Positions 1 to 64,000 of a stretch of DNA of 64,000 nt are shown piece by piece; the first letter of the stretch is position 1; each line of letters opens with the position of its first letter. Made by a program: the position numbers and the translations under genes. Under the pieces are notes generated by a model. It ran no database searches. It saw only the letters and a program-made list of their open reading frames with translations, and was not told the DNA's origin. Origin of the DNA: Flavisolibacter nicotianae (GTDB taxonomy: Bacteria > Bacteroidota > Bacteroidia > Chitinophagales > Chitinophagaceae); the NCBI RefSeq assembly GCF_003628535.1, contig NZ_RBCI01000003.1, positions 372,001 to 436,000 of the forward strand, given 5' to 3'.

Positions 1-1233
1 AACGTCCTGCGCAGCGGTGCCGATTATGACGCCAATGTCAGCGCTGCCCTTGTTAATTTAAATAACAAGAAGAATACGTACAATGTGTACGGAAAATTCT
101 CGCTCAGTCAACTCACCGCCTCGCCGGTTGCGCCAGCAGCCACAGGTTATTCCCATAATGTAAGCGTTGGTAAAACCGGTGGCAGCCTTCGTTTCCAGCT
201 CGGGGAAGAGCTTGCCGATGACAAGTACAACATCAACGACATGGGCATTCTCTTTAACAACAATTACATCGACCATTATTTCTGGACCGGCTACCGTTGG
301 ATTACGCCGGGCAGCTGGTACAACCGGATACAGGTTAACTACAACGCCTATTACAGCATGTTGTACAAGAAAGTGCAGGGTCAGAAGATCAACAGCGAGT
401 TTCAACGATTCAATACCAATATCAATGCAAATGCGCAGTTGAAAAACCTTTGGTTCGTCGGTATTTATTTCGGGTATTCTCCGGCCGGCAACGATTTCTA
501 CGAGCCACGCAATACCGGTTACTCGTTCCGTGCCCCCGAGCGCCGCCAGTTCAGTACCTGGTTCGAAACTAATTATGCCAAAAAATACGCGGTTTCGGTC
601 AACTATTTTCTGGGGGTGCGAAGCTTGTTCAATAGTCCAAACCACCAGTTGGACGTCTCGCACCGCTACCGCTTCAGCGATAAATTTTCCCTGACCCATT
701 CCTTGTCCTATTACCCGGCTACCAATGATGCCGGCTATTACAACAACTATTACCGCCAAGATGTGAATGGGAATCAAATTCTCGATCCCGGTGGGAAACC
801 AATCCTGGACGATATTCTCTTTTCCCGGCGGGATTTGAAGACCATCGAAAATGTGCTTTCGGCCAAGTTCAATTTTAATAACCGGTCAGGCGTGACATTC
901 AGGGCACGGCACTATTGGAGCAAAGTGCATGTAAAGCAATTGTATGACCTGGCACAAGACGGTTCGCTTGCCCCAACGATGCATTCATCCGTGGGATTGG
1001 AAAACCAGAGCGTAAATATCTTCAACATTGATGCGGTGTACACGCTGCAGTTCGCTCCCGGCAGCTTTATCAATATTGTTTGGAAAGACGCCAGTTTCCT
1101 GGCTGATAATGCGATTGACCGGAGCTATTTCAAAAATTTCGACCGGACACTGGCAGAGCCCCAGAACAACAATTTGTCCATCAAAATCATTTATTACCTC
1201 GATTACCTGAATTTCAGAAAAGGCAAGAAATAG
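1..1233 (+). CDS. DUF5916-family outer-membrane-type protein, 5' end missing
   Basis: The frame is already open at base 1 and runs to a TAG stop, so only the last 410 residues are present. The visible part is rich in alternating aromatic and polar strands (many Tyr, Phe, Asn), as in an outer-membrane beta-barrel, and ends YLDYLNFRKGKK. I recognise the pattern as the C-terminal region of DUF5916 proteins, large secreted or outer-membrane proteins of Bacteroidota whose N-terminal part is usually a carbohydrate-binding-like domain; that part would lie left of the window. Biochemical role is not established for the family. The next gene is convergent, 30 bases away, with no obvious terminator between. 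Family assignment is from recall of the pattern; the barrel interpretation is inference. Confidence 0.72.
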   Translation, partial: NVLRSGADYDANVSAALVNLNNKKNTYNVYGKFSLSQLTASPVAPAATGYSHNVSVGKTGGSLRFQLGEELADDKYNINDMGILFNNNYIDHYFWTGYRWITPGSWYNRIQVNYNAYYSMLYKKVQGQKINSEFQRFNTNINANAQLKNLWFVGIYFGYSPAGNDFYEPRNTGYSFRAPERRQFSTWFETNYAKKYAVSVNYFLGVRSLFNSPNHQLDVSHRYRFSDKFSLTHSLSYYPATNDAGYYNNYYRQDVNGNQILDPGGKPILDDILFSRRDLKTIENVLSAKFNFNNRSGVTFRARHYWSKVHVKQLYDLAQDGSLAPTMHSSVGLENQSVNIFNIDAVYTLQFAPGSFINIVWKDASFLADNAIDRSYFKNFDRTLAEPQNNNLSIKIIYYLDYLNFRKGKK

Positions 1234-1263
1234 CTGTGGCCGTTCGTCTTTTTGGCAAGCCTG

Positions 1264-1980
1264 TCAGACGACTTTGAAAATAGAGAAGTAATAATTGTTG
1301 GCCGCCGCGATCATTTCCAGGTTGATGTAGTACGCCTGTACAAAGTCCAGGAAAGCCTTAAACTCGTGGGTCGGAACGGCAAACTCGTCGAAAAAGATCA
1401 GGTCGCCCTTTTTGAGAAAAGGAGCGAGGCTGGTGAGGGCATATAGCGTGGCGGAATAGATGTCCGCGTCCAACATCAGTACGTTGCGACGGCTGTTGTC
1501 CAGTTCCGGTAAAAAGCGGTGGATGGTCTGCTGAAACAATCCCTGGTAAAACTTTCCGCGTTCGTCCTGGATAACCGGTATCTGGTTTTCGTTGGAAAAT
1601 GACCCTTTTTTGAAGGGACCCCAGTCTTCGGGGAGGCCGGTAAAGGTATCGAACCCATAAAACCGGCTTTGCGGGTTTTGATTTTCCTGTAAAAAAAAGC
1701 GAAACGAATGACCGGCCGCCACGCCAAACTCCATGTAATTGATGGCTTCACCGGCCAGACCTTCTTTTTCGATCACCCGTTTGTAAAGTTGATAGCGTTT
1801 TTGGTAGTCCCATTTCGACGGGAAATCGTTGTGCACCTCCGGTTTGCTCCTGGCCACCAGGTCAGAAAGCTTGGTCATGCAGTACAGGTTCAGGAAGAGG
1901 GAAGAGAAGGGATTGAGCAGCTTGTGCAGCCGCAGGTAGATAAAAATGATTTTACTGTACCGGATAAACGCAAGTTTCAT
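1264..1980 (-). CDS. Class I SAM-dependent methyltransferase (TylF/Methyltransf_24-like)
   Basis: A 238-residue protein. The SAM-binding beta1 motif is YMEFGVAAGHS around residues 82-92, followed by an acidic strand end (FYGFDTFTGLPEDW) and a LMLDADIYSAT strand around 168-178, the metal/catalytic acidic segment typical of TylF-like O-methyltransferases and their Methyltransf_24 relatives. The C-terminal FFDEF and the YYFSIFKVV ending fit the fold. Substrate is unknown; relatives act on sugars, macrolides or glycolipids. An internal ATG at residue 35 is a possible shorter start, but the longer start fits a TAnnTTTG promoter 45 bases upstream. It is a single-gene unit, convergent to the DUF5916 gene and divergent from rplK. 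Confidence 0.75.
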   Translation of the reverse strand: MKLAFIRYSKIIFIYLRLHKLLNPFSSLFLNLYCMTKLSDLVARSKPEVHNDFPSKWDYQKRYQLYKRVIEKEGLAGEAINYMEFGVAAGHSFRFFLQENQNPQSRFYGFDTFTGLPEDWGPFKKGSFSNENQIPVIQDERGKFYQGLFQQTIHRFLPELDNSRRNVLMLDADIYSATLYALTSLAPFLKKGDLIFFDEFAVPTHEFKAFLDFVQAYYINLEMIAAANNYYFSIFKVV

Positions 1981-2024
1981 TCGTTGCTGTTTGGACGTTC
2001 AAAAGTGAGATTCTGACAGGGGGG

Positions 2025-2032
2025 CAAAAATA
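2025..2032 (-). promoter_or_regulatory. -7 promoter box (TATTTTTG) of the methyltransferase gene
   Basis: On the minus strand the bases read TATTTTTG, an exact match to the Bacteroidota -7 consensus TAnnTTTG, 45 bases upstream of the methyltransferase ATG. I see no clear -33 TTG at the usual 19-21 base spacing, so this rests on one element. Confidence 0.45.
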
Positions 2033-2109
2033 GGTGCTAAACCGCGTTGGATTTGCGGCCCTTCAAATCTTATTGGATTCCTAAATCAGCCCGCAGAGGC
2101 ATCGTTTTC

Positions 2110-2140
2110 TTTTCAAATTAAAAAAGATACCCTAGATTTG
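2110..2140 (+). promoter_or_regulatory. Promoter of the rplK operon (TAGATTTG box)
   Basis: TAGATTTG at 2133-2140 matches TAnnTTTG exactly. A T-rich -33-like segment (TTTTC at 2110-2114) lies at about the right spacing but lacks the G. The leader to the rplK ATG would be about 100 bases, long enough for the autoregulatory leader common in L11/L1 operons, though I could not identify a specific L1-binding fold. Confidence 0.5.
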
Positions 2141-2246
2141 CGACCCCAAACAGTTCTTTAGAAATTCACTCTGTGTGAAAATTGAGGAATTTGGGAGACT
2201 GAGTAGATAACCGAAAAGTCGCTTGAACCAATAAATCAGAAGAAAA

Positions 2247-2690
2247 ATGGCAAAAGAAATCACTGGCTATGTAAAGCTTCAGTGCAAGGGTGGCCAGGCC
2301 AACCCTGCACCTCCGATTGGTCCGGCGTTGGGTTCCAAAGGTGTTAACATCATGGAATTCTGCAAGCAATTCAACGCAAGGACTCAAGACAAAATGGGCA
2401 AAGTGCTTCCTGTTTTGTTGACTGTTTACTCCGATAAGTCGTTCGACTTTATTATCAAAACTCCTCCAGCAGCCGTTCAGCTTAAGGATGCCGCGAAAAT
2501 TCAAAGTGGTTCAAAAGAGCCTAACCGCCAGAAGGTGGGCAAGGTAACCTGGGCACAGATCGAAGAGATCGCTAAAGACAAGATGCCCGACCTTAATGCC
2601 TTTACCCTGGAAAGCGCCATGAGCATGGTCGCCGGTACGGCCCGCAGCATGGGATTGACTGTAGAAGGTGAATCACCGTTGAAAAAATAA
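2247..2690 (+). CDS. rplK: 50S ribosomal protein L11
   Basis: 147 residues, the normal length for L11. The N-terminal domain shows [20 protein letters not shown], the proline-rich hinge region that contacts the GTPase centre, and the C-terminal rRNA-binding domain carries the T[16 protein letters not shown] helix. L11 binds the thiostrepton loop of 23S rRNA and helps factor-dependent GTP hydrolysis. It is the first gene of rplK-rplA-rplJ-rplL, 27 bases before rplA. The usual upstream partners secE and nusG are not here; instead a promoter sits directly upstream, so rplK begins its own transcript. Confidence 0.98.
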
Positions 2691-2717
2691 TCTCGAACAC
2701 TTTAAAAGAATTTCAAA

Positions 2718-3413
2718 ATGGCATTCATTCCTAAAAAAAGAAAAGCAGCAAACGCAAAAGTTGATGCGAACAAAGCTTACTCTTTGAAAGATGCGTCTGC
2801 ATTGGTAAAAGAGATCAACACCACGAAGTTCGATGCGTCTGTTGATTTGCATATCCGCTTGGGCGTTGATCCCAAAAAAGCTGACCAGGCGATCCGCGGT
2901 ACGGTAACCCTCCCGCATGGTACTGGTAAAACAAAACGTGTATTGGTGCTTTGCGGCCCCGAGCAGGAAGCCGCTGCCAAAGGCGCTGGTGCCGACTACG
3001 TAGGTTTAGACGAGTTTGTACAAAAGATTGAAGGTGGCTGGACAGATGTTGACGTGATTGTTGCAACACCGGCCGTGATGCCGAAAATCGGTCGTCTGGG
3101 TAAAATTCTCGGTCCCCGTAACCTGATGCCGAACCCGAAAACAGGTACCGTTACAAACGATGTAGCGTCTGCAGTGAACGAAGTAAAAGGTGGTAAGATT
3201 GCATTTAAGGTAGACAAAGCGGGTATCATCCACGCTTCGATCGGCCGTGTTTCTTTCAGCCCCGAGAAAATCGCCGGCAACGCTCAGGAACTGATCAATG
3301 CCCTGATCAAGGCAAAGCCTGCAACCGCAAAAGGTACGTACCTGAAAGGGTTGACAATGGCTGCGACCATGAGCCCTGGTATTGCTATCGACACAAAATC
3401 TTTTGTTCACTAA
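2718..3413 (+). CDS. rplA: 50S ribosomal protein L1
   Basis: 231 residues, the usual length. Recognisable L1 segments are [31 protein letters not shown] and the strongly conserved [15 protein letters not shown] rRNA-binding stretch around residues 130-145. L1 forms the mobile L1 stalk near the E site and in many bacteria represses its own operon by binding mRNA. It lies 27 bases after rplK and 28 before rplJ, so the genes are almost certainly co-transcribed. Confidence 0.98.
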
Positions 3414-3441
3414 TCCTTACGTGGGATAAAAACTTATTATC

Positions 3442-3972
3442 ATGACCAAAGAACAAAAAAATGAGATCATAGGAGAGTTGAAAGAGAAATTTTCTCAGTA
3501 CAACAACTTCTATGTTACCAATACAGAATCGCTGTCCGTAGACCAGGTCAGCAAATTGCGCCGCGCTTGTTTCAGCAAGAATGTTGAAATGCGTGTTGCC
3601 AAAAACACCTTGATCAAAAAAGCGCTGGAATCGTTTAACAACGAGAGCTACAATGGCGTGTTTGACTCGCTGAACAATGTAACAGCCCTGTTGTTTTCTG
3701 AAAATCCAAAAGAGCCTGCACTGATCATTTCTTCTTTCCGTACCGACAGCAAAGGAGAGAAGCCTGAACTGAAAGCAGCCTTTATCAACGGTGATATCTA
3801 CACCGGCGACAACAACCTGGAAACACTGACAAAGATCAAGACGAAGAACGAATTGATCGGCGAAGTGATCGGCTTGTTGCAATCACCTGCGAAGCGTGTA
3901 CTGGCTGCCTTGCTGCACCATCACGAAAAGCAAGCTGAAGGTGCCTCTGCAGAAGCACCGGCGGCAGAATAA
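3442..3972 (+). CDS. rplJ: 50S ribosomal protein L10
   Basis: 176 residues. The N-terminal part has the L10 pattern (FYVTNTESLSVDQVSKLRR, then MRVAKNTLIKKAL), and the C-terminal helix carries LQSPAKRVLAAL, which in the family anchors L7/L12 dimers. L10 with L12 forms the ribosomal stalk that recruits translation GTPases. The last residues are an Ala/Glu-rich tail. A 192-base gap containing a dispersed repeat separates it from rplL; in most bacteria this gap is much shorter. Confidence 0.97.
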   Translation: MTKEQKNEIIGELKEKFSQYNNFYVTNTESLSVDQVSKLRRACFSKNVEMRVAKNTLIKKALESFNNESYNGVFDSLNNVTALLFSENPKEPALIISSFRTDSKGEKPELKAAFINGDIYTGDNNLETLTKIKTKNELIGEVIGLLQSPAKRVLAALLHHHEKQAEGASAEAPAAE

Positions 3973-3981
3973 GAGAGAATC

Positions 3982-4068
3982 GCTGCAAGCCGCAAGCTTT
4001 TAGCCGCAAGACCTAAAGTGCAATTTGTTCAATGAGTCTTGCAGCTTGAGGCGAACAGCTCAAAGCTT
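3982..4068. repeat. GCTGCAAG/CTTGCAGC-type intergenic repeat inside rplJ-rplL gap
   Basis: The left half contains GCTGCAAGCCGCAAG and TAGCCGCAAG; the right half contains TCTTGCAGCTTGAGGCG and CAGCTC, so the halves are partly self-complementary. The same words recur at 18726-18833 and 61228-61297. It interrupts a highly conserved gene pair without a terminator-like T tract, so it probably does not end transcription. Confidence 0.6.
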
Positions 4069-4164
4069 CTTATAAAAGCCCAGGCCTGAGGGTTAATTAA
4101 GGCAAATTTTTTTAAACCATCCTCCGGAGTTTAAAACCATGAAGGGGGAAAAAATTTAATCAAA

Positions 4165-4539
4165 ATGGCAGACGTTAAAAATCTTGCAGAACAATTAGTA
4201 GGCCTTACTGTAAAAGAAGTACAGGAACTGGCTGATTTCTTAAAATCAGAATACGGCATTGAGCCCGCTGCTGCAACTGTTGTAGCTGGTCCTGCTGCCG
4301 GTGGTGCTGCTCCTGCTGCTGAAGAAAAAACATCTTTCAATGTTATTCTGAAATCCGCAGGTGCTTCTAAACTGAACGTCGTGAAGATTGTAAAAGATCT
4401 GACTGGTTTGGGTCTGAAAGAAGCAAAAGACCTGGTAGACGGCGCTCCGAAGCCTGTAAAAGAAGGTGTTGATAAAGCTACCGCTGACGACATCGCGAAC
4501 AAGCTGAAAGAAGCTGGTGCTGACGTTGAAATTGCTTAA
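4165..4539 (+). CDS. rplL: 50S ribosomal protein L7/L12
   Basis: 124 residues, the normal length. N-terminal dimerisation helices ([20 protein letters not shown]) are followed by an Ala/Gly/Pro-rich flexible hinge at about residues 32-52, then the globular C-terminal domain with [12 protein letters not shown], the helix [20 protein letters not shown] that binds elongation factors, and [14 protein letters not shown]. It is normally the multicopy stalk protein. It ends the operon: a perfect 12-bp-stem terminator follows 22 bases after the stop. Confidence 0.98.
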
Positions 4540-4561
4540 TTCAACTACTTCCGATAAAATC

Positions 4562-4597
4562 AAGAGCCCTGCATTTGCAGGGCTCTTCTGTTTTCTT
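4562..4597 (+). terminator. Rho-independent terminator after rplL
   Basis: A perfect 12-bp inverted repeat (AAGAGCCCTGCA, two T, TGCAGGGCTCTT) at 4562-4587 is followed by CTGTTTTCTT. It ends the rplKAJL transcript and, being nearly symmetric and lying at the 3' end of the convergent hydrolase gene, may also serve that gene. Confidence 0.9.
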
Positions 4598-5549
4598 ACC
4601 GGCCAAGAAAATTGTTCAGCAAGGCAAAAAGGGCCTGCGGTTCTTCCACCTGTGGGTTATGGCCCGAGTGTTCAAACATCACAAAGCGGGCCTGCGGACA
4701 ATAATCTTTGTACTTCACCATCATCCGCGGTACGGCCACACGGTCGTAGCGTCCGCCATAAATTAAAACCGGCATTGGCAGGTTTTTTAATTGCTGGCGA
4801 AAATCAAAATTGCCGATGTCGTTGCCTACAATAAAATCGCCATCCTTGCCCACCATTTGGTAGTAAAGTTTTGTATTCATTGCGTTGGGATAAGGCTTTG
4901 CGCCCCTGCTCCGGAAGTTGTCCGGGTTGTAGGCATACAGAAAGCCATAGGGCACCTGCCCGTAGATTTCCTGGTGCAATGCATCGCTTGAAACAGCGCC
5001 TTTCTCCCGGATGCGCGTCAGGCTGTCCCATACTTCCGGGTAGTTGGTTTTAATTTCATGGTTGCTGTTGTCGTCGTTTTCCTGCCACATCACAAACGAG
5101 TGAAACGTATTGGCCAGGACCAGGTGCTTAACATGTTGCGGATATTTCACGGCATAGCCCTGTGCGACTACACCGCCATACGAATGACCGAGAACATTGA
5201 TTTTATCGAGATGCAGGGCCGTTCGCAAACCTTCAATGTCTTCGATGTCTCTTTCGATGGTATAGTCTTTCACGTTCTTTGCCGTATCGGATTTGCCTCT
5301 TCCAAAGGCATCAAAATAAATGAGCATATAGTGGCTGGCAAGGGTATCAAACCGGCGAAGTCCGACATGTGCGCCACCGGGTCCGCCGGAAATCAGGATC
5401 AGTGGGTCGCCTTTCCCAACGGTGACCACCCAAAGTCTGGCACCGTTCACGGTTATGTATTTCCCATCTGTCTGGCTGTCGGGATACGTGATTTGTGCTG
5501 AAGCGGCCAGTGCGAGAAAGCAAGTCAATAGAAAGAAAAGTTTTTTCAT
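4596..5549 (-). CDS. Secreted alpha/beta hydrolase, proline iminopeptidase-like (S33)
   Basis: 317 residues with an N-terminal signal peptide (KKLFFLLTCFLALAASA, likely cut after ASA near residue 18). The alpha/beta-hydrolase fold is clear: oxyanion motif GGPGGAH (55-61), strand/turn YFDAFGRGKSD (78-88), nucleophile elbow GHSYGG with Ser123, acid Asp269 in GGRYDR, and His297 in HSGHNP. The GGPGG plus DxxGxGxS pattern is that of the prolyl aminopeptidase (S33) branch, but the substrate could equally be an ester. It is a single gene on the minus strand between rplL and rpoB, an unusual place, and shares the terminator region with rplL. Confidence 0.85.
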   Translation of the reverse strand: MKKLFFLLTCFLALAASAQITYPDSQTDGKYITVNGARLWVVTVGKGDPLILISGGPGGAHVGLRRFDTLASHYMLIYFDAFGRGKSDTAKNVKDYTIERDIEDIEGLRTALHLDKINVLGHSYGGVVAQGYAVKYPQHVKHLVLANTFHSFVMWQENDDNSNHEIKTNYPEVWDSLTRIREKGAVSSDALHQEIYGQVPYGFLYAYNPDNFRSRGAKPYPNAMNTKLYYQMVGKDGDFIVGNDIGNFDFRQQLKNLPMPVLIYGGRYDRVAVPRMMVKYKDYCPQARFVMFEHSGHNPQVEEPQALFALLNNFLGR

Positions 5550-5600
5550 AAGGGGAAATTAGCAGCGGATGACCGGATGCTCAAAAGATTTTGCCTGGGA

Positions 5601-6539
5601 CTACAATCCCAGGTAATGCGAAAGTTTCAGGAAGGTTGCCTCGTCGATCAACACGATATTTTTGAGTTCTTCCAAGGTTTTGAACCCACCATGCTGGTTT
5701 CTGTACTCAACGATCGCATTGGCTAAATTCCAGCGGATATAGGGATGTACTTTCAATTCGTCCTTTGTTGCTGTATTCAGGTTGATTTTCCGGATGCCCG
5801 CCTCGTCCACCTGCAGCCTGCCTTTGATTGTTTGAAACGTGCTGTCGGGCAATCCGTAGGTTTCGCCAATTTGATCGACTGAATAAAATCCACCCAGTTT
5901 TTCCCGGAACGAAATGATCCGTGCGGATAGCCGGCTTCCAATTCCCGGTAGGGCAATCAAAGCCGTTGTGTCGGCTTCGTTGATATTGATCACAATTGGC
6001 TTTCGCTCGCCCTGCTCTTTTTTAAAATTGCCGTTTTCATATTTCGGGTATTCCTTCCGCTGGACCGACGTGATCGTGATATAGTCTTTTACCCGTTCGT
6101 AGAACCCCTGCGGCATTCCCCAAATCTTTTGAAGGTCTTCCGGCCTGTAAAATCGGCCGCCTTTGCTGATATAATTGATGATGGTTTTGCTTGTTCTGTC
6201 GTTGAGCCCCATCCGCTGCCAATCCTGAAGTGAAATGGTGTTGGGATCGAATTCAAATAATTCGCCGGCCGTAAACCGTTTGTTGGAAGACGGTTCGTAG
6301 GAGAGCGAACGGGTGTTTTCTTCCCGCCGGTACAACGGCTTTTTCGCCTGCCGGTGCTGCAAGGTGTCGATCGCCATCACCAGGACACTGTCCTGCCGCA
6401 GGGCAAACGGTTGGTCGGTGGGAGCAAGAAAACGCGGAAGAAAAAGACTGCCAGCAATAACGGCAACGATAAAAATGGCAAAGATCCGGTCCTTCTTCGT
6501 AAAGGTAAAAAGGTCCTGCAGCCAGGTTTTGGTAGACAT
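5601..6539 (-). CDS. Membrane-anchored helix-hairpin-helix (ComEA-like) protein
   Basis: 312 residues. One transmembrane segment near residues 18-36 (RIFAIFIVAVIAGSLFLP) follows a short basic N-terminus. Three helix-hairpin-helix units follow at roughly 94-142, 183-229 and 250-294, each starting with an asparagine-rich entry (FDPNTISLQ, ININEADTT, INLNTATKDE) and containing a hairpin such as LPGIGSRLSARII. The HhH fold usually binds DNA without sequence preference; ComEA uses it in DNA uptake. With the anchor, the domains probably face the periplasm, suggesting a DNA-receptor or protein-scaffold role, but no other competence gene is nearby. It ends 51 bases from the hydrolase start on the same strand. 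Confidence 0.8.
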   Translation of the reverse strand: MSTKTWLQDLFTFTKKDRIFAIFIVAVIAGSLFLPRFLAPTDQPFALRQDSVLVMAIDTLQHRQAKKPLYRREENTRSLSYEPSSNKRFTAGELFEFDPNTISLQDWQRMGLNDRTSKTIINYISKGGRFYRPEDLQKIWGMPQGFYERVKDYITITSVQRKEYPKYENGNFKKEQGERKPIVININEADTTALIALPGIGSRLSARIISFREKLGGFYSVDQIGETYGLPDSTFQTIKGRLQVDEAGIRKINLNTATKDELKVHPYIRWNLANAIVEYRNQHGGFKTLEELKNIVLIDEATFLKLSHYLGL

Positions 6540-6569
6540 GGTAAAAAGTTACCATCTATTAAGAAAATA

Positions 6570-6577
6570 CAAAAATA
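6570..6577 (-). promoter_or_regulatory. -7 box (TATTTTTG) of the helix-hairpin-helix gene
   Basis: On the minus strand an exact TAnnTTTG match lies 30 bases upstream of the HhH gene start. It is 55 bases from the divergent rpoB promoter box, so the two promoters share a short intergenic region. Confidence 0.45.
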
Positions 6578-6609
6578 TTTATGGCGCAATCTTTGTTGGC
6601 GATAAAAAC

Positions 6610-6639
6610 TTGCTCGTGAACGATAAATAATTACTTTTG
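6610..6639 (+). promoter_or_regulatory. rpoB promoter (TTG-N19-TACTTTTG)
   Basis: TTG at 6610-6612, 19 bases, then TACTTTTG at 6632-6639: both the -33 and -7 elements at the expected Bacteroidota spacing. The leader to the rpoB ATG is about 135 bases. It shows that rpoB-rpoC has its own promoter here instead of relying on read-through from rplL. Confidence 0.75.
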
Positions 6640-6780
6640 CTGTCCTTTAGTTTTGGCCAAAAACAATTTTGACGTCGCAAATTCTGAATTAAATTCCTCA
6701 TTTTCAAGCGTTTATTTCGAAGAGAAATAGGGGCTTGGGAAGCTTTTGCTGCGTCAGAACTAAAAACCGGTTTGTAATAT

Positions 6781-9700
6781 ATGTCTACAACAACGAATCA
6801 AAGGATCAATTTCGGAAAAATTGGAAATCTTGCCGAAACCCCTGATCTTCTCGCGGTTCAGATCCAATCGTTCAAGGAATTCTTCCAGCTCGAAACCACT
6901 CCCGACAAACGAAATGTAGAAGGTTTGTTCCGTGTGTTCAAGGAAAATTTCCCCATCACCGACACCCGCAACATTTTCGTGCTGGAGTTTCTCGATTATT
7001 TTATTGATCCGCCCCGCTACACCATCGAAGAGTGTATGGAGCGTGGTCTTACGTATGCTGTTCCCCTGAAAGCAAAGCTTCGCCTGAGCTGTAACGACGA
7101 AGAGCATATCGACTTCCAGACTATCGTTCAGGACGTTTTCCTCGGAAACATTCCGTACATGACGCCCCGCGGTACCTTCGTGATCAACGGTGCGGAGCGT
7201 GTCGTAGTTTCCCAGTTGCATCGTTCGCCGGGTGTATTCTTCGGTCAGTCAATCCACCCCAACGGAACAAAGATCTACTCGGCAAGGGTGATCCCGTTCA
7301 AAGGTGCGTGGATGGAATTCGCGACCGACATCAACAACGTGATGTATGCCTACATCGACCGGAAGAAAAAGTTCCCTGTAACGACCCTTCTCCGTTCTAT
7401 CGGGTATGAAACCGATAAAGACATCCTGGAACTGTTCGGCATGGCCGATGAAGTTCCCGGCAACAAAAAAGACCTTGAAAAATATGTTGGCCGTCGTTTG
7501 GCAGCCCGCGTTCTCCGTAGCTGGGTAGAAGACTTCGTGGATGAAGATACCGGTGAAGTGGTGTCGATCGAGCGGAATGAAGTTGTATTGGAGCGTGACA
7601 GCGTGCTGGACGAAGAGGCGATCGAAACCATCGCCGACATGGATATCAAATCCGTCTTTATCCAGAAAGAAGACGTCGGTGGTGACTATGCCATTATCTA
7701 CAATACCTTAAATAAGGATACTTCTAACTCTGAACTGGAAGCGGTTCAGGTGATCTATCGCCAGTTGCGCGGTGCAGATGCGCCGGATAACGAAACGGCA
7801 AGAGGGATCATCGATAAATTGTTCTTCTCGGACAAGCGTTACGACCTCGGTGAAGTGGGTCGCTACAAGATCAACCGTAAGCTGGGTCTGAATGCAGAGA
7901 AAGAGCAGAAAACGCTGACCAAAGAAGACATCATTTTAATCATCAAATACCTGGTTCGCCTGACGAACGGTAAGGCGGAGATCGATGATATCGATCACCT
8001 GTCGAACCGCCGTGTTCGTACAGTGGGCGAGCAACTGTATGCGCAGTTCGGTGTGGGGCTGGCCCGTATGGCCCGTACCATCCGTGAAAGAATGAACGTT
8101 CGTGACAACGAGGTGTTCACGCCGGTTGATCTGATCAATGCAAGAACACTGTCGAGTGTGATCAATTCGTTCTTCGGTACATCACAATTGTCACAGTTCC
8201 TCGACCAGACAAACCCGCTTTCTGAGATCACGCACAAGCGTCGTATCTCCGCTCTCGGACCTGGTGGTCTGAGCCGCGAAAGAGCCGGTTTCGAGGTACG
8301 TGACGTACACTACTCGCACTACGGTCGTCTGTGTACGATTGAAACGCCGGAAGGACCAAACATTGGTCTGATCTCTACGCTTTGCGTACACGCTGCCATT
8401 AACGAAATGGGCTTTATTGAAACGCCTTACCGCAAAGTAAAAGACGGTAAAGTGGACATGAAGCAACTCACGTTCCTGAGTGCCGAAGAAGAAGACACGG
8501 CGAAGATTGCCCAGGCCAATACGCCTCTGGATGAGAAAGGCAATTTCGTTGAAGATAAAATTGTGAGCCGCGAAACAGGCGACTTCCCGATCCTTGGCAA
8601 AGAAGAAGTGGAATACATGGACGTAGCCCCGAACCAGATCGTTGGTTTGTCGGCCTCGCTGATTCCCTTCCTCGAGCATGATGATGCCAACCGTGCCCTG
8701 ATGGGTTCGAACATGCAACGTCAGGCGGTGCCGCTGTTGCGTCCGGATGTACCGGTTGTTGGTACAGGCCTGGAAGGCAAGGCTGCCCGTGATGCCCGTA
8801 TTCAAATTCATGCTGACGGTGAAGGCGTAGTTGAGTTCGTAGATGCCAACGAAATTCATGTTCGCTACAACCGTAACGACGAGCAGCGTTTGGTTTCTTT
8901 TGAAGATGACCTGGTGATCTACCGGTTGACCAAATTCATCAAAACCAACCAGGAAACGTCGATCAACCTGAAGCCTGCTGTGAAGAAAGGCCAGCGTGTG
9001 AAAGACGGTGATTTCTTAACCGAAGGTTACGCGACCAAAGACGGGGAACTGGCGCTTGGTAAAAACCTGAAAGTGGCCTTCATGCCGTGGAAAGGTTACA
9101 ACTTCGAGGATGCCATCGTAATCTCTGAAAGAGTTGTCAAAGAAGATATGTTTACTTCCGTTCACATTTCCGAATATGAACTGGAAGTACGTGATACCAA
9201 ATTGGGTGAAGAAGAGTTGACACCGGATATCCCGAACGTTTCGGAAGAAGCAACCCGCGACCTGGACGAGAACGGTATCATCCGTATCGGTGCCCAGATC
9301 AAGGAAGGCGATATCCTGATCGGTAAGATCACACCAAAAGGTGAGTCTGATCCGACACCGGAAGAAAAGCTCTTGCGTGCCATCTTCGGTGACAAAGCCG
9401 GTGATGCAAAAGACGCTTCGCTGAAAGCACCGAACGGTGTGGAAGGTGTGGTGATCAACAAGAAACTGTTCCAGCGTGCAAAGAAAGACAAGAACGCCAA
9501 GGTTCGTGAGAAAGCCGCTCTGGAAAAGCAGGAAAGAGACCACGAGAAGAAAGTGAGTGAGTTGATGGAAGTGTTGCTCGACAAACTGCAAACCCTGTTG
9601 AAGGAGAAAAACTCCGCAGGTGTGAGCAACAACTTTGGTGAAATACTGATCGGCAAAGGCGCCAAGTTCACGCAAAAGAATCTGGCAAGCATCGACTACC

Positions 9701-10584
9701 AGAACGTGAACCCCCTGGGCTGGACCGGTGATGCAAAAATTGATGAGCAGATCAACATTCTCCTGCACAACTACAGCATCAAGTACAACGAAGAACTGGG
9801 CCGTTACAAGCGGGAAAAATTCAACATCTCTATCGGTGACGAATTACCTGCCGGTGTGTTGAAGCTGGCCAAAGTTTACCTGGCTGTGAAGCGGAAGCTG
9901 AAGGTGGGTGATAAGATGGCCGGTCGCCACGGTAACAAAGGGATCGTTGCAAAGATCGTTCGTGCCGAAGACATGCCGTTCCTGGAAGACGGAACACCGG
10001 TTGATATCGTGCTGAACCCGCTGGGTGTACCGTCCCGTATGAACCTCGGACAGATCTATGAAACGGTTCTGGGTTGGGCCGGTATGCAACTGGGCGAGAA
10101 GTTTGCCACGCCAATCTTTGATGGTGCTTCAACAGAAGATATCGCGAAGTTCTGCGAGCAGGCCGGTATCCCGATGTTTGGTCACACCTACCTGTACGAT
10201 GGTGAAACCGGCGATCGCTTCGACCAGAAAGCAACCGTGGGTGTTATCTACATCATCAAACTGCACCACATGGTGGATGATAAGATGCACGCAAGGAGCA
10301 TCGGACCATACAGCTTGATCACACAGCAACCGTTGGGTGGTAAGGCGCAGTTCGGTGGTCAGCGTTTCGGTGAGATGGAGGTGTGGGCCCTGGAAGCTTA
10401 CGGTGCATCCAACATCCTGCAGGAACTGTTAACCATCAAGTCGGATGACATCATCGGTCGTGCAAAAACATACGAAGCAATTGTGAAAGGTGACAACATT
10501 CCGCGTGCCGGCATTCCTGAATCATTCAACGTACTGGTTCATGAATTGAGAGGCCTTGGTCTGGACCTGAAATTCGATGAATAA
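6781..10584 (+). CDS. rpoB: DNA-directed RNA polymerase subunit beta
   Basis: 1267 residues, the usual length for Bacteroidota RpoB. Family landmarks include [19 protein letters not shown] with [20 protein letters not shown] (the rifampicin-pocket region), and [11 protein letters not shown] (residues 1044-1054), which carries universally conserved active-site-facing residues. The C-terminus [19 protein letters not shown] is the conserved segment that packs against beta-prime. No rifampicin-resistance substitution is obvious in the [12 protein letters not shown] core. It has its own promoter, and is followed after 108 bases by rpoC; that gap contains a dispersed inverted repeat. Confidence 0.99.
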
Positions 10585-10587
10585 TTT

Positions 10588-10656
10588 GACGTGAGGCGTG
10601 AAACGACAAACGTGAGAAAAACTCCGTTGTTTCACGTCTCACTTCTCACGTTTCAC
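10588..10656. repeat. GTGAAAC/GTTTCAC inverted repeat in the rpoB-rpoC gap
   Basis: The left arm has GACGTGAGGCGTGAAACG and CGTGAG; the right arm has TTTCACGTCTCAC and TCTCACGTTTCAC. The arms are complementary and could form a hairpin of about 15 bp with bulges. The same words occur at 15096-15122, 15768-15917 and 57186-57260. No T tract follows, so it is not an evident terminator. An upstream-extended reading frame (TTG or similar at 10591) passes through it but is not the true rpoC start. Confidence 0.7.
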
Positions 10657-10692
10657 TTTTCAAAAAACTCTTCAAATCAGAAATATTTAAAC

Positions 10693-13600
10693 ATGGCTTT
10701 TAATAAAAGAGACAATCGTCCAAGACCATCGTTTTCCAAGATTACGATTGGTCTGGCTTCACCCGACAGCATTTTGGAGAAAAGCTTCGGTGAGATCCTT
10801 AAGCCTGAAACCATCAACTATCGTACGTACAAGCCGGAAAGAGACGGTTTGTTCTGCGAGCGGATTTTTGGTCCTGTAAAAGATTACGAATGTGCCTGCG
10901 GTAAGTACAAGCGCATTCGTTACAAAGGCATTGTTTGCGACCGTTGCGGTGTGGAAGTAACTGAGAAGAAAGTGCGCCGCGAACGCATGGGACATATCAA
11001 ACTGGTTGTACCCGTTGTACACATTTGGTATTTCAAATCCCTGCCGAATAAAATCGGTTACCTGCTCGGCATGAGTTCCAAGAAACTGGAAAGCATCGTG
11101 TACTATGAGCGTTTCGTGGTGATCCAACCCGGTCTGCGTGCCGACAAAGGACAAAACTTTGGCGACCTGCTGACAGAAGAAGAGTACCTCGACATCCTGG
11201 ATGCTTTGCCAAAAGAAAACCAGTACCTGCCCGACGAAGATCCGAACAAGTTCATCGCCAAGATGGGTGCCGAAGCGGTTCATGATCTGCTGGCCCGTAT
11301 TGACCTCGACCAGTTGTCGTACGACCTGCGCAATGCCGCTGCCACCGAAACGTCGCAACAGCGGAAAGCAGATGCCCTGAAGCGCCTGTCTGTTGTAGAA
11401 GCTTTCCGTGATGCACAAACGAGAATCAGCAACCGTCCCGAGTGGATGGTAATGCAATACATCCCTGTCATTCCGCCGGAACTGCGTCCGCTGGTTCCGC
11501 TGGATGGTGGCCGTTTTGCCTCTTCTGACCTGAACGATTTGTATCGTCGTGTGATCATCCGTAACAACCGCCTGAAGCGTTTGCTGGAGATCAAAGCACC
11601 GGAGGTGATCCTGCGTAACGAAAAGCGTATGCTGCAGGAAGCCGTTGATAGCTTGTTTGATAACTCTCGTAAATCAAACGCAGTTAAAGCTGAAGGTGGC
11701 CGTGCGTTGAAGTCGTTGTCTGATGTACTGAAAGGTAAACAAGGCCGTTTCCGTCAGAACCTGCTCGGTAAGCGTGTGGACTATTCCGGTCGTTCGGTGA
11801 TCGTGGTAGGTCCTGAACTGAAGCTTTACGAGTGCGGTCTGCCGAAAGACATGGCGGCGGAATTGTTCAAGCCGTTTATCATTCGCAAACTCATTGAAAG
11901 AGGTATCGTCAAAACAGTGAAGTCTGCCCGTAAACTGGTCGACAAAAAAGAAGCTGTGGTTTGGGATATCCTTGAAAATATTCTGAAAGGTCACCCGGTG
12001 ATGCTGAACCGTGCCCCAACGCTGCACCGTTTGTCTATCCAGGCCTTCCAGCCCAAATTAGTAGAAGGTAAAGCCATCCAGTTGCACCCGCTCGTAACGT
12101 CTGCGTTCAACGCCGACTTCGACGGTGACCAAATGGCCGTGCACGTGCCCCTGAGCAACGCGGCGATCCTGGAAGCGCAATTGCTGATGCTGGCTTCACA
12201 CAACATCCTGAACCCGCAGAACGGTACGCCCATCACCCTGCCTTCACAGGACATGGTACTGGGACTGTACTACATCTCGAAAGGGAAAAAATCAACTGCT
12301 GACGTAAAGGTTCGTGGCGAAGGAAAAGCCTTCTACAGCACCGAAGAGGTGATCATCGCCTACAACGAAAACCGCATTGATCTGCATGCGCACATCAAGG
12401 TGAAAACAAACGTTCGGAACGATGACGGCACGCTTACCAACAAGTTGCTTGATACAACCGTTGGCCGTGTCATCTTCAACCAGTTTGTACCCAAAGAAGT
12501 GGGTTTTGTCAACGCCTTGTTGACGAAGAAAAACCTGCGGGAAATCATTGGTGATATCATCAATATCACGAACATTCCAAAGACGGCGAAGTTCCTTGAT
12601 GATATCAAGCAGCTTGGTTTCCGCATGGCCTTCCGTGGTGGTTTGTCCTTCTCTATCAATGACCTGATCATTCCTGAAATCAAGCAGGAACTGGTGGAAA
12701 ACGCCAAAGGTGAAGTTGAGGAAGTGTGGGAGAACTACAACATGGGTCTGATCACGAACAACGAACGGTACAACCAGATCGTTGACATCTGGTCACGTGT
12801 GGATACGCGGATTACCGAGACGTTGATCCGTGACCTGGCAACTGATAAACAAGGTTTCAACTCCGTGTTCATGATGCTTGACTCAGGCGCCCGTGGTTCC
12901 AAACAGCAGATTAAGCAGCTGGCCGGTATCAGGGGTCTGATGGCCAAGCCGCGGAAGTCCGGTTCAACTGGTTCGGAAATCATCGAAAACCCGATCCTTT
13001 CCAACTTCAAAGGCGGATTGAACGTATTGGATTACTTTATCTCTACCCACGGTGCCCGGAAAGGTCTGGCCGATACCGCCCTTAAAACAGCGGATGCCGG
13101 TTACCTTACCCGTCGTCTGGTAGACGTTGCACAAGACGTTGTGATTACAGAAGAAGATTGCGGAACCCTGCGTGGTATCGCCACTTCTGCCCTGAAAGAT
13201 AACGAAGACATCATCGAGCCGCTGGCCGACCGTATTGAAGGCCGTACCTCGTTGCACGATGTGTACGATCCGCAATCGGAAGAACTGCTGATTGCTGCCG
13301 GTGAAGAAATCACCGAAACCATTGCCAAGCGCATCGAAGATGCCGGCATTGAAACCGTTGAGATCCGCTCCGTACTGACCTGCGAAAGCAAGCGTGGTAC
13401 CTGTGTGAAGTGTTATGGTAAAAACCTGGCAACCGGTTACATGGCGCAGAAAGGTGATGCCGTTGGTATCATCGCAGCCCAGTCAATCGGTGAGCCTGGT
13501 ACCCAGCTGACCCTGCGTACCTTCCACGTGGGTGGTGTGGCTGGTTCTGCAGCTGTAGAATCAACACTGGTTGCGAAATTCGACGGTACGATCCAGTTCG

Positions 13601-14988
13601 ACGGTGTTCGTTCTGTACCTTCTACCAACAACGAAGGCGATCAGGTTCAAATCGTGATCGGTCGTACAGGTGAAGTACGGATCATGGACCAGAAGAACGA
13701 CCGTTTGCTGATCACCAACAACATTCCTTACGGTTCTACCCTGCAGGTGAAGGATGGCCAGCAGATCAAGAAAGGCGATGTGATTTGCACATGGGATCCG
13801 TTCAACAACGTGATCATCGCAGAGATCAACGGTACACTGAAGTTTGAGAATGTCCTGGAAGGTATCACGTTCCGTGAAGAAGCTGACGAACAAACCGGTC
13901 ACCGCGAGAAAGTGGTTATCGAAACCCGCGATAAAACAAAGATCCCGTCCATCATCGTTGAAGGAAAAGACCGCAAGTCCTACAACATGCCAACCGGTAG
14001 CCACATCGTCGTTGATGAAGGCGAAGAAGTGAGAGCCGGCCAGGTGCTCGTGAAAATTCCACGTGTGCTGGGCAAGTTGCGTGACATCACGGGTGGTCTG
14101 CCACGTGTAACCGAATTGTTCGAAGCCCGTAACCCGTCGAACCCCGCGATCGTTTCTGAGATCGATGGTGTGGTGACAATGGGTGCAGTGAAGCGTGGTA
14201 ACCGCGAGATCATCGTTGAAGCAAAAGATGGTGTAACCCGCAAATACCTGGTGCCGCTGACCCGCCAGATCCTGGCGCAGGACGGCGACTTTATTAAAGC
14301 CGGATCGGCCTTGTCTGACGGTCAGATCGCTCCTGGCGATATCCTTCAAATCCAGGGACCGTTCGCCGTACAGCAGTACGTCGTGAACGAGATCCAGGAA
14401 GTATACCGCTTACAGGGTGTGCGGATCAACGACAAGCACATCGAGGTAATCGTTCGCCAGATGATGCGCAAGGTGTCGATCGTTGACCCGGGTGATACGA
14501 AGTTCCTGGAAGAAGATCTGACCGATAAGTTTGAGTTCATCGACGAGAACGATCACATCTTCGACAAGAAGGTAGTGACCGAGCCTGGCGAAAGCACTCG
14601 CATGAGAGCAGGCCAGATCGTGACACTGCGTGAACTGCGGGAAGAGAATTCCATTCTTCGCCGGAACGACAAGAAGCTGGTGGAGTACCGCGATGCAAAA
14701 CCGGCAACGTCACAACCGACCTTGCTGGGTATCACCAAAGCATCGTTGGGTGTACAAAGCTGGATCTCCGCCGCATCGTTCCAGGAAACAACCAAGGTCT
14801 TGTCTTCTGCCGCCATCCAGGGTAAGACAGACGACATGCTTGGCCTGAAAGAGAACGTGATCACCGGTCACCTGATCCCGGCCGGTACGGGTCTGCGTGA
14901 TTTCGAAAACATGATCGTGGGTAGCAAGGAAGAATACGAATTGCTGCAAACAGCCCGCGAAGCCATGTCTTTCGATGACGAAGAGTAA
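10693..14988 (+). CDS. rpoC: DNA-directed RNA polymerase subunit beta'
   Basis: 1431 residues from the ATG at 10693 ([14 protein letters not shown]), chosen because the frame extension upstream to 10591 is translated repeat. The N-terminal zinc ribbon has Cys67, Cys69, Cys82 and Cys85. The catalytic loop NADFDGDQ places the magnesium ligands at Asp475, Asp477 and Asp479. The C-terminal half has the trigger-loop region ([15 protein letters not shown]) and a Cys cluster around [13 protein letters not shown], and ends [11 protein letters not shown]. It forms the clamp and active site with RpoB. A perfect-stem terminator follows 37 bases downstream. Confidence 0.99.
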
Positions 14989-15025
14989 ATCCAATTCGCA
15001 ATTTTGCAATCGGCAATAAGCAATT

Positions 15026-15060
15026 AAGGAGCAAGAAAATTCTTGCTCCTTTTTTTATTT
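15026..15060 (+). terminator. Rho-independent terminator after rpoC
   Basis: A perfect 12-bp stem (AAGGAGCAAGAA, AA loop, TTCTTGCTCCTT) at 15026-15051 runs into TTTTTTATTT. Between the rpoC stop and this stem lies a short degenerate repeat of the CAATTCGCAATTTTGCAAT type. Confidence 0.93.
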
Positions 15061-15095
15061 GCAAATGGTCTATTTTCAAGGCTGGATTTGTTTTT

Positions 15096-15122
15096 CGTCT
15101 CACGTTTCACGTCTGACGTTTT
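15096..15122. repeat. Half-copy of the GTTTCAC/GACGTTT repeat word
   Basis: CGTCTCACGTTTCACGTC followed by TGACGTTT, the same words as in the rpoB-rpoC gap, here only as one arm. It lies between the rpoC terminator and the OmpH-like gene. Confidence 0.5.
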
Positions 15123-15176
15123 AACACTTCAAAATGCACTGTTAACCCTATTTTCGTCCGATAAATCTTCCCCTGC

Positions 15177-15770
15177 ATGAAGAATGCTTCACTCATTTTA
15201 AATCTTGTTTTATTGGTTGCTGTTGGTGTTCTTTTTTACTTGCATTTTGCTGGTAAAAAAGGAACCGAGACCCGTGTTGCTTCAACCAAGCACACCAACC
15301 CGGCGGCAAACGGTGATTGCAAGATTGCCTACTTCGATATGGACAGCATCAACAATTCGTTTGTGCTGATCAAAGACGTAAAAGCAGAATTGGGCAAGGA
15401 GGAAGAAAAGATCAATTCAACACTGACCAATCTGCAAAAATCCTACAACGACCGAATCACGCATTACCAGGGACAGTCGCAAACCATGTCGCAGGTGGAG
15501 AGTGAAAAAGCCAACCGCGACATCCTGCAGTTGCAGGACCGCATTCGCACCACCAAGCAGGAAATGGAACAAAAATACCAGGACCTCTACATGCGCAAAA
15601 TGCAGGATGTAAAAGCCAAAGTGGAAGAGTACCTCAAAGAGTACAACAAGGACAAAGGCTATTCGTATATTCTTGCCTATGAGCCTGGCTTTATCTTTTA
15701 CCGCGACAGTGCATTGAACATTACTTCCGATATCATCGCGGGACTGAACGAAAAGTATAAGAAAAAGTGA
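15177..15770 (+). CDS. OmpH/Skp-family periplasmic chaperone-like protein
   Basis: 197 residues. An N-terminal membrane anchor or uncleaved signal (SLILNLVLLVAVGVLFYLHF, about residues 5-24) is followed by the short beta segment KIAYFDMDSINNSF typical of OmpH/Skp, then a long alpha-helical hairpin (about residues 65-165) rich in Lys, Glu and Gln. The Skp family captures unfolded outer-membrane proteins in the periplasm. Bacteroidota often carry several paralogues, and this one is not next to bamA, so its client is unknown. A near-match promoter box (TATTTTCG at 15149-15156) lies upstream. Flanked on both sides by GTGAAAC-type repeats. Confidence 0.82.
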   Translation: MKNASLILNLVLLVAVGVLFYLHFAGKKGTETRVASTKHTNPAANGDCKIAYFDMDSINNSFVLIKDVKAELGKEEEKINSTLTNLQKSYNDRITHYQGQSQTMSQVESEKANRDILQLQDRIRTTKQEMEQKYQDLYMRKMQDVKAKVEEYLKEYNKDKGYSYILAYEPGFIFYRDSALNITSDIIAGLNEKYKKK

Positions 15771-15917
15771 GACGTCAAACGCGAGACGTGAAACAGGAGA
15801 AATCAAACGATTTCTCCTGTTTTGCTTTTGGGACTCTGCAAGACCAAAGCAATAGAAAATCCGGTTGGTGATTGTGGACGGAAAGAAGCGTCTCATGTTT
15901 CACGTTTGACGTTTCAC
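15768..15917. repeat. Split GACGTGAAAC ... GTTTCACGTT inverted repeat
   Basis: The left arm at 15768-15791 (AGACGTCAAACGCGAGACGTG) and right arm at 15889-15917 (TCTCATGTTTCACGTTTGACG) are complementary versions of the same words, about 100 bases apart. Inside is a small hairpin-like AGGAGAAATC-AAACGA-TTTCTCCT at 15794-15818 followed by GTTTTGCTTTT, which may terminate the OmpH-like gene. Confidence 0.55.
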
Positions 15918-15951
15918 CTCCCACGCCGTATCTTCCAAAAAAATTCTTTGC

Positions 15952-17412
15952 ATGCAGGAAGAGGTACTGACTCCACGAGAAGCAGTTCAGGAAGACAAAA
16001 GCTTCAAGCGTTCCCTTGGTTTAACTGACGCGACCATGATCGTTGCCGGCTCCATGATCGGCTCCGGAATTTTCATCGTCAGCGCCGATATGCTCAAAGA
16101 CCTGGGCTCGGCCGGGTGGCTGATCGCGGCCTGGCTCATCACCGGTTTTATGACGCTGACGGCGGCACTGAGCTACGGCGAGTTGAGCGCCATGTTTCCT
16201 AAAGCCGGTGGTCAGTATGTGTACCTGCGTGAAGCCTACAATCCTTTCATTGGCTTCCTGTATGGCTGGAGTTTTTTTGCAGTGATTCAAACCGGCACTA
16301 TTGCCGCCGTAGCCGTGGCTTTTGGAAAATTTCTCGGCTACCTCGTTCCGTCATTGGGCGATGGCAATATCCTGTTCGGTTCCGCGGATGGCTTCAAGGT
16401 CACCGCGGCACAAATGGTCGGCATCGTTCTGATTCTTTTTTTGACATACATCAATACTCGTGGCATTAAGAGTGGGAAGGTGATCCAGACAACGTTTACG
16501 TCAGCAAAACTCTTAGCACTTTTTGGACTCATTATTTTTGGCTTGCTGGCCGCCAAGGCTACTATCTGGAATGCCAACTGGCAGGATGCCTGGGAGATCA
16601 AGCAACACGCTTCACGAATGAAGCCGCCAGGTACGTCCAACACCTGGACTCCCCTCATTGGGTTTACGGCACTTGGGGCCATTGCATCTGCGATGGTGGG
16701 CAGCATCTTCAGCTCCGATGCCTGGAACAACGTGACCTTCATTGCCGGTGAAGTCAAAAACCCGCAACGCAACATTGGCTTGAGCCTGTTTTTGGGAACA
16801 TTGATCGTGACGATCATTTACGTTTCTACAAACCTGATGTACCTCTCCGTATTGCCTGTTGAACAATTGGCCTTTGCCAAGGATAACCGCATTGCTTTAT
16901 CTGTTTCAACCGAAATTTTTGGCGCTATCGGAACCACGATTCTTGCATTGCTGATCATGGTCTCGACGTTTGGCTGTAACAACGGTTTGATCCTGGCTGG
17001 TGCACGGGTGTATTACACGATGGCCAGGGATCGCCTGTTCTTTAAGCAAACCGGAACGCTGAACAAAAATGCCGTCCCTGAATATGCCTTGTGGATTCAA
17101 TGTGCAATGGCCTGTGCGCTTTGCCTCAGCGGGCAGTATGGAAACCTTTTGGATATGGTTTCCTTTGTAGTGGTACTTTTTTATGTGCTGACCATTGCCG
17201 GTATCTTTATTCTCCGCAAAAAAAGTCCGGATGCAGAGCGTCCTTACAAAGCGTTTGGCTACCCGTTGTTGCCAGCCATCTACATTGTAATGGGAATTGC
17301 CTTTTGTGCGCTGCTCATCCTGTATCAGGGAGTTTATCCGTATTATGGTCTGGGTATTGTACTTCTTGGAATTCCAATATATTTCGTTGCTTTGGCCCGC
17401 AAAAAAGCATAG
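15952..17412 (+). CDS. APC-superfamily amino-acid permease
   Basis: 486 residues, very hydrophobic, with about 12 predicted transmembrane helices. The first helix has the APC signature ATMIVAGSMIGSGIFIV (the GSGIF unwound substrate site), followed by LTAALSYGELSAMFPKAGGQYVYLREAYNP, split here at the conserved YGEL and PKAGG positions. This resembles the LAT/CAT-like amino-acid transporter branch, working as antiporter or proton symporter; the substrate cannot be read from sequence. It lies 9 bases before rfaE1, which suggests co-transcription although the functions are unrelated. Confidence 0.9.
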   Translation: MQEEVLTPREAVQEDKSFKRSLGLTDATMIVAGSMIGSGIFIVSADMLKDLGSAGWLIAAWLITGFMTLTAALSYGELSAMFPKAGGQYVYLREAYNPFIGFLYGWSFFAVIQTGTIAAVAVAFGKFLGYLVPSLGDGNILFGSADGFKVTAAQMVGIVLILFLTYINTRGIKSGKVIQTTFTSAKLLALFGLIIFGLLAAKATIWNANWQDAWEIKQHASRMKPPGTSNTWTPLIGFTALGAIASAMVGSIFSSDAWNNVTFIAGEVKNPQRNIGLSLFLGTLIVTIIYVSTNLMYLSVLPVEQLAFAKDNRIALSVSTEIFGAIGTTILALLIMVSTFGCNNGLILAGARVYYTMARDRLFFKQTGTLNKNAVPEYALWIQCAMACALCLSGQYGNLLDMVSFVVVLFYVLTIAGIFILRKKSPDAERPYKAFGYPLLPAIYIVMGIAFCALLILYQGVYPYYGLGIVLLGIPIYFVALARKKA

Positions 17413-17421
17413 CAGGGAATT

Positions 17422-18411
17422 ATGGAAAACTTCGGGCAATTGTTTCGGGATTTTGAATCGATCAAAGTGGGTGTGATTGGCGATGTCATGCTCGACACCT
17501 ACATCTGGGGCGAAGTGGAACGGATCTCACCCGAAGCCCCTGTTCCTGTTGTTTCGCTCCACCACAAAGAACAACGACTGGGAGGGGCCGGAAACGTAGC
17601 CCTGAACCTGCAGTCGATGGGAGCGGAGGCTTTTGTTTTGTCGGTGACCGGTGCCGACGATGATGCCCGGTGCCTGATGAACCTGTATGCAGATCATGGC
17701 ATCAATACGGCCTATTGTTTTGGAAGTGAAGACCGCGTGACCACTAACAAAACCCGCATCATCAGCCGCAACCAGCAAATGATGCGGCTGGATGCCGAGA
17801 TCACCAGGGATCTTTCCCCGCTTGACCAAAAAACACTGCTTGAAAAATTCCGCCAATTTGCAGACGACGTAAAGCCCCAGGTGGTCGTGCTGGAAGATTA
17901 CAACAAAGGCGTCCTTACCGAAGAAGTCATTGCAGGGGTGATTGCCATTTGCAAACAAGCCGGTATCCTCACCGCCGTCGATCCCAAACGCAAAAATTTT
18001 TTCAGTTATAAAGGCGTCGACATTTTCAAGCCCAATCTGAAAGAAGTGCGGGAAGCCCTGAACATGCTTTCTGTTGATGTCGAGCTTCATCACCTGGAAC
18101 AAATTCACCGTGAATTGCAGGCGATTTTACAGCACCGGATTTCGCTGATCACCCTGTCGGAAAAAGGCGTTTTTTTCCAAAAAGACGAGGAAGCGGCCAT
18201 CATTCCTTCGCACATCCGCAACATCGCCGATGTGTCAGGTGCCGGTGATACGGTGATCGCCGTTGCGGCTCTTGTGTATGCCGCCCGCAAAAATGTGCAC
18301 CTGATGGCCGAACTGGCCAATATCGCAGGAGGGCTTGTGTGCGAAGAAGTCGGCACGGCAGCCATCAATCCGCAGAAATTGTTTCATGAATGCGAAATGC
18401 TGCTTTCGTAG
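17422..18411 (+). CDS. rfaE1: D-glycero-beta-D-manno-heptose-7-phosphate kinase (PfkB family)
   Basis: 329 residues, matching the kinase half of HldE; the adenylyltransferase half is absent, so this is the split form. Diagnostic pieces are VIGDVMLDTYIWGEVERISPEAPVPVV, here seen as GDVMLD and SPEAPVPV, then LGGAGNVA, and the PfkB signature DVSGAGDT with catalytic Asp276. It phosphorylates heptose-7-phosphate at C1 for ADP-heptose, the precursor of LPS inner-core heptose. Partners for the next steps (gmhB, rfaE2, hldD) are not in the window. Starts at an ATG 9 bases after the permease stop. Confidence 0.93.
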   Translation: MENFGQLFRDFESIKVGVIGDVMLDTYIWGEVERISPEAPVPVVSLHHKEQRLGGAGNVALNLQSMGAEAFVLSVTGADDDARCLMNLYADHGINTAYCFGSEDRVTTNKTRIISRNQQMMRLDAEITRDLSPLDQKTLLEKFRQFADDVKPQVVVLEDYNKGVLTEEVIAGVIAICKQAGILTAVDPKRKNFFSYKGVDIFKPNLKEVREALNMLSVDVELHHLEQIHRELQAILQHRISLITLSEKGVFFQKDEEAAIIPSHIRNIADVSGAGDTVIAVAALVYAARKNVHLMAELANIAGGLVCEEVGTAAINPQKLFHECEMLLS

Positions 18412-18455
18412 TGATGCGTGGAGTTGCATTTTTGCTGCAGGCTTATAACAAACCG

Positions 18456-18720
18456 TTTCGATAGTAGGATCTGCCTTGGTTAGGGAATGAACAGGTGGTT
18501 TGTGCGGATCGAAAACGCAGGTGTTGCCTAATCCGGAACAATTGTGTTCCCTTAACGATAATTTACCATGGAAGGCTGAACGGGGCGAAGCTACGGCAGC
18601 CTATTTGCTATTCCTGAAAATAACAACCTATTCCGGTTTTGACTTCCGGTATACAACAGTTCGAATCTGTCCCTATTGAAGATGACGAGGCCCTCCGATT
18701 AAGAAGGGCCTCACTTATTT
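18456..18720 (+). ncRNA. Candidate structured RNA of unknown class with own terminator
   Basis: No convincing reading frame occupies this stretch, yet it is well structured. Bases 18456-18464 (TTTCGATAG) pair with 18673-18681 (CTATTGAAG) as a 9-bp closing helix with two G-U pairs. Inside are hairpins at 18535-18550 (GGAACA/TGTTCC), 18573-18602 (AGGCTG/CAGCCT) and 18656-18670, the last being ACAG-TTCGAAT-CTGT, which looks like a tRNA T-arm loop. A GAGGCCCT/AGGGCCTC terminator hairpin follows at once. A near-match -7 box (CATTTTTG, 18427-18434) lies upstream. The conserved cores of RNase P RNA, SRP RNA and a tmRNA tag frame are not visible. Could be 6S-like or a lineage-specific RNA; strand inferred from the terminator. 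Confidence 0.5.
18687..18720 (+). terminator. Terminator-like hairpin after the candidate RNA
   Basis: An 8-bp perfect stem GAGGCCCT (18687-18694) and AGGGCCTC (18705-18712) with a 10-base loop, followed by ACTTATTT. The T tract is weak, so efficiency is uncertain. Confidence 0.65.
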
Positions 18721-18725
18721 AGAGA

Positions 18726-18833
18726 AGCTGCAGGCCGTAAGCCGCCGGCTTCATTTAGATTTTGCAAAGTCAAGCTGCAGCGAAAACGTGGTGCATTGGC
18801 TTGCAGCCAGTCGCTGTAAGTTTGCAGCTTATT
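18726..18833. repeat. GCTGCAGG/GCTTGCAGC intergenic repeat
   Basis: Contains AGCTGCAGGCCGTAAGCC at the left and GGCTTGCAGCCAGTCGCTG and TTTGCAGCTTA at the right, complementary words of the same family as in the rplJ-rplL and murE-mraY gaps. It reaches the 3' end of sucD. Confidence 0.6.
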
Positions 18834-19701
18834 TAATCACGCCTGCCATCGTTTTACCAATATCGGCCGGGCTGTGAACGACATGAATGCCGCACTCTTC
18901 CATAATCTTCATTTTGGCAGCCGCCGTATCTTCCGCTCCGCCCACAATGGCACCAGCATGACCCATGCGGCGTCCGGGAGGGGCTGTTTGACCGGCAATA
19001 AAACCAACAACTGGTTTCTGGTTGCCGTCTTCCTTGATCCAGCGGGCCGCTTCGGCTTCCATACCGCCACCAATTTCACCAATCATGACGATGGCATCGG
19101 TCTCCGGATCGTTCATGAACAATTCTACAGCTTCCTTGGTTGTAGTTCCAATGATCGGATCTCCACCGATACCCACCGCCGTAGAAATTCCCAGGCCGGC
19201 TTTGGCCACCTGGTCGGCTGCCTCGTAGGTAAGTGTTCCGGATTTTGATACGATACCGATACGGCCTTTTTTGAAAACAAAGCCAGGCATGATGCCCACC
19301 TTGCACTCGTCGGCCGTAATAACGCCGGGGCAATTCGGACCAATCAGTCGCGTGGTTTTACCTTGCAGATAAGCTTTTACTCGTACCATGTCCTGGACAG
19401 GAATGCCTTCGGTTATGCAGACCACGAGGCCCACGCCGGCATCGGCAGCTTCCATAATAGCATCGGCGGCAAATGCCGGCGGCACAAAAATGATGGACAC
19501 GTTGGCGCCGGTTTCTTTGACGCATTCGGCAACGGTATTGAAAACTTTTCTGTCGAGGTGAATCGTGCCACCTTTACCCGGTGTAACACCGCCCACGACA
19601 TTGGTTCCGTATTCAATCATTTGCGAAGCATGAAACGTGCCTTCGGTGCCGGTAAAGCCCTGCACCAGTATTTTCGAGTCTTTGTTTACAAGAATGCTCA
19701 T
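18829..19701 (-). CDS. sucD: Succinyl-CoA ligase (ADP-forming) subunit alpha
   Basis: 290 residues from the ATG at 19701 ([10 protein letters not shown]); the frame extends 7 codons further up but 290 is the family length. The CoA-binding Rossmann motif is [12 protein letters not shown] (13-24), the cis-proline/Cys region is IGPNCPG (120-126), and the phosphohistidine is His248 in GHAGAIVGG. With SucC it interconverts succinyl-CoA and succinate with substrate-level phosphorylation in the TCA cycle. sucC is not adjacent, which is common in Bacteroidota. It is divergent from the citrate synthase gene, another TCA enzyme, 228 bases away. Confidence 0.97.
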
Positions 19702-19719
19702 AACTGATTTTAAGTTGCG

Positions 19720-19727
19720 CAAAAGTA
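19720..19727 (-). promoter_or_regulatory. sucD -7 promoter box (TACTTTTG)
   Basis: On the minus strand TACTTTTG, an exact TAnnTTTG match, ends 19 bases upstream of the chosen sucD ATG. It overlaps the codons of the upstream frame extension, which supports the shorter start. Confidence 0.6.
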
Positions 19728-19732
19728 AAGAA

Positions 19733-19867
19733 GTTTGGGGTTTTGCGTTTGGAGTTTGGGGTTATTCTTTCATTCAGCCAAACTTTTCAAATGATGCCTG
19801 TTTGAAATGTGCAGGGTAATTTTTCGGCAACATGCCAATCCTGAATTCCGGACTCCGAACGCCAAAC
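19733..19867. repeat. Degenerate GTTTGG / CCAAAC inverted repeat between sucD and citrate synthase
   Basis: The left arm reads GTTTGGGGTTTTGCGTTTGG and continues GAGTTTGGGG; the right arm at 19850-19867 is GGACTCCGAACGCCAAAC. The arms are roughly complementary and about 90 bases apart. A near-match promoter box for the citrate synthase gene (TAACTTTA, 19879-19886) follows. Confidence 0.4.
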
Positions 19868-19929
19868 AGTTCTTTCCTTAACTTTATCCCGCTTAAATTA
19901 ACCCTACTCAGTATAAAATCAACAACCTA

Positions 19930-21255
19930 ATGGGAATTATCAAAGACAGGTTTAAGGAGAAAGGCGACGCGTTGGCAGCCGAAATCAAAGACCTCCTCAA
20001 AGAACACGGAACAAAAAAGATTGGAGAAGTGCAGTTGTCGCAGATCTACCAGGGCATGCGTGGCATGACCGGCCTGGTGACAGAGACATCGCTTCTAGAT
20101 GCGCAGGAAGGTATTCGTTTCCGCGGCTATTCCATTCCGGAATTACGGGAAAAGCTGCCGAAGGCGGACCGTGGTTCCGAGCCGCTGCCCGAAGGCCTTT
20201 TTTACCTGATGCTGATCGGTGAACTGCCCACAGAAGCCGACGTGCAATCGATCACCGATGTATGGCAGCGCCGCAGCCATGTTCCGAACCATGTCTTTGC
20301 AACCATTGAGGCCCTGCCCGTATCGTCTCACCCAATGACACAGTTTGTGACGGCGGTGATGGCACTTCAAACGGAAAGCCAGTTTGCCAAGCGCTACGCG
20401 GCCGGCATGAGCAAAAAAGAATACTGGGATGCCGTGTTCGACGACAGCATGGACCTGATTGCCCGCCTGCCCCGGGTGGCTGCTTATATCTACCGCCGCA
20501 AGTACAAGGGGGGCGTGCACATTCAGCCCGATGGCCTGCTCGACTGGGCCGGTAATTTTGCACACATGATGGGCTTTGAGAACGACAGTTTCAAAGAGCT
20601 CATGCGTCTATACATGACTATCCATGCCGACCATGAAGGCGGTAACGTATCTGCACATACGACCCACCTGGTTGGTTCTGCCTTAAGCGATCCTTATTTG
20701 AGTTATGCGGCTGGCATGAATGGTCTTGCCGGCCCGCTGCACGGACTGGCCAACCAGGAAGTGATCAAGTGGATATTCGAAATGCGGGAAGAACTGGGCA
20801 CCGAATTGCCAACCCAGGAACAAATTGTCGAGTATGTAAAGAAAACCCTGGCTGCCGGTAAAGTGGTTCCGGGCTACGGACATGCCGTCTTGCGTAAAAC
20901 CGATCCGCGCTTTACCGCGCAAATGGAGTTTGGTAAAAAGCACATGCCCGATGACTCGCTGGTCCAAACTGTTTGGAATGTTTACGAAGCCGTGCCGCCG
21001 ATCCTGCAGTCGCTCGGCAAGATCAAAAACCCCTGGCCCAACGTGGATGCACACAGTGGTGCCTTGCTTGTTCACTACGGCATGGTGGAATACGAATTTT
21101 ATACGGTGCTCTTTGCCGTCAGCCGTGCATTGGGCGTGCTGACCAGCCTTTGCTGGGACAGGGTCCTGGGCTTCCCGCTCGAACGTCCGAAATCTGTTAC
21201 AACAGCGTTGGTAAAAAAGTGGATTAAAGGCGAAGACGAGATCTGGGGAGAATAG
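19930..21255 (+). CDS. Citrate (Si)-synthase, mitochondrial/eukaryotic type
   Basis: 441 residues. Catalytic residues are His271 (GPLHGLANQ), His318 ([15 protein letters not shown]) and Asp373 (DAHSG). The N-terminal extension, [20 protein letters not shown] and FRGYSIPEL, together with the [14 protein letters not shown] segment, match the eukaryotic/mitochondrial-type citrate synthase and not the hexameric NADH-inhibited GltA of Gram-negatives. It condenses oxaloacetate and acetyl-CoA in the TCA cycle. Divergent from sucD. A copy of the long dispersed repeat, containing a terminator-like hairpin, follows its stop codon. Confidence 0.95.
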
Positions 21256-21308
21256 CCCCTCGATCCCCAAAAGCCTCCCCAAACCCCTCCAGGGAGGGGC
21301 TTTCCATC

Positions 21309-21612
21309 GCACAGACCCTTGCTTTTGCACGATACTTCAAGCCTTCATCATTTTTGATGGAGGCTTTTTGCTGCCGTTTGGCGTCCTCGTCAACGGCTTT
21401 TCTTTGCCCCGGAGGGGCATCCTGTTAATAGAAAACGAATCGTAAGTAGAACAAAGCTCCGAAGGAGCGATATATTTTTTATGGTGCCAGCAACAGAATA
21501 GCCATGAAGCTTCCGTTGCACAGCTTATCCTGACGAAGGATGGGCTCTGTTCAACGTTTGGAACATAGGGCGGCAAAAAAGAATTCCATCCCTTCAAGGG
21601 ATGGAATTCTTC
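21309..21612 (+). repeat. Long dispersed element, copy A
   Basis: One of three similar stretches (others at 29849-30080 and 38779-39072), all in the plus orientation. Shared blocks in order: CAGACCCTTGCTTTTGCACG; a hairpin AAGCCTTCATCA...TGATGGAGGCTTTTT (21339-21369) that looks like a Rho-independent terminator; TTTGCTGCCGTTTGGCGTC; CCCCGGAGGGGCATCCTGTT; AAAGCTCCGAAGGAGCGATA; GTGCCAGCAACAGAAT; and a final ATCCCTTCAAGGGAT hairpin (about 21590-21610). The flanks (21256-21308, 21613-21690) hold CCTCCCC/GGGGAGG-type sequence and no gene. Frames read through it differ between copies, so it is noncoding. It probably also terminates the citrate synthase transcript. Confidence 0.8.
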
Positions 21613-21691
21613 GAAATAGTAAATCATCTTGCCCAAGCGGGCCTTGTTCCTGGAATTTCCCTCTCCTTGAGGCGAGGGCCGGAGTGAGGTG

Positions 21692-21699
21692 TATCTTTG
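21692..21699 (+). promoter_or_regulatory. -7 box (TATCTTTG) four bases from the ABC-F start
   Basis: Exact TAnnTTTG match followed by CGCC and the ATG at 21704. Bacteroidota transcripts usually begin several bases after this box, so the mRNA would be leaderless or nearly so. The engB gene has the same box with the same spacing. Confidence 0.65.
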
Positions 21700-21703
21700 C
21701 GCC

Positions 21704-23596
21704 ATGCATTACGTGTCAGCAGAGAATTTGAGTAAGTCGTACGGTGTAAAACCCCTCTTTCAAAACATTTCCTTTCACATTTCCGAAGGTGATAAGATTG
21801 CGCTGGTAGCTCGCAACGGTTCAGGCAAATCAACCTTGCTCAAGATCATTGCCGGTCAGGAAACGGCAGAGACAGGAAAGATCTGGATCAACAAAGACGT
21901 GGACCTTGCCTTTTTTGAACAGGAGCCAAAACTGGATGAGGCAGCCACCACGCTGGATAACATCTTTCACGTTGCCCACCCGGTGTTAGCGGCCATCAAA
22001 GCATACGAAGAATTGCTGGATGAAGAAGAAGATACGGCAGAATACCACCAAAAGTTCAGCGATGCCATGATCAAAATGGACGACATGGGCGCTTGGGATT
22101 TTGAAGCCAAGGTGCAACAAATTCTAAGCAAGCTAAAGGTGCACAACCTGCACCAGCAAGTCGCAACCCTTAGCGGCGGTCAGCGCAAACGTATTGCCCT
22201 TGCCCGGACGCTGATTGATATTGGCTTTGAACACAAGCACGTGTTGCTGGTGATGGATGAACCGACCAACCACCTGGATGTGGAAATGGTGGAATGGCTG
22301 GAACATTATCTCAACAAAGAAAACGTTACCCTGATACTGGTCACCCACGACCGTTACTTTTTAGACAATGTGTGCAACGAGATCTGGGAGATGGATGAAA
22401 GCCTGTATGTACACAAAGGCGATTATCAAAATTTTCTGGAAAAGAAAGCAGCCCGTGAGGAGGCCGAAGCGGCTAGCATTGGCAAAGCCAGGAATCAGTA
22501 CCGCAAGGAACTGGAATGGATGCGCAAGCAACCAAAAGCAAGAACGACAAAATCAAAAAGCCGCCAGGATAATTTTTACGAAATAGAAAAAAAAGCAAAG
22601 CAGCAGTTGGTGGATCAGCAGGTGCAATTGCAAAGCAAAATGAGCCGGCTGGGCGGCAAGATCGTGGAGATGAAAAAGGTGTACAAAAGCTTTGGCGAAA
22701 AGGTCATTTTAAAAGGCTTTGACTACGCGTTTAAAAAAGGCGAACGCCTGGGCATCGTGGGAAAGAACGGCGCCGGCAAATCCACCTTCATCAATATTCT
22801 TCAGCAGTTGGAGCCTGCCGACAGCGGCAAGATCAATGTTGGCGACACGGTTGTTTTTGGCAACTATTCGCAAACGGGTTTGCAGGTAAAAGAAGACATG
22901 CGGGTGATTGAATATGTAAAGAACATTGCCGAGAATTTTCCGCTGGCCGATGGGTCGAGCATGAGTGCCGCACAATTTCTTGAACTCTTTCTTTTCCCCC
23001 CGGAGCAGCAATACACCTATATCAGCCGCTTGAGCGGCGGCGAAAAAAGGCGCCTGCATTTGCTCACCATTTTATTTCGCAATCCCAATTTTTTAATACT
23101 GGATGAGCCGACAAACGACCTGGACCTGCCAACGCTTTCGGTGCTCGAAAGTTTCCTGCTTGACTTCCCGGGATGCCTTTTGATTGTGAGCCACGACCGC
23201 TATTTTATGGACCGCCTCGTTGATCACCTTTTCGTGTTTGAAGGCGAAGGCCGGATCAGGGATTTCCCCGGTAACTACACCCAATACCGTGAGTGGCAAA
23301 AGCAACAGGAAGCCTTGCCGGAAGAAGTGAAAAAAGAGCTGCCTGCTGTACATGCGATGGAAGAAAAACCGGTACCGTCAAAAAAGAAATTAAGCTTTAA
23401 AGAGCAACGTGAATTTGAAGTCCTGGAAAAGGAAATAAAGCAACTGGAAGCTGAGCGGGATGAGTTGACCACGCAGCTTTCTGATGGCGCATTGCCTTTT
23501 GAAAACGTGCAAAAAATATCGGAGCGTATCACCGCCATTAATCAACTGGTTGATGAAAAAGAAATGCGCTGGCTGGAACTAAGCGAGGTACAATAA
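21704..23596 (+). CDS. ABC-F family ATPase, Uup-like
   Basis: 630 residues from the ATG at 21704 (MHYVSAENLSKSYG); the in-frame ATG 15 bases upstream overlaps the promoter box. It has two ABC domains and no membrane segment. The first has ARNGSGKST (Lys42), LSGGQRKRIALARTL and VMDEPTNHLD; the second has VGKNGAGKST, LSGGEKRRLHLL and ILDEPTNDLD. Between them is the linker with KARNQYRKELEWMRKQPKA, and the C-terminus is a Lys/Glu-rich coiled coil (about 560-625), as in Uup, where it binds DNA or ribosomal RNA. ABC-F proteins act on ribosomes; antibiotic-resistance members exist but nothing here specifically points to resistance. Confidence 0.92.
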   Translation: MHYVSAENLSKSYGVKPLFQNISFHISEGDKIALVARNGSGKSTLLKIIAGQETAETGKIWINKDVDLAFFEQEPKLDEAATTLDNIFHVAHPVLAAIKAYEELLDEEEDTAEYHQKFSDAMIKMDDMGAWDFEAKVQQILSKLKVHNLHQQVATLSGGQRKRIALARTLIDIGFEHKHVLLVMDEPTNHLDVEMVEWLEHYLNKENVTLILVTHDRYFLDNVCNEIWEMDESLYVHKGDYQNFLEKKAAREEAEAASIGKARNQYRKELEWMRKQPKARTTKSKSRQDNFYEIEKKAKQQLVDQQVQLQSKMSRLGGKIVEMKKVYKSFGEKVILKGFDYAFKKGERLGIVGKNGAGKSTFINILQQLEPADSGKINVGDTVVFGNYSQTGLQVKEDMRVIEYVKNIAENFPLADGSSMSAAQFLELFLFPPEQQYTYISRLSGGEKRRLHLLTILFRNPNFLILDEPTNDLDLPTLSVLESFLLDFPGCLLIVSHDRYFMDRLVDHLFVFEGEGRIRDFPGNYTQYREWQKQQEALPEEVKKELPAVHAMEEKPVPSKKKLSFKEQREFEVLEKEIKQLEAERDELTTQLSDGALPFENVQKISERITAINQLVDEKEMRWLELSEVQ

Positions 23597-23612
23597 ACTA
23601 CGCACTATTCTC

Positions 23613-23648
23613 CCAGACCTGGAGGTTTCAAAAAACCTCCAGGTCTGG
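23613..23648. repeat. Perfect 16-bp-stem palindrome after the ABC-F gene
   Basis: CCAGACCTGGAGGTTT, loop CAAA, then its exact complement AAACCTCCAGGTCTGG. No T tract follows on either strand, so it resembles a dispersed extragenic palindrome more than a classical terminator. Confidence 0.8.
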
Positions 23649-23666
23649 AAAGTCTGAATGAGAACC

Positions 23667-23690
23667 GGTGATGTGACCTGTCACATCACC
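23667..23690. repeat. Perfect 11-bp-stem palindrome upstream of the FAD dehydrogenase gene
   Basis: GGTGATGTGAC, two bases, GTCACATCACC. It follows the previous palindrome by 18 bases and lies 28 bases before the next ATG. It could be an operator (TGTGAC/GTCACA is close to the CRP half-site TGTGA/TCACA) or a dispersed palindrome; sequence alone does not decide. Confidence 0.7.
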
Positions 23691-23718
23691 CCAATTTTCA
23701 GGATAAAAACCTGACAAC

Positions 23719-25275
23719 ATGCAAAAGAAAATCTCCCTCAAGGTGCTGCCGTCGGAGGCAGCCGATCCGGCAAAACTCACGACCCTTTTTGCACAAGCCT
23801 GTGCTGTTGCGCCATCACGCCTTACGGGCTATAGCGTTCTCAAACAATCGATCGATGCCCGCAGTCGCCGGCAGGTGTGGGTACAGGTAACAGCCGAAGT
23901 CTTTGTTGACGAACCGTTCCCGGAACGCCAACTGCCGACACTGCAACTGCAGGATGTGCACCATGCAGAACGACAGGTCATCGTGATTGGTGCAGGTCCG
24001 GCCGGACTGTTTGCTGCGTTGCGGTTCCTTGAACTGGGCATAAAACCCATCGTCCTCGAAAGAGGGAAAGACGTTCGTGCACGCCGCCGCGACCTGGCCG
24101 CCATCAACAAAGAAGGCGTGATGAATCCGGAAAGCAACTACTGCTTTGGTGAAGGCGGTGCCGGCACCTACAGCGATGGAAAATTGTACACCCGCAGCAC
24201 CAAGCGTGGCGACGTGGCCAAAGTACTGAACACACTGGTGCAATTTGGAGCCGATGAAAAGATCGTCTATGAAGCACATCCGCACATTGGCACGAACAAG
24301 TTGCCCCACATCATCACGGCTATCCGCGAGAAGATTCTTGAATGTGGCGGCGAGGTCCGCTTTCAAAGCAAGGTCACGGATTTTCTTCTTGACGGAGACA
24401 CGGCAAAAGGTGTTGTTGTAAATGGCGGGGAAAATGTACATGCCGAGGCGATTGTTTTGGCCACTGGTCATTCGGCACGGGACATTTTTCACTTGCTGCA
24501 TCAAAAACAAATCGACATCCATTTCAAGCCCTTTGCGCTGGGCGTTCGCATCGAACACCCGCAAAGCATCATCGATACGATTCAATACCATTGCCCGACG
24601 AGAGGAGAGTACCTGCCGCCGGCTTCGTATAGCGTGGTGGAGCAGGTGAATGGCAAAGGCGTGTTTTCGTTTTGCATGTGCCCCGGCGGCATTATTGCGC
24701 CGGCAGCAACGGCCGAAGGTGAAGTGGTGGTAAACGGCTGGTCGCCGTCGAAGCGAAATAACCCTTTTGCCAACAGCGGCATCGTGGTGACCGTGGATGA
24801 AACGAATATCGCGGCTTATCAAAAACACGGCCCCCTGGCCGGTATGTATTTTCAGCAATCCATCGAACAGAAGGCCTTTGCGGCAGGCGGGGGAAAGTTG
24901 GTGGCACCGGCGCAGCGCATGGTGGATTTTGCCAACAATAAAATCTCTTCTTCGCTGCCTGCATGCAGTTACCTGCCCGGTATCCACTCCATCTCATTGA
25001 AAAACGTATTGCCGCCATTCGTTCACCAGTCCTTGCAAACGGCATTCAAAGAATGGGGCAAACGCATGCCCGGGTATTTTACCAACGAGGCTGTTGTTGT
25101 GGCCACCGAGTCGCGAACTTCATCACCGGTGCGAATCCCGAGAGGAGAGGATTTGCAACATCCGCAAATTAAAAATCTTTATCCCTGTGGCGAAGGCGCC
25201 GGTTATGCGGGCGGGATTGTCAGTGCGGCGATGGATGGCGAACGGGTGGCCAATGCCATTCATGCGAGAAGATGA
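23719..25275 (+). CDS. FAD-dependent dehydrogenase (COG2509-type)
   Basis: 518 residues. An N-terminal region of about 80 residues (KISLKVLPSEAADPAKL) precedes the dinucleotide-binding motif VIVIGAGPAGLFAALRFLE (Gly91, Gly93, Gly96). Further typical pieces are VLERGKDVRARRRD, FGEGGAGTYSDGKLYTR, VLATGHSARDIF and the C-terminal CGEGAGYAGGIVSAAMDG, which closes over the flavin. The set is that of the uncharacterised FAD-dependent dehydrogenases related to thiazole/BaiN-like flavoproteins. Substrate unknown. It appears as a single-gene unit flanked upstream by two palindromes. Confidence 0.88.
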   Translation: MQKKISLKVLPSEAADPAKLTTLFAQACAVAPSRLTGYSVLKQSIDARSRRQVWVQVTAEVFVDEPFPERQLPTLQLQDVHHAERQVIVIGAGPAGLFAALRFLELGIKPIVLERGKDVRARRRDLAAINKEGVMNPESNYCFGEGGAGTYSDGKLYTRSTKRGDVAKVLNTLVQFGADEKIVYEAHPHIGTNKLPHIITAIREKILECGGEVRFQSKVTDFLLDGDTAKGVVVNGGENVHAEAIVLATGHSARDIFHLLHQKQIDIHFKPFALGVRIEHPQSIIDTIQYHCPTRGEYLPPASYSVVEQVNGKGVFSFCMCPGGIIAPAATAEGEVVVNGWSPSKRNNPFANSGIVVTVDETNIAAYQKHGPLAGMYFQQSIEQKAFAAGGGKLVAPAQRMVDFANNKISSSLPACSYLPGIHSISLKNVLPPFVHQSLQTAFKEWGKRMPGYFTNEAVVVATESRTSSPVRIPRGEDLQHPQIKNLYPCGEGAGYAGGIVSAAMDGERVANAIHARR

Positions 25276-25461
25276 TTCGCCTGCTCTTTTGTAACCGGAA
25301 AAGGATTGATCACCGCAACGCAATGCGTTTGGTGCTGTATAACGAACCTTCAAAATGAAGCGACAGGCCGTAAAGCGATATCGAACGTTTCTACTGTCAT
25401 CTCTCATCCGTCAACTAACCAACCGTCGCAAAAGATGATTGGCCAAAAGAATGTTCCCGGT

Positions 25462-26469
25462 TTACTCTTCCGTATTGCCTGCACCCTTTTTGGAAAGCAG
25501 CAGGCCGTTTTTCAGGAGGCTATTCTTGCGGTAAGCCTTTACCTCTTCCTGTAGTTTTTCCTGGGCTGCCGTATCCCATTTCTGGTTGAGAAGGTTGGTG
25601 AGGTCCGGGCGCCCCGCGTCCACCCAGCAGGTGTACCAAAAATCGGCCACCAGGTTGGCCGCCCGGATAGCCTGCCTGTTGATGCTGGGTTGCAGACGTT
25701 GGGCATAGGCCAGTGCAAAATTCCGGCTGTAGGAACGGACGTCTCGGCCATTGCGTTTTTGATAACGGTATTTGGCGGAGTCGGTAAATGTTTTGCTCAG
25801 GTCACGTTCGGTTTCCAGCACGGAAGGCACCAGCGCAAAAGATTGCCGCACCGCCTTCCAAACTGCCTTTTCGGGGTATTTTAAATAGCTGGCTTTTTTG
25901 CCGGCTTTCAGGTTGAATTCTTCAAGCGTCAGTTCCGGCACCATGCTTTCCCACAGTGCGTGCAATCCTTTTTGATTTGTCAACTGACCGTCGTAGTTCA
26001 TGCTGGTGTGCAGCGGCACATGTGCATCTTCGATGTAGTGTGCCATGTCGGTTGCGTAGAACAGGATACTATCCTTTTGACCGTGTCGGAAAGCATTGGT
26101 GAGGCGGTCTTTCATCACCATGATCCAGTAGGGAACATAGCCGTATTTCAGCAGCGTGTCTTTTGTGTAGCGGGCAACGGCCGCTTCCCAGTTCTGCGGC
26201 ATTTTGTGCGCTGCGTCTGCGCCATAAGCCTCGAAGTCAATAAAATGTTTGGAGGCCTCGGTAGGGTCGCTGTTGCGCCGCTCGTCGGGACGAACCGAAA
26301 ATCGGACAATGGCCTCCCTGTTCTGGTAAAAGAAAGGCTGCAGGGCAGCGGGCAACTGGTAAATGGCAAGCTGGCTGATGCTGCGGTGCATTAAAAATCC
26401 CCAACTGCTACACAGGGCCAGCAGGACAATTAAAACGACAGACACAACACGGTTTTTCAAAAACGTCAT
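25462..26469 (-). CDS. Secreted zinc-dependent phospholipase C / S1-P1 nuclease-fold protein
   Basis: 335 residues from the ATG at 26469 (MTFLKNRVV); the frame continues upstream but the longer start would spoil the signal peptide (VVSVVLIVLLALCSS). Cleavage would leave WGFLMHR, with the N-terminal Trp that ligates zinc in phospholipase C and P1 nuclease. Other likely zinc ligands are Asp in RPDERR, His in SKHFIDFE, the HYIEDAHVPLH block (H-x3-D-x-H) and His/Glu in GLHALWE. Length and spacing are closer to the phospholipase-C-like branch than to the neighbouring S1/P1 gene. The C-terminal tail is Lys/Gln-rich. The pair is on the same strand, 108 bases apart. Confidence 0.78.
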   Translation of the reverse strand: MTFLKNRVVSVVLIVLLALCSSWGFLMHRSISQLAIYQLPAALQPFFYQNREAIVRFSVRPDERRNSDPTEASKHFIDFEAYGADAAHKMPQNWEAAVARYTKDTLLKYGYVPYWIMVMKDRLTNAFRHGQKDSILFYATDMAHYIEDAHVPLHTSMNYDGQLTNQKGLHALWESMVPELTLEEFNLKAGKKASYLKYPEKAVWKAVRQSFALVPSVLETERDLSKTFTDSAKYRYQKRNGRDVRSYSRNFALAYAQRLQPSINRQAIRAANLVADFWYTCWVDAGRPDLTNLLNQKWDTAAQEKLQEEVKAYRKNSLLKNGLLLSKKGAGNTEE

Positions 26470-26577
26470 GGAGGAAATTTTTGCAAAGGTGCAGGAAAAT
26501 AAAAAGCATTGCCGGCAGTAGAGCATCGCACTCTTTGTACCGGAAATGCTTTGGTTGAATAAATCGTTTCGGAGTCC

Positions 26578-27372
26578 TTATTTGAAAATGCTGTTCAGCA
26601 AGCCGGCCAGCCGCACGCCGCCTTTCAGAAGCCGTTCGTTCACGGTACCGATATGGTGAAAATTGTACTCGTAGCCAAGCCGCTGGTCTTTTTCCGTGAT
26701 CTCGGGATACAGTTGCTCGGAGATGGCGTAGGACTCGGCAATCCACGCCGTCACCGGTTGTTTTTGCCATGCCTGCCGCTGCGGCGCTGTTGTGTGATTG
26801 ATAGCGGCTGCATATTCGGTATAACTCAATTGCTGGTAGTTGACCAAACCTTCATCCCAAACCGAATGCAGATTCGAGGGTGCGTTGAACCACATGACCC
26901 GTACACGGTTTCCGCCCAGGTCTTCTTTGCGGCCGGTGTGCATCGGTTGGTGCACATCGCCCACAAAATGCACCAGCAGGCGCAGGTACATCCGCTTCTG
27001 TTCGAGCGGGAGGCTTTTGTTTTTCAGTTCCTTTACCAAAAAGTTGATGCGGGTGTAAACGTCGGTTACAGTATCCGTTTTCAGGTAGGCGAGAACCTGT
27101 GCTTCGGAAAGGCCTTTTTCCAGGTTGACATAGTGCCAGGGACTCAGGTAGTTGAACGTCGTGTCGGATTTGATAAAATCGGCCCAGTTGCTGCCGATGG
27201 CCAGCGACTCGGTTCCCAGGATTTTTTGGATCTCGGCCCGTGCTTTCGACGTGAGGTAAGAGTCTGCAATTTCACCAACGATGCGGTGACCCAGCATACC
27301 CCAGGCCATGGCAAAGAACGGTACGGCGAAAAAGAAACAGCACAATGCAATTTTTCTGATTGTTTTTATCAT
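26578..27372 (-). CDS. S1/P1-type zinc nuclease, secreted
   Basis: 264 residues from the ATG at 27372 (MIKTIRKIALCC). The same frame is open to 28482, but that stretch is antisense to the ABC ATPase and not real. The signal peptide (IALCCFFFAVPFFAMA) leaves AWGMLGHRIVGEIA, giving the N-terminal Trp and His. The complete ligand set follows: Asp in NWADFIKSD, His in SPWHYVN, H-x3-D-x-H in HFVGDVHQPMH, and His/Asp in NLHSVWDEG. This is the classical trinuclear-zinc S1/P1 fold, cleaving single-stranded nucleic acid with 3'-nucleotidase activity. A well-formed promoter lies upstream. Confidence 0.9.
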   Translation of the reverse strand: MIKTIRKIALCCFFFAVPFFAMAWGMLGHRIVGEIADSYLTSKARAEIQKILGTESLAIGSNWADFIKSDTTFNYLSPWHYVNLEKGLSEAQVLAYLKTDTVTDVYTRINFLVKELKNKSLPLEQKRMYLRLLVHFVGDVHQPMHTGRKEDLGGNRVRVMWFNAPSNLHSVWDEGLVNYQQLSYTEYAAAINHTTAPQRQAWQKQPVTAWIAESYAISEQLYPEITEKDQRLGYEYNFHHIGTVNERLLKGGVRLAGLLNSIFK

Positions 27373-27399
27373 GTGAAAAGATGGTTTAGAAAGCAGGTC

Positions 27400-27430
27400 C
27401 AAAAATAGGCCGGCAGGAGTTGACTCCCAA
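27400..27430 (-). promoter_or_regulatory. Promoter of the S1/P1 nuclease gene (TTG-N20-TATTTTTG)
   Basis: On the minus strand TTG (28-30 positions at 27428-27430), 20 bases, then TATTTTTG (27400-27407), 27 bases upstream of the ATG at 27372. Both promoter elements are present, which also argues against the much longer upstream frame. Confidence 0.65.
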
Positions 27431-27561
27431 TATTTTGCTGTTTCGCATTTGCTTCGTCGGTATTGGGATGGACAAACAACCCGTTTGTCAAAAAAAGAGG
27501 AGGCTTGTAGGCAGAAAGATGTAATCTTGATGGTCAAAAATTTTCGACCAAAACCTGTAGC

Positions 27562-28497
27562 ATGAACAACCTGTTGGAAGCCCGCAACCTGAAAAAATAC
27601 TTCGCTACCCAAAAAGCCGTCGATGATATTTCGTTTTCCGTAGCACCGGGAAGCATCTTCGGCCTGCTCGGGCCAAATGGTGCCGGCAAGACCACACTGA
27701 TCCGCATGATCACCGGTATTTTTTTTCCCGACAGCGGCGACATACTCTTCGAAGGCAAACCATTCGATGCCCTGAAAGACGTGGAACGCATTGGCTACAT
27801 GCCGGAGGAAAGAGGCCTGTACAAAAAAATGAAGATCGGCGAGCAGGCCCTTTACCTTGCTCAACTCAAAGGGCTTTCGCACAGTGACGCCACCCGACTG
27901 ATCCGGCAATGGTTTGTGAAACTGGAAATGGAAAGCTGGTGGAATAAAAAAGTGGAAGACCTCTCGAAAGGGATGAGCCAGAAACTGCAGTTTGTGACCA
28001 CCGTGGTACACAATCCAAAACTGATTATCCTGGACGAGCCCTTTAGCGGCCTGGACCCGGTAAACAGTAACGTGATCAAAGACGAGATCTTTAACCTGGC
28101 AAAAAACGGTGCGACAATTCTCTTCAGCACACACCGGATGGAACAGGTAGAAGAGATCTGCGATCACATTGTCCTGGTGAACAAAGGCAAAAAAATCCTG
28201 GATGCCACGGTAAAAGAAGCAAGGCAGCAATTCAAGGAAGGTTTGTTCCGGATTGGCTTTGATGGCGAACCGATCGTCCCGGATCACCCGTCCTATTCCG
28301 TCATCAAGAAAGAAGAACAATCCGTCGTTGTGAAGATTGCGGAAGGCTATACCTCCAACACTGTCTTGACAGCCCTGCTGCAGGAAGGCGGCGCGATCAC
28401 ATCGTATAATGAGATCCTGCCTTCGCTGAACGATATATTCATTGAGTTGGTGGAAGGCACACCGGCTACCCGTCAATTCCAAAACCTTACTGCATAA
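27562..28497 (+). CDS. ABC transporter ATP-binding protein (NatA/Ccm-like exporter)
   Basis: 311 residues. Walker A GPNGAGKT (37-44), signature LSKGMSQK (about 134-141), Walker B LIILDEP (about 154-160) and the D-loop SGLDPVN are all present. The extra C-terminal domain of about 85 residues is found in NatA-like exporter ATPases. It is followed after 11 bases by the permease gene, so the two form one exporter. A near-match promoter box (TAATCTTG, 27522-27529) lies 33 bases upstream. Substrate unknown; NatAB relatives export Na+ or are linked to envelope homeostasis. Confidence 0.9.
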   Translation: MNNLLEARNLKKYFATQKAVDDISFSVAPGSIFGLLGPNGAGKTTLIRMITGIFFPDSGDILFEGKPFDALKDVERIGYMPEERGLYKKMKIGEQALYLAQLKGLSHSDATRLIRQWFVKLEMESWWNKKVEDLSKGMSQKLQFVTTVVHNPKLIILDEPFSGLDPVNSNVIKDEIFNLAKNGATILFSTHRMEQVEEICDHIVLVNKGKKILDATVKEARQQFKEGLFRIGFDGEPIVPDHPSYSVIKKEEQSVVVKIAEGYTSNTVLTALLQEGGAITSYNEILPSLNDIFIELVEGTPATRQFQNLTA

Positions 28498-28508
28498 ACT
28501 GACCCGTC

Positions 28509-29786
28509 ATGAACAAATCCCTGCTCATTATAAAACGCGAATACCTGACCCGCGTTCGCAAAAAGACATTCATCATTTCTACCATCATGTTCCCGTTGCT
28601 CTACCTCCTGCTTATTTTCGGAACGGGCTACATCGCCAAAAAAACATCCAAGCAACTGCGGGTTGCCGTCATCGATTCTTCGGGTCTTTTTGACAAACGG
28701 ACCGTGGCCGAAAGCAACCTGCGGGACAGTTCTTCCTACCTCGAATACGTGACGGCCAATCAGGATAGTGTGAAGCAGCATTTTTCCTCCATGGGATTTG
28801 ATGGCTACGTGGTCATCCCGGCAACGGATTGGCGGAGTGAAGAACATAAAGTGGTGCTGCGGACCGACAAAACGCACGGCATTCAATCTATTGTGGGGGT
28901 GCAGAACAAACTCAATAGCATCTGGAACAATCTCAAATACCAAAAACTGGGAATTGACGAACAGACAAGGGCAACGCTCGACCGCAACCGCATCAGCCTC
29001 GAGGAGGAAAACCTGCAGGACAAGGGTGCCAATGCCGGTATTGCCAGTGGCGTTGGGTATATCTGTGCCTTCCTGATCTATTTCATCCTGCTCATTTACG
29101 GTTCGCAGGTAATGATGGGTGTGATGGAGGAGAAAACCAACCGCATTGCGGAAGTGATGGTCTCCTCGGTGCGTCCCTTCCAGTTAATGCTGGGCAAGAT
29201 CATAGGGATCAGCCTGGTGGCGCTGACGCAATTCCTGTTGTGGATCGTTTTTGCTTTTGTGATCTTTAATATCACCAAGGCATCAGGTGCCGGCAGCAAC
29301 GCCGTTTCGGGCATAGTGGCAAGTGCGCAGGACATTTTTACCCGCATCAACATTCCGCTTGTTCTGTTTTGCTTTGGCTTCTACCTGCTCGGTGGCTTCT
29401 TTTTTTATTCGTCGCTCTATGCCGCTATCGGCAGTGCTGTAAACGAAGACATGCGGGAAGCGCAGTCGCTGGCTTTCCCTGTTACCATGCTGGTTATTTT
29501 TTCCATTGCCATCATGACTGCTGCCGTTAGCGACCCGACCGGCGACCTGGCTTTCTGGGGCAGCATCATTCCGTTCAGCTCACCCATTGTGATGATGGCC
29601 CGCGTTCCCTTTGGCGTGCCGGGAACAGTACCCTGGTGGCAACTGGCCCTGTCCATGGTTTTGCTGATCGCGGGCTTTGTGCTCACCACCTGGTTCGCCG
29701 GTAAAATTTACCGTACGGGAATCCTGATGTACGGGAAAAAGCCGAGTTGGAAAGAAATGGCCAAATGGGCTTTTAAAAGGAGCTAA
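28509..29786 (+). CDS. ABC-2 type transporter permease (NatB-like)
   Basis: 425 residues. One N-terminal transmembrane helix (about 20-40), a soluble extracytoplasmic region of about 130 residues, then five helices from about 180 (IASGVGYICAFLIYFILLIYG split here at ASGVGYICAFL) to about 410. The pattern EEKTNRIAEVMVSSVRPFQLMLGK is the conserved cytoplasmic loop of NatB-like ABC-2 permeases that contacts the ATPase. Together with the preceding ATPase it forms a half-exporter that probably works as a dimer. It ends directly at the flank of long repeat copy B, whose hairpin may serve as terminator. Confidence 0.88.
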   Translation: MNKSLLIIKREYLTRVRKKTFIISTIMFPLLYLLLIFGTGYIAKKTSKQLRVAVIDSSGLFDKRTVAESNLRDSSSYLEYVTANQDSVKQHFSSMGFDGYVVIPATDWRSEEHKVVLRTDKTHGIQSIVGVQNKLNSIWNNLKYQKLGIDEQTRATLDRNRISLEEENLQDKGANAGIASGVGYICAFLIYFILLIYGSQVMMGVMEEKTNRIAEVMVSSVRPFQLMLGKIIGISLVALTQFLLWIVFAFVIFNITKASGAGSNAVSGIVASAQDIFTRINIPLVLFCFGFYLLGGFFFYSSLYAAIGSAVNEDMREAQSLAFPVTMLVIFSIAIMTAAVSDPTGDLAFWGSIIPFSSPIVMMARVPFGVPGTVPWWQLALSMVLLIAGFVLTTWFAGKIYRTGILMYGKKPSWKEMAKWAFKRS

Positions 29787-29848
29787 GTGGCCTCCCCAAA
29801 CCCCTGCAGGGAAAGGCCCCCTCGATCCCCCAAGGGGGAAGTGGCCCG

Positions 29849-30080
29849 GCACAGACAATTGCTTTTGCACGATACTTCAAAGCCTTCGTCAGTCATGCTG
29901 GTGGAGGCTTTTTGCTGCCGTTTGGCGTCTCCGCCGACGGCTTTTCTTTTGCCCCGAAGGGGCATCCTGTTTATAGAAGAGTGAACAAAGCTCCGACGGA
30001 GCGGAATATTTTTTTGGTGCCAGCAACAGAATATCGATGAAGCTCCCGTTGCGTCGCACTCTTCAGCGTTGGGGAATTCT
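29849..30080 (+). repeat. Long dispersed element, copy B
   Basis: Same block order as copy A: CAGACAATTGCTTTTGCACG; hairpin AAGCCTTCGTCA...TGGTGGAGGCTTTTT; TTTGCTGCCGTTTGGCGTC; CCCCGAAGGGGCATCCTGTT; AAAGCTCCGACGGAGCGGA; GTGCCAGCAACAGAAT. The final ATCCCTTCAAGGGAT hairpin of A and C is missing here. Compensating changes in the GCTCCGACGGAGC palindrome (A has GCTCCGAAGGAGC) hint that the hairpin itself is selected. The rest of the gap, 30081-30257, holds no gene that I can support and a near-match promoter box (TATTTTAG, 30215-30222). Confidence 0.8.
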
Positions 30081-30257
30081 CTTCGGCACTTTTCATTCAC
30101 CGATTTCTTCCCGTCTATTTTTCTCAGTCCAATAGGACGATAATATTTGCTCTCGTTATCCGCAGCACCACTAGCGCTGTCGTTAAAGGGAAGGAGAGTG
30201 CGGTGAACCTTGCGTATTTTAGAACCGGGGAAGACAGCCTTTTCCTTCAACCTTACC

Positions 30258-31115
30258 ATGCTTCAACGCTCCACGATTCAATTGCTGCGCTTTCATTTTT
30301 CGCTCTTCCTGTTGCCCGTTTATCTATTCGCCTTAAGCCAGGCGCCGGTCATCAATGCCTTCAACGCGGTTCTTTCATTTTGCATACTCCACCTGCTGGT
30401 TTATCCTTCCAGCAATGGCTACAATTCCTATATGGACAGGGATGAAACGCCCATCGGCGGACTCGCTTCGCCCCTCCAGCCAACGAAACAGTTGTTTTAT
30501 GTTTCCGTTTCGATGGATGTTTTTGCGGTTGTGTTGTCGTTGCTGGTCTCACCGGTCTTTGCAGCGGGTGTATTGCTTTACATTCTTGCCTCCAGAGCCT
30601 ATAGTTACCGCGGCATCCGCTTGAAAAAATACCCGCTGACCGGCTTTCTCACCGTCTTTGTTTTCCAGGGTGCGCTCATTTTTTTGCTGACCTACCATGC
30701 GGTGACAGGATTGACAATCTCGCAGGTACCGCTGCTGCCGCTTTTTTTAGCCAGTTTGCTTATTGGCGCTTTGTATCCGCTGACGCAGGTCTACCAGCAT
30801 GAGGAAGACCGGCGGGATGGTGTAACCACGATCAGTTATTTGCTGGGTAAAAGAGGGACGTTCGTGTTCAGTATGCTGCTGTTCCTCCTCGCTACAGTTG
30901 GGATGTACCGGCTTTTTACGCTGCAGGACAAGCCCAACTTTTTTTGGCTTTACGTGTTCTGTCTTCTGCCTGTGGTCCTATTTTTTCTGTATTGGATGGG
31001 CAGGGTTTGGCGGGATGAAAAGGCGGCAGATTTCAAAAACAGCTTACGCATGAATCTTCTCTCTACTCTTTGCACCACGGCATTTTTCGCGACCCTAATT
31101 GTCCTTAACCATTGA
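30258..31115 (+). CDS. UbiA-family membrane prenyltransferase
   Basis: 285 residues from the ATG at 30258; a TTG 48 bases upstream keeps the frame but adds no conserved sequence. About eight to nine transmembrane helices. The first Asp-rich motif is NSYMDRDE (56-63) followed by TPIGGL; the second is YQHEEDRRDG (179-188) followed by a conserved LGKRGTF. These bind the magnesium-diphosphate of an isoprenyl donor in UbiA enzymes. It is the first gene of a tight four-gene operon, overlapping the polyketide synthase start by 4 bases. The inferred job is prenylation of the aromatic or pyrone product made by the next enzyme. The first motif is shorter than the canonical NDxxDxxxD, so a divergent subfamily. 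Confidence 0.85.
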   Translation: MLQRSTIQLLRFHFSLFLLPVYLFALSQAPVINAFNAVLSFCILHLLVYPSSNGYNSYMDRDETPIGGLASPLQPTKQLFYVSVSMDVFAVVLSLLVSPVFAAGVLLYILASRAYSYRGIRLKKYPLTGFLTVFVFQGALIFLLTYHAVTGLTISQVPLLPLFLASLLIGALYPLTQVYQHEEDRRDGVTTISYLLGKRGTFVFSMLLFLLATVGMYRLFTLQDKPNFFWLYVFCLLPVVLFFLYWMGRVWRDEKAADFKNSLRMNLLSTLCTTAFFATLIVLNH

Positions 31116-32191
31116 GTAAAATTATTTCCATAGGAACGGCCGTGCCGGCACATTGTCACCGGCAGGCGGACATTCTTTCCTTCATGCAGCATGTATTTGC
31201 ACTGAACGAAAAGGAGGCCCGAAAACTGCGTTTCCTTTACAGCCAATCGGGCATTGCGCAGCGCTTTTCTGTTTTGCCGGATTATTCGCGGCCACTACCG
31301 GAATGGAAATTTTATTCCCCAACCGAAAGCCTGGAACCTTTTCCCTCGCTGGAGCAACGCATGGCCGTTTACCATAAGCAGGCGCCACTGCTTTCCGTCG
31401 ATGCCATCCGGGATTGCCTGTCGCACCTTCATCACCACAAAAACATCACCCACCTCATTACGGTAAGCTGTACCGGCATGAGCGCACCCGGGCTTGACCT
31501 GCAGGTAATGGAGCTGATGGATTTTGAAAAAACAATTTTTCGCACCTCGGTCAATTTCATGGGTTGCTATGCTGCCATCCATGCATTGAAGTTGGCCGAT
31601 GCGATTTGCAAAAGCGATCAGGAGGCTCAGGTACTGATTGTGTGCACAGAGCTCTGCACGCTGCATTTTCAACGGGAACCAACAACGGATAACATGGTAT
31701 CGTCTATGCTGTTTGGCGACGGTGCGGCTGCAGCTCTTGTACTGCCCGATACGGCTGCCGAACACGGGCTGACGATTGATTCTTTTTACAGCGAGATCAA
31801 TCCGAAAGGCCGTCGCGACATGGCATGGGAGCTCTCGTCTTCCGGGTTCTTGATGACCCTGAGCGGGTATGTGCCTGAGCTGATCGAAGAAGATTTTGCC
31901 GCCATTGCCCGGCGGGCACTGGCAAAAACCGGTTTGGGTGTTGCAGACGTTTCGCACTGGTGCATCCATCCTGGCGGCCGCCGCATCCTGCAGGCCATTC
32001 ACAAAAGCCTATCCTTCACCAACGGGCAGTTGCAAGGCTCGTACGACGTGCTGAACGAAGTGGGAAACCTTTCGTCGGCCACGATCTTGTTCGTGCTGAA
32101 AAGGATGCTTCATCAAAAGAAAATTCCTAACCTGTTTGGTGCGGCATTTGGCCCGGGGCTGACCGTCGAAACCTTTACCGCCCACGCTTAA
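31112..32191 (+). CDS. Type III polyketide synthase (chalcone/stilbene synthase fold)
   Basis: 359 residues. The catalytic triad is Cys152 in NFMGCYAAIHAL, His286 in IHPGGRRIL and Asn319 in NEVGNLSSAT, equivalent to the Cys-His-Asn triad of chalcone synthase. SCTGMSAPGLDLQ (119-131) and FGDGAAAAL are further thiolase-fold markers. It starts with TTG inside the TTGA overlap with the UbiA stop codon, implying translational coupling. Such enzymes extend an acyl-CoA starter with malonyl-CoA and cyclise to resorcinols or pyrones; starter length cannot be told here. The neighbours suggest that the product is then methylated, hydroxylated and perhaps prenylated. Confidence 0.93.
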   Translation: MSKIISIGTAVPAHCHRQADILSFMQHVFALNEKEARKLRFLYSQSGIAQRFSVLPDYSRPLPEWKFYSPTESLEPFPSLEQRMAVYHKQAPLLSVDAIRDCLSHLHHHKNITHLITVSCTGMSAPGLDLQVMELMDFEKTIFRTSVNFMGCYAAIHALKLADAICKSDQEAQVLIVCTELCTLHFQREPTTDNMVSSMLFGDGAAAALVLPDTAAEHGLTIDSFYSEINPKGRRDMAWELSSSGFLMTLSGYVPELIEEDFAAIARRALAKTGLGVADVSHWCIHPGGRRILQAIHKSLSFTNGQLQGSYDVLNEVGNLSSATILFVLKRMLHQKKIPNLFGAAFGPGLTVETFTAHA

Positions 32192-32276
32192 GGCATTCGG
32201 CAACGGGCAAAAGGAGAAGCGCATTTTGCTGTAAAAGAAATTAACTTGTCTGTTGCAACGAGTCAATTGCCAATTG

Positions 32277-33002
32277 ATGCCCATGCCATCGTTCAGGAAA
32301 AGAACCTACCAGAAAGAACTTCTCGACGGAGATGATATCTCGTTTGCCGATATCAGGCGGAACATGCAGGAGCTGGACTTCATTAACCGCAGGCTGGGCG
32401 GTCACGACATTACACTCGACGGTATTGTAGCACTGATCAAGGACAATGCAATTTTCAACAAGCGGCTGCGCATCGTTGAAATTGGTTGCGGGGGTGGCGA
32501 TAACCTTCGTGCCATCAAGGAATGGGCGACGCACATCAAGTTGCCGGTGGCATTGACAGGCATTGATTATAACGCAGAATGCATCGCGTTTGCACAGGAG
32601 CAAAAGCGCAACGAAGGAATCCTGTTTATTCATTCCGATTACCGGTTGGTGAAACTGGCACCACGACCGGATATTGTTTTTTCTTCTCTGTTCTGCCATC
32701 ACTTTACCGACGAGGAGTTGGTGCAGCAACTCAAATGGATGGCAGGCAACAGCGAAGTCGGGTTTTTTATCAATGACCTTCACCGGCACCCGCTGGCGTA
32801 TTATTCCATCAGGTTTCTGACGGCCTTGTTCTCGAAAAGTTACCTGGTGAGGAATGATGCACCGCTTTCCGTGCGCAGGGGATTCAGCCGGAAGGACTGG
32901 GAACGTATTTTTTCTGCTGCACAAATTTCAGGCTATCGCTGTCAATGGCGATGGGCCTTCCGTTGGTTGTTAACCTGCGAATCCCATGGAGCATTTTCCT
33001 GA
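32277..33002 (+). CDS. SAM-dependent methyltransferase of the polyketide operon
   Basis: 241 residues from the ATG at 32277; another ATG two codons on and a TTG eight codons up are alternatives. The SAM motif is RIVEIGCGGGDNL (about 64-76), with the acidic strand-2 end in TGIDYNAECIAFA and a post-motif VFSSLFCHHFTDEEL. The C-terminal region has a hydrophobic, basic stretch (LAYYSIRFLTALFSKSYLV) as in methyltransferases acting on lipophilic quinone or polyketide substrates. It overlaps the next gene by 17 bases. Inferred to O- or C-methylate the polyketide product, as SrsB does in the Streptomyces srsABC phenolic-lipid pathway. Confidence 0.85.
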   Translation: MPMPSFRKRTYQKELLDGDDISFADIRRNMQELDFINRRLGGHDITLDGIVALIKDNAIFNKRLRIVEIGCGGGDNLRAIKEWATHIKLPVALTGIDYNAECIAFAQEQKRNEGILFIHSDYRLVKLAPRPDIVFSSLFCHHFTDEELVQQLKWMAGNSEVGFFINDLHRHPLAYYSIRFLTALFSKSYLVRNDAPLSVRRGFSRKDWERIFSAAQISGYRCQWRWAFRWLLTCESHGAFS

Positions 33003-34122
33003 ATACGATGTTGCAATTATCGGTGGCGGCCTCGCAGGCCTGGCCGCTGCAATCCTCCTGCGCAGGAAGGGCCATAGCGTTGTGTTGCTCGAAAAGGAAA
33101 CCTACCCGTTTCATAAAGTTTGCGGTGAGTACATTAGTTGGGAAAGCCGCGATTTTTTGCAGTCTCTTGGCCTGCCGTTGCAGGAGTGGAATCTACCTAC
33201 CATCGACATACTAAAGCTAACGGCTGCAAGCGGCCGCGTATTCACCACCCGGTTGCCCCTGGGAGGGTTTGGCGTCAGCCGTTACCGTTTGGATAGTGCC
33301 CTGGCAGATCTTGCTGAAAGAGAAGGCGTGCACCTGTTGCAAAATACAAAAGCGGACGGCTTTGAGCAGGGCGAACGATTCACGGTTTCGTTCCGTCAGC
33401 ATAAGATCAATGCACGGCTTTGCCTGGCAGCCTATGGAAAGCGCAGCAATCTCGATGTGAAATGGAACCGTCCCTTTTTACAGCAACAAAACAAGCGATT
33501 GAACAACTTCGTGGGCATTAAGTATCACGTTCAAACTTCATGGCCATCCAATGTCATCGGACTCCACAATTTTGAAAATGGTTATTGCGGTATTTCCAAA
33601 ATCGAAAACGATACTTATTGCCTATGTTACATGACAAGGGCCGAAAACCTGAAACAGAACGGCAATAACATCGAAGCGATGCAGCAAAAGGTCCTGTACC
33701 AAAATCCGCATCTGAAGAAAATTTTTGAATCCAGTGCTGTTGTGCGGGGTTTCCCCGTTTCCATTTCTCAGATCAGTTTTGCGCAAAAATCAACGGTGGA
33801 AAATGGCGTGCTGATGCTGGGCGACACAGCCGGCATGATCACGCCGCTTTGCGGCAACGGAATGAGCATAGCACTGCATACGGCAAAGATTGCAACCACT
33901 CTCGGCGACGCATTTTTGCAGCAGCAGCTCTCCCGTACCGAACTGGAGAAAAACTACACGAAGGCGTGGGACGTGCAATTTGCCCGGCGGCTTCAGGCCG
34001 GGCGGCTGCTGCAGCGCTTTTTTGGCAGCAACAGGCTAAGCAATGGGTTTGTTCATGCCTTCCGGCTTGCACCGTTTTTGGCCGCCCCTGTTATCCGCCT
34101 GACACACGGCAAACCGTTTTAA
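32986..34122 (+). CDS. FAD-dependent monooxygenase/oxidoreductase (geranylgeranyl-reductase-like)
   Basis: 378 residues. N-terminal FAD motif VAIIGGGLAGLAAAILL (Gly13, Gly15, Gly18; Glu36 at the ribose) and second FAD motif LMLGDTAGMITPLCGNGMS with Asp280. KVCGEYISWES near residue 45 is typical of the geranylgeranyl-reductase / aromatic-hydroxylase group. Its start lies inside the methyltransferase gene (17-base overlap), so it is the fourth gene of the operon. By analogy with SrsC it may hydroxylate the resorcinol ring to a quinone; reduction of a prenyl chain is the alternative. No signal peptide. Confidence 0.87.
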   Translation: MEHFPEYDVAIIGGGLAGLAAAILLRRKGHSVVLLEKETYPFHKVCGEYISWESRDFLQSLGLPLQEWNLPTIDILKLTAASGRVFTTRLPLGGFGVSRYRLDSALADLAEREGVHLLQNTKADGFEQGERFTVSFRQHKINARLCLAAYGKRSNLDVKWNRPFLQQQNKRLNNFVGIKYHVQTSWPSNVIGLHNFENGYCGISKIENDTYCLCYMTRAENLKQNGNNIEAMQQKVLYQNPHLKKIFESSAVVRGFPVSISQISFAQKSTVENGVLMLGDTAGMITPLCGNGMSIALHTAKIATTLGDAFLQQQLSRTELEKNYTKAWDVQFARRLQAGRLLQRFFGSNRLSNGFVHAFRLAPFLAAPVIRLTHGKPF

Positions 34123-34151
34123 GGCACAGCCTTTGTACTTTCAACCGAATT

Positions 34152-34517
34152 ATGGAAACAAAAAAAACATTGGTATTGGGGGCATCGGCAAATCCATCAA
34201 GATACAGTTACCTGGCGATGAACCGGCTGAAGGCAGGCAGGCACCCGGTGGTGGCCGTTGGCAGAAAGGATACGGAGGTGGCCGGTATTTCCATATCTAA
34301 AACACCTGTGGCGGAAGAAGGGGTAGACACCGTAACGCTTTACCTGAATCCAACGCACCAGCAGGAGTATTACGATTATATTCTCAGCCTGAATCCCAAA
34401 CGCATCATCTTTAACCCGGGTACGGAAAATCCCGAATTGATGAAGATGGCTGAAGAAAAGGGCATTGAGCCGGTCGTGGCCTGCACGCTGGTTATGCTGG
34501 CAACCGGCCAGTATTGA
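34152..34517 (+). CDS. CoA-binding domain protein (YccU-like)
   Basis: 121 residues. A compact Rossmann fold: KTLVLGASANPSRYSYLAMNRL at the N-terminus (split at GASANPSRYS), then VVAVGRKD, VDTVTLYLNP and KRIIFNPGTENPEL, and a C-terminal VVACTLVMLATGQY. The pattern is that of stand-alone CoA_binding_2 proteins; their role is unknown, though the same fold binds CoA in acyl-CoA ligases. It lies 29 bases after the flavoprotein, so it may belong to the polyketide operon, but a partial promoter box (TACTTTCA at 34136) could give its own transcript. A longer upstream frame (from 33849) is antisense-free but overlaps the flavoprotein and is rejected. Confidence 0.85.
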   Translation: METKKTLVLGASANPSRYSYLAMNRLKAGRHPVVAVGRKDTEVAGISISKTPVAEEGVDTVTLYLNPTHQQEYYDYILSLNPKRIIFNPGTENPELMKMAEEKGIEPVVACTLVMLATGQY

Positions 34518-34583
34518 TTCGGTATCATATGGCCTTCATGGTGGCTTAAATCAAAGGGGAAACAAGTTTAGCCTCGTCTTTTT

Positions 34584-34611
34584 CAGCGCCGTTCCTGCAG
34601 GAACGGCGCTG
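34584..34611. repeat. Perfect 28-bp palindrome in the 34518-34835 gap
   Basis: CAGCGCCGTTCC, TGCA, GGAACGGCGCTG: a perfect 12-bp stem whose loop is itself palindromic. GTTCG follows instead of a T run, so it is a weak terminator at best; ending the CoA-binding gene transcript is still possible. The rest of this 318-base gap is AT-rich with no supported gene; TACTTTTT near 34695 is a weak promoter candidate. Confidence 0.75.
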
Positions 34612-34835
34612 TTCGTAAAGGATACAGGAGTGTTCCGATGCCTCATTCTGTTTTCTACGATAACCGATTTCGTGATTGTACGAAGGGCATTTCCTTTTGG
34701 CTTTTGTACTTTTTCTCGATTTTCGGAAAACCTCTCCGAATACTTTGAAACAGTGCAAATTTTTCGAAATATTGCAATGCGTACCAATTGAACAACCGAG
34801 CAGTTAACCACTGCGCCAAATCAGTATCCAATCGT

Positions 34836-35300
34836 ATGAAAAAGCAAAAATCCTGCGCCGTACTGGCGTTATTGACGCTTTGCTTTGTGCAGGCCTCTGC
34901 ACAGGAGCCCATCCTTCGCCAAAACAATTTCCGCAACGACAAGACGAAAATCTTTGCCGACCTGCCCGAAAAAATGCCCCTTCGCATCGCCGATGCCGAA
35001 AGTCTTTTGGACCTGCCTGTCGGCACCCGGGTCAACGCAACACTGGCCACCGGTTTTCCCGTCGTCGGAGCAGTGGTGAGCAAATCAAATCCTGCCGATC
35101 CCAACGTTAAAAGTGTCGTCATCCGCACCAACCGACAGGGAGCCGTTTTTACGTTTACCCGCATTACAGCGGCTAACGGCACGATGTCCTATATCGGTCG
35201 CATGCTCGACAAGTCCGGCGGTGATGCCCTGGAAATTGCCAAAGAAGGACAGGGGTATGTCATTCGCAAAAAAAGTATCAATGAACTGGTAAACGAATAA
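34836..35300 (+). CDS. Secreted protein of unknown function, next to a metalloprotease
   Basis: 154 residues from the ATG at 34836 (MKKQKSCAVLALL); a TTG 48 bases upstream is in frame but would bury the signal peptide. Signal peptide cleavage is likely after QASAQ near residue 23. The mature protein is about 130 residues and has no motif I recognise; it contains LPVGTRVNATLATGFPVVGAV and VVIRTNRQGAVFTFTRI, here quoted in part, which look like a small beta domain. It precedes the metalloprotease by 54 bases on the same strand. A role as a protease partner, inhibitor or propeptide-like protein is only a suggestion from position. Confidence 0.75.
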   Translation: MKKQKSCAVLALLTLCFVQASAQEPILRQNNFRNDKTKIFADLPEKMPLRIADAESLLDLPVGTRVNATLATGFPVVGAVVSKSNPADPNVKSVVIRTNRQGAVFTFTRITAANGTMSYIGRMLDKSGGDALEIAKEGQGYVIRKKSINELVNE

Positions 35301-35354
35301 CCAGCACGTTTTTCAATCCATCCTACGCAAACACTAATCCGATCCAAACAACGC

Positions 35355-36953
35355 ATGAAAAACATTTTTACTCTCCTGTGCGCAATCCTCTTGCTTTGCA
35401 TCTCACAGGCAACCTTCGCCCAGGTACCCAAACTCAGTAGCTATAAAGACTCCATTGCAACCATCTTTATCGATTTTGACGGCCAGACAGTAGACGGCAC
35501 CAGCTGGAATGGCGACGGCCCGATCGTGTGTAATTCTGCCAACCTTAACGCAACGCAGATGACCGAAATTTTCAACCGGGTTTCGGAAGACTACCGTCCG
35601 TTTAATGTCAATGTAACGACCGACTCTACGAAATACTGGAATGCACCGGCTACGCAGCGTATGCGGGTGATCCTGACCACGTCGTCCTCCTGGTTTGGCA
35701 GTGCCGGTGGCGTTTCCTTCAACAACTCCTTTACATGGGGCGACAATACACCGTGCTTTGTGTTTACAGCCCTGCTGAACTACAATGTCAAGTTTATTGC
35801 AGAAGCCACCTCGCATGAAGTTGGTCACACACTGGGGCTTAACCACCAGTCAAAATACGATTCTTCCTGTAACAAGACCTCCGAGTACAACCCTGGAAGC
35901 GGCTCCTCCACGACAAATTTTGGCTGGGCGCCAATCATGGGGGTCGGTTATTACCAAAACCAAACCTTGTGGCATTACGGCAGCAATCCATTTGGCTGCA
36001 GCTATATGCAGGACGACCTGGGTGTCATTACCGGGAGCAATGGCTTTGGGTATAGAAAAGATGATCATGGCAATACCAGTTCGACCGCAACGACGGCAAC
36101 TTTTACCAACAACCAGTTTGCTGTCAAGGGTATTATTGAAAGCCCGGAAGATGCCGACCTGATAAAATTCACGGTCGCCTCGAAGAATCGTTTCCAGTTG
36201 AGCGCACTGCCGTTCAGCATTGGCGCGGACGATGCGGGAGCCGACGTTGATATGCAGGTTTCCCTGCTCAACAGCAAACAGACCGACTCAATTGTATACA
36301 ACCCTGCAACGAAACTGAGCGCCAGCATCGATACGGTTTTGGATGCCGGAACCTATTACCTGCGGGTAAAAGGCACAGGCAATGCCTATGCGCCTGGCTT
36401 CGCAAGCCTTGGTTCGTACACCCTGAACGGTTCCCTTGTGCAAACCACCTTGCCCTTGCACCGACTGGAACTGAAAGCGGCAGCAGAAAGCGGCCGTCAC
36501 AAGCTGGACTGGGAAATCGTTGCCGATGAAAGCGTGGTGCAGCAGGTCGTGGAAACATCAACAGATGGTACCACCTTTAACACGCTGGCCAGCGTTTCGG
36601 CAGGTGCACGAACCTTTTGGACCGTGCCCGCCAAGACCAACCGGTCGTACTACCGCATGAACGTGACCTTTGATGATGGCCGCCAGTATTATTCCAACAT
36701 TGCCGCCCTTCGCAGCAACACGGCCGAAGCCAGGCCGTCGCTTTTGGGCAACGTGGTCTCGGGTAACCTTTCGGTGAACAGCCCTGCAGGTTATTCTTAC
36801 CTGGTTACAGATCTCAACGGCCGTACCATCGCAAAAGGCCAACTCTCCGCAGGATTAAACAGCATTTCCACGGGCTTTTTAACCAGTGGCCTTTACCTGT
36901 TGCGCTTTGCCAATAACCAGCAACAGTATACGGAGAAGTTTATGAAACAGTAG
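35355..36953 (+). CDS. Secreted zinc metalloprotease with T9SS sorting domain
   Basis: 532 residues. A signal peptide (IFTLLCAILLLCISQATFAQ) is followed by the catalytic domain with the metzincin zinc motif HEVGHTLGLNH (His154, Glu155, His158, His164). Residues about 240-350 form a pre-peptidase C-terminal (PPC)-like beta domain (EDADLIKFTVASKNRF ... AGTYYLRVKGTG). The last 70 or so residues (YLVTDLNGRTIAKGQL ... LTSGLYLLRFANNQQ, ending FMKQ) are a type A T9SS C-terminal sorting domain, so it is exported by type IX secretion and released or surface-attached. A strong terminator follows. The met-turn was not identified with certainty, so the exact metzincin clan is open. Confidence 0.9.
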   Translation: MKNIFTLLCAILLLCISQATFAQVPKLSSYKDSIATIFIDFDGQTVDGTSWNGDGPIVCNSANLNATQMTEIFNRVSEDYRPFNVNVTTDSTKYWNAPATQRMRVILTTSSSWFGSAGGVSFNNSFTWGDNTPCFVFTALLNYNVKFIAEATSHEVGHTLGLNHQSKYDSSCNKTSEYNPGSGSSTTNFGWAPIMGVGYYQNQTLWHYGSNPFGCSYMQDDLGVITGSNGFGYRKDDHGNTSSTATTATFTNNQFAVKGIIESPEDADLIKFTVASKNRFQLSALPFSIGADDAGADVDMQVSLLNSKQTDSIVYNPATKLSASIDTVLDAGTYYLRVKGTGNAYAPGFASLGSYTLNGSLVQTTLPLHRLELKAAAESGRHKLDWEIVADESVVQQVVETSTDGTTFNTLASVSAGARTFWTVPAKTNRSYYRMNVTFDDGRQYYSNIAALRSNTAEARPSLLGNVVSGNLSVNSPAGYSYLVTDLNGRTIAKGQLSAGLNSISTGFLTSGLYLLRFANNQQQYTEKFMKQ

Positions 36954-36990
36954 TTATTAACACTTTCGATAATCCGTGCTCTTGGTACCT

Positions 36991-37028
36991 CGAGGTTTTT
37001 CCGTAACTTGGAAAAACCTCGTTTTTTT
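36991..37028 (+). terminator. Strong terminator after the metalloprotease, abutting the next ATG
   Basis: CGAGGTTTTTCC (36991-37002), loop GTAACTT, GGAAAAACCTCG (37010-37021), then seven T. The ATG of the next gene is the very next base triplet (37029-37031), so the T tract doubles as that gene's 5' flank. Confidence 0.93.
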
Positions 37029-37502
37029 ATGAAGTGGAGAAAATTTAATGGCGAACCTATTAAACTACCCATCACCGCCGCTGTGGAAAGTGCCATCAGG
37101 CGAGAAACCGACGCTGGTTACAAGTTGAAAGTTTGCATCGGCACCGACTCCCAGGTGAAAGGCAGCGAAACGGAATTTGCCACCGTCATTGTCTTTTTAC
37201 GGGAGGGGCATGGAGGCTTCATGTTTATCCATAACGAAAAAACGCTCCAGAGTTATTCTATCAAGGAAAGGATGCTGGTGGAAGTGGCGAAGAGTATAGA
37301 GATTGCATACGAATTGTGCAATCTTTTTACTTTATACAATGTGGACATGGAAGTGCATGCCGACATCAACACCAATCCGGCCTTCAAAAGCAACGATGCC
37401 CTGAAAGAAGCCATGGGCTATATCCTGGGGATGGGCTTTGCGTTCAAGGCCAAGCCCGAAGCCTTTGCCAGTAGCAGTTGCGCCAATAAGATGGTGAATT
37501 AA
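37029..37502 (+). CDS. YkuK-family RNase H-like protein (DUF458)
   Basis: 157 residues from the ATG at 37029; a TTG 21 bases upstream lies in the terminator stem and is unlikely. KLKVCIGTDSQVKGSETEF carries the GTDSQ strand typical of YkuK proteins, which adopt an RNase H fold, and EVHADINTNPAFKSND carries a second acidic strand. Function in any organism is unclear. It begins directly after a strong terminator, leaving almost no room for a leader; a one-mismatch -7 box (TAACTTGG) inside the terminator loop could give a transcript starting about 10 bases before the ATG. No co-transcribed neighbour. Confidence 0.85.
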   Translation: MKWRKFNGEPIKLPITAAVESAIRRETDAGYKLKVCIGTDSQVKGSETEFATVIVFLREGHGGFMFIHNEKTLQSYSIKERMLVEVAKSIEIAYELCNLFTLYNVDMEVHADINTNPAFKSNDALKEAMGYILGMGFAFKAKPEAFASSSCANKMVN

Positions 37503-37506
37503 GGGT

Positions 37507-37845
37507 TCAGGAGTTCTTCCGTCGCCGTACTAGGACAATGGCCAGTGCGATCAGCAGCGCCACTCCCAAACCGATGCGGAAAAGCCGTTGCCGTTTTTGT
37601 TCGTTTTCTCTTTCCTTCATTTCCTTGAGGAAGGCATCCAGGGTTTTTCCATGCGCTTGCACATCCTGCTTTATTCGAACGGCCTTCATGCTGTCCTGCC
37701 AGCGCTCAAATTCCGCTCTGACCATTTTTTGAACCGCGGCAGGCGATGAATCATTCATGGATCTAACGGTATCCTGCGCAGGAACGGATGTGGGTGAAAG
37801 AAGAAAAGCGAGCAGGAGGAAAAGCAGGGTGCGCAGGTGTTCCAT
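37507..37845 (-). CDS. Small membrane protein, unknown function
   Basis: 112 residues. An N-terminal signal peptide or anchor (TLLFLLLAFLLSPTSVPAQ), a charged helical middle (about 35-85, many Lys, Glu, Gln, likely coiled coil) and one C-terminal transmembrane helix (LFRIGLGVALLIALAIVLV) ending RRRKNS. I do not recognise a family. It is convergent with the YkuK gene (4-base gap) and 10 bases after the next small gene on the same strand; the three minus-strand genes up to engB probably form one operon. Confidence 0.6.
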   Translation of the reverse strand: MEHLRTLLFLLLAFLLSPTSVPAQDTVRSMNDSSPAAVQKMVRAEFERWQDSMKAVRIKQDVQAHGKTLDAFLKEMKERENEQKRQRLFRIGLGVALLIALAIVLVRRRKNS

Positions 37846-37855
37846 TGCAAAAAAA

Positions 37856-38032
37856 TCAGTAGGAGACAGGAGAGTTGTGTGCGGTGTGGACCGCCTCTTT
37901 TTGCTGAATCAATTGAGCGGTCCTGTACAAACGGTCGAGTTTCTTGCTGTCACGTTCGGCCAGCGAAAACACGACCAGCACCAACAAGAAAAGTAAAATT
38001 ACGAGGCTTTGTTCGATCCCTTTCCGGTTCAT
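37856..38032 (-). CDS. Very small single-pass membrane protein
   Basis: 58 residues from the ATG at 38032 (MNRKGIEQ); the frame extends 13 codons further up, overlapping the engB end region. One transmembrane helix (SLVILLFLLVLVVFSLA) is followed by a basic and Gln-rich tail (KKLDRLYRTAQLIQQKE). No family recognised. Lies 10 bases before the previous gene and 39 after engB on the same strand. Confidence 0.5.
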   Translation of the reverse strand: MNRKGIEQSLVILLFLLVLVVFSLAERDSKKLDRLYRTAQLIQQKEAVHTAHNSPVSY

Positions 38033-38071
38033 ACAAATGAAAAAAACAGGTGCAAGATAGAGTGAAATCAC

Positions 38072-38704
38072 TTACACTTTTCCCTTTTTATATTGTTCGT
38101 ATTCCGCGTTTTGTTCGGCCACATATTTCAGGATACCTTTTTTGCCCAGGTGCTTCACGGCCGATGTGACAAAATAGGGCGGCAAATCTTCCCAGGATTC
38201 CCCCAGCTGCTCCAGGAACTTGTCCACATTCCGGGCGGTCTCTTTTTGGGTGCTCTTATCCGCTTTGGTAAACACGATGGCAAAAGGGATTTGCCATTCG
38301 CCGAGCTGGTTGATAAAATCCAGGTCGGCTTTCTGCGGCTCGTGGCGACTGTCGATAAGCGAGAACAGGTTGACAAGGTTTTCCCGCTTTTGAATGTACT
38401 CCTTGATCATCTTTTGCCAGTTTTTACGCTGGCTTTGGGAGACTTTGGCAAAGCCATAACCGGGAAGGTCCACGAGGTACCATTCCTTCTTATCGCTGCC
38501 GGTCACGGTGAAATGATTGATCATTTGCGTTTTGCCCGGGGAAGATGACACCTTGGCAACTTCTTTTTTGTTGCAAAGCATATTGATCAGGGACGATTTG
38601 CCGACATTACTGCGACCAATAAACGCATATTCGGGCCTGTCGGGGAGTGGGCATTTGTCTACAGAAGGGCTGCTGATCAAATATGAAGCATGGATAATTT
38701 CCAT
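38072..38704 (-). CDS. engB: Ribosome biogenesis GTP-binding protein EngB/YsxC
   Basis: 210 residues from the ATG at 38704 (MEIIHASYLI). G1 motif GRSNVGKSS (30-38), G2-region SSPGKTQ, G3 DLPGYG (79-84) and G4 TKADKS are all present; length fits the family. EngB acts in late 50S assembly and is usually essential. The start is set by TATCTTTG-N4-ATG. The frame continues upstream for 32 codons into long repeat copy C (beginning MQKQGSV), an extension that is repeat-encoded and should not be annotated. Probably first in an operon with two small membrane protein genes. Confidence 0.96.
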   Translation of the reverse strand: MEIIHASYLISSPSVDKCPLPDRPEYAFIGRSNVGKSSLINMLCNKKEVAKVSSSPGKTQMINHFTVTGSDKKEWYLVDLPGYGFAKVSQSQRKNWQKMIKEYIQKRENLVNLFSLIDSRHEPQKADLDFINQLGEWQIPFAIVFTKADKSTQKETARNVDKFLEQLGESWEDLPPYFVTSAVKHLGKKGILKYVAEQNAEYEQYKKGKV

Positions 38705-38708
38705 GGCA

Positions 38709-38716
38709 CAAAGATA
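38709..38716 (-). promoter_or_regulatory. -7 box (TATCTTTG) four bases from the engB start
   Basis: On the minus strand TATCTTTG, TGCC, ATG. Same box sequence and spacing as at the ABC-F gene (21692-21699), implying a leaderless or near-leaderless engB mRNA. Confidence 0.65.
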
Positions 38717-38778
38717 AGGCCGTGCGATTACCCACCTCGCCCCGGCTATCGCGGCCTCCAAAGGAGGGAGTGGCATCC

Positions 38779-39072
38779 GCACAGACCCTTGCTTTTGCAC
38801 GATATAACGAAGCCTTCATCATACATTTTGATGGAGGCTTTTTGCTGCCGTTCGGCGTCCTCACCCACGGTTTTTTCTTTTGCCTCGGAGGGGCACCCTG
38901 TTAGTAGAAAGAAAGAACAATCGAGAGAATAAAGCTCTGTAGGAGCGATATGTTTTATGTCACCAGCGACAGAATTTCCATTGAGCTTCTGTTGCGACGC
39001 TCCATTCAGCGTTCGGAACGCAGCGGGGCAAAAAAGAGATGCCATCCCTTCAAGGGATGGCATCTCTCTCTA
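38779..39072 (+). repeat. Long dispersed element, copy C
   Basis: Blocks in the same order as copies A and B: CAGACCCTTGCTTTTGCACG; hairpin GAAGCCTTCATCA...TGATGGAGGCTTTTT; TTTGCTGCCGTTCGGCGTC; a diverged CCTCGGAGGGGCACCCTGTT; AAAGCTCTGTAGGAGCGATA; GTCACCAGCGACAGAAT; CAGCGTTCGGAACGCAGCGG; and the ATCCCTTCAAGGGAT hairpin extended to GATGCCATCCC...GGGATGGCATC. Its orientation is the same as A and B although both flanking genes here are on the minus strand, so it is not tied to gene direction. It fills the gap between engB and the GH18/GT2 gene; no gene is supported inside. Confidence 0.8.
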
Positions 39073-39088
39073 TGAAAATGCATCTTGC

Positions 39089-42000
39089 TTATGCCGGCTT
39101 TTGAGCTACTCCTCCTTTAGGATTCAGGGGAATTTCCTGCAGGCGAGTAGAAGAACCACCCTGCGTCATCGCTCTCCCGGTTCGTTTCAACACCCCCCAT
39201 GTTTGCAGTTCGCCTTTGACGGCACGGCGTATGGCCTTGAATAAAACAAACCACATGAGCCAACGATAAATCAGCCGCTGCGGAATGAGCCAGACCAGCC
39301 GTGAAAGCCGCTCGTTCTCCATGCGGAAGGCCACAGCCGCAATCGCTGCATCAAAGAGCATAAATGCAATGTAGTAGGGCAGTATATGAGAGGCGTTGCC
39401 GGTGAATAAACCCACCAGCATAAAGAAGTCGGCCAGGGGGATAAAAAAGGGGATCACGTACTGAAACAGCAGGATGTTCGGCATCGCCAGCCATCCGAGC
39501 CATCCATACCTCGGATTGAACAAAACATCCTTGTGTTTCCAGAACGTTTGCAGAATGCCAAAGCTCCACCTGAAGCGCTGCTTCAGGAATTGTTTCAGGC
39601 CTTCCGGCGCTTCGGTAAAGGCCAGTGCTGCACCTTCGTTGGCCACCCGGTACCCCGAGCGGATGATCCGAACCGTCAGGTCACAGTCCTCTGCCAGCGT
39701 ATCGGTCGTAAATCCGCCGGCTGTTTTGATAGCCGCTTTGCGAAACGTGCCAATGGCTCCCGGCACCACCGTGATGGCATTGACATTGGCAAAGGCCCGC
39801 CGGTCGAAATTCTGGCTGCTGATGTATTCGATCGCCTGCCATTTCGTAAGCAGGTTCACTTCGTTGCCCACCTTTACGTTGCCGGCCACTGCACCCAGGT
39901 TTCCTTCGCTATCGTGCAGGAAATGTTTCATCATTTCCGATACAGCCTGCGGATCCAGTTTGGTATCGGCGTCGATACAGACTACAAATTCAGCACTGGT
40001 TTGTGCAATCCCGAAATTCAGGGCCGAGGCTTTTCCGCCATTGGGTTTTGTGAACACCTGCACCTTGTCGTGGCCGTCGAAGGCGGCTTTTACTTTTTCG
40101 TAGGTCCCATCCTTGCTGCCATCATCCACAAACACGATGTTGAAGTTGGGATAGGTTGTTTTCAGCAAATGTCGTAAAGAGCTGACGGCGTTTACTTCCT
40201 CGTTGAAGGCGGGTACGATGATGGAAACGGCCGGATATTCGTCCCGGACCGGGCCGGCCACTGTCGCCGCTTTCTCCCGGTGCCTTTCCTTTAGCGCAAG
40301 CACCGCCATCAGGGCGATACGGGCAATGGAAAGGAGGATGAAGATGACAAAAAGCGAGAACAGGATATGGCCGCTCCAGTAGGTGGCTTCAATCAGCACA
40401 AGGTTGGCCTGGATCCAGTAATAGCCGCTGCCTTTTGGCACAATGGGCATCACGGCATCTTTGTTTTTACCCAGGTATTCGGCCACGGTCGTGAAAGTGT
40501 AGCCGCGTTTTTGAAAATAGTCAATGATGCGGGGAAGTGCTTCGATGGTCGCTTCCCGTGTGTCGCCACCGGCATCGTGCAACAGGATGATGTTTCCGCC
40601 CTGGTTGCTGGCTTCGAGTTCTGCTTTGCGGGAAATGACGCGATGGAAAATCGTGTCTGCGCTAACGCCGGGCTGCCAGTCCTCGGGGTCGACGGATTCG
40701 CCAATATCGAGGTAGTTTTTGGTGCGGGCCAGCGCTACGGGTTGCAGCTCTTCCCATTTCTGCGGTGTAAAGTCGGCATTGTACGGAGCCCTGAACAAAA
40801 CCGTTGAGCGGCCGGTGATGCATTCGATCAGCAGGCGGGTAGCTTCCATTTCGATAACGGCCCTGCGCGGACTGATCTCCGCAACGTTCGGGTGCAGGAA
40901 GGTGTGGTTGCCGATTTCGTGTCCCTCGCGGTAAATGCGCTTGACGAGGGGAACGTTTTGCTCCATGTTCTTGCCCACCAGGAAAAATGTGGCGGGAACA
41001 TGTTTCTGCGAAAGAATATCCAGGACGTTGGGCGTCCACGAAGCGTCGGGACCATCGTCAAACGTAAGGACGATCTTTTTGCGGTTACGGGCTGTGTCCT
41101 GCTTGTTCCAGCCATAAGCATTCACGACAAACTGCGAGGGCAGGCTTTCGTAAGACTCTTCGCTGATCAGCATTTCGGTTGAATCCTGCTCGGTACGGAT
41201 AAACCCTTTTGTCGGTGTGCTGACCACATCGAGGACTTCACCCTGCCCGTTGTAGTCCACATCCTCCGTTGACTCGACGGAGTTAAAGGCAGTAAAGTCA
41301 AACTGTCTCAGGGCCTGCTTTGACATATCGCGGTTGTAAAAATCCCAGATGCGTGAATCTTCCGAGCCCAGGCGCCAGATGGCCGTGCCGGCAAGATTGC
41401 TCTCCGTGGCAAACCGCATGGTATTAAACGTCGTGGCGGCATCAGCAAAATATACGTCGTGGGGCACGTTGTTGTTATCGGAATAGGAAAAGTGGAGGTT
41501 ATACGTGTCGTTGTCAAATTCGATCGTGCTGTTTTGCTCCTTGGCAACGGTGAGTGCCTGCTGGTACGTGAGCGAACTGGCCTGGCTGTATTGTGGCCAG
41601 TCATAGCCATAAGCTGCCACACCAAGAATGATTTTTTCCGACGGCAGGTTTTTCGTGGCTTCGTCAACTGCGGCCTCAATCCATTTCTGGTCGGCGACGG
41701 GGCCTGGTCTTGTATTGTCCGAAAACTCGTCGTACGCCATCACAAAAAGGTAATCGTTGTAACGGGCCAGCGCATCGTAGTTGTAATCTTCGTTGAACGG
41801 AATGACATCCTGCGAGACGAGCAGGTGGTTGGCATGCAGGCGCAGGTAAAGCTCCCGCTGGAAAGCGATCAGCGGTTCATCGGTCGTTTCCACCAGGTCT
41901 TCAAAGTCAATGTTCACGCCGATGAAATGGTTGGCTTTCAGCTGGCGGATCAGGTCATTGATCAGGCGTTCGCGTTTAGCCGGGGTGGTAAAGATGCGGT

Positions 42001-42586
42001 GCACCGCATCGCCATGAAACACATCCCCCTTGTTGTTGGTGAGCACCGGCATAATGTTCACACCCGATTGCTGCATGATGGCCAGCGCCTGCCGGTCGAT
42101 GCCGGTTGTCAGGGTATCGGCTACCGGGTCGATGAAGAACCACTCCGGGATGACCAGGTTAAGCTTGTTCACATTTCGTTGCAGCGAGTAATAGGATTGC
42201 GGGTCCCAGTCGACAAAGAAGCCGGCGCGGATGTGGCAGGCAGCCGTATTGGATGTGATGTTCCGGAAGTTGGCCGGAAGCATTGCCTGGTAGGGCGCAC
42301 GGGTTTTTAGCTTGACGTCCCGGTCGTCAATAAATTTCCGGAAGCCGTAGTATTTGCGGGCCAGCTCACTGTTCTTGTACACAAAGCTGGATGTGTCTTT
42401 CAGCCGTGTGTACACGTAGTTCTGCAACCGCGGACGGCCGGTGTTTTTGCTGGGTTCGTCGCTTCCCAGCGCCACCACCAGGGCTGCCAGTAAAATGAAG
42501 GAAAGAAAAATTAAAATACGGGTTCCCCATTTCACCCGTTGCCAGCGGGTCGCTGTTGAAGACTGAAAAACCTGCCTGTTTTGCAT
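39089..42586 (-). CDS. Three-domain GH18 / polysaccharide deacetylase / GT2 membrane protein
   Basis: 1165 residues. One transmembrane helix near 22-40. Residues about 115-425 are a GH18-like barrel with GVNIDFED (223-230; Glu229 as catalytic acid). Residues about 503-705 are a NodB polysaccharide deacetylase: TFDDGPD (508-514), HEIGNHTFLHP (His561, His565) and RAPYNAD. A transmembrane helix near 738-765 leads to a GT2 domain at 785-1010: VPAFNEE, DDGSKDGT, DAD (872-874), EDCD and QRFRW (1003-1007), the processive-synthase set; more helices follow. The order resembles a fusion of PgaB-like and PgaC-like functions for an exported, partly deacetylated amino-sugar polymer. That is inference. A single gene, no neighbours of the pathway. 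Confidence 0.88.
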   Translation of the reverse strand: MQNRQVFQSSTATRWQRVKWGTRILIFLSFILLAALVVALGSDEPSKNTGRPRLQNYVYTRLKDTSSFVYKNSELARKYYGFRKFIDDRDVKLKTRAPYQAMLPANFRNITSNTAACHIRAGFFVDWDPQSYYSLQRNVNKLNLVIPEWFFIDPVADTLTTGIDRQALAIMQQSGVNIMPVLTNNKGDVFHGDAVHRIFTTPAKRERLINDLIRQLKANHFIGVNIDFEDLVETTDEPLIAFQRELYLRLHANHLLVSQDVIPFNEDYNYDALARYNDYLFVMAYDEFSDNTRPGPVADQKWIEAAVDEATKNLPSEKIILGVAAYGYDWPQYSQASSLTYQQALTVAKEQNSTIEFDNDTYNLHFSYSDNNNVPHDVYFADAATTFNTMRFATESNLAGTAIWRLGSEDSRIWDFYNRDMSKQALRQFDFTAFNSVESTEDVDYNGQGEVLDVVSTPTKGFIRTEQDSTEMLISEESYESLPSQFVVNAYGWNKQDTARNRKKIVLTFDDGPDASWTPNVLDILSQKHVPATFFLVGKNMEQNVPLVKRIYREGHEIGNHTFLHPNVAEISPRRAVIEMEATRLLIECITGRSTVLFRAPYNADFTPQKWEELQPVALARTKNYLDIGESVDPEDWQPGVSADTIFHRVISRKAELEASNQGGNIILLHDAGGDTREATIEALPRIIDYFQKRGYTFTTVAEYLGKNKDAVMPIVPKGSGYYWIQANLVLIEATYWSGHILFSLFVIFILLSIARIALMAVLALKERHREKAATVAGPVRDEYPAVSIIVPAFNEEVNAVSSLRHLLKTTYPNFNIVFVDDGSKDGTYEKVKAAFDGHDKVQVFTKPNGGKASALNFGIAQTSAEFVVCIDADTKLDPQAVSEMMKHFLHDSEGNLGAVAGNVKVGNEVNLLTKWQAIEYISSQNFDRRAFANVNAITVVPGAIGTFRKAAIKTAGGFTTDTLAEDCDLTVRIIRSGYRVANEGAALAFTEAPEGLKQFLKQRFRWSFGILQTFWKHKDVLFNPRYGWLGWLAMPNILLFQYVIPFFIPLADFFMLVGLFTGNASHILPYYIAFMLFDAAIAAVAFRMENERLSRLVWLIPQRLIYRWLMWFVLFKAIRRAVKGELQTWGVLKRTGRAMTQGGSSTRLQEIPLNPKGGVAQKPA

Positions 42587-42665
42587 GATTGCTCCTGAAT
42601 TTTGGACACCCGAAATTCCCGCAACCTTCTGTTAAGGCAGTACGTAAATAGGTAGAAAGGCAATT

Positions 42666-44471
42666 CTAATAGTCTAGATCAAGACGTAAACGGTCTTTGA
42701 GTTCTTTCACCATCGGGTATTGCTCCACCAGTTTCAGAAACTGGTCTTTGGCCGTCATCGGGGCTTCCGTCACAACGTGTTCTTTCGGTGCTTCGATCAA
42801 AACAATGTTAAATTGAAGCAGGCGGTTGCACAATTCTTTTTGCAAAAACTCACCGGCTTCCTTCCGCTCCAGTTCAATGAATTTTTCATTGATCTTGTTG
42901 TGCACGATCACTTCAAAACGGGCTTCTTCCGTGATCACCAACTCGGCCATCTCGTAGCTCTGCCAGGCGGGTCGTTTTTGCGATTTCAGGGTTTCGATGA
43001 AGGTTTTCCACGCCGCCTTCAGCGCCGTCATTTCGAGCGGCTTGTCGGCGGCTACCCGCTGGCCGCTTTCGTTGGCGATTTTTTTTCGCAAGGCATCCAG
43101 CGAGGAGATCTTGCTGCTGCCGTTGGGTTTTTTCTCGGCCGGTTTGTAGGCTTCTTTTTTTTCTTCCACCAAAACCGGTTGCGCCGGCTTTGGCAAAGGC
43201 GTTTCGATGATCAGTTTGGCTTCCTGTACCGGCGGTGGTGCCGGGGCGGGCAACGGCTGGGAAGGGGCTGTGCGAAGCGGTTCGGCAAACGGCTGAATGG
43301 CCCGGAATGCAACGGCCTTTGTTCCGTCAACTAGTTTTTTTTTATCAATCCCACTGGCTGCAGCCGTGAGTTCCAGCGCCTGCGACAGGTAACAGAGCTT
43401 GATAAGAGCCAGCTCCACGTGGAGGCGCTTGTTACGGGCCGAACGGAAATTGATCTCCGATTCGTTCAGCAGGTTCAGGGCACTGATGATATACGAAGGC
43501 GAAACTTTCCTGGCGGCTTCGGCGTATTTCACACGAAAGCTTTCCACAACCTCCAGCAAACCGGCCACTTTCTCGTCTTTGCAAATTAGCAGGTTGCGCA
43601 TGAATTCGGCAAAGCCGTTCAGGACCATGTCGCCCTCAAAACCTTTTTTGTTGATGTCGTCAAACAGGAGCATGGCGCCGGCCAAATCCTGGTTCAGCAT
43701 GCAGTCGAACAGCTTGAAGTAGTAGTCGGCATCTAGGATGTTCAGGTGCTCGATGGTGTTTTCGTAGGTCACTTCACCGCTGGTAAACGAAACGATTTTA
43801 TCCAGGATACTCAGTGCATCCCGCATGCAACCTTCGCTTTTTTGCGCGATCAGTTGAAGGGCCGCTTCCTCCGCCCTGATGTCTTCTTTTTGGGCAATAC
43901 CTGCCAGGTGGTTGACCGTGTCCTGTAACGTGATTCGCTTAAAATCGAAGATCTGGCAACGGCTCAGGATCGTGGGCAGGATCTTATGCTTTTCCGTAGT
44001 GGCCAAAATAAAAATGGCATAGGAGGGCGGCTCTTCCAGCGTTTTCAGGAAGGCATTAAAAGCCGATGCCGACAACATGTGTACCTCGTCGATGATGTAC
44101 ACCTTGTATTTGCCGGCCTGTGGAGCAAAGCGTACCTGCTCCACCAGCGCACGGATGTCATCGACCGAGTTGTTGCTGGCCGCATCGAGTTCGTGGATGT
44201 TCATTGACGTTCCATTGTTGAACGAAACGCAGGAATGGCACTGGTTACAGGCTTCACCGTCCGGCTGCAGGTTTTCGCAGTTGATGGTTTTGGCCAGGAT
44301 GCGTGCACAGGTTGTTTTGCCCACACCCCGCGGACCGCAAAACAAAAAAGCATGCGCCAGGTGGTTGCTGCGGATGGCGTTTTTAAGCGTGGTGGTGATG
44401 TGCTCCTGTCCCACGACGGTGTCAAATGTCTGGGGTCTGTATTTCCGGGCTGAGACAATGAATTTTTCCAT
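42666..44471 (-). CDS. dnaX: DNA polymerase III subunit gamma/tau
   Basis: 601 residues. The AAA+ clamp-loader core is clear: Walker A GPRGVGKTT (46-54), zinc-binding Cys65, Cys75, Cys78 and Cys81, Walker B DEVHML (128-133), sensor ATTEKHKI and the arginine-finger region LSRCQIFDFKRI. Domain III follows to about residue 370; then a Pro-rich, low-complexity linker (about 385-440) and a C-terminal domain. It loads the beta clamp at replication forks. I saw no A-rich slippery site that would force a gamma form. The start at 44471 fits the family; 118 bases separate it from the next gene on the same strand. Confidence 0.96.
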   Translation of the reverse strand: MEKFIVSARKYRPQTFDTVVGQEHITTTLKNAIRSNHLAHAFLFCGPRGVGKTTCARILAKTINCENLQPDGEACNQCHSCVSFNNGTSMNIHELDAASNNSVDDIRALVEQVRFAPQAGKYKVYIIDEVHMLSASAFNAFLKTLEEPPSYAIFILATTEKHKILPTILSRCQIFDFKRITLQDTVNHLAGIAQKEDIRAEEAALQLIAQKSEGCMRDALSILDKIVSFTSGEVTYENTIEHLNILDADYYFKLFDCMLNQDLAGAMLLFDDINKKGFEGDMVLNGFAEFMRNLLICKDEKVAGLLEVVESFRVKYAEAARKVSPSYIISALNLLNESEINFRSARNKRLHVELALIKLCYLSQALELTAAASGIDKKKLVDGTKAVAFRAIQPFAEPLRTAPSQPLPAPAPPPVQEAKLIIETPLPKPAQPVLVEEKKEAYKPAEKKPNGSSKISSLDALRKKIANESGQRVAADKPLEMTALKAAWKTFIETLKSQKRPAWQSYEMAELVITEEARFEVIVHNKINEKFIELERKEAGEFLQKELCNRLLQFNIVLIEAPKEHVVTEAPMTAKDQFLKLVEQYPMVKELKDRLRLDLDY

Positions 44472-44589
44472 GATTGGTGGTGCGCTGTGCGGCTTGCAAG
44501 GTAGCGGAATTCAGGCGATGCGCCAAGCCTGTGAACAAGTGCCGCGTTGTAATTTGTGGCCTGCGGGCCAGTTCTGTTTTTAGAAAATT

Positions 44590-45753
44590 TTATCCCAGGA
44601 TCGGGTGCCGTTTAAACTCTTTCGTCCTGTCGAACAGGAACCGGTAGGTCGTTAGCTTCCGGCTTTGAAACACGTCGCCCAAACCTTGCGCTACGTTGAG
44701 CATTTTGGGGTTGAAATCGCCGATCCACTGCATTTCGTATTCTTCATAGGGATTTTTCAGCACCGTTTTGTAAGCCTCACCCACGATAAAAGAGTCGAGG
44801 CCCTTTCCCTGCCATTCCGGTACGATCCCAAAAACCAAACCGGTGAACTTGGTGCACTTTACCGTACTTTTTACCCAAAGGAATTTCAACTTGTGCAAAA
44901 GGTCAAATTTGCCGTGCAGGTGTTTGAACCACTGGTTCAGATCGGGAAGGTTGACGAAAATGGCAATGGGCTCTTCATCTTTATACGTAAACCAGATAAT
45001 GCTTTCGTCCATCACCGGCTTCATTTTTTTGAACATGACCAACACCTGTTCTTTTTTCATTTCCTTTAAACCGCCGTGGCCGGCCCATGCCGCGTTGTAA
45101 ACCGTGGCAAAATCGGCGGCGTATTTTTCCAGCTCATTTTTCTTGAGGTTGCGAACTGAAAAATGCGGATCTTTTTCGTACACGGCATGGCGTTCCAGCA
45201 CCTTGTTACTCAGCTTTTGCTTGGGCTTTTTTCCAAAACAGATCTGGTGAAAAAACGGCAAAAAGCCGTAGTTCTCGAAAAGTGCCTGGTAATAAGGCGG
45301 GTTGAAATTCATGCCATAGAGCGGTGGTTGAAAACCTTCCACCACCAGTCCCCACCAGCGGTCGCGTTCCCCGAAATTGATCGGGCCGTCCATGGCTTCC
45401 ACGCCTTGTTGCTGTAGCCATTCTTTTGCAGTGTCGAACAGAAAATCAGCCGCCTGCTGATCATTGATGCAGTCAAAAAAACCCACGCCGCCTACGGGCA
45501 CATCGTCACCTTTGTTGCGGTATTTTTTATTGGTGAAGGCGGCGATCCGGCCAATCGCTTCGCCGGCATCGTTTTTCAAGATCCACCGCTTTAATTTGCC
45601 AAACCGGAATGCTTTGTTCTTTGTTTCATCAAAGACCTCGTTGATGTCCTTGTCCAGCGGACGTATATAATTGGCGTCGCCTTTATTGAGCCGAACGTTC
45701 ACCGCGATAAAGGCGGCGGCATCTTTTTTATCCCTGACTTCTACTGCTTGCAT
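44590..45753 (-). CDS. Acetyltransferase-like protein of about 390 residues, function unknown
   Basis: 387 residues from the ATG at 45753 (MQAVEVRDKKDAAAF); the frame extends 17 codons into the promoter region. The protein looks like two GNAT-type halves: an early RIAAFTNKKYRNKGDD (about 75-90) and later GIVPEWQGKGLDSFIVGEAY (about 325-344), where the Q/R-x-x-G-x-G/A pattern is the acetyl-CoA loop. In between are GPINFGERDRWWGLVVEGF and NPPYYQALFENYGF, strongly conserved in this uncharacterised family (similar in my recollection to YghO-like proteins). Substrate unknown. It is 93 bases after the L,D-transpeptidase gene on the same strand and has its own promoter box. Confidence 0.7.
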   Translation of the reverse strand: MQAVEVRDKKDAAAFIAVNVRLNKGDANYIRPLDKDINEVFDETKNKAFRFGKLKRWILKNDAGEAIGRIAAFTNKKYRNKGDDVPVGGVGFFDCINDQQAADFLFDTAKEWLQQQGVEAMDGPINFGERDRWWGLVVEGFQPPLYGMNFNPPYYQALFENYGFLPFFHQICFGKKPKQKLSNKVLERHAVYEKDPHFSVRNLKKNELEKYAADFATVYNAAWAGHGGLKEMKKEQVLVMFKKMKPVMDESIIWFTYKDEEPIAIFVNLPDLNQWFKHLHGKFDLLHKLKFLWVKSTVKCTKFTGLVFGIVPEWQGKGLDSFIVGEAYKTVLKNPYEEYEMQWIGDFNPKMLNVAQGLGDVFQSRKLTTYRFLFDRTKEFKRHPILG

Positions 45754-45770
45754 GGCTTGTAATCTGCGGG

Positions 45771-45778
45771 CAAATGTA
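45771..45778 (-). promoter_or_regulatory. -7 box (TACATTTG) of the acetyltransferase-like gene
   Basis: On the minus strand TACATTTG matches TAnnTTTG, 17 bases upstream of the chosen ATG and overlapping the upstream frame extension, which supports the shorter start. Confidence 0.5.
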
Positions 45779-45846
45779 GGACACGAGGCGACATGTTCCT
45801 CCATTTGTTGCTCCCGCAGAATGCCACGATCGGTACAGGGAAAAGC

Positions 45847-47487
45847 TTACTGGAACATGCGTTTGGCAAGGTCCGCATCGTGCTTGTAAATGTCATCCCG
45901 GAAGTTGACCAGCCCGTTTTCATCAACCCATGCCGTGTAATAAGTAATCATAACGGGCACCGGTTTTTTCAGCTTTACATATTGCTCGTGGTCCTGGTTC
46001 ATGGCCTCGAAAATTTTATCCGGTGTCCACTCGGGATTGTTGCGCAAGAGGTACTCGGCCATTTTCTCTGGTTCGGCCAGCCGGATACAGCCATGACTGT
46101 AAGCCCGCTTGTCCTGGTTGAAAAGGCTCTTGGCCGGCGTATCATGGAAATAAATATTAAAGCTGTTCGGGAACAGGAACTTCACCCGCCCCAGCGAATT
46201 TTTATCGCCTGGCAACTGCCTGATTTTGGGCAGGCCGCCTTCGGTGCCCACCTGCTCCATGTTTTGCGCAGCCAGGTAGCCGGGATCGGATTGCAGCTTC
46301 GGAAGGATTTCTTTTTTCACAATGCTGGGCGGCACGTTCCAATAGGGGCTGAACACGATGGTGCTCAGGTCTCCGCTAAAGCTTACGGTGTTGTGCCCTT
46401 CTTTTCCCACCACCACGTTCATGTCGAACGCCTTTTGCTTGCCTTCGTAGACATGCAGGATGAATTCGGGGATGTTCACAACAATCAACTGCCCGGATGG
46501 TTCTGTCGGCATCCACCGCATCCGGTCCATGTTCAGTAAGATCTGGGACAGGCGCTGTTTTGCCGGCACATTCATGTCCTTAATCAGTTGCGCATTTACG
46601 GTTCCGGTTGGCGTATAACCGAGGCTTTGCTGGAAGCGGCGCACAGCCGTTGCCAGCGTATCGTTGAAAAGCTGGGTGGTATCCTGGCCCGGCATATCGC
46701 CACTGAGTTGCAGCCTCTTTTTGATCAGGGCCACTGCCGGTGATCGCATGCCGGTTTTGAGGGTTTTGGCCGCAGGAATCTGTGGCCATCCGCCGTTTTT
46801 GGTGATCTTGTAATATACCGCCAGTTGCTCCTTCAGCTTGCGATAAGGTTCGTGCACATCTTCGAAGTATTTGTTGTCCTTGTGCTTTTTGTTCAGGAGA
46901 GAATCAGCCATTTCCAGCGCATCGCGTCTTTTGTACGGAATGAACCGTTCCATTTCCTTGCGCTTGACATACCCCTTTTCGTAGTTGTTCAGGATATATT
47001 TAATAAAATGGTGGGTGAGGGTCAGTTCCGTTTGCGCATAATCGCCGCTTGCACTGGGCGAGAGACTTTCTTCGGCCGCAAGGGCATCCATCTTCCTTTG
47101 CAGCGCTTTGTCACGCAGCGACGTGTCGTTGTCGTAGGTCGTTACGTAGTCGTGGAGGTTCCAGAACGCTCTTGCCTGTTCGGTAAGTCCGGCCGAGGTA
47201 AACCAGGTGAACTGGTAATTCCGCGTGTTGTAGAAACTCCGCATCCGGCGGGCAAGAGAGTCGGGGAGTTTTTTGCCTGCGATGAATTTTTCCATCGCCA
47301 GGCTGTCGAGGAAAAGGTCGGAGTATGAATTGGCTTTGGTGATGCCATAATCCCGTTTACTCATGTTCCGCTTTTCCTCCGTTTCGTCGTCGTTTTCTTT
47401 GCCACCGTGGCCGGACGTAGTGTTGGCGTTTTGACAGGCTGCGAATAAGCTGCTGACAAGGGCAGCATAGATCAAGATATTCTTCAT
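45847..47487 (-). CDS. L,D-transpeptidase (YcbB/LdtD-like), lipoprotein
   Basis: 546 residues. The N-terminus MKNILIYAALVSSLFAACQ contains a lipobox (LFAAC, Cys18), so it is a lipoprotein. A helical N-terminal region is followed by a peptidoglycan-binding segment around 250-300 (MRSPAVALIKKRL ... RFQQSLGYTPTGTV) and the YkuD catalytic domain with HDTPAKSLF and AYSHGCIRL (His465, Cys467). Length and the large N-terminal part resemble YcbB. Such enzymes make 3-3 cross-links or attach proteins to meso-diaminopimelate; the DNPR motif of MurE in this window is consistent with that substrate. Confidence 0.9.
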   Translation of the reverse strand: MKNILIYAALVSSLFAACQNANTTSGHGGKENDDETEEKRNMSKRDYGITKANSYSDLFLDSLAMEKFIAGKKLPDSLARRMRSFYNTRNYQFTWFTSAGLTEQARAFWNLHDYVTTYDNDTSLRDKALQRKMDALAAEESLSPSASGDYAQTELTLTHHFIKYILNNYEKGYVKRKEMERFIPYKRRDALEMADSLLNKKHKDNKYFEDVHEPYRKLKEQLAVYYKITKNGGWPQIPAAKTLKTGMRSPAVALIKKRLQLSGDMPGQDTTQLFNDTLATAVRRFQQSLGYTPTGTVNAQLIKDMNVPAKQRLSQILLNMDRMRWMPTEPSGQLIVVNIPEFILHVYEGKQKAFDMNVVVGKEGHNTVSFSGDLSTIVFSPYWNVPPSIVKKEILPKLQSDPGYLAAQNMEQVGTEGGLPKIRQLPGDKNSLGRVKFLFPNSFNIYFHDTPAKSLFNQDKRAYSHGCIRLAEPEKMAEYLLRNNPEWTPDKIFEAMNQDHEQYVKLKKPVPVMITYYTAWVDENGLVNFRDDIYKHDADLAKRMFQ

Positions 47488-47713
47488 ACAAGGTGAATTT
47501 TACAAAAGCTGTGCCTTGCTGAGGTTGTGTGGCAGCGCTGCCGGATTCTAACAGTTTCTTTTTTTTCTGGGCGCTGTGAGCTTGAAATCTGGGCAGATGA
47601 AGGTGTTCGAAAATCGGGGCAATTGCGCCGGAATACCGGGTGGTGCCCTGTTCACAAGTGTGAAAACAGCAATCGGAAAGTATTTTTTATTTCTTGTATT
47701 TTTAAAGAAACAT

Positions 47714-48211
47714 ATGTTTATGGGTAAACTTCTGCTCTTTTTTCTGCCTGTACTTTTCGTTCATTCATTAGAATCCGGGCTGAAGGGGCCGGTGCACAGG
47801 CCGGCTTCAACCATCGTGACCAGGGCATTCGATCCGAAAGACTGGCTGATCGATGAAGGGACTGCCAGGAAAATGATGGATCACTACCGCAACTGCAGTG
47901 GAGGGAAGTGCCGGGAATTTAAAAAGCGGGTCATGAACGATGATGCCAGGGCCTACATTGAACAAACCTACACGATTGTCAGTTCGGAGGTTCGTATGGC
48001 CCGGTACGACGATGACGATGTGGAGCGGTACCGCAGGGCCCGCAATTTCGACGCATCCGATCCGCGGGGGGACGTCAGCGGCTTTTCCACCACAATCACC
48101 CTGTACCGGGTGATGCCCAAAAGCGGTTCACTGGATGCACCCGTGCGGACGATCTACGCCGATAATTACACGATCTGCCCGCCGCCCGACAACCCGCCGT
48201 GCACTCCCTGA
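47714..48211 (+). CDS. Small secreted protein, unknown function
   Basis: 165 residues from the ATG at 47714 (an ATG two codons later is equally good). An N-terminal hydrophobic signal (MGKLLLFFLPVLFVHSLES) precedes a mature part with two Cys pairs in view (NCSGGKCREF and a C-terminal CPPPDNPPCTP) and an acidic-basic mixed stretch (RYDDDDVERYRRAR). No family recognised. It stands alone: divergent from the L,D-transpeptidase and followed by the atpD promoter. The 226-base region upstream (47488-47713) shows no other feature apart from a one-mismatch -7 box near 47682. Confidence 0.55.
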   Translation: MFMGKLLLFFLPVLFVHSLESGLKGPVHRPASTIVTRAFDPKDWLIDEGTARKMMDHYRNCSGGKCREFKKRVMNDDARAYIEQTYTIVSSEVRMARYDDDDVERYRRARNFDASDPRGDVSGFSTTITLYRVMPKSGSLDAPVRTIYADNYTICPPPDNPPCTP

Positions 48212-48316
48212 GCAGCCGGATTGGTGCTTTCTGCGGCGCCCGATTTCCACCGAAGATGGATCGGCATTTGATCTTTGCAAAATGTTTCGCTAAAGCGGGG
48301 CTTTTGCCATTTTTGA

Positions 48317-48348
48317 TTGGGTAAATTAGCCTTACACCCTTACTTTTG
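48317..48348 (+). promoter_or_regulatory. atpD promoter (TTG-N21-TACTTTTG)
   Basis: TTG at 48317-48319 and an exact -7 box TACTTTTG at 48341-48348, with a leader of about 65 bases to the atpD ATG. A 10-bp GCCTTTTTCAGGC-like palindrome around 48370 lies in the leader. Confidence 0.65.
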
Positions 48349-48408
48349 CAGCCTGAAAATGGAGAATGGCCTTTTTCAGGCTGTTTTCTTTAAAAAACTT
48401 CTTCTTAA

Positions 48409-49916
<1,508 letters not shown>

Positions 49917-49917
<1 letters not shown>

Positions 49918-50012
49918 TCAGCAAATGTGCAAATATGAAAATGTGAAAATGCTTTGCTGATTTGGCACGTTTCATTTTCACATTTTCCAATTTTCAAATT
50001 TTCACATTCGTC
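49917..50012. repeat. Inverted repeat of AATGTGAAAATG words between atpD and atpC
   Basis: The left half repeats AAATGTGCAAATATGAAAATG and TGTGAAAATG (split here to stay short: AAATGTGCAAAT, ATGAAAATGTG); the right half has CATTTTCACATTTTCC and AATTTTCAAATTTTCACATTC, their complements. It can fold into an AT-rich hairpin but has no terminator features, and it sits inside an operon of two coupled ATP synthase genes. Confidence 0.65.
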
Positions 50013-50014
50013 TT

Positions 50015-50272
50015 ATGACATTAGAAATATTAACCCCGGAGCGGAAATTATTCAGCGGTGAAGTGTACGGTGTGCAAATGCCCGGCATCAGCGGTTCGTT
50101 TGAAGTGTTGGACAAGCACGCCCCCCTGGTAAGTGCCTTAAAAGCCGGGAAAGTAAAAGTGCTGCGTGATAAACAGTCGCATACTACCAGCTACCAAATT
50201 CAGGGCGGCTTTGTGGAAGTGCTGAACAACAAAGTCACGGTTTTGGTGGAAGGTGCTGCAGAAGTAGACTAA
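50015..50272 (+). CDS. atpC: ATP synthase F1 subunit epsilon, short form
   Basis: 85 residues. LEILTPERKLFSGEVYGVQMPGISGSFEVLDKHAPLVSAL (quoted in part: LEILTPERKLFSGEV, PGISGSFEVLDKHAPL) is the epsilon N-terminal beta sandwich. The C-terminal two-helix domain, which inhibits ATP hydrolysis in E. coli and Bacillus, is missing; the sequence ends soon after GGFVEVLNNKVTVL. This short form is usual in Bacteroidota. Follows atpD after a 97-base repeat and ends at a terminator. Confidence 0.95.
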   Translation: MTLEILTPERKLFSGEVYGVQMPGISGSFEVLDKHAPLVSALKAGKVKVLRDKQSHTTSYQIQGGFVEVLNNKVTVLVEGAAEVD

Positions 50273-50294
50273 TCGCTTTTCTTATAATTTTCAG

Positions 50295-50324
50295 AAAGCT
50301 GTCCAACCGGGCAGCTTTTTTTGT
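50295..50324 (+). terminator. Rho-independent terminator after atpC
   Basis: AAAGCTGTCC (50295-50304), loop AACC, GGGCAGCTTT (50309-50318) with one G-U pair, running into TTTTTTTG. Lies 22 bases after the atpC stop. Confidence 0.92.
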
Positions 50325-50374
50325 TTTGTTTATGTCATTTTAGTGAACCCTGCATCTTACCAAAAAACAACCTT

Positions 50375-52231
50375 ATGAGAAAAGTTGCCTTGCTAGTCGC
50401 CTTGTCTCCCTGTCTTCTTTTTGCACAGCCCAAAAAACTACCCGTGGAAAGCAGCATCGCCGGTGTGACCGTGTTTGCCTCCGGCGCACAGATCCTTCGA
50501 ACGGCGAGCGCCGCTGTCTTGCCGGGAAGAACAGAAATTGTCTTTTCCGGATTGAGCAACCAACTGGAGCAACAAAGTCTCCAGTTGAAAGCCGATGCGA
50601 ATGTTACCCTTCTCTCGGTTCAGGCTACACGGGATTTCGGCAGCCAGCGAAAACTGGAAGCCGATGAACGAAGCATGGTAGATAAACGGGCCGACCTGCA
50701 GGATAGGATTGCCAGCGACAACCGCCTGTTGCAGGTTTATAAAAAGGAAGAGGACATGCTGGTAAAGAACGAAGCCATCGGTGGCCAGGCCGGCGTAAAA
50801 ACAGAGGAACTGAAGCAGGCGCTCGACCTGCATCGCTCCCGGATGACAGAGGTTTTGCAAAAGCAACTGGAGCTCGAAAAACGGATTGCCGCACAACAAA
50901 AAGAGCTAAACCGGCTGGAGGCGCAACTGGCAGAAGCGGGCAAGAAGCGTGACAGTGTCGCGTATACGGTGACAGCGCTGATTGACAGCCGGGAAACACA
51001 AAACATCCGGTTCCAGTTGTTGTATACCGTAAAAGATGCCGGGTGGTATCCGGTTTACGATATGCGTGTGACCGACGTGACAAAACCGCTGACAATGCTG
51101 ATGAATGCAAACGTCTTTCAGCGTAGCGGCGAAACCTGGAAAGACGTGGCCATTACACTCAGCACAGGCAATCCCGGCGACAATGCCACGCCGTCAATCC
51201 TGCAGCCCTGGATGCTGGGGTTTTACGATCCGTCCGTCGCCTGGCTACGTTCGGCAGCTAAAATGCCCGGTGTTGTCAGCGGACGAATTGTTGAGGAAAA
51301 CGGAAGCCCGGTTGTTGGCGCTACGGTAACGGTGAAAGGAACAAACATCGCCACGCTGACCGACGCCAATGGATTTTATAAACTGCAAAACATTCCGGCC
51401 AATGGTGTTGTCGTGGTTTCTGCTGTGGGCTTTGAATCCAAAGAGATGAAGGCATCGCCGGGGTATGCAGCGGTGACATTGAAACAACGCACGTCCAATT
51501 TGCAGGAGGTGGTTGTTACCGGTTATGGCCTGGCAGGCAAGGCAGCCAGTGTGCAGGTAAGGGGGAGCCGTTCCGTCGACCAGGAAGACGTGCAGACCGT
51601 GTCGCTGACAACGCAATACCAGCCGACTGCAATTCTTTACAAAATTGACGAAAAATACACCCTGGAAACAGATGGCAGAACAACCACCATCGGTATCCGG
51701 CGAAGTGAGATCCCGGCATTGTACGAATATTACACTGCCCCGAAGGTGGACCCTTCGGCATTTTTAACCGCCAAAGTTCTCAATTGGCAGGACTATGACC
51801 TGCAGTCGGGAGAGGTAAACCTGTATTTCGAAGGGACCTATCTTGGAAAAACCTACCTCGACCTCTCCACCACCGGCGATACTTTAGCGCTTTCGCTGGG
51901 CAAGGACAATGGCATTCGGGTGACGCGAAAACTGCCGAAAGAAATGAGTGCAAAAAAATTCCTGGGAGGTAGTCAAAGCGAACGGCGGGAATATGAAATT
52001 TCGTTGATGAATGCGAAGAAAATACCGGTAACGGTCATCGTGCACGACCAGTTTCCTATATCGGTAAACAAGGAGATCGATGTGGATGATATTGCTGCTC
52101 CGGACGGAAAAACAGATAAGGCGACAGGGTTGGTGAGCTGGACCATTTCCCTTCAGCCCGGGCAGGAAAAGAAGGTCAAACTGGGCTATACTGTTAAATA
52201 TCCGAAGGACCGGAGAGTGGTCCTTGAGTAA
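50375..52231 (+). CDS. DUF4139 (MuiA-like) protein with an inserted carboxypeptidase-regulatory-like domain
   Basis: 618 residues from the ATG at 50375 (MRKVALLVALSPCLLFAQ); the frame extends 18 codons up into the terminator region. Signal peptide, then a DUF4140-like N-terminal domain (VTVFASGAQILRTA), a coiled coil at about 110-205, and DUF4139 from about 215. At about 300-388 a CarboxypepD_reg-like domain (SGRIVEENGSPVVGATVTV ... LTDANGFYKL) and the tail LQEVVVTGYG are inserted. That module and the VVVTGYG tail are standard at the N-terminus of SusC/TonB-dependent transporters. The protein is otherwise like the mucoidy inhibitor A family, whose function is poorly known. Probably periplasmic or surface-exposed. 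Confidence 0.85.
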   Translation: MRKVALLVALSPCLLFAQPKKLPVESSIAGVTVFASGAQILRTASAAVLPGRTEIVFSGLSNQLEQQSLQLKADANVTLLSVQATRDFGSQRKLEADERSMVDKRADLQDRIASDNRLLQVYKKEEDMLVKNEAIGGQAGVKTEELKQALDLHRSRMTEVLQKQLELEKRIAAQQKELNRLEAQLAEAGKKRDSVAYTVTALIDSRETQNIRFQLLYTVKDAGWYPVYDMRVTDVTKPLTMLMNANVFQRSGETWKDVAITLSTGNPGDNATPSILQPWMLGFYDPSVAWLRSAAKMPGVVSGRIVEENGSPVVGATVTVKGTNIATLTDANGFYKLQNIPANGVVVVSAVGFESKEMKASPGYAAVTLKQRTSNLQEVVVTGYGLAGKAASVQVRGSRSVDQEDVQTVSLTTQYQPTAILYKIDEKYTLETDGRTTTIGIRRSEIPALYEYYTAPKVDPSAFLTAKVLNWQDYDLQSGEVNLYFEGTYLGKTYLDLSTTGDTLALSLGKDNGIRVTRKLPKEMSAKKFLGGSQSERREYEISLMNAKKIPVTVIVHDQFPISVNKEIDVDDIAAPDGKTDKATGLVSWTISLQPGQEKKVKLGYTVKYPKDRRVVLE

Positions 52232-52268
52232 ATCGTAAATAGCGGGCGGCTGATTCGGCTGCCCGCTA

Positions 52269-52820
52269 TTAATTGAGTTGTGGATCGATCGGGAAATTGA
52301 TCATCATCTCGTATTCGCCGCCAAGGTGTTTTAGCGAATCTTTCCAGATCTCTTCTGCATTGGGATGAAAGACCAACTTGCGCACCGCTTCCACTGTCAG
52401 CCATGTTTTTTCCGTCATCTCCGATTCGAGCTGGCCGGTGCTCCAGCCGGAATAGCCAATAAAAAAGCGGATCTTATCAGGATCGATATTACCTGCATTG
52501 ATTAGTTTCACCACGGCATCAAAATCACCGCCCCAGTACACACCTTTCATCACCTCAACGCCACCGGGAACATCATCGGGATACCGGTGCAAAAAATGAA
52601 TGGTGTTCATTTGTACGGGACCGCCATAATAAACGGGAATCTTGTGTCCTTCCACTTCGGGCAAGAGTTCGTCAAGGGTGTTTTCAAACTGGCGGTTGAG
52701 GACAAATCCAATCGTTCCGTCTTCGCGGTGCTCCGTTAGAAAAACGACAGTCCGCATGAAATTCGGGTCTTTTAAAAACGGGTCTGCAATCAACAACACG
52801 CCGGCTGCGGGTTCTACCAT
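52269..52820 (-). CDS. AlgH/YqgE family protein
   Basis: 183 residues, the family length. GVLLIADPFLKDPNFMRTVVFL, quoted as LLIADPFLKDPNF, is the family N-terminal signature; FVLNRQFENTLDELLP, VYYGGPVQMNTIHFLH and FIGYSGWSTGQLESEM follow. The family is widespread but of unknown biochemical role (a reported link to transcriptional control in some species is not explained). Convergent with the DUF4139 gene and divergent from the sensor kinase gene. Confidence 0.93.
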   Translation of the reverse strand: MVEPAAGVLLIADPFLKDPNFMRTVVFLTEHREDGTIGFVLNRQFENTLDELLPEVEGHKIPVYYGGPVQMNTIHFLHRYPDDVPGGVEVMKGVYWGGDFDAVVKLINAGNIDPDKIRFFIGYSGWSTGQLESEMTEKTWLTVEAVRKLVFHPNAEEIWKDSLKHLGGEYEMMINFPIDPQLN

Positions 52821-52888
52821 AAGAAGGCATTTGTGTTAAATATCCGGTATAACAAACTTGTGCCACAAATTACAGCAAGGTTGCCCGC

Positions 52889-52896
52889 TATTTTTG
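52889..52896 (+). promoter_or_regulatory. -7 box (TATTTTTG) of the sensor kinase gene
   Basis: Exact TAnnTTTG match 33 bases before the GTG at 52929. It lies inside the longer reading frame that begins at 52833, and so favours the GTG start. Confidence 0.55.
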
Positions 52897-52928
52897 CCCG
52901 GAACAATTTTTTTCTCAACTTTCCGCCA

Positions 52929-54254
52929 GTGAAACGAATTTTCCCCATAATCATTGTTTTGATTACCATCTCACTGATCGGTATCATCTTTATTCAAATC
53001 TCGTGGCTCAATAACATGCTTTTGGCCAAAGAAGAGCAGGTAAGAGACCGGTTCCGCGACGTGACGCAAGCCATTGCTTCAGAGCTCTCGCAAGTGAAAG
53101 GCTACAATATCACTACCAAACCCTTTCCGGGCTTCGACGAGTTTTCCATCGAACAAAAGCCCTATACCCTCGGCAGTCGCCTGACCGCAGACGACATCAA
53201 GGGGAAGATAGATGCTGTGCTGCAGCAGCAGAACCTTGAGGAAACACCTTACCAGTTTGGGCTTGCCCTGATTGGCGATGGCGTGCACAGCCAGATCGAA
53301 CGCAAGTCGCCGGAATTTGAAAAATGGTATTACGATACCACCAGCTATTTCTCTGTGCTGCACTACATCACTGCCTCCAGCGGCTCGGCCGGCGAAAACC
53401 TCAGCCCGGATGAAGTATTCATCATGGTGATCCCGATCAAAAGACTGGTGTACAAAGACCTTCGTCCCCGCATGATCGCCGCGATGCTGTTCACACTTGT
53501 CATCTTCAGTGCTTTTGGGTTAACGATACACACCATGCTTCGACAGAAAAAGTTGAGTGAAATAAAAAACGATTTCATCAACAACATGACCCATGAATTT
53601 AAAACGCCCATAGCAACCATCTCGCTAGCTGTGGATGCGCTGAAAAATCCAAAGGTGATCTGCAACCCGGAAAAGCTGGGCTATTTCAGCAGCATCATCA
53701 AAGAGGAAAACCAGCGCATGAACCGGCAGGTAGAGACCATCCTGAAGTCGGCGCTGATGGACCGGCAGGAAATCCAGTTGAATAAAAAGCCGCTGCATAT
53801 CCACAAGATCATCGAAGATGTAGCCGACAATTTTGTGCTGCGCTTGCAGGAGAAAGGCGGCGACATGGAAATGCACCTCGATGCACAAACAGATTTAATC
53901 GACGGCGACGAGGTGCACATCAACAACATTGTTAACAACCTCCTCGACAATGCTGTAAAATATTCGAAGGAAGGTGTGCCTCCGCACATTTCGTTGTCCA
54001 CGTCGTCCACATCGAAGAAATTCATTTTGCGCATCGAAGACAACGGGATCGGGATGAGCCGCGAAACCGTCAAGCGCATTTTCGAGAAGTTCTATCGAGC
54101 CCATACCGGCAACCTGCACAATGTAAAAGGTTTTGGCCTTGGACTGAGTTATGTAAAAACGGTGGTGAATTCGCATGATGGCGTCATTAAGCCGGAAAGC
54201 ACATTGGGCAAGGGAAGTGTTTTCACCATCGAGCTTCCCCTGCATGAAGGATAG
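52929..54254 (+). CDS. Sensor histidine kinase, membrane bound
   Basis: 441 residues from a GTG at 52929 (KRIFPIIIVLITISL follows); the upstream frame to 52833 is not hydrophobic and contains the promoter box. Two transmembrane helices (about 3-25 and 180-202) flank a periplasmic sensor region of about 150 residues. HisKA motif NNMTHEFKTPIATIS with phospho-acceptor His222; HATPase N-box NNLLDNAVKYSKE, G1 DNGIGMS and G2 GFGLGLSYVK. No HAMP domain is obvious. No response regulator gene lies on either side within the window, so its partner is unknown. Ends 78 bases before the convergent queA gene. Confidence 0.88.
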   Translation: MKRIFPIIIVLITISLIGIIFIQISWLNNMLLAKEEQVRDRFRDVTQAIASELSQVKGYNITTKPFPGFDEFSIEQKPYTLGSRLTADDIKGKIDAVLQQQNLEETPYQFGLALIGDGVHSQIERKSPEFEKWYYDTTSYFSVLHYITASSGSAGENLSPDEVFIMVIPIKRLVYKDLRPRMIAAMLFTLVIFSAFGLTIHTMLRQKKLSEIKNDFINNMTHEFKTPIATISLAVDALKNPKVICNPEKLGYFSSIIKEENQRMNRQVETILKSALMDRQEIQLNKKPLHIHKIIEDVADNFVLRLQEKGGDMEMHLDAQTDLIDGDEVHINNIVNNLLDNAVKYSKEGVPPHISLSTSSTSKKFILRIEDNGIGMSRETVKRIFEKFYRAHTGNLHNVKGFGLGLSYVKTVVNSHDGVIKPESTLGKGSVFTIELPLHEG

Positions 54255-54332
54255 AAGATGATGGATGGCAGATGGTGGATGGTGGTGCCGCAGGCGCTCA
54301 CTGTCACCTGTCATCTTTTGGTCCGTCAACCG
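54255..54332. repeat. Degenerate GATGG/CCATC-type repeat between the kinase and queA
   Basis: GATGATGGATGGCAGATGG, GGATGG and then CTGTCACCTGTCATC. The words resemble other intergenic filler at 25385-25420 (ACTGTCATCTCTCATCCG). No terminator or promoter is evident. Confidence 0.4.
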
Positions 54333-55541
54333 CTATTCCCGCCAGAGGAGACTGCTGTCGCCGTAGCTGAGAAAACGGAAGTCGTGTTCCATTGCATACT
54401 GGTAAACCTTACGCCAGTTTTCCCCGATAAACGCTGCAACTAGCAGCAACAGGGTCGAGCCCGGCTGGTGAAAATTAGTGATAATCGCCGATGGGATTTG
54501 AAACCGGTAGCCCGGTACAATCAGCAGGGCTGTACGGCAATGCAGTTCTTCGATAGACTTTTCCTCCATCCATTGCAGAATGGCGCCAATGCTTTCCTGG
54601 TAAGGTATGGAAGGATCCAGGTCGTAAACCTCCCACTGCTCCAGCGACCATTCTTCATCAAAGTCTCCCTTCAGGAGTTTGACTCCCATCCAGTGCAGGC
54701 TTTCAATGGTACGCAGCGACGTGGTGCCGACGGCTATCACTGTTGTTGCCTCTAAAATTGCCCGGAGGCTGTCGCGTTTTACCGTAAAGGTTTCGCTGTG
54801 CATGTGATGGTCGGCAATCGATTCTGTCTTTACCGGTTTGAACGTACCCGCGCCAACATTCAACGTCACTTCGTTGACATGAATGTTTTTTCTTCGCAGG
54901 CTTTCAAACGTTTCTTCGGTAAAATGCAGTGCTGCTGTTGGTACGGCTACCGAGCCTTCTTCCCTGGCAAAGACAGTCTGATACCTTTCCTTGTCGATCG
55001 GTTCTGCGCTGCGTTTGATATAGGGGGGGAGGGGAATGTCGCCAGCGGCATGAAGGACCTGCACAAAATGCAGGTCTGCCGGTGCCCAGGAAAACCGGAT
55101 GATAAACGCATCTTCAATCTTGCCATTATAGTGTGCTTCCAATGTGACCGGTTTCCCCCCGATCTCCATTTCTTTTCGCAATACCTGGCCGGGCTTCCAT
55201 TTGGAGGCTCCGCCGATCATGCACTGCCATTCTGCCGACCCTTGTTGCTGAAGCGAAATCTCCATGCTCTGGCCGTGTGGTTCGAGGCAAAAAATCTCGA
55301 TCACCCCGCCGGTTGGCTTGGTGAAAAAAATCCGTGCTTCAATGACCCTTGTATTATTTAAGATGAGCGTGGCGCCTTCGGGCAGCCGTTCCGGCAGGTT
55401 GGAAAACCGGTCTTCTTCGATCTTCCCACTTTTATACACCAAGAGCTTCGAGTTGTCTCTTTTTTGGAGCGGACGATGGGCAATGCGCTCATTCGGTAGC
55501 GTATACGTGTAATTCTGGATGAGGATTTCTTCTTTTTTCAT
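54333..55541 (-). CDS. queA: S-adenosylmethionine:tRNA ribosyltransferase-isomerase
   Basis: 402 residues, somewhat longer than the roughly 350 of E. coli QueA but typical here. The N-terminus YTLPNERIAHRPLQKRDNSKLLVY is quoted in part (LPNERIAHRPLQKRD), then LILNNTRVIEARI, PLPPYIKR and the conserved VALHFTEETF-like AALHFTEETFESL, VTLNVGAGTFKPV, and the C-terminal TNFHQPGSTLLLLVAAF. It adds the epoxyqueuosine ring precursor to the tRNA wobble base. It is a single-gene unit with a -7 box upstream; DnaA boxes lie behind that promoter. Confidence 0.96.
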   Translation of the reverse strand: MKKEEILIQNYTYTLPNERIAHRPLQKRDNSKLLVYKSGKIEEDRFSNLPERLPEGATLILNNTRVIEARIFFTKPTGGVIEIFCLEPHGQSMEISLQQQGSAEWQCMIGGASKWKPGQVLRKEMEIGGKPVTLEAHYNGKIEDAFIIRFSWAPADLHFVQVLHAAGDIPLPPYIKRSAEPIDKERYQTVFAREEGSVAVPTAALHFTEETFESLRRKNIHVNEVTLNVGAGTFKPVKTESIADHHMHSETFTVKRDSLRAILEATTVIAVGTTSLRTIESLHWMGVKLLKGDFDEEWSLEQWEVYDLDPSIPYQESIGAILQWMEEKSIEELHCRTALLIVPGYRFQIPSAIITNFHQPGSTLLLLVAAFIGENWRKVYQYAMEHDFRFLSYGDSSLLWRE

Positions 55542-55570
55542 GAGTCTGCGGCCAACTGCGGCATCGGTGG

Positions 55571-55578
55571 CAAACTTA
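55571..55578 (-). promoter_or_regulatory. queA -7 promoter box (TAAGTTTG)
   Basis: On the minus strand TAAGTTTG matches TAnnTTTG, 30 bases upstream of the queA ATG. The DnaA-box cluster begins 3 bases further upstream, where the -10 to -45 region would be. Confidence 0.5.
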
Positions 55579-55580
55579 GA

Positions 55581-55616
55581 TGTGGATTAAGAAGAGGTTA
55601 TCCACAGTTATCCACA
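55581..55616. promoter_or_regulatory. DnaA-box cluster (two perfect boxes and one near-match)
   Basis: TTATCCACA occurs at 55598-55606 and again at 55608-55616, spaced 10 bases, i.e. on the same helical face; both match the strong DnaA consensus TTATNCACA exactly. TGTGGATTA at 55581-55589 is an inverted copy with one mismatch. The following 45 bases (55617-55662) are AT-rich and include GTAGAAAAAATTTTTTT. The cluster lies between the divergent queA and mraZ genes. It may be part of an origin, a DnaA-regulated promoter or a DnaA-titration site. Confidence 0.75.
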
Positions 55617-55733
55617 GGAAATACACATGGCATTTTTGTAGAAAAAATTTTTTTGCCGTGAAACATAGTGAAATAGCAGCGTTTCGCAAATGGTAGAGAC
55701 GTGGAAAACTAAAGCCTTCCGGATTCACGAATG

Positions 55734-55760
55734 AAAGTGGTAAAAAGTGTTATTTTGTGT
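55734..55760 (+). promoter_or_regulatory. mraZ: Putative MraZ operator (AAAGTGK repeats, 10-bp period)
   Basis: AAAGTGG (55734-55740), TAA, AAAGTGT (55744-55750), TAT, TTTGTGT (55754-55760): three units at an exact 10-base period. AAAGTGK-N3 repeats are the known MraZ target in mollicutes, and TGGG repeats in E. coli. It lies 34 bases before the mraZ ATG at 55794, as expected for autoregulation of the division cluster, and within the upstream-extended reading frame, which argues that the extension is not translated. Confidence 0.65.
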
Positions 55761-55793
55761 CAAATCGAAATCGCTTTTCCCAAAGCATTGAAA

Positions 55794-56249
55794 ATGACAG
55801 GTTTTCTCGGCGAATACGAAGTAACACTTGACGCAAAAGGTCGCTTTCTTCTTCCGGCTGGCTTAAAAAAGCAACTTCCGGAGGGTGAAAATACGCATTT
55901 TGTCATCAACCGCGGCTTCGAAAAATGCCTGAGCCTGTATCCAAAGCAAAGCTGGGAGCCGGTTTTCGATCGCGTCCGTTCCTTGAACACGTTCGACCCG
56001 GAAGTCAGAAATTTTGTCAGGTATTTTTTAAACGGCGCAACAGAAATCGAGATCGATTCGGCAGGAAGGATCCTGTTGCCGCCTAACCTGAAAGAATATG
56101 CAGGGTTGCAAAAAGACGTCGTGCTGACGTCGGGAGTGGACAAGATCGAAATATGGAGCAAGGAAGCGTACCAGCAGTTCTTTGATACGTACTCGCCAAC
56201 CGAGTTCAGTGCATTGGCGCAAAAAGTCATGGGCAGTGAGCCGAAATAG
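55794..56249 (+). CDS. mraZ: Transcriptional regulator MraZ
   Basis: 151 residues from the ATG at 55794 (MTGFLGEYEVTLDAKGRFLLP region). Two SpoVT/AbrB-like half-domains are visible, each with a conserved D-x-K/A-G-R turn: VTLDAKGRFLLPAG near residue 10 and IEIDSAGRILLPPNL near residue 90. MraZ forms a ring and binds direct repeats upstream of its own operon, controlling the dcw cluster. An upstream ATG at 55731 is in frame but lies in the operator repeats. Followed after 3 bases by rsmH. Confidence 0.93.
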   Translation: MTGFLGEYEVTLDAKGRFLLPAGLKKQLPEGENTHFVINRGFEKCLSLYPKQSWEPVFDRVRSLNTFDPEVRNFVRYFLNGATEIEIDSAGRILLPPNLKEYAGLQKDVVLTSGVDKIEIWSKEAYQQFFDTYSPTEFSALAQKVMGSEPK

Positions 56250-56252
56250 AAG

Positions 56253-57185
56253 ATGAAGAAAGAAAAGGAAATAGAGTCTTCCGACGCGGTGTACCATGTC
56301 CCTGTCTTGCGCGACGAAGTGATTGAGCAGCTCCATATCAACCCCTCCGGTGTTTACGTGGACTGCACGTTTGGTGGAGGTGGCCATTCCAGGGCGATCC
56401 TGGAAAAGCTCGGTGAAGAAGGAAAGCTCGTCGCCTTTGACCAGGATGCCGATGCAAAACGAAACCTGCCCGATGACCAACGGGTTCTTTTCGTGCCGCA
56501 CAACTTCCGCCACTTGCAGCGCTTTCTGCGGCTGAATGGCATCAGCCAGGTCGATGGGCTTCTGGCCGACCTGGGTGTAAGCAGTCACCAGTTTGACGAA
56601 GGCAGCCGCGGGTTTTCCACCCGCTTTGATGCGGCGCTGGACATGCGTATGGACCGGCGGCAGGAGAAAACGGCCGCTGATGTGGTGAAGGGCTATGGCG
56701 AACAGCAGCTACACAAACTTTTTGAGCAATACGGTGAAGTGACCAATGCCAAAACGCTAGCGCGGACGATCGTCGAAAAAAGAAAGGTGTCACCCATTCA
56801 GACGATCAACGATTTTAAAACGGCAGTGAGCGGTGTTGTCAAGGGAAATCCCAATAAATATTTCGCCCAGGTTTTCCAGGCGCTTCGCATTGAAGTGAAC
56901 GACGAAATGGGGGCGCTGAAAGAGTTGCTGGAGCAGTTGCCACAGGTGTTGAAACCCGGTGGCCGGGCCGCGATCATCACCTTTCATTCCATTGAAGACC
57001 GGTTGGTAAAACTGTTTTTTAAGAACAACACCTTCGAAGAAGAGACAGAAAATCCCTTCGAAACAACGGAAAAGCTGCGGACGCTGAAACCGGTAAACAA
57101 AAAGCCGATCGAGGCATCGCAGGACGAAATCAAAAAAAACCCACGGTCTCGAAGCGCTAAGCTACGGGTGGCCGAAAGGACGTGA
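56253..57185 (+). CDS. rsmH: 16S rRNA (cytosine(1402)-N4)-methyltransferase
   Basis: 310 residues. SAM motif YVDCTFGGGGHS (about 31-42), LLADLGVSSHQFDEGSRGFS and FQALRIEVNDEMGAL are diagnostic for RsmH (MraW), as is the C-terminal LVKLFFKNN plus the basic RSRSAKLRVAERT ending. It modifies C1402 in the ribosomal P site. Starts 3 bases after mraZ. An 88-base gap, mostly repeat, separates it from ftsL. Confidence 0.96.
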   Translation: MKKEKEIESSDAVYHVPVLRDEVIEQLHINPSGVYVDCTFGGGGHSRAILEKLGEEGKLVAFDQDADAKRNLPDDQRVLFVPHNFRHLQRFLRLNGISQVDGLLADLGVSSHQFDEGSRGFSTRFDAALDMRMDRRQEKTAADVVKGYGEQQLHKLFEQYGEVTNAKTLARTIVEKRKVSPIQTINDFKTAVSGVVKGNPNKYFAQVFQALRIEVNDEMGALKELLEQLPQVLKPGGRAAIITFHSIEDRLVKLFFKNNTFEEETENPFETTEKLRTLKPVNKKPIEASQDEIKKNPRSRSAKLRVAERT

Positions 57186-57260
57186 AAAGGCAAACGTGAA
57201 AAATGAGACAGAAGTTCCTGATTGTATGGTGTCCTCTTCCGTTTCATGTTTGACGTTTCA
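57186..57260. repeat. GTGAAAC/GTTTCA inverted repeat in the rsmH-ftsL gap
   Basis: Left arm AAAGGCAAACGTGAAAAATG; right arm CCGTTTCATGTTTGACGTTTC, split at 57238-57260. Same words as in the rpoB-rpoC gap. It interrupts the dcw operon without a terminator signature. Confidence 0.6.
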
Positions 57261-57273
57261 ATAAAAAATATTG

Positions 57274-57597
57274 ATGGAACAAGTGAAGAAAACGAAGTAT
57301 AAGTGGAAGCGATGGCTGAATTACCAGTCTATCGTGCAGCAGGTTCCTTACTTGTTGTTTTTGGCGGCGCTGGCGGTCTTATACATCTACAACGGTCACA
57401 ACGCCGATAAGATGATCCGCCGGACGACAAAGGCAGGCAACGAATTGAAAGATTTGCAGAGCGAATACAAATCCGTTACCGGTGACGTGTTGCTGCGCAG
57501 CCGCCAAAGCGAATTGGTAGAGGCGGTAAAGCCCCTGGGTTTGCAGCAGTTGGCAACAGAACCAACGGTACTGGTTGACAGCACAAAAGAAGAATAA
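57274..57597 (+). CDS. ftsL: FtsL-like cell-division protein
   Basis: 107 residues from the ATG at 57274. Basic N-terminus (KKTKYKWKRWL), one transmembrane helix (VPYLLFLAALAVLYIYN, about 25-41) and a short periplasmic helix with heptad character (LKDLQSEYKSV). The sequence is poorly conserved, as FtsL always is; the call rests on size, topology and position between rsmH and ftsI in the dcw cluster. FtsL with FtsB and FtsQ activates septal peptidoglycan synthesis. Confidence 0.85.
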   Translation: MEQVKKTKYKWKRWLNYQSIVQQVPYLLFLAALAVLYIYNGHNADKMIRRTTKAGNELKDLQSEYKSVTGDVLLRSRQSELVEAVKPLGLQQLATEPTVLVDSTKEE

Positions 57598-57606
57598 ACG
57601 TAGTGG

Positions 57607-57621
57607 CACGCCACAGGCGTG
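57607..57621 (+). repeat. Hairpin containing the ftsI GTG start codon
   Basis: CACGCC, ACA, GGCGTG: a perfect 6-bp stem whose 3' arm includes the GTG start codon (57619-57621). If formed in mRNA it would cover the start site. Confidence 0.6.
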
Positions 57622-59760
57622 TCCAAAAAAAACAATAAGCAACACGAAGTGGAAATCAAACGGGACATATTGTGGCGGGCCTACCTGAGCTTTCTCGGGG
57701 TGGTGGTGTTCAGCCTCTTTGTGTTGGGGCGTGCCTTCTATATCCAGAACGTGCAGGGCGAGCATTGGCGCAGTCTTTCCGACAGCATGCACCAGCGCTA
57801 TGTTGAACTGGATGCGGAACGCGGAACCATTTTCACCGAGGATGGGCAAATGCTCAGCACCTCGATTCCTTTTTACGACATCTACATGGACTTTGGCGCG
57901 GAAGGTTTGCGCGACAAAGGCGGTAAACATTTCAAAGAGAATATCGACAGTTTCTCGCTGGCGATTGCGGATTTGTTCAACGACAAGTCGGCCTCGGAAT
58001 ACAAGTCCGAATTAAAGCAGGCTTATAACCTGAAGAACCGCTACTACATGCTTCACAAAGCATTGACCTTCGAAGAATACAAATCTTTTCGCTCCTTTCC
58101 GCTGGTTCGTTTGGGGCGCAATAAAAGCGGCGTGATCGTCGAGGAAAAAAGCAAGCGCCTCAATCCATTCGGCCTGCTGGCAAGACGTACCATCGGCTTA
58201 GCCAGGGAGAATGCGCAGAACGTGGGCCTGGAAAGAACCTACGACAGCCTGTTGCAGGGACAAAAAGGAAAACGCCTGGTCCGTTCGATCGCCGGTGGTG
58301 CCCTGATCCCGGTTGAAGGCTACGAGATTGAGCCCGAAAACGGCAGGGACATTTATACGACCATCGACATCCACATGCAGGATATTGTTGAATCGGCACT
58401 GATGAAAATGATGGTGCAGAGTGAAGCGCAGCACGGCACCTGCCTGGTGATGGAAACCAAAACCGGCAAGATCAAAGCCATTGCCAACCTGGGTCGCACC
58501 AAAGATGGCAGCTACAGCGAAACGATGAACTATGCGCTGCAAACCACAGAGCCCGGGTCAACCATCAAGCTGGCAACCCTGTTGGCGGTTTTGGATCATG
58601 GTTCCAGCAGGATCAACGACCTGGTGGAAGTGGGTTCCGCCGGGCATCAATATGTGGGTGTTCGAAATGTAAATGATGCGGAACGGGCTCCCAAGCCGAT
58701 GCTGACAGTAAGAGAATGCTTTGCACACAGCTCCAACGTGGGTATGGCAAAGCTGGCCTACAAGGCATTTGCCGACCAGCCGGATGTGTACAAAAACTAT
58801 TTGCAGAAATTTCATTTGGACAAACGTACGGGGATTGACCTGGTAGGAGAAGGTGCACCGCGGCTTCCCAAAATCAAACGCAACAGGGAAGGCCTGCATG
58901 CGATGCTGACCGCCGCTTTTGGTTATGCCATCCAGGTCAGCCCGCTGCATACGCTGATGTTGTACAATGCCATTGCCAACAATGGGAAGATGATGAAGCC
59001 CTACCTCGTGAGCAGCATCAAAGACAACGGCGTGACGGTGAAAGAATTTCAGCCCGTTGAACTGGATGAAAACCTTTGCAAGCCCGCCGTTATCCAGGCG
59101 GCAAAGCAAAGCATGGAAGCAGTTGTTTCCGAAGGAACAGCGAAAGAAGTGTTCAAAGATTACCCGATTCCTGTTGCCGGCAAAACCGGAACCGCCCACG
59201 TCAGTGACGGTACGGTTGGCTACGGCGGCGGTGTTTACCAGGCGTCGTTCGTGGGTTATTTCCCGGCCGACAAACCGGAATACACCTGCATCGTCGTGGT
59301 CAAAACAAAACCACATGCAGCCATTCACTTTGGCGGACAACTGGCGGCGCCGGTGTTTAAAGAAATCGTCACCAGTGTCTATGCACAATTTGCCAAAGGC
59401 CGGAATGCCGGTACGGTGAATGTTGTTCCGGATAGTTCGAATTATATCTATTCGGGCAGTCGCGAAGAAATGCAGCAGGTGCTGCATGCCTTAAATGTGC
59501 GCTTTGTCGATAGCATGGGAAAAGGCGCCTCCTTAAGCGAAGTGCATGCGTACAATTACAAGCCGGTGGCGAAAGCATTGCCGGAGACAAAACATGCGAT
59601 GCCCGATGTGCGGTACATGACCCTAAGGGATGCCTTGTTTGCACTCGAAAACCGCAACATAAAAGTGACGGTGAAGGGCAAGGGTAGAGTGGTGGCACAG
59701 GACGTGCTTCCCGGAACGCCGATTACAAAAAATACAACCGTAACCATTTTATTAAACTGA
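57619..59760 (+). CDS. ftsI: Septal peptidoglycan transpeptidase (PBP3/FtsI) with C-terminal PASTA domain
   Basis: 713 residues with GTG start. One N-terminal transmembrane helix (AYLSFLGVVVFSLFVLGRAF), the PBP dimerisation region (RGTIFTEDG), then the transpeptidase: SxxK as STIK with Ser314 (EPGSTIKLATL), SxN as Ser371-Ser372-Asn373, and KTG at 522-524 (VAGKTGTAHV). The last 60 residues are a PASTA domain (MPDVRYMTLRDALFAL ... VTILLN), as in sporulation-type PBPs and many Bacteroidota FtsI. Cross-links septal peptidoglycan. The start is hidden in a hairpin. The stop directly abuts the murE start. Confidence 0.94.
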   Translation: MSKKNNKQHEVEIKRDILWRAYLSFLGVVVFSLFVLGRAFYIQNVQGEHWRSLSDSMHQRYVELDAERGTIFTEDGQMLSTSIPFYDIYMDFGAEGLRDKGGKHFKENIDSFSLAIADLFNDKSASEYKSELKQAYNLKNRYYMLHKALTFEEYKSFRSFPLVRLGRNKSGVIVEEKSKRLNPFGLLARRTIGLARENAQNVGLERTYDSLLQGQKGKRLVRSIAGGALIPVEGYEIEPENGRDIYTTIDIHMQDIVESALMKMMVQSEAQHGTCLVMETKTGKIKAIANLGRTKDGSYSETMNYALQTTEPGSTIKLATLLAVLDHGSSRINDLVEVGSAGHQYVGVRNVNDAERAPKPMLTVRECFAHSSNVGMAKLAYKAFADQPDVYKNYLQKFHLDKRTGIDLVGEGAPRLPKIKRNREGLHAMLTAAFGYAIQVSPLHTLMLYNAIANNGKMMKPYLVSSIKDNGVTVKEFQPVELDENLCKPAVIQAAKQSMEAVVSEGTAKEVFKDYPIPVAGKTGTAHVSDGTVGYGGGVYQASFVGYFPADKPEYTCIVVVKTKPHAAIHFGGQLAAPVFKEIVTSVYAQFAKGRNAGTVNVVPDSSNYIYSGSREEMQQVLHALNVRFVDSMGKGASLSEVHAYNYKPVAKALPETKHAMPDVRYMTLRDALFALENRNIKVTVKGKGRVVAQDVLPGTPITKNTTVTILLN

Positions 59761-61227
59761 TTGAAAACACTTGCTGACATATTATACAAAGTGCACATTG
59801 CGGCCATTTCCGGGTCAACGGACGTGGTCGTAAGCGGGGTGCAGATCGATAGCCGGAAGGTGTCGCACCGCAGCGTGTTTGTGGCGGTGAAAGGTGTTGC
59901 TGCGGATGGCCACCGGTTCATCGACAAAGCAATAGAACTGGGTGCTATCGCCATCGTTTGCGAGCAAATGCCGGCGCAGCAAAAAGAGGGCATTACTTAT
60001 GTGCAAACGTCCGATAGTGCTGAAGCAGCCGGAATTCTGGCGCACAATTTTTACGGGCAGCCTTCCACAAAACTGCAGTTGGTAGGAGTGACAGGTACAA
60101 ATGGAAAAACAACCATTGCCACGCTTCTTTATAAATTATTCACCTGCCTGGGCTACAAATGTGGTCTTGTCAGTACGGTGGAGAATATGATCAATGGCAA
60201 GGTCATCCCGTCCACGCATACCACGCCGGATGCTGTCAGCCTGAATGCCTTACTGAAACAGATGGTGGATGAAGGCTGTGAATATGTTTTCATGGAAGTG
60301 AGTTCGCATGCTGTTCACCAGCGCCGCATTGCCGGGCTGGAGTTTGCCGGTGGCCTGTTCAGCAACATTACCCACGACCACCTGGATTACCACAAAACAT
60401 TCGACGAGTATATCAAAGCGAAGAAAGGCTTCTTCGACGGTCTTTCCGCCAATGCCTTTGCCATCACCAACATCGATGATAAGCGCGGCGCAGTGATGTT
60501 GCAAAACACGGCGGCGAAAAAGATTTCGTACAGTCTTCGCTCCATGGCTGATGTCAAGGGAAAAATTCTGGAAAACAGCCTGGCCGGGCTGTTGATGACC
60601 ATCAACGACCAGGAAGTGCATTTCCGGTTGATTGGCGAATTCAATGCGTACAACCTGCTGGCTGTGTACGCCGCGGCCATCGCATTGGGTGAAGACCGGC
60701 AGGATGTGTTGCAGTGCCTGAGCAATGTCTCCGGTGCCGAAGGCCGGTTCGACTATACGGTTTCGCCAAAAGAAAAGGTGATTGCCATTGTCGATTATGC
60801 CCACACACCGGACGCCCTGATCAATGTACTGGCGACAATAAAAAAATTAAAGCAGGGGCACGAGCAGGTCATTACGGTGGTGGGTTGTGGTGGTGACAGG
60901 GACAAAACCAAACGGCCGGTGATGGGAGAGGTAGCCTGCGAGCACAGCGACAAAGTGATTTTTACCAGCGATAATCCCCGCACCGAAGACCCGCTGCAGA
61001 TCCTGGCCGACATGGAAGAAGGACTGTCGGTTTCGGCACGGAGAAAATACGTGGCGATCGCCGACCGGAAACAAGCCATTAAAACGGCTATATCCATGGC
61101 GCAGCCGGATGACATTGTGCTGGTAGCCGGTAAAGGACACGAAAAATACCAGGAAATCAACGGCGTGAAGCACCATTTCGATGATAAAGAAGTGGTGAAG
61201 GAAATGTTTGAATTATTAGGGAAATAG
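59761..61227 (+). CDS. murE: UDP-N-acetylmuramoyl-tripeptide ligase, meso-diaminopimelate type
   Basis: 488 residues; starts at TTG immediately after the ftsI TGA with no gap. Mur ligase ATP motif VTGTNGKTT (110-118), the central HTTPDAVSLNALL and EVSSHAVHQRR, and DNPR at residues 404-407 (TSDNPRTEDP), the four-residue motif that selects meso-diaminopimelate over lysine. So peptidoglycan of this organism should contain meso-DAP. TTG start and direct abutment suggest translational coupling to ftsI. Confidence 0.96.
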   Translation: MKTLADILYKVHIAAISGSTDVVVSGVQIDSRKVSHRSVFVAVKGVAADGHRFIDKAIELGAIAIVCEQMPAQQKEGITYVQTSDSAEAAGILAHNFYGQPSTKLQLVGVTGTNGKTTIATLLYKLFTCLGYKCGLVSTVENMINGKVIPSTHTTPDAVSLNALLKQMVDEGCEYVFMEVSSHAVHQRRIAGLEFAGGLFSNITHDHLDYHKTFDEYIKAKKGFFDGLSANAFAITNIDDKRGAVMLQNTAAKKISYSLRSMADVKGKILENSLAGLLMTINDQEVHFRLIGEFNAYNLLAVYAAAIALGEDRQDVLQCLSNVSGAEGRFDYTVSPKEKVIAIVDYAHTPDALINVLATIKKLKQGHEQVITVVGCGGDRDKTKRPVMGEVACEHSDKVIFTSDNPRTEDPLQILADMEEGLSVSARRKYVAIADRKQAIKTAISMAQPDDIVLVAGKGHEKYQEINGVKHHFDDKEVVKEMFELLGK

Positions 61228-61297
61228 CCGCAGGCTGCAAGCTTCAAGGATTCGTATTTCTTGCTTGCTACTTGTCGCTTGAAACTTGGAGCTGACA
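61228..61297. repeat. GCTGCAAGCTT / AAGCTTGGAGC intergenic repeat before mraY
   Basis: Contains CCGCAGGCTGCAAGCTTCAAG at the left (quoted in part: GCTGCAAGCTTC) and CTTGCTTGCTACTTGTCGCTTG, GAAACTTGGAGCTGAC at the right. Same family as at 3982-4068 and 18726-18833. Part of it lies in an upstream extension of the mraY frame. Confidence 0.55.
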
Positions 61298-61324
61298 ACT
61301 AAAAGAAAAAAGGAATTAAAAACA

Positions 61325-62626
61325 ATGCTATATCACATCACAGAATGGTTACGAGCTGAAGGCATCCGGTTCCCGGGCAGTGCGCTGTTTCAGTTTATTA
61401 CCTCCCGTGCTTTGATAGCAATCCTGTTGTCGCTTTTTATCAGCCTCGTATCGGGCAGGCGCTTTATCCGCCTGCTGCAGCGAAAGCAGATTGGCGAATC
61501 GGTCCGCGATCTGGGCCTGGCCGGTGAGCAGCAAAAGAAAGGAACGCCAACAATGGGTGGCCTGATCATCATTGCTGCCATCCTGATCCCGACTCTATTG
61601 CTGGCCGACCTGACCAAAGTATATGTACGGCTAATGATCTTCTGCACCATCTGGCTGGGTGCCATTGGTTTCCTGGATGATTATTTCAAGATCCGTGCAA
61701 AACGAATTGCGCAGCAGAAAGGTATTCCGTATAAAAAAGGAGACGATGACGGGCTGGCCGGCAAGTTTAAAATCTTTGGCCAGGTGATGCTGGGTATCGT
61801 TGTCGGCGCAACGCTTTACTTCAACCAGAATGTAAAAATCTGGAGAGAGTATGTCGGTACCAACAAAGAGTTTATCGCAAATGTTGACACCACGAACACG
61901 GGACAGTTCAAGACGGCGTTCATTAACGGGAAAAAACGGGTGTTTGTTGAAGCGAAATCGTTTGTGACAACTATCCCGTTTGTAAAAAACCACGAGTTCA
62001 ACTATTCCCGTTTGCTGCCTTCTTCCTGGAGAGATTATACCTGGATTCTCTATATCCTTGTCACCATCTTTATCATTACGGCGGTTTCCAACGGTGCGAA
62101 TATTACGGATGGGCTGGATGGCCTTGCAACGGGTACGTCGGCCATTATTTGTGCTGTCTTTGGCATTTTCGCCTATGCCAGCGGCAGCCTGCTGATCGCC
62201 GATTATCTCAACATCATGTACATCCCCAATCTGGGCGAATTATCCATTTTCATTGGCGCTCTGGTGGGAGCCTGCGTAGGGTTTTTGTGGTACAATTCCT
62301 TCCCCGCCCAGGTTTTCATGGGCGACACGGGAAGCCTGACGTTGGGTGGCATCATTGCGGCCCTGGCATTTATCGTTCACAAAGAATTGCTGATACCGAT
62401 CATCTGCGGCGTGTTTCTCGTGGAGAACCTGAGCGTGATGTTGCAGGTGTCGTATTTCAAATACACGAAGAAAAAATACGGTGAAGGCCGGCGGATCTTT
62501 TTAATGAGTCCCCTGCATCACCACTATCAAAAGAAAGGTTACCACGAAGCAAAGATTGTCACACGGTTTTGGATCGTGACCATCCTGTGTGCCATTATTT
62601 CCATCGTGACCTTAAAAATCAGATAA
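61325..62626 (+). CDS. mraY: Phospho-N-acetylmuramoyl-pentapeptide-transferase
   Basis: 433 residues from the ATG at 61325 ([18 protein letters not shown]); the frame extends 13 codons up through repeat sequence. About ten transmembrane helices. Family motifs: [16 protein letters not shown] near residue 75, [21 protein letters not shown] (the DxxD active-site loop), [10 protein letters not shown] and [13 protein letters not shown]. Makes lipid I at the cytoplasmic membrane. The insertion near residues 170-215 ([12 protein letters not shown] ...) is longer than in E. coli MraY. Followed by murD after 93 bases. Confidence 0.97.
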
Positions 62627-62719
62627 ACGAAAAACCACCATAAAGGGGCCCTTTTGAAAACAACCCGTGCACTAGAGAAAAAATTGAATACGTATGAAGA
62701 ACCAAACCACCCTTGAGCG

Positions 62720-64000
62720 ATGAACACGAAACTGGTTATCCTGGGCGGAGGAGAAAGCGGCGTAGGGGCGGCCATGCTGGCCCGGAAAGAGGGATACGAT
62801 GTGGTGCTGATGGATGAAGGCTCTTTGAAAGAAGGTTATCGTAACGAACTGAAAAAAGCAGGAATTGAATTCCTGGAAGGCGGCGTTAACGAAGAACGGT
62901 TGATGGCGGCCGATGAAGTGGTGAAGAGCCCCGGCATTCCGGAAAAGAATGCATGGGTGAAAATGCTACGAAGCAAAAGCATTCCCATCATCAGCGAGAT
63001 TGAACTGGCCTACCGGCACAAAGGTGACAGCCGGATCATTGCCATCACCGGCAGCAATGGCAAGAGTACCACCACGGCACTTATTTACCATGTCTGCAAA
63101 ACCGCCGGTCTGGACTGTGCGCTGGTGGGCAACATCGGGTATTCGTTCGCCAAACAGGTTGCCGAAGATCCAAAGCCGTTGTACGTGGCAGAGATCAGCT
63201 CTTTTCAGTTGGATGATATCGTCACCTTTCGACCCGATGTGGCCGTGCTGTTGAACATCACGGAAGACCACCTCGACCGGTACGATTATCAGTTCGGGAA
63301 CTATGTGAAAAGCAAGTTCCGGATTACGATGGCCCAGACCTCAGACGATTATTTTATTTACAATCTCGATGATGACGTCATCACCGGGTATATGGAGCGA
63401 AACCCAATTCACTCAATTCAATTACCAATGAGTATGAAGCAGAAAGTGTCTCAAGGCGGTTACATTCAGCAGGATGAAATGCACATCAAAACCGGTTCGG
63501 AAGAGCAAAGCATGAGCGTGTATGACTTTGCATTAAAAGGAAAGCATAACCAATACAACACCATGGCAGCAAGCATTGCCGGTGCCACAATGGACATCCG
63601 GAAAAACAAGATCCGCGAGGCCGTGCAAACCTTCGAGAACCTCGAGCACCGCATGGAGCCTGTCGCAACGGTAAGAGGCGTGGAGTTTGTGAACGACAGC
63701 AAAGCCACCAACGTGAACTCGACCTGGTATGCATTGGAGAGTATGACCAAACCAACGGTGTTGATCCTGGGTGGTGTCGACAAGGGGAACGACTATTCGC
63801 TCATCACCGACCTGGTTACCGAAAAGGTAAAGGCCATTGTCTGCATGGGTACGGATAATTCCAAAATCCACCAGGCCTTCGACGGCATGGTAAGGGTGGT
63901 GGACACGGCCAGTGCCGAAGCGGCGGTGAAGGCTTCGTTTGAGCTTTCTTCTCCCGGCGACGTGGTGCTGCTGAGTCCTGCCTGTGCTTCGTTCGATCTG
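62720..64000 (+). CDS. murD: UDP-N-acetylmuramoyl-L-alanine:D-glutamate ligase, 3' end missing
   Basis: The frame starts at the ATG at 62720 (MNTKLVILGGGESGVGAAML) and is still open at base 64000, giving 427 residues with the end outside the window. ATP motif ITGSNGKSTTT (109-119), EISSFQLDDI, NITEDHLDRY and NDSKATNVNSTWYAL, ILGGVDKGNDY are all typical of MurD; N-terminal Rossmann-like GGGESG binds the UDP part. The last residues visible are LLSPACASFDL, a conserved region about 20-30 residues from the normal C-terminus. Confidence 0.96.
   Translation, partial: MNTKLVILGGGESGVGAAMLARKEGYDVVLMDEGSLKEGYRNELKKAGIEFLEGGVNEERLMAADEVVKSPGIPEKNAWVKMLRSKSIPIISEIELAYRHKGDSRIIAITGSNGKSTTTALIYHVCKTAGLDCALVGNIGYSFAKQVAEDPKPLYVAEISSFQLDDIVTFRPDVAVLLNITEDHLDRYDYQFGNYVKSKFRITMAQTSDDYFIYNLDDDVITGYMERNPIHSIQLPMSMKQKVSQGGYIQQDEMHIKTGSEEQSMSVYDFALKGKHNQYNTMAASIAGATMDIRKNKIREAVQTFENLEHRMEPVATVRGVEFVNDSKATNVNSTWYALESMTKPTVLILGGVDKGNDYSLITDLVTEKVKAIVCMGTDNSKIHQAFDGMVRVVDTASAEAAVKASFELSSPGDVVLLSPACASFDL

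Follow-up and report, generated by a model that had tools for sequence, protein, structure and literature searches.

The agq cluster of Actinoplanes missouriensis gives rise to alkyl-O-dihydrogeranyl-methoxyhydroquinones (Awakawa et al. 2011, doi 10.1002/cbic.201000628, as cited in PMC10896814, PMC3227686 and PMC4044012). According to these sources, the type III polyketide synthase (T3PKS, here PKS) AgqA produces alkylresorcinols, which are later prenylated and hydroxylated, and a membrane prenyltransferase similar to UbiA O-prenylates the alkyl-methoxyhydroquinone (PMC10896814, PMC3227686, PMC4044012). By these accounts, agq already joins polyketide synthesis to hydroxylation and to prenylation of the UbiA type, and a pathway similar to the one discussed here is thus known. 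A methyltransferase (MT) gene is presumably part of the cluster too, as the product name also implies.

The srs operon of Streptomyces griseus and the pkqABC operons of Mycobacterium smegmatis and Streptomyces MNU77 contain a PKS gene, followed by an MT gene and an oxidoreductase gene, and are described as turning an alkylresorcinol into an alkylbenzoquinone (PMC9927152). The hidABC genes of hierridin biosynthesis and the T3PKS operons of planctomycetes likewise encode a T3PKS, an MT and an oxidoreductase, although the order given in these sources is mostly MT, oxidoreductase, PKS (PMC8086630, PMC10896814). In the loseolamycin locus of Micromonospora endolithica, genes for a UbiA-family prenyltransferase, a putative MT and a type III PKS lie near each other; as that locus is described, an acyl-CoA dehydrogenase gene takes the place of a flavin oxidoreductase gene, between MT and PKS, and the products obtained when the PKS gene was expressed heterologously are described as alkylresorcinols (PMC7587189).

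The window, a 64-kb stretch of DNA from Flavisolibacter nicotianae, contains a compact four-gene operon. All coordinates refer to positions within the window, and all features named are on the + strand. The first gene encodes a UbiA-superfamily membrane prenyltransferase (30258..31115; ATG start, 285 aa; PF01040) and is followed by the type III PKS gene (31112..32191; TTG start, 359 aa), which overlaps the UbiA stop by 4 bases. After a gap of 85 bases, a SAM-dependent MT is encoded (32277..33002; ATG start, 241 aa), and its gene overlaps by 17 bases with that of an FAD-dependent oxidoreductase, a predicted aromatic monooxygenase (32986..34122; ATG start, 378 aa). The ORF coordinates and Pfam matches bear out the earlier note, which had described the four-gene set at 30258–34122 with these overlaps. 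The TTG start of the PKS looks real as judged by aligned relatives: of 80 named loci, 69 have TTG as the start closest to the aligned position, 8 have ATG and 3 have GTG, a comparison biased toward the TTG position because the aligned query starts at its own TTG. In 56 of these loci the UbiA stop lies within the PKS gene.

The window shares with agq the joint presence of a T3PKS, an MT, a flavin oxidoreductase and a UbiA-type prenyltransferase, as agq is described and with its MT presumed. The two differ in that agq, again as described, is actinobacterial and does not belong to Bacteroidota. The comparison with srs and pkq rests on the kinds of gene and their order, and extends to a Trp at the position of ArsB 281 (window Trp239, the predicted equivalent, present in 111 of 113 PKS sequences). 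In contrast to those operons, for which "prenyl" and "UbiA" are absent from the main text of PMC9927152, the UbiA gene is here co-inherited with the PKS. The prenyltransferase of the hierridin-like cluster of Raphidiopsis mediterranea is described as unique to that cluster (PMC8086630), whereas here such an enzyme is the rule.

The genes stay together across Bacteroidota, as the earlier note's reading would have it. The PKS gene directly follows the UbiA gene on one strand in all 80 named loci, the gaps measured between match ends spanning -1 to 139 bases. The MT is also present in 73 of them, and all four genes occur in order in 67, the same number in which, as in the window, the srs/pkq order of PKS, MT and oxidoreductase is found. 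Among 395 genomes of the phylum, the 26 with a UbiA match above 165 bits are also the 26 with the best-scoring PKS; their UbiA profile scores lie between 365 and 432 bits, and the next genome reaches 163. UbiA and PKS genes are adjacent in 20 of the 26 genomes (8 on the same strand, 12 divergent), and UbiA lies elsewhere, not adjoining the PKS, in the other 6. The flavoprotein was found in all 26 (21 near the PKS, 5 elsewhere) and the MT in 24 (23 near the PKS, 1 elsewhere), no MT match being obtained in G190 and G371. Fifteen cluster-less genomes contained no comparable copy, the best matches being 43.1 bits for the flavoprotein and 30.9 for the MT; an identical search of 8 cluster genomes returned the flavoprotein in 8/8 (277–360 bits) and the MT in 6/8 (155–223 bits). 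Distance matrices of UbiA and PKS from the 26 genomes correlate with r 0.81, a value reached by 0 of 2000 permutations. The four genes are a set that Bacteroidota tend to have or lack jointly, and the spread of the operon over seven sampled Bacteroidota families is new. The flavoprotein is absent from 4 of the 80 named loci (L177, L181, L186, L194) with downstream sequence present, two of these also having no MT; together with the missing MT of G190 and G371, this indicates that the steps are not all universal.

Beyond these four, no gene family is widely kept beside the UbiA operon, the next commonest occurring in 18 of 81 sets. The earlier note had considered that the gene downstream, which encodes a CoA-binding domain protein (34152..34517; 121 aa; CoA_binding_2 87.9 bits), may belong to the set. 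A same-strand homologue is present in just 16 of the 80 named loci, at a median distance of 4.3 kb from where the UbiA gene starts; the copy in the window, the longest ORF of which overlaps the flavoprotein gene, stands outside that family list. The gene therefore lies nearby in certain close relatives and is not part of the conserved core.

The first protein exceeds the cut-off of Pfam UbiA PF01040 (79.9 bits vs 34.2), and its predicted model (pLDDT 95.4) finds its best PDB matches in Archaeoglobus UbiA with DMAPP/Mg2+ and with GPP/Mg2+ (TM 0.67–0.72). By this score and the predicted UbiA fold, it belongs to the UbiA superfamily. DxxxD is the second canonical UbiA motif; the first is NxxxDxxxD (PMC4044012). 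In the window, the first reads N56-S-Y-M-D60-R-D62 (30423..30443), that is, N-x3-D-x-D in place of NxxxDxxxD, and the second reads Q180-x3-D184 (30795..30809), with Gln in place of the first Asp. N56, D60 and D62 occur in 106/106 main-clade rows, 4 of which carry Asp at the canonical third position (64); Q-x3-D also occurs in 106/106, and both variants recur in 5/5 distant rows. In a profile alignment with the two solved archaeal UbiA proteins, Q180 falls on an Asp in both and D184 on their second Asp. The "Asp-motif" label of the earlier note therefore does not hold in its textbook sense. The clade is, judged by its sequences, a new variant subfamily with altered diphosphate motifs. The invariance of N56, D60, D62, Y115, R121, K123 and D184 across the 106 main rows indicates that a polar donor site is kept, while the departure from NxxxDxxxD/DxxxD in every row means that a prenyl diphosphate donor is not certain. 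The earlier note had also raised a grouping with menaquinone or haem enzymes; by model scores the protein is of neither type and far below both cut-offs, with at best 36.1 of 346 bits for menaquinone-type (MenA/MqnP) models and no match to haem O (CyoE) at E 0.001 in NCBIfam. As for UbiA paralogue parts, L049 exceeds the CyoE cut-off (213.1 of 210.3), and L048 exceeds that of the UbiA-like TIGR01475 (244.6 of 180.8), with 239.4 of 430 for MqnP.

The PKS matches Chal_sti_synt_N/C with 99.3/73.3 bits, both over cut-off, and its best PDB chain is Steely1 2h84 (E 1.8e-42). Cys152, His286 and Asn319 are kept in 113/113 PKS sequences compared, so the numbering and the intact triad given in the earlier note are right. 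Trp239 (codon 31826..31828) is the predicted equivalent of ArsB Trp281 by alignment and spacing: it aligns with the residue of 2-pyrone synthase at the CHS Gly256 position and precedes Met248 by 9 residues, like ArsC 284 relative to Met293. Cys182 is found in 111/113 sequences. As described in PMC6274091, Trp281 in ArsB is tied to aldol cyclisation, Trp281Gly switches the product from resorcinol to pyrone, and the residue matching Cys182 is linked with the PKS18 acyl tunnel. The presence of this Trp speaks for a predicted resorcinol-type product.

The MT exceeds the cut-offs of Methyltransf_25 (37.4 bits) and Methyltransf_11, and remains below those of PRK06202 (136.8 bits) and UbiG (22.9 bits). 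The flavoprotein is over the FAD_binding_3 cut-off (49.8 bits) and below that of QhpG (85.9 bits); the fold of its predicted model (pLDDT 86.0) resembles those of flavin halogenases, of monooxygenases and of a GG-reductase-like protein. WxWxIP is the motif of flavin-dependent halogenases. The window protein lacks it, with YCGISK where Bmp2 has WSWIIP, although its fold is nearest to these enzymes. It also stays below the geranylgeranyl reductase family model TIGR02032 (103.6 of 158.8 bits), to which a distant relationship remains; as this superfamily gives its best score, the enzyme might reduce a prenyl chain and not hydroxylate the ring. The flavoproteins of PKS-MT-FAD sets that have no UbiA (f24 genomes L037 and L039; Deinococcus L205) gave no tblastn match to that of the window at E 0.001, and the L037 protein scores far higher on FAD_binding_3 (177.8 bits vs 49.8). 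The parallel drawn in the earlier note with srs thus stands for gene kinds, gene order and the resorcinol-type Trp, but flavoproteins that occupy this place may be different enzymes.

On balance, the operon is likely to encode a pathway dedicated to making a phenolic lipid that carries a prenyl group. The precedents of agq and the pkq/srs operons count for this, and the solved nearest relatives of the UbiA fold, with prenyl diphosphates and Mg2+, count for prenylation. The best reading of the predicted product is a hydroquinone or quinone lipid that derives from an alkylresorcinol and is prenylated. The type III PKS would extend a fatty-acyl starter with malonyl units and close the ring by aldol condensation to a 5-alkylresorcinol. 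In any order, the MT would place a methyl group on oxygen or a ring carbon, the flavoprotein would hydroxylate the ring to a hydroquinone able to oxidise to a quinone, and the membrane UbiA enzyme would attach an isoprenoid to oxygen or a ring carbon, the product remaining in the membrane. There it may act as membrane lipid, redox carrier or antioxidant. The earlier note knew of no described product of this arrangement in Bacteroidota, and searches of open-licence papers found none; the agq precedent was left unmentioned there.

Several other readings draw on the same evidence. Ubiquinone tailoring combines UbiA with a hydroxylase and a methyltransferase, and the best NCBIfam match of the PKS is DpgA, an enzyme that forms a small aromatic compound out of malonyl-CoA. 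A DpgA-like PKS could therefore form an aromatic without a fatty starter, to which UbiA adds a long polyprenyl tail before hydroxylation and methylation, yielding a polyketide-headed ubiquinone analogue. The weak matches of the MT to UbiG and of the flavoprotein to the UbiH family agree with this; the DpgA score of 146.7, far below the 425-bit cut-off, speaks against identity with this 3,5-dihydroxyphenylacetyl-CoA synthase, and Trp239, Met248 and Cys182 are in keeping with an alkylresorcinol synthase that has an acyl tunnel, which makes the proposal unlikely. With both diphosphate motifs changed in all main and distant rows, the UbiA clade could instead transfer a group other than an allylic prenyl, or use a different arrangement of metal ligands, and the solved membrane-bound PRTases 8j8k and 8j8j match the model weakly (TM 0.51–0.54). 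In structure, the model nevertheless agrees best with UbiA homologues whose solved forms contain Mg2+ and either DMAPP or GPP, and the polar donor site is kept, leaving this improbable.

Lactonisation of the chain by the PKS would lead to a methylated pyrone lipid. Bacterial T3PKSs such as ArsC and PKS18 are described as making pyrones and the residue rules for cyclisation are partial, yet given the near-universal Trp239, the ArsB mutant (PMC6274091), and a ring hydroxylase and aromatic prenyltransferase better suited to a phenol, such a product is quite improbable. A descent from flexirubin/aryl-polyene clusters, with the operon making the aromatic head of a pigment, is very improbable: homologues of the flavoprotein (39–44%), MT (29–33%) and PKS (28–30%) do occur together in L043 and L044, with FabA-like and ketoacyl synthase genes adjoining the set in L043 and their families recurring in L044, but the PKSs of these two loci lack Trp239 and Cys182, and no fifth family is widely kept beside the UbiA operon.

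The prenylated phenolic lipid reading predicts a membrane lipid class in a large phylum and names the four genes behind the lipid. For actinobacteria, PMC9927152 reports that quinones made by type III PKSs act as alternative carriers in respiration. A bolder and rather doubtful extension is that Bacteroidota carry a widespread membrane lipoquinone whose ring comes from a type III PKS instead of chorismate. Hydroxylation and methylation of the ring would follow, as would its prenylation by a UbiA subfamily in which the metal/diphosphate site has been rebuilt, and the lipoquinone would serve alongside menaquinone, either as another carrier of electrons or to buffer redox changes. The UbiA clade, in which Gln invariably replaces an Asp of the motif, offers a natural test of how much of the motif prenyl transfer requires, and a prenylated version that Bacteroidota maintain as a unit would raise the question of whether polyketide quinones are wider spread than thought.

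The operon in the window consists of genes for a UbiA-type prenyltransferase (30258–31115), a type III polyketide synthase (T3PKS; 31112–32191), a methyltransferase (MT; 32277–33002), and a flavoprotein (32986–34122), all on the forward strand. The genome carrying it is 6.1 Mb in size. Reading the sequence confirmed the four ORFs with the overlaps and the intact PKS triad that an earlier note had described. On balance, the operon probably represents a dedicated pathway for a prenylated phenolic lipid. The T3PKS would convert an acyl starter and malonyl units into an alkylresorcinol, which would then be methylated, hydroxylated, and prenylated, with the finished lipid remaining in the membrane. 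One precedent is provided by PKS-MT-oxidoreductase operons, which, according to an excerpt of PMC9927152, produce alkylquinones; in actinobacteria these reportedly act as alternative carriers in respiration. The other precedent is the agq cluster of Actinoplanes missouriensis, where alkylresorcinols undergo prenylation and hydroxylation (excerpt of PMC10896814) and the O-prenylation of an alkyl-methoxyhydroquinone is carried out by a UbiA-like enzyme (excerpt of PMC3227686).

A UbiA profile search of named genomes yielded at least 594 stretches, at least 577 of which encode relatives, and the best 80 were taken. These loci, chosen by UbiA similarity (49–77% identity), mostly bear Chitinophagaceae-type or unresolved Bacteroidota names. 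Among the matches listed, Flavisolibacter longurius (77%) and a Flaviaesturariibacter MAG (67%) are the best named relatives for UbiA, which makes a Chitinophagaceae-type member of the Bacteroidota the probable host. The genes are kept together in these relatives: in all 80 loci, the best of at least 577 relatives, the T3PKS directly follows UbiA on the same strand, the MT is also present after it in 73, and the full set occurs in the window's order in 67. Nine of the 13 loci without the full set reach a contig end, while four (L177, L181, L186, and L194) do not; the lack of a flavoprotein in these four is a limit on the main reading. In 69 of the 80 loci, TTG is the PKS start closest to the aligned position, and in 56 the gene overlaps the UbiA stop, a pattern suggesting that translational coupling is conserved. 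No fifth conserved partner gene was found in the 81 sets formed by these loci and the window, the next commonest family occurring in 18. Selected neighbours from other families look unrelated (helicase, sensor kinase, Rho, MATE transporter, and mechanosensitive channel). The CoA-binding gene at 34152–34517 (forward strand), formerly considered a possible member, is ruled out as part of the core by the family counts over the same sets. Some 250 bases upstream of the operon, at 29840–30010, lies a copy of a dispersed intergenic repeat roughly 170 bases long; further copies lie at about 21309–21476 and about 38769–38920. It has 40 scored matches in the genome (of 62 candidates). Of these, 17, including the window's own copy, span at least 150 of 171 bases, the rest of the 17 being 75–84% identical.

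The co-occurrence of the genes was analysed in 395 genomes spread over the phylum Bacteroidota. With weak matches counted, 206 genomes have a T3PKS match at E 0.001, and many of these PKS-bearing genomes lack a UbiA of this type. UbiA exceeds 165 bits in 26 genomes from seven families, and these are exactly the 26 top-scoring T3PKS genomes. The PKS score step after genome 26 is small (286.8 versus 276.1 bits) and the cut was read post hoc; what is claimed is that the UbiA set coincides with the top 26. The UbiA gap is wide, both in the sequence search (169.0 versus 83.8 bits) and in the profile search (365–432 versus at most 163 bits). In eight genomes (G064 and seven members of the window's family), UbiA and the PKS are neighbours on one strand; in 12 they are adjacent but divergent, and in six UbiA lies elsewhere; co-presence is therefore independent of physical linkage. 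The flavoprotein occurs in all 26 genomes, in five of them away from the PKS; in the drafts G011 and G016 it lies on another contig, the PKS contig of G011 being only 4.4 kb long. The MT occurs in 24 genomes, once away from the PKS, and had no match in G190 and G371. All four genes are thus found in 24 of the 26, and the two genomes lacking only the MT further limit the pathway reading. In G166, the PKS, MT, and flavoprotein were initially masked by longer antisense ORFs and were found when PKS sequences were gathered. Among 15 cluster-less control genomes (13 without a T3PKS match, G012 and G037 with weak ones), no comparable flavoprotein or MT was detected, the best scores being 43.1 and 30.9 bits, respectively. 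The same search in eight cluster genomes gave 277–360 bits for the flavoprotein (8/8) and 155–223 bits for the MT (6/8). Within the window's own family, seven of 14 sampled genomes contain both UbiA and PKS and seven contain neither. The UbiA and PKS distance matrices of the 26 genomes correlate (r 0.81). As the genomes are related, the counts are not independent events.

For the PKS alignment, 117 sequences were gathered and four of at most 300 aa were dropped. The Cys-His-Asn triad, which the earlier note had judged intact, is present in all 113 remaining sequences, and Trp239, Met248, and Cys182 are conserved in 111, 112, and 111, respectively. In the alignment, Trp239 falls on the residue of 2-pyrone synthase that corresponds to CHS Gly256. 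Cys182 lies 30 residues past the catalytic Cys, the same distance as that of Cys205 from the catalytic Cys175 in PKS18. An excerpt of PMC6274091 counts this Cys205 among the tunnel residues, assigns Trp281 of ArsB a role in steering aldol (resorcinol) closure, and describes Gly284 in ArsC, with Met293 in the cavity. The nine-residue spacing of ArsC 284–293 equals that of 239–248 in the window's PKS. Taken together, Trp239, the Met248 spacing, and the tunnel-type Cys182 favour a starter with a long acyl chain and a resorcinol as the predicted product.

The predicted fold of UbiA matches that of archaeal homologues whose solved structures contain DMAPP or GPP together with Mg2+; searching the PDB by sequence with this one protein gave no match. 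Its motifs, N-x3-D-x-D (D60, D62) and Q-x3-D (Q180, D184), occur in 106/106 main and 5/5 distant alignment rows. A profile alignment pairs the Gln of motif 2 with an Asp in each of the two solved archaeal proteins. These altered motifs are a limit on the main reading. A role as the menaquinone or haem enzyme, which the earlier note had regarded as adverse to its proposal, was rejected on the NCBIfam scores and because other paralogues in the genome suit these roles better. Judged by their matched parts, one exceeds the haem O cut-off, a second exceeds the UbiA-like cut-off with a strong MqnP score below cut-off, and a further one exceeds that of EboC. In one sampled family, f24, the loci L109–L112 and L114 hold a more remote UbiA (about 30% identity) that shares these motifs. 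It adjoins thioredoxin-like and aminotransferase genes and is unlinked to the PKS in all five loci read. A T3PKS match is present in 45 genomes of f24; 34 of these have the distant UbiA as a full-length profile match (126–163 bits), and G092 has a partial match. This protein may or may not be part of the pathway.

The flavoprotein has a predicted fold common to flavin monooxygenases, halogenases, and a GG-reductase-like protein. WxWxIP is a motif of flavin-dependent halogenases, and a halogenase was rejected: the fold is close, but this stretch is absent. Given the fold shared with flavin monooxygenases and the missing stretch, a ring hydroxylase is the likeliest assignment, with a prenyl reductase as the alternative. 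At E 0.001, tblastn detected no match between the window's flavoprotein and those next to the UbiA-less PKS-MT pairs of L037 and L039 (f24) and L205 (Deinococcus), so position in such an operon alone does not prove the same chemistry. Identities of 25% and 32% (tblastn) were obtained for L204, from a Psychrobacter plasmid, and L206, an uncharacterised Novosphingobium stretch.

T3PKS, MT, and FAD-oxidoreductase sets without UbiA occur within and outside the phylum, in f24 loci and on plasmids of Deinococcus radiodurans (L205), where a glycosyltransferase gene comes next, and Psychrobacter urativorans (L204). Homologues of the flavoprotein, MT, and PKS also lie together in L043 (7703–12441; G084) and L044 (7746–12360; G138). 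In L043 they adjoin FabA-like and ketoacyl synthase genes, resembling an aryl-polyene/flexirubin cluster, and the PKS of both loci lacks Trp239 and the tunnel Cys. In agreement with the earlier note, no described Bacteroidota product or cluster of this kind was found in the open-licence literature searched; the searched portions of PMC9248904, PMC12350317, and PMC13211072 contained nothing on this cluster. The combination of activities is already known and hence no new category. What is new is that it extends, as a unit, across seven of the sampled Bacteroidota families, along with a UbiA subfamily whose motifs are uniformly altered. The UbiA-less sets inside and outside the phylum suggest an old phenolic-lipid pathway, one branch of which either gained the UbiA step or retained it.
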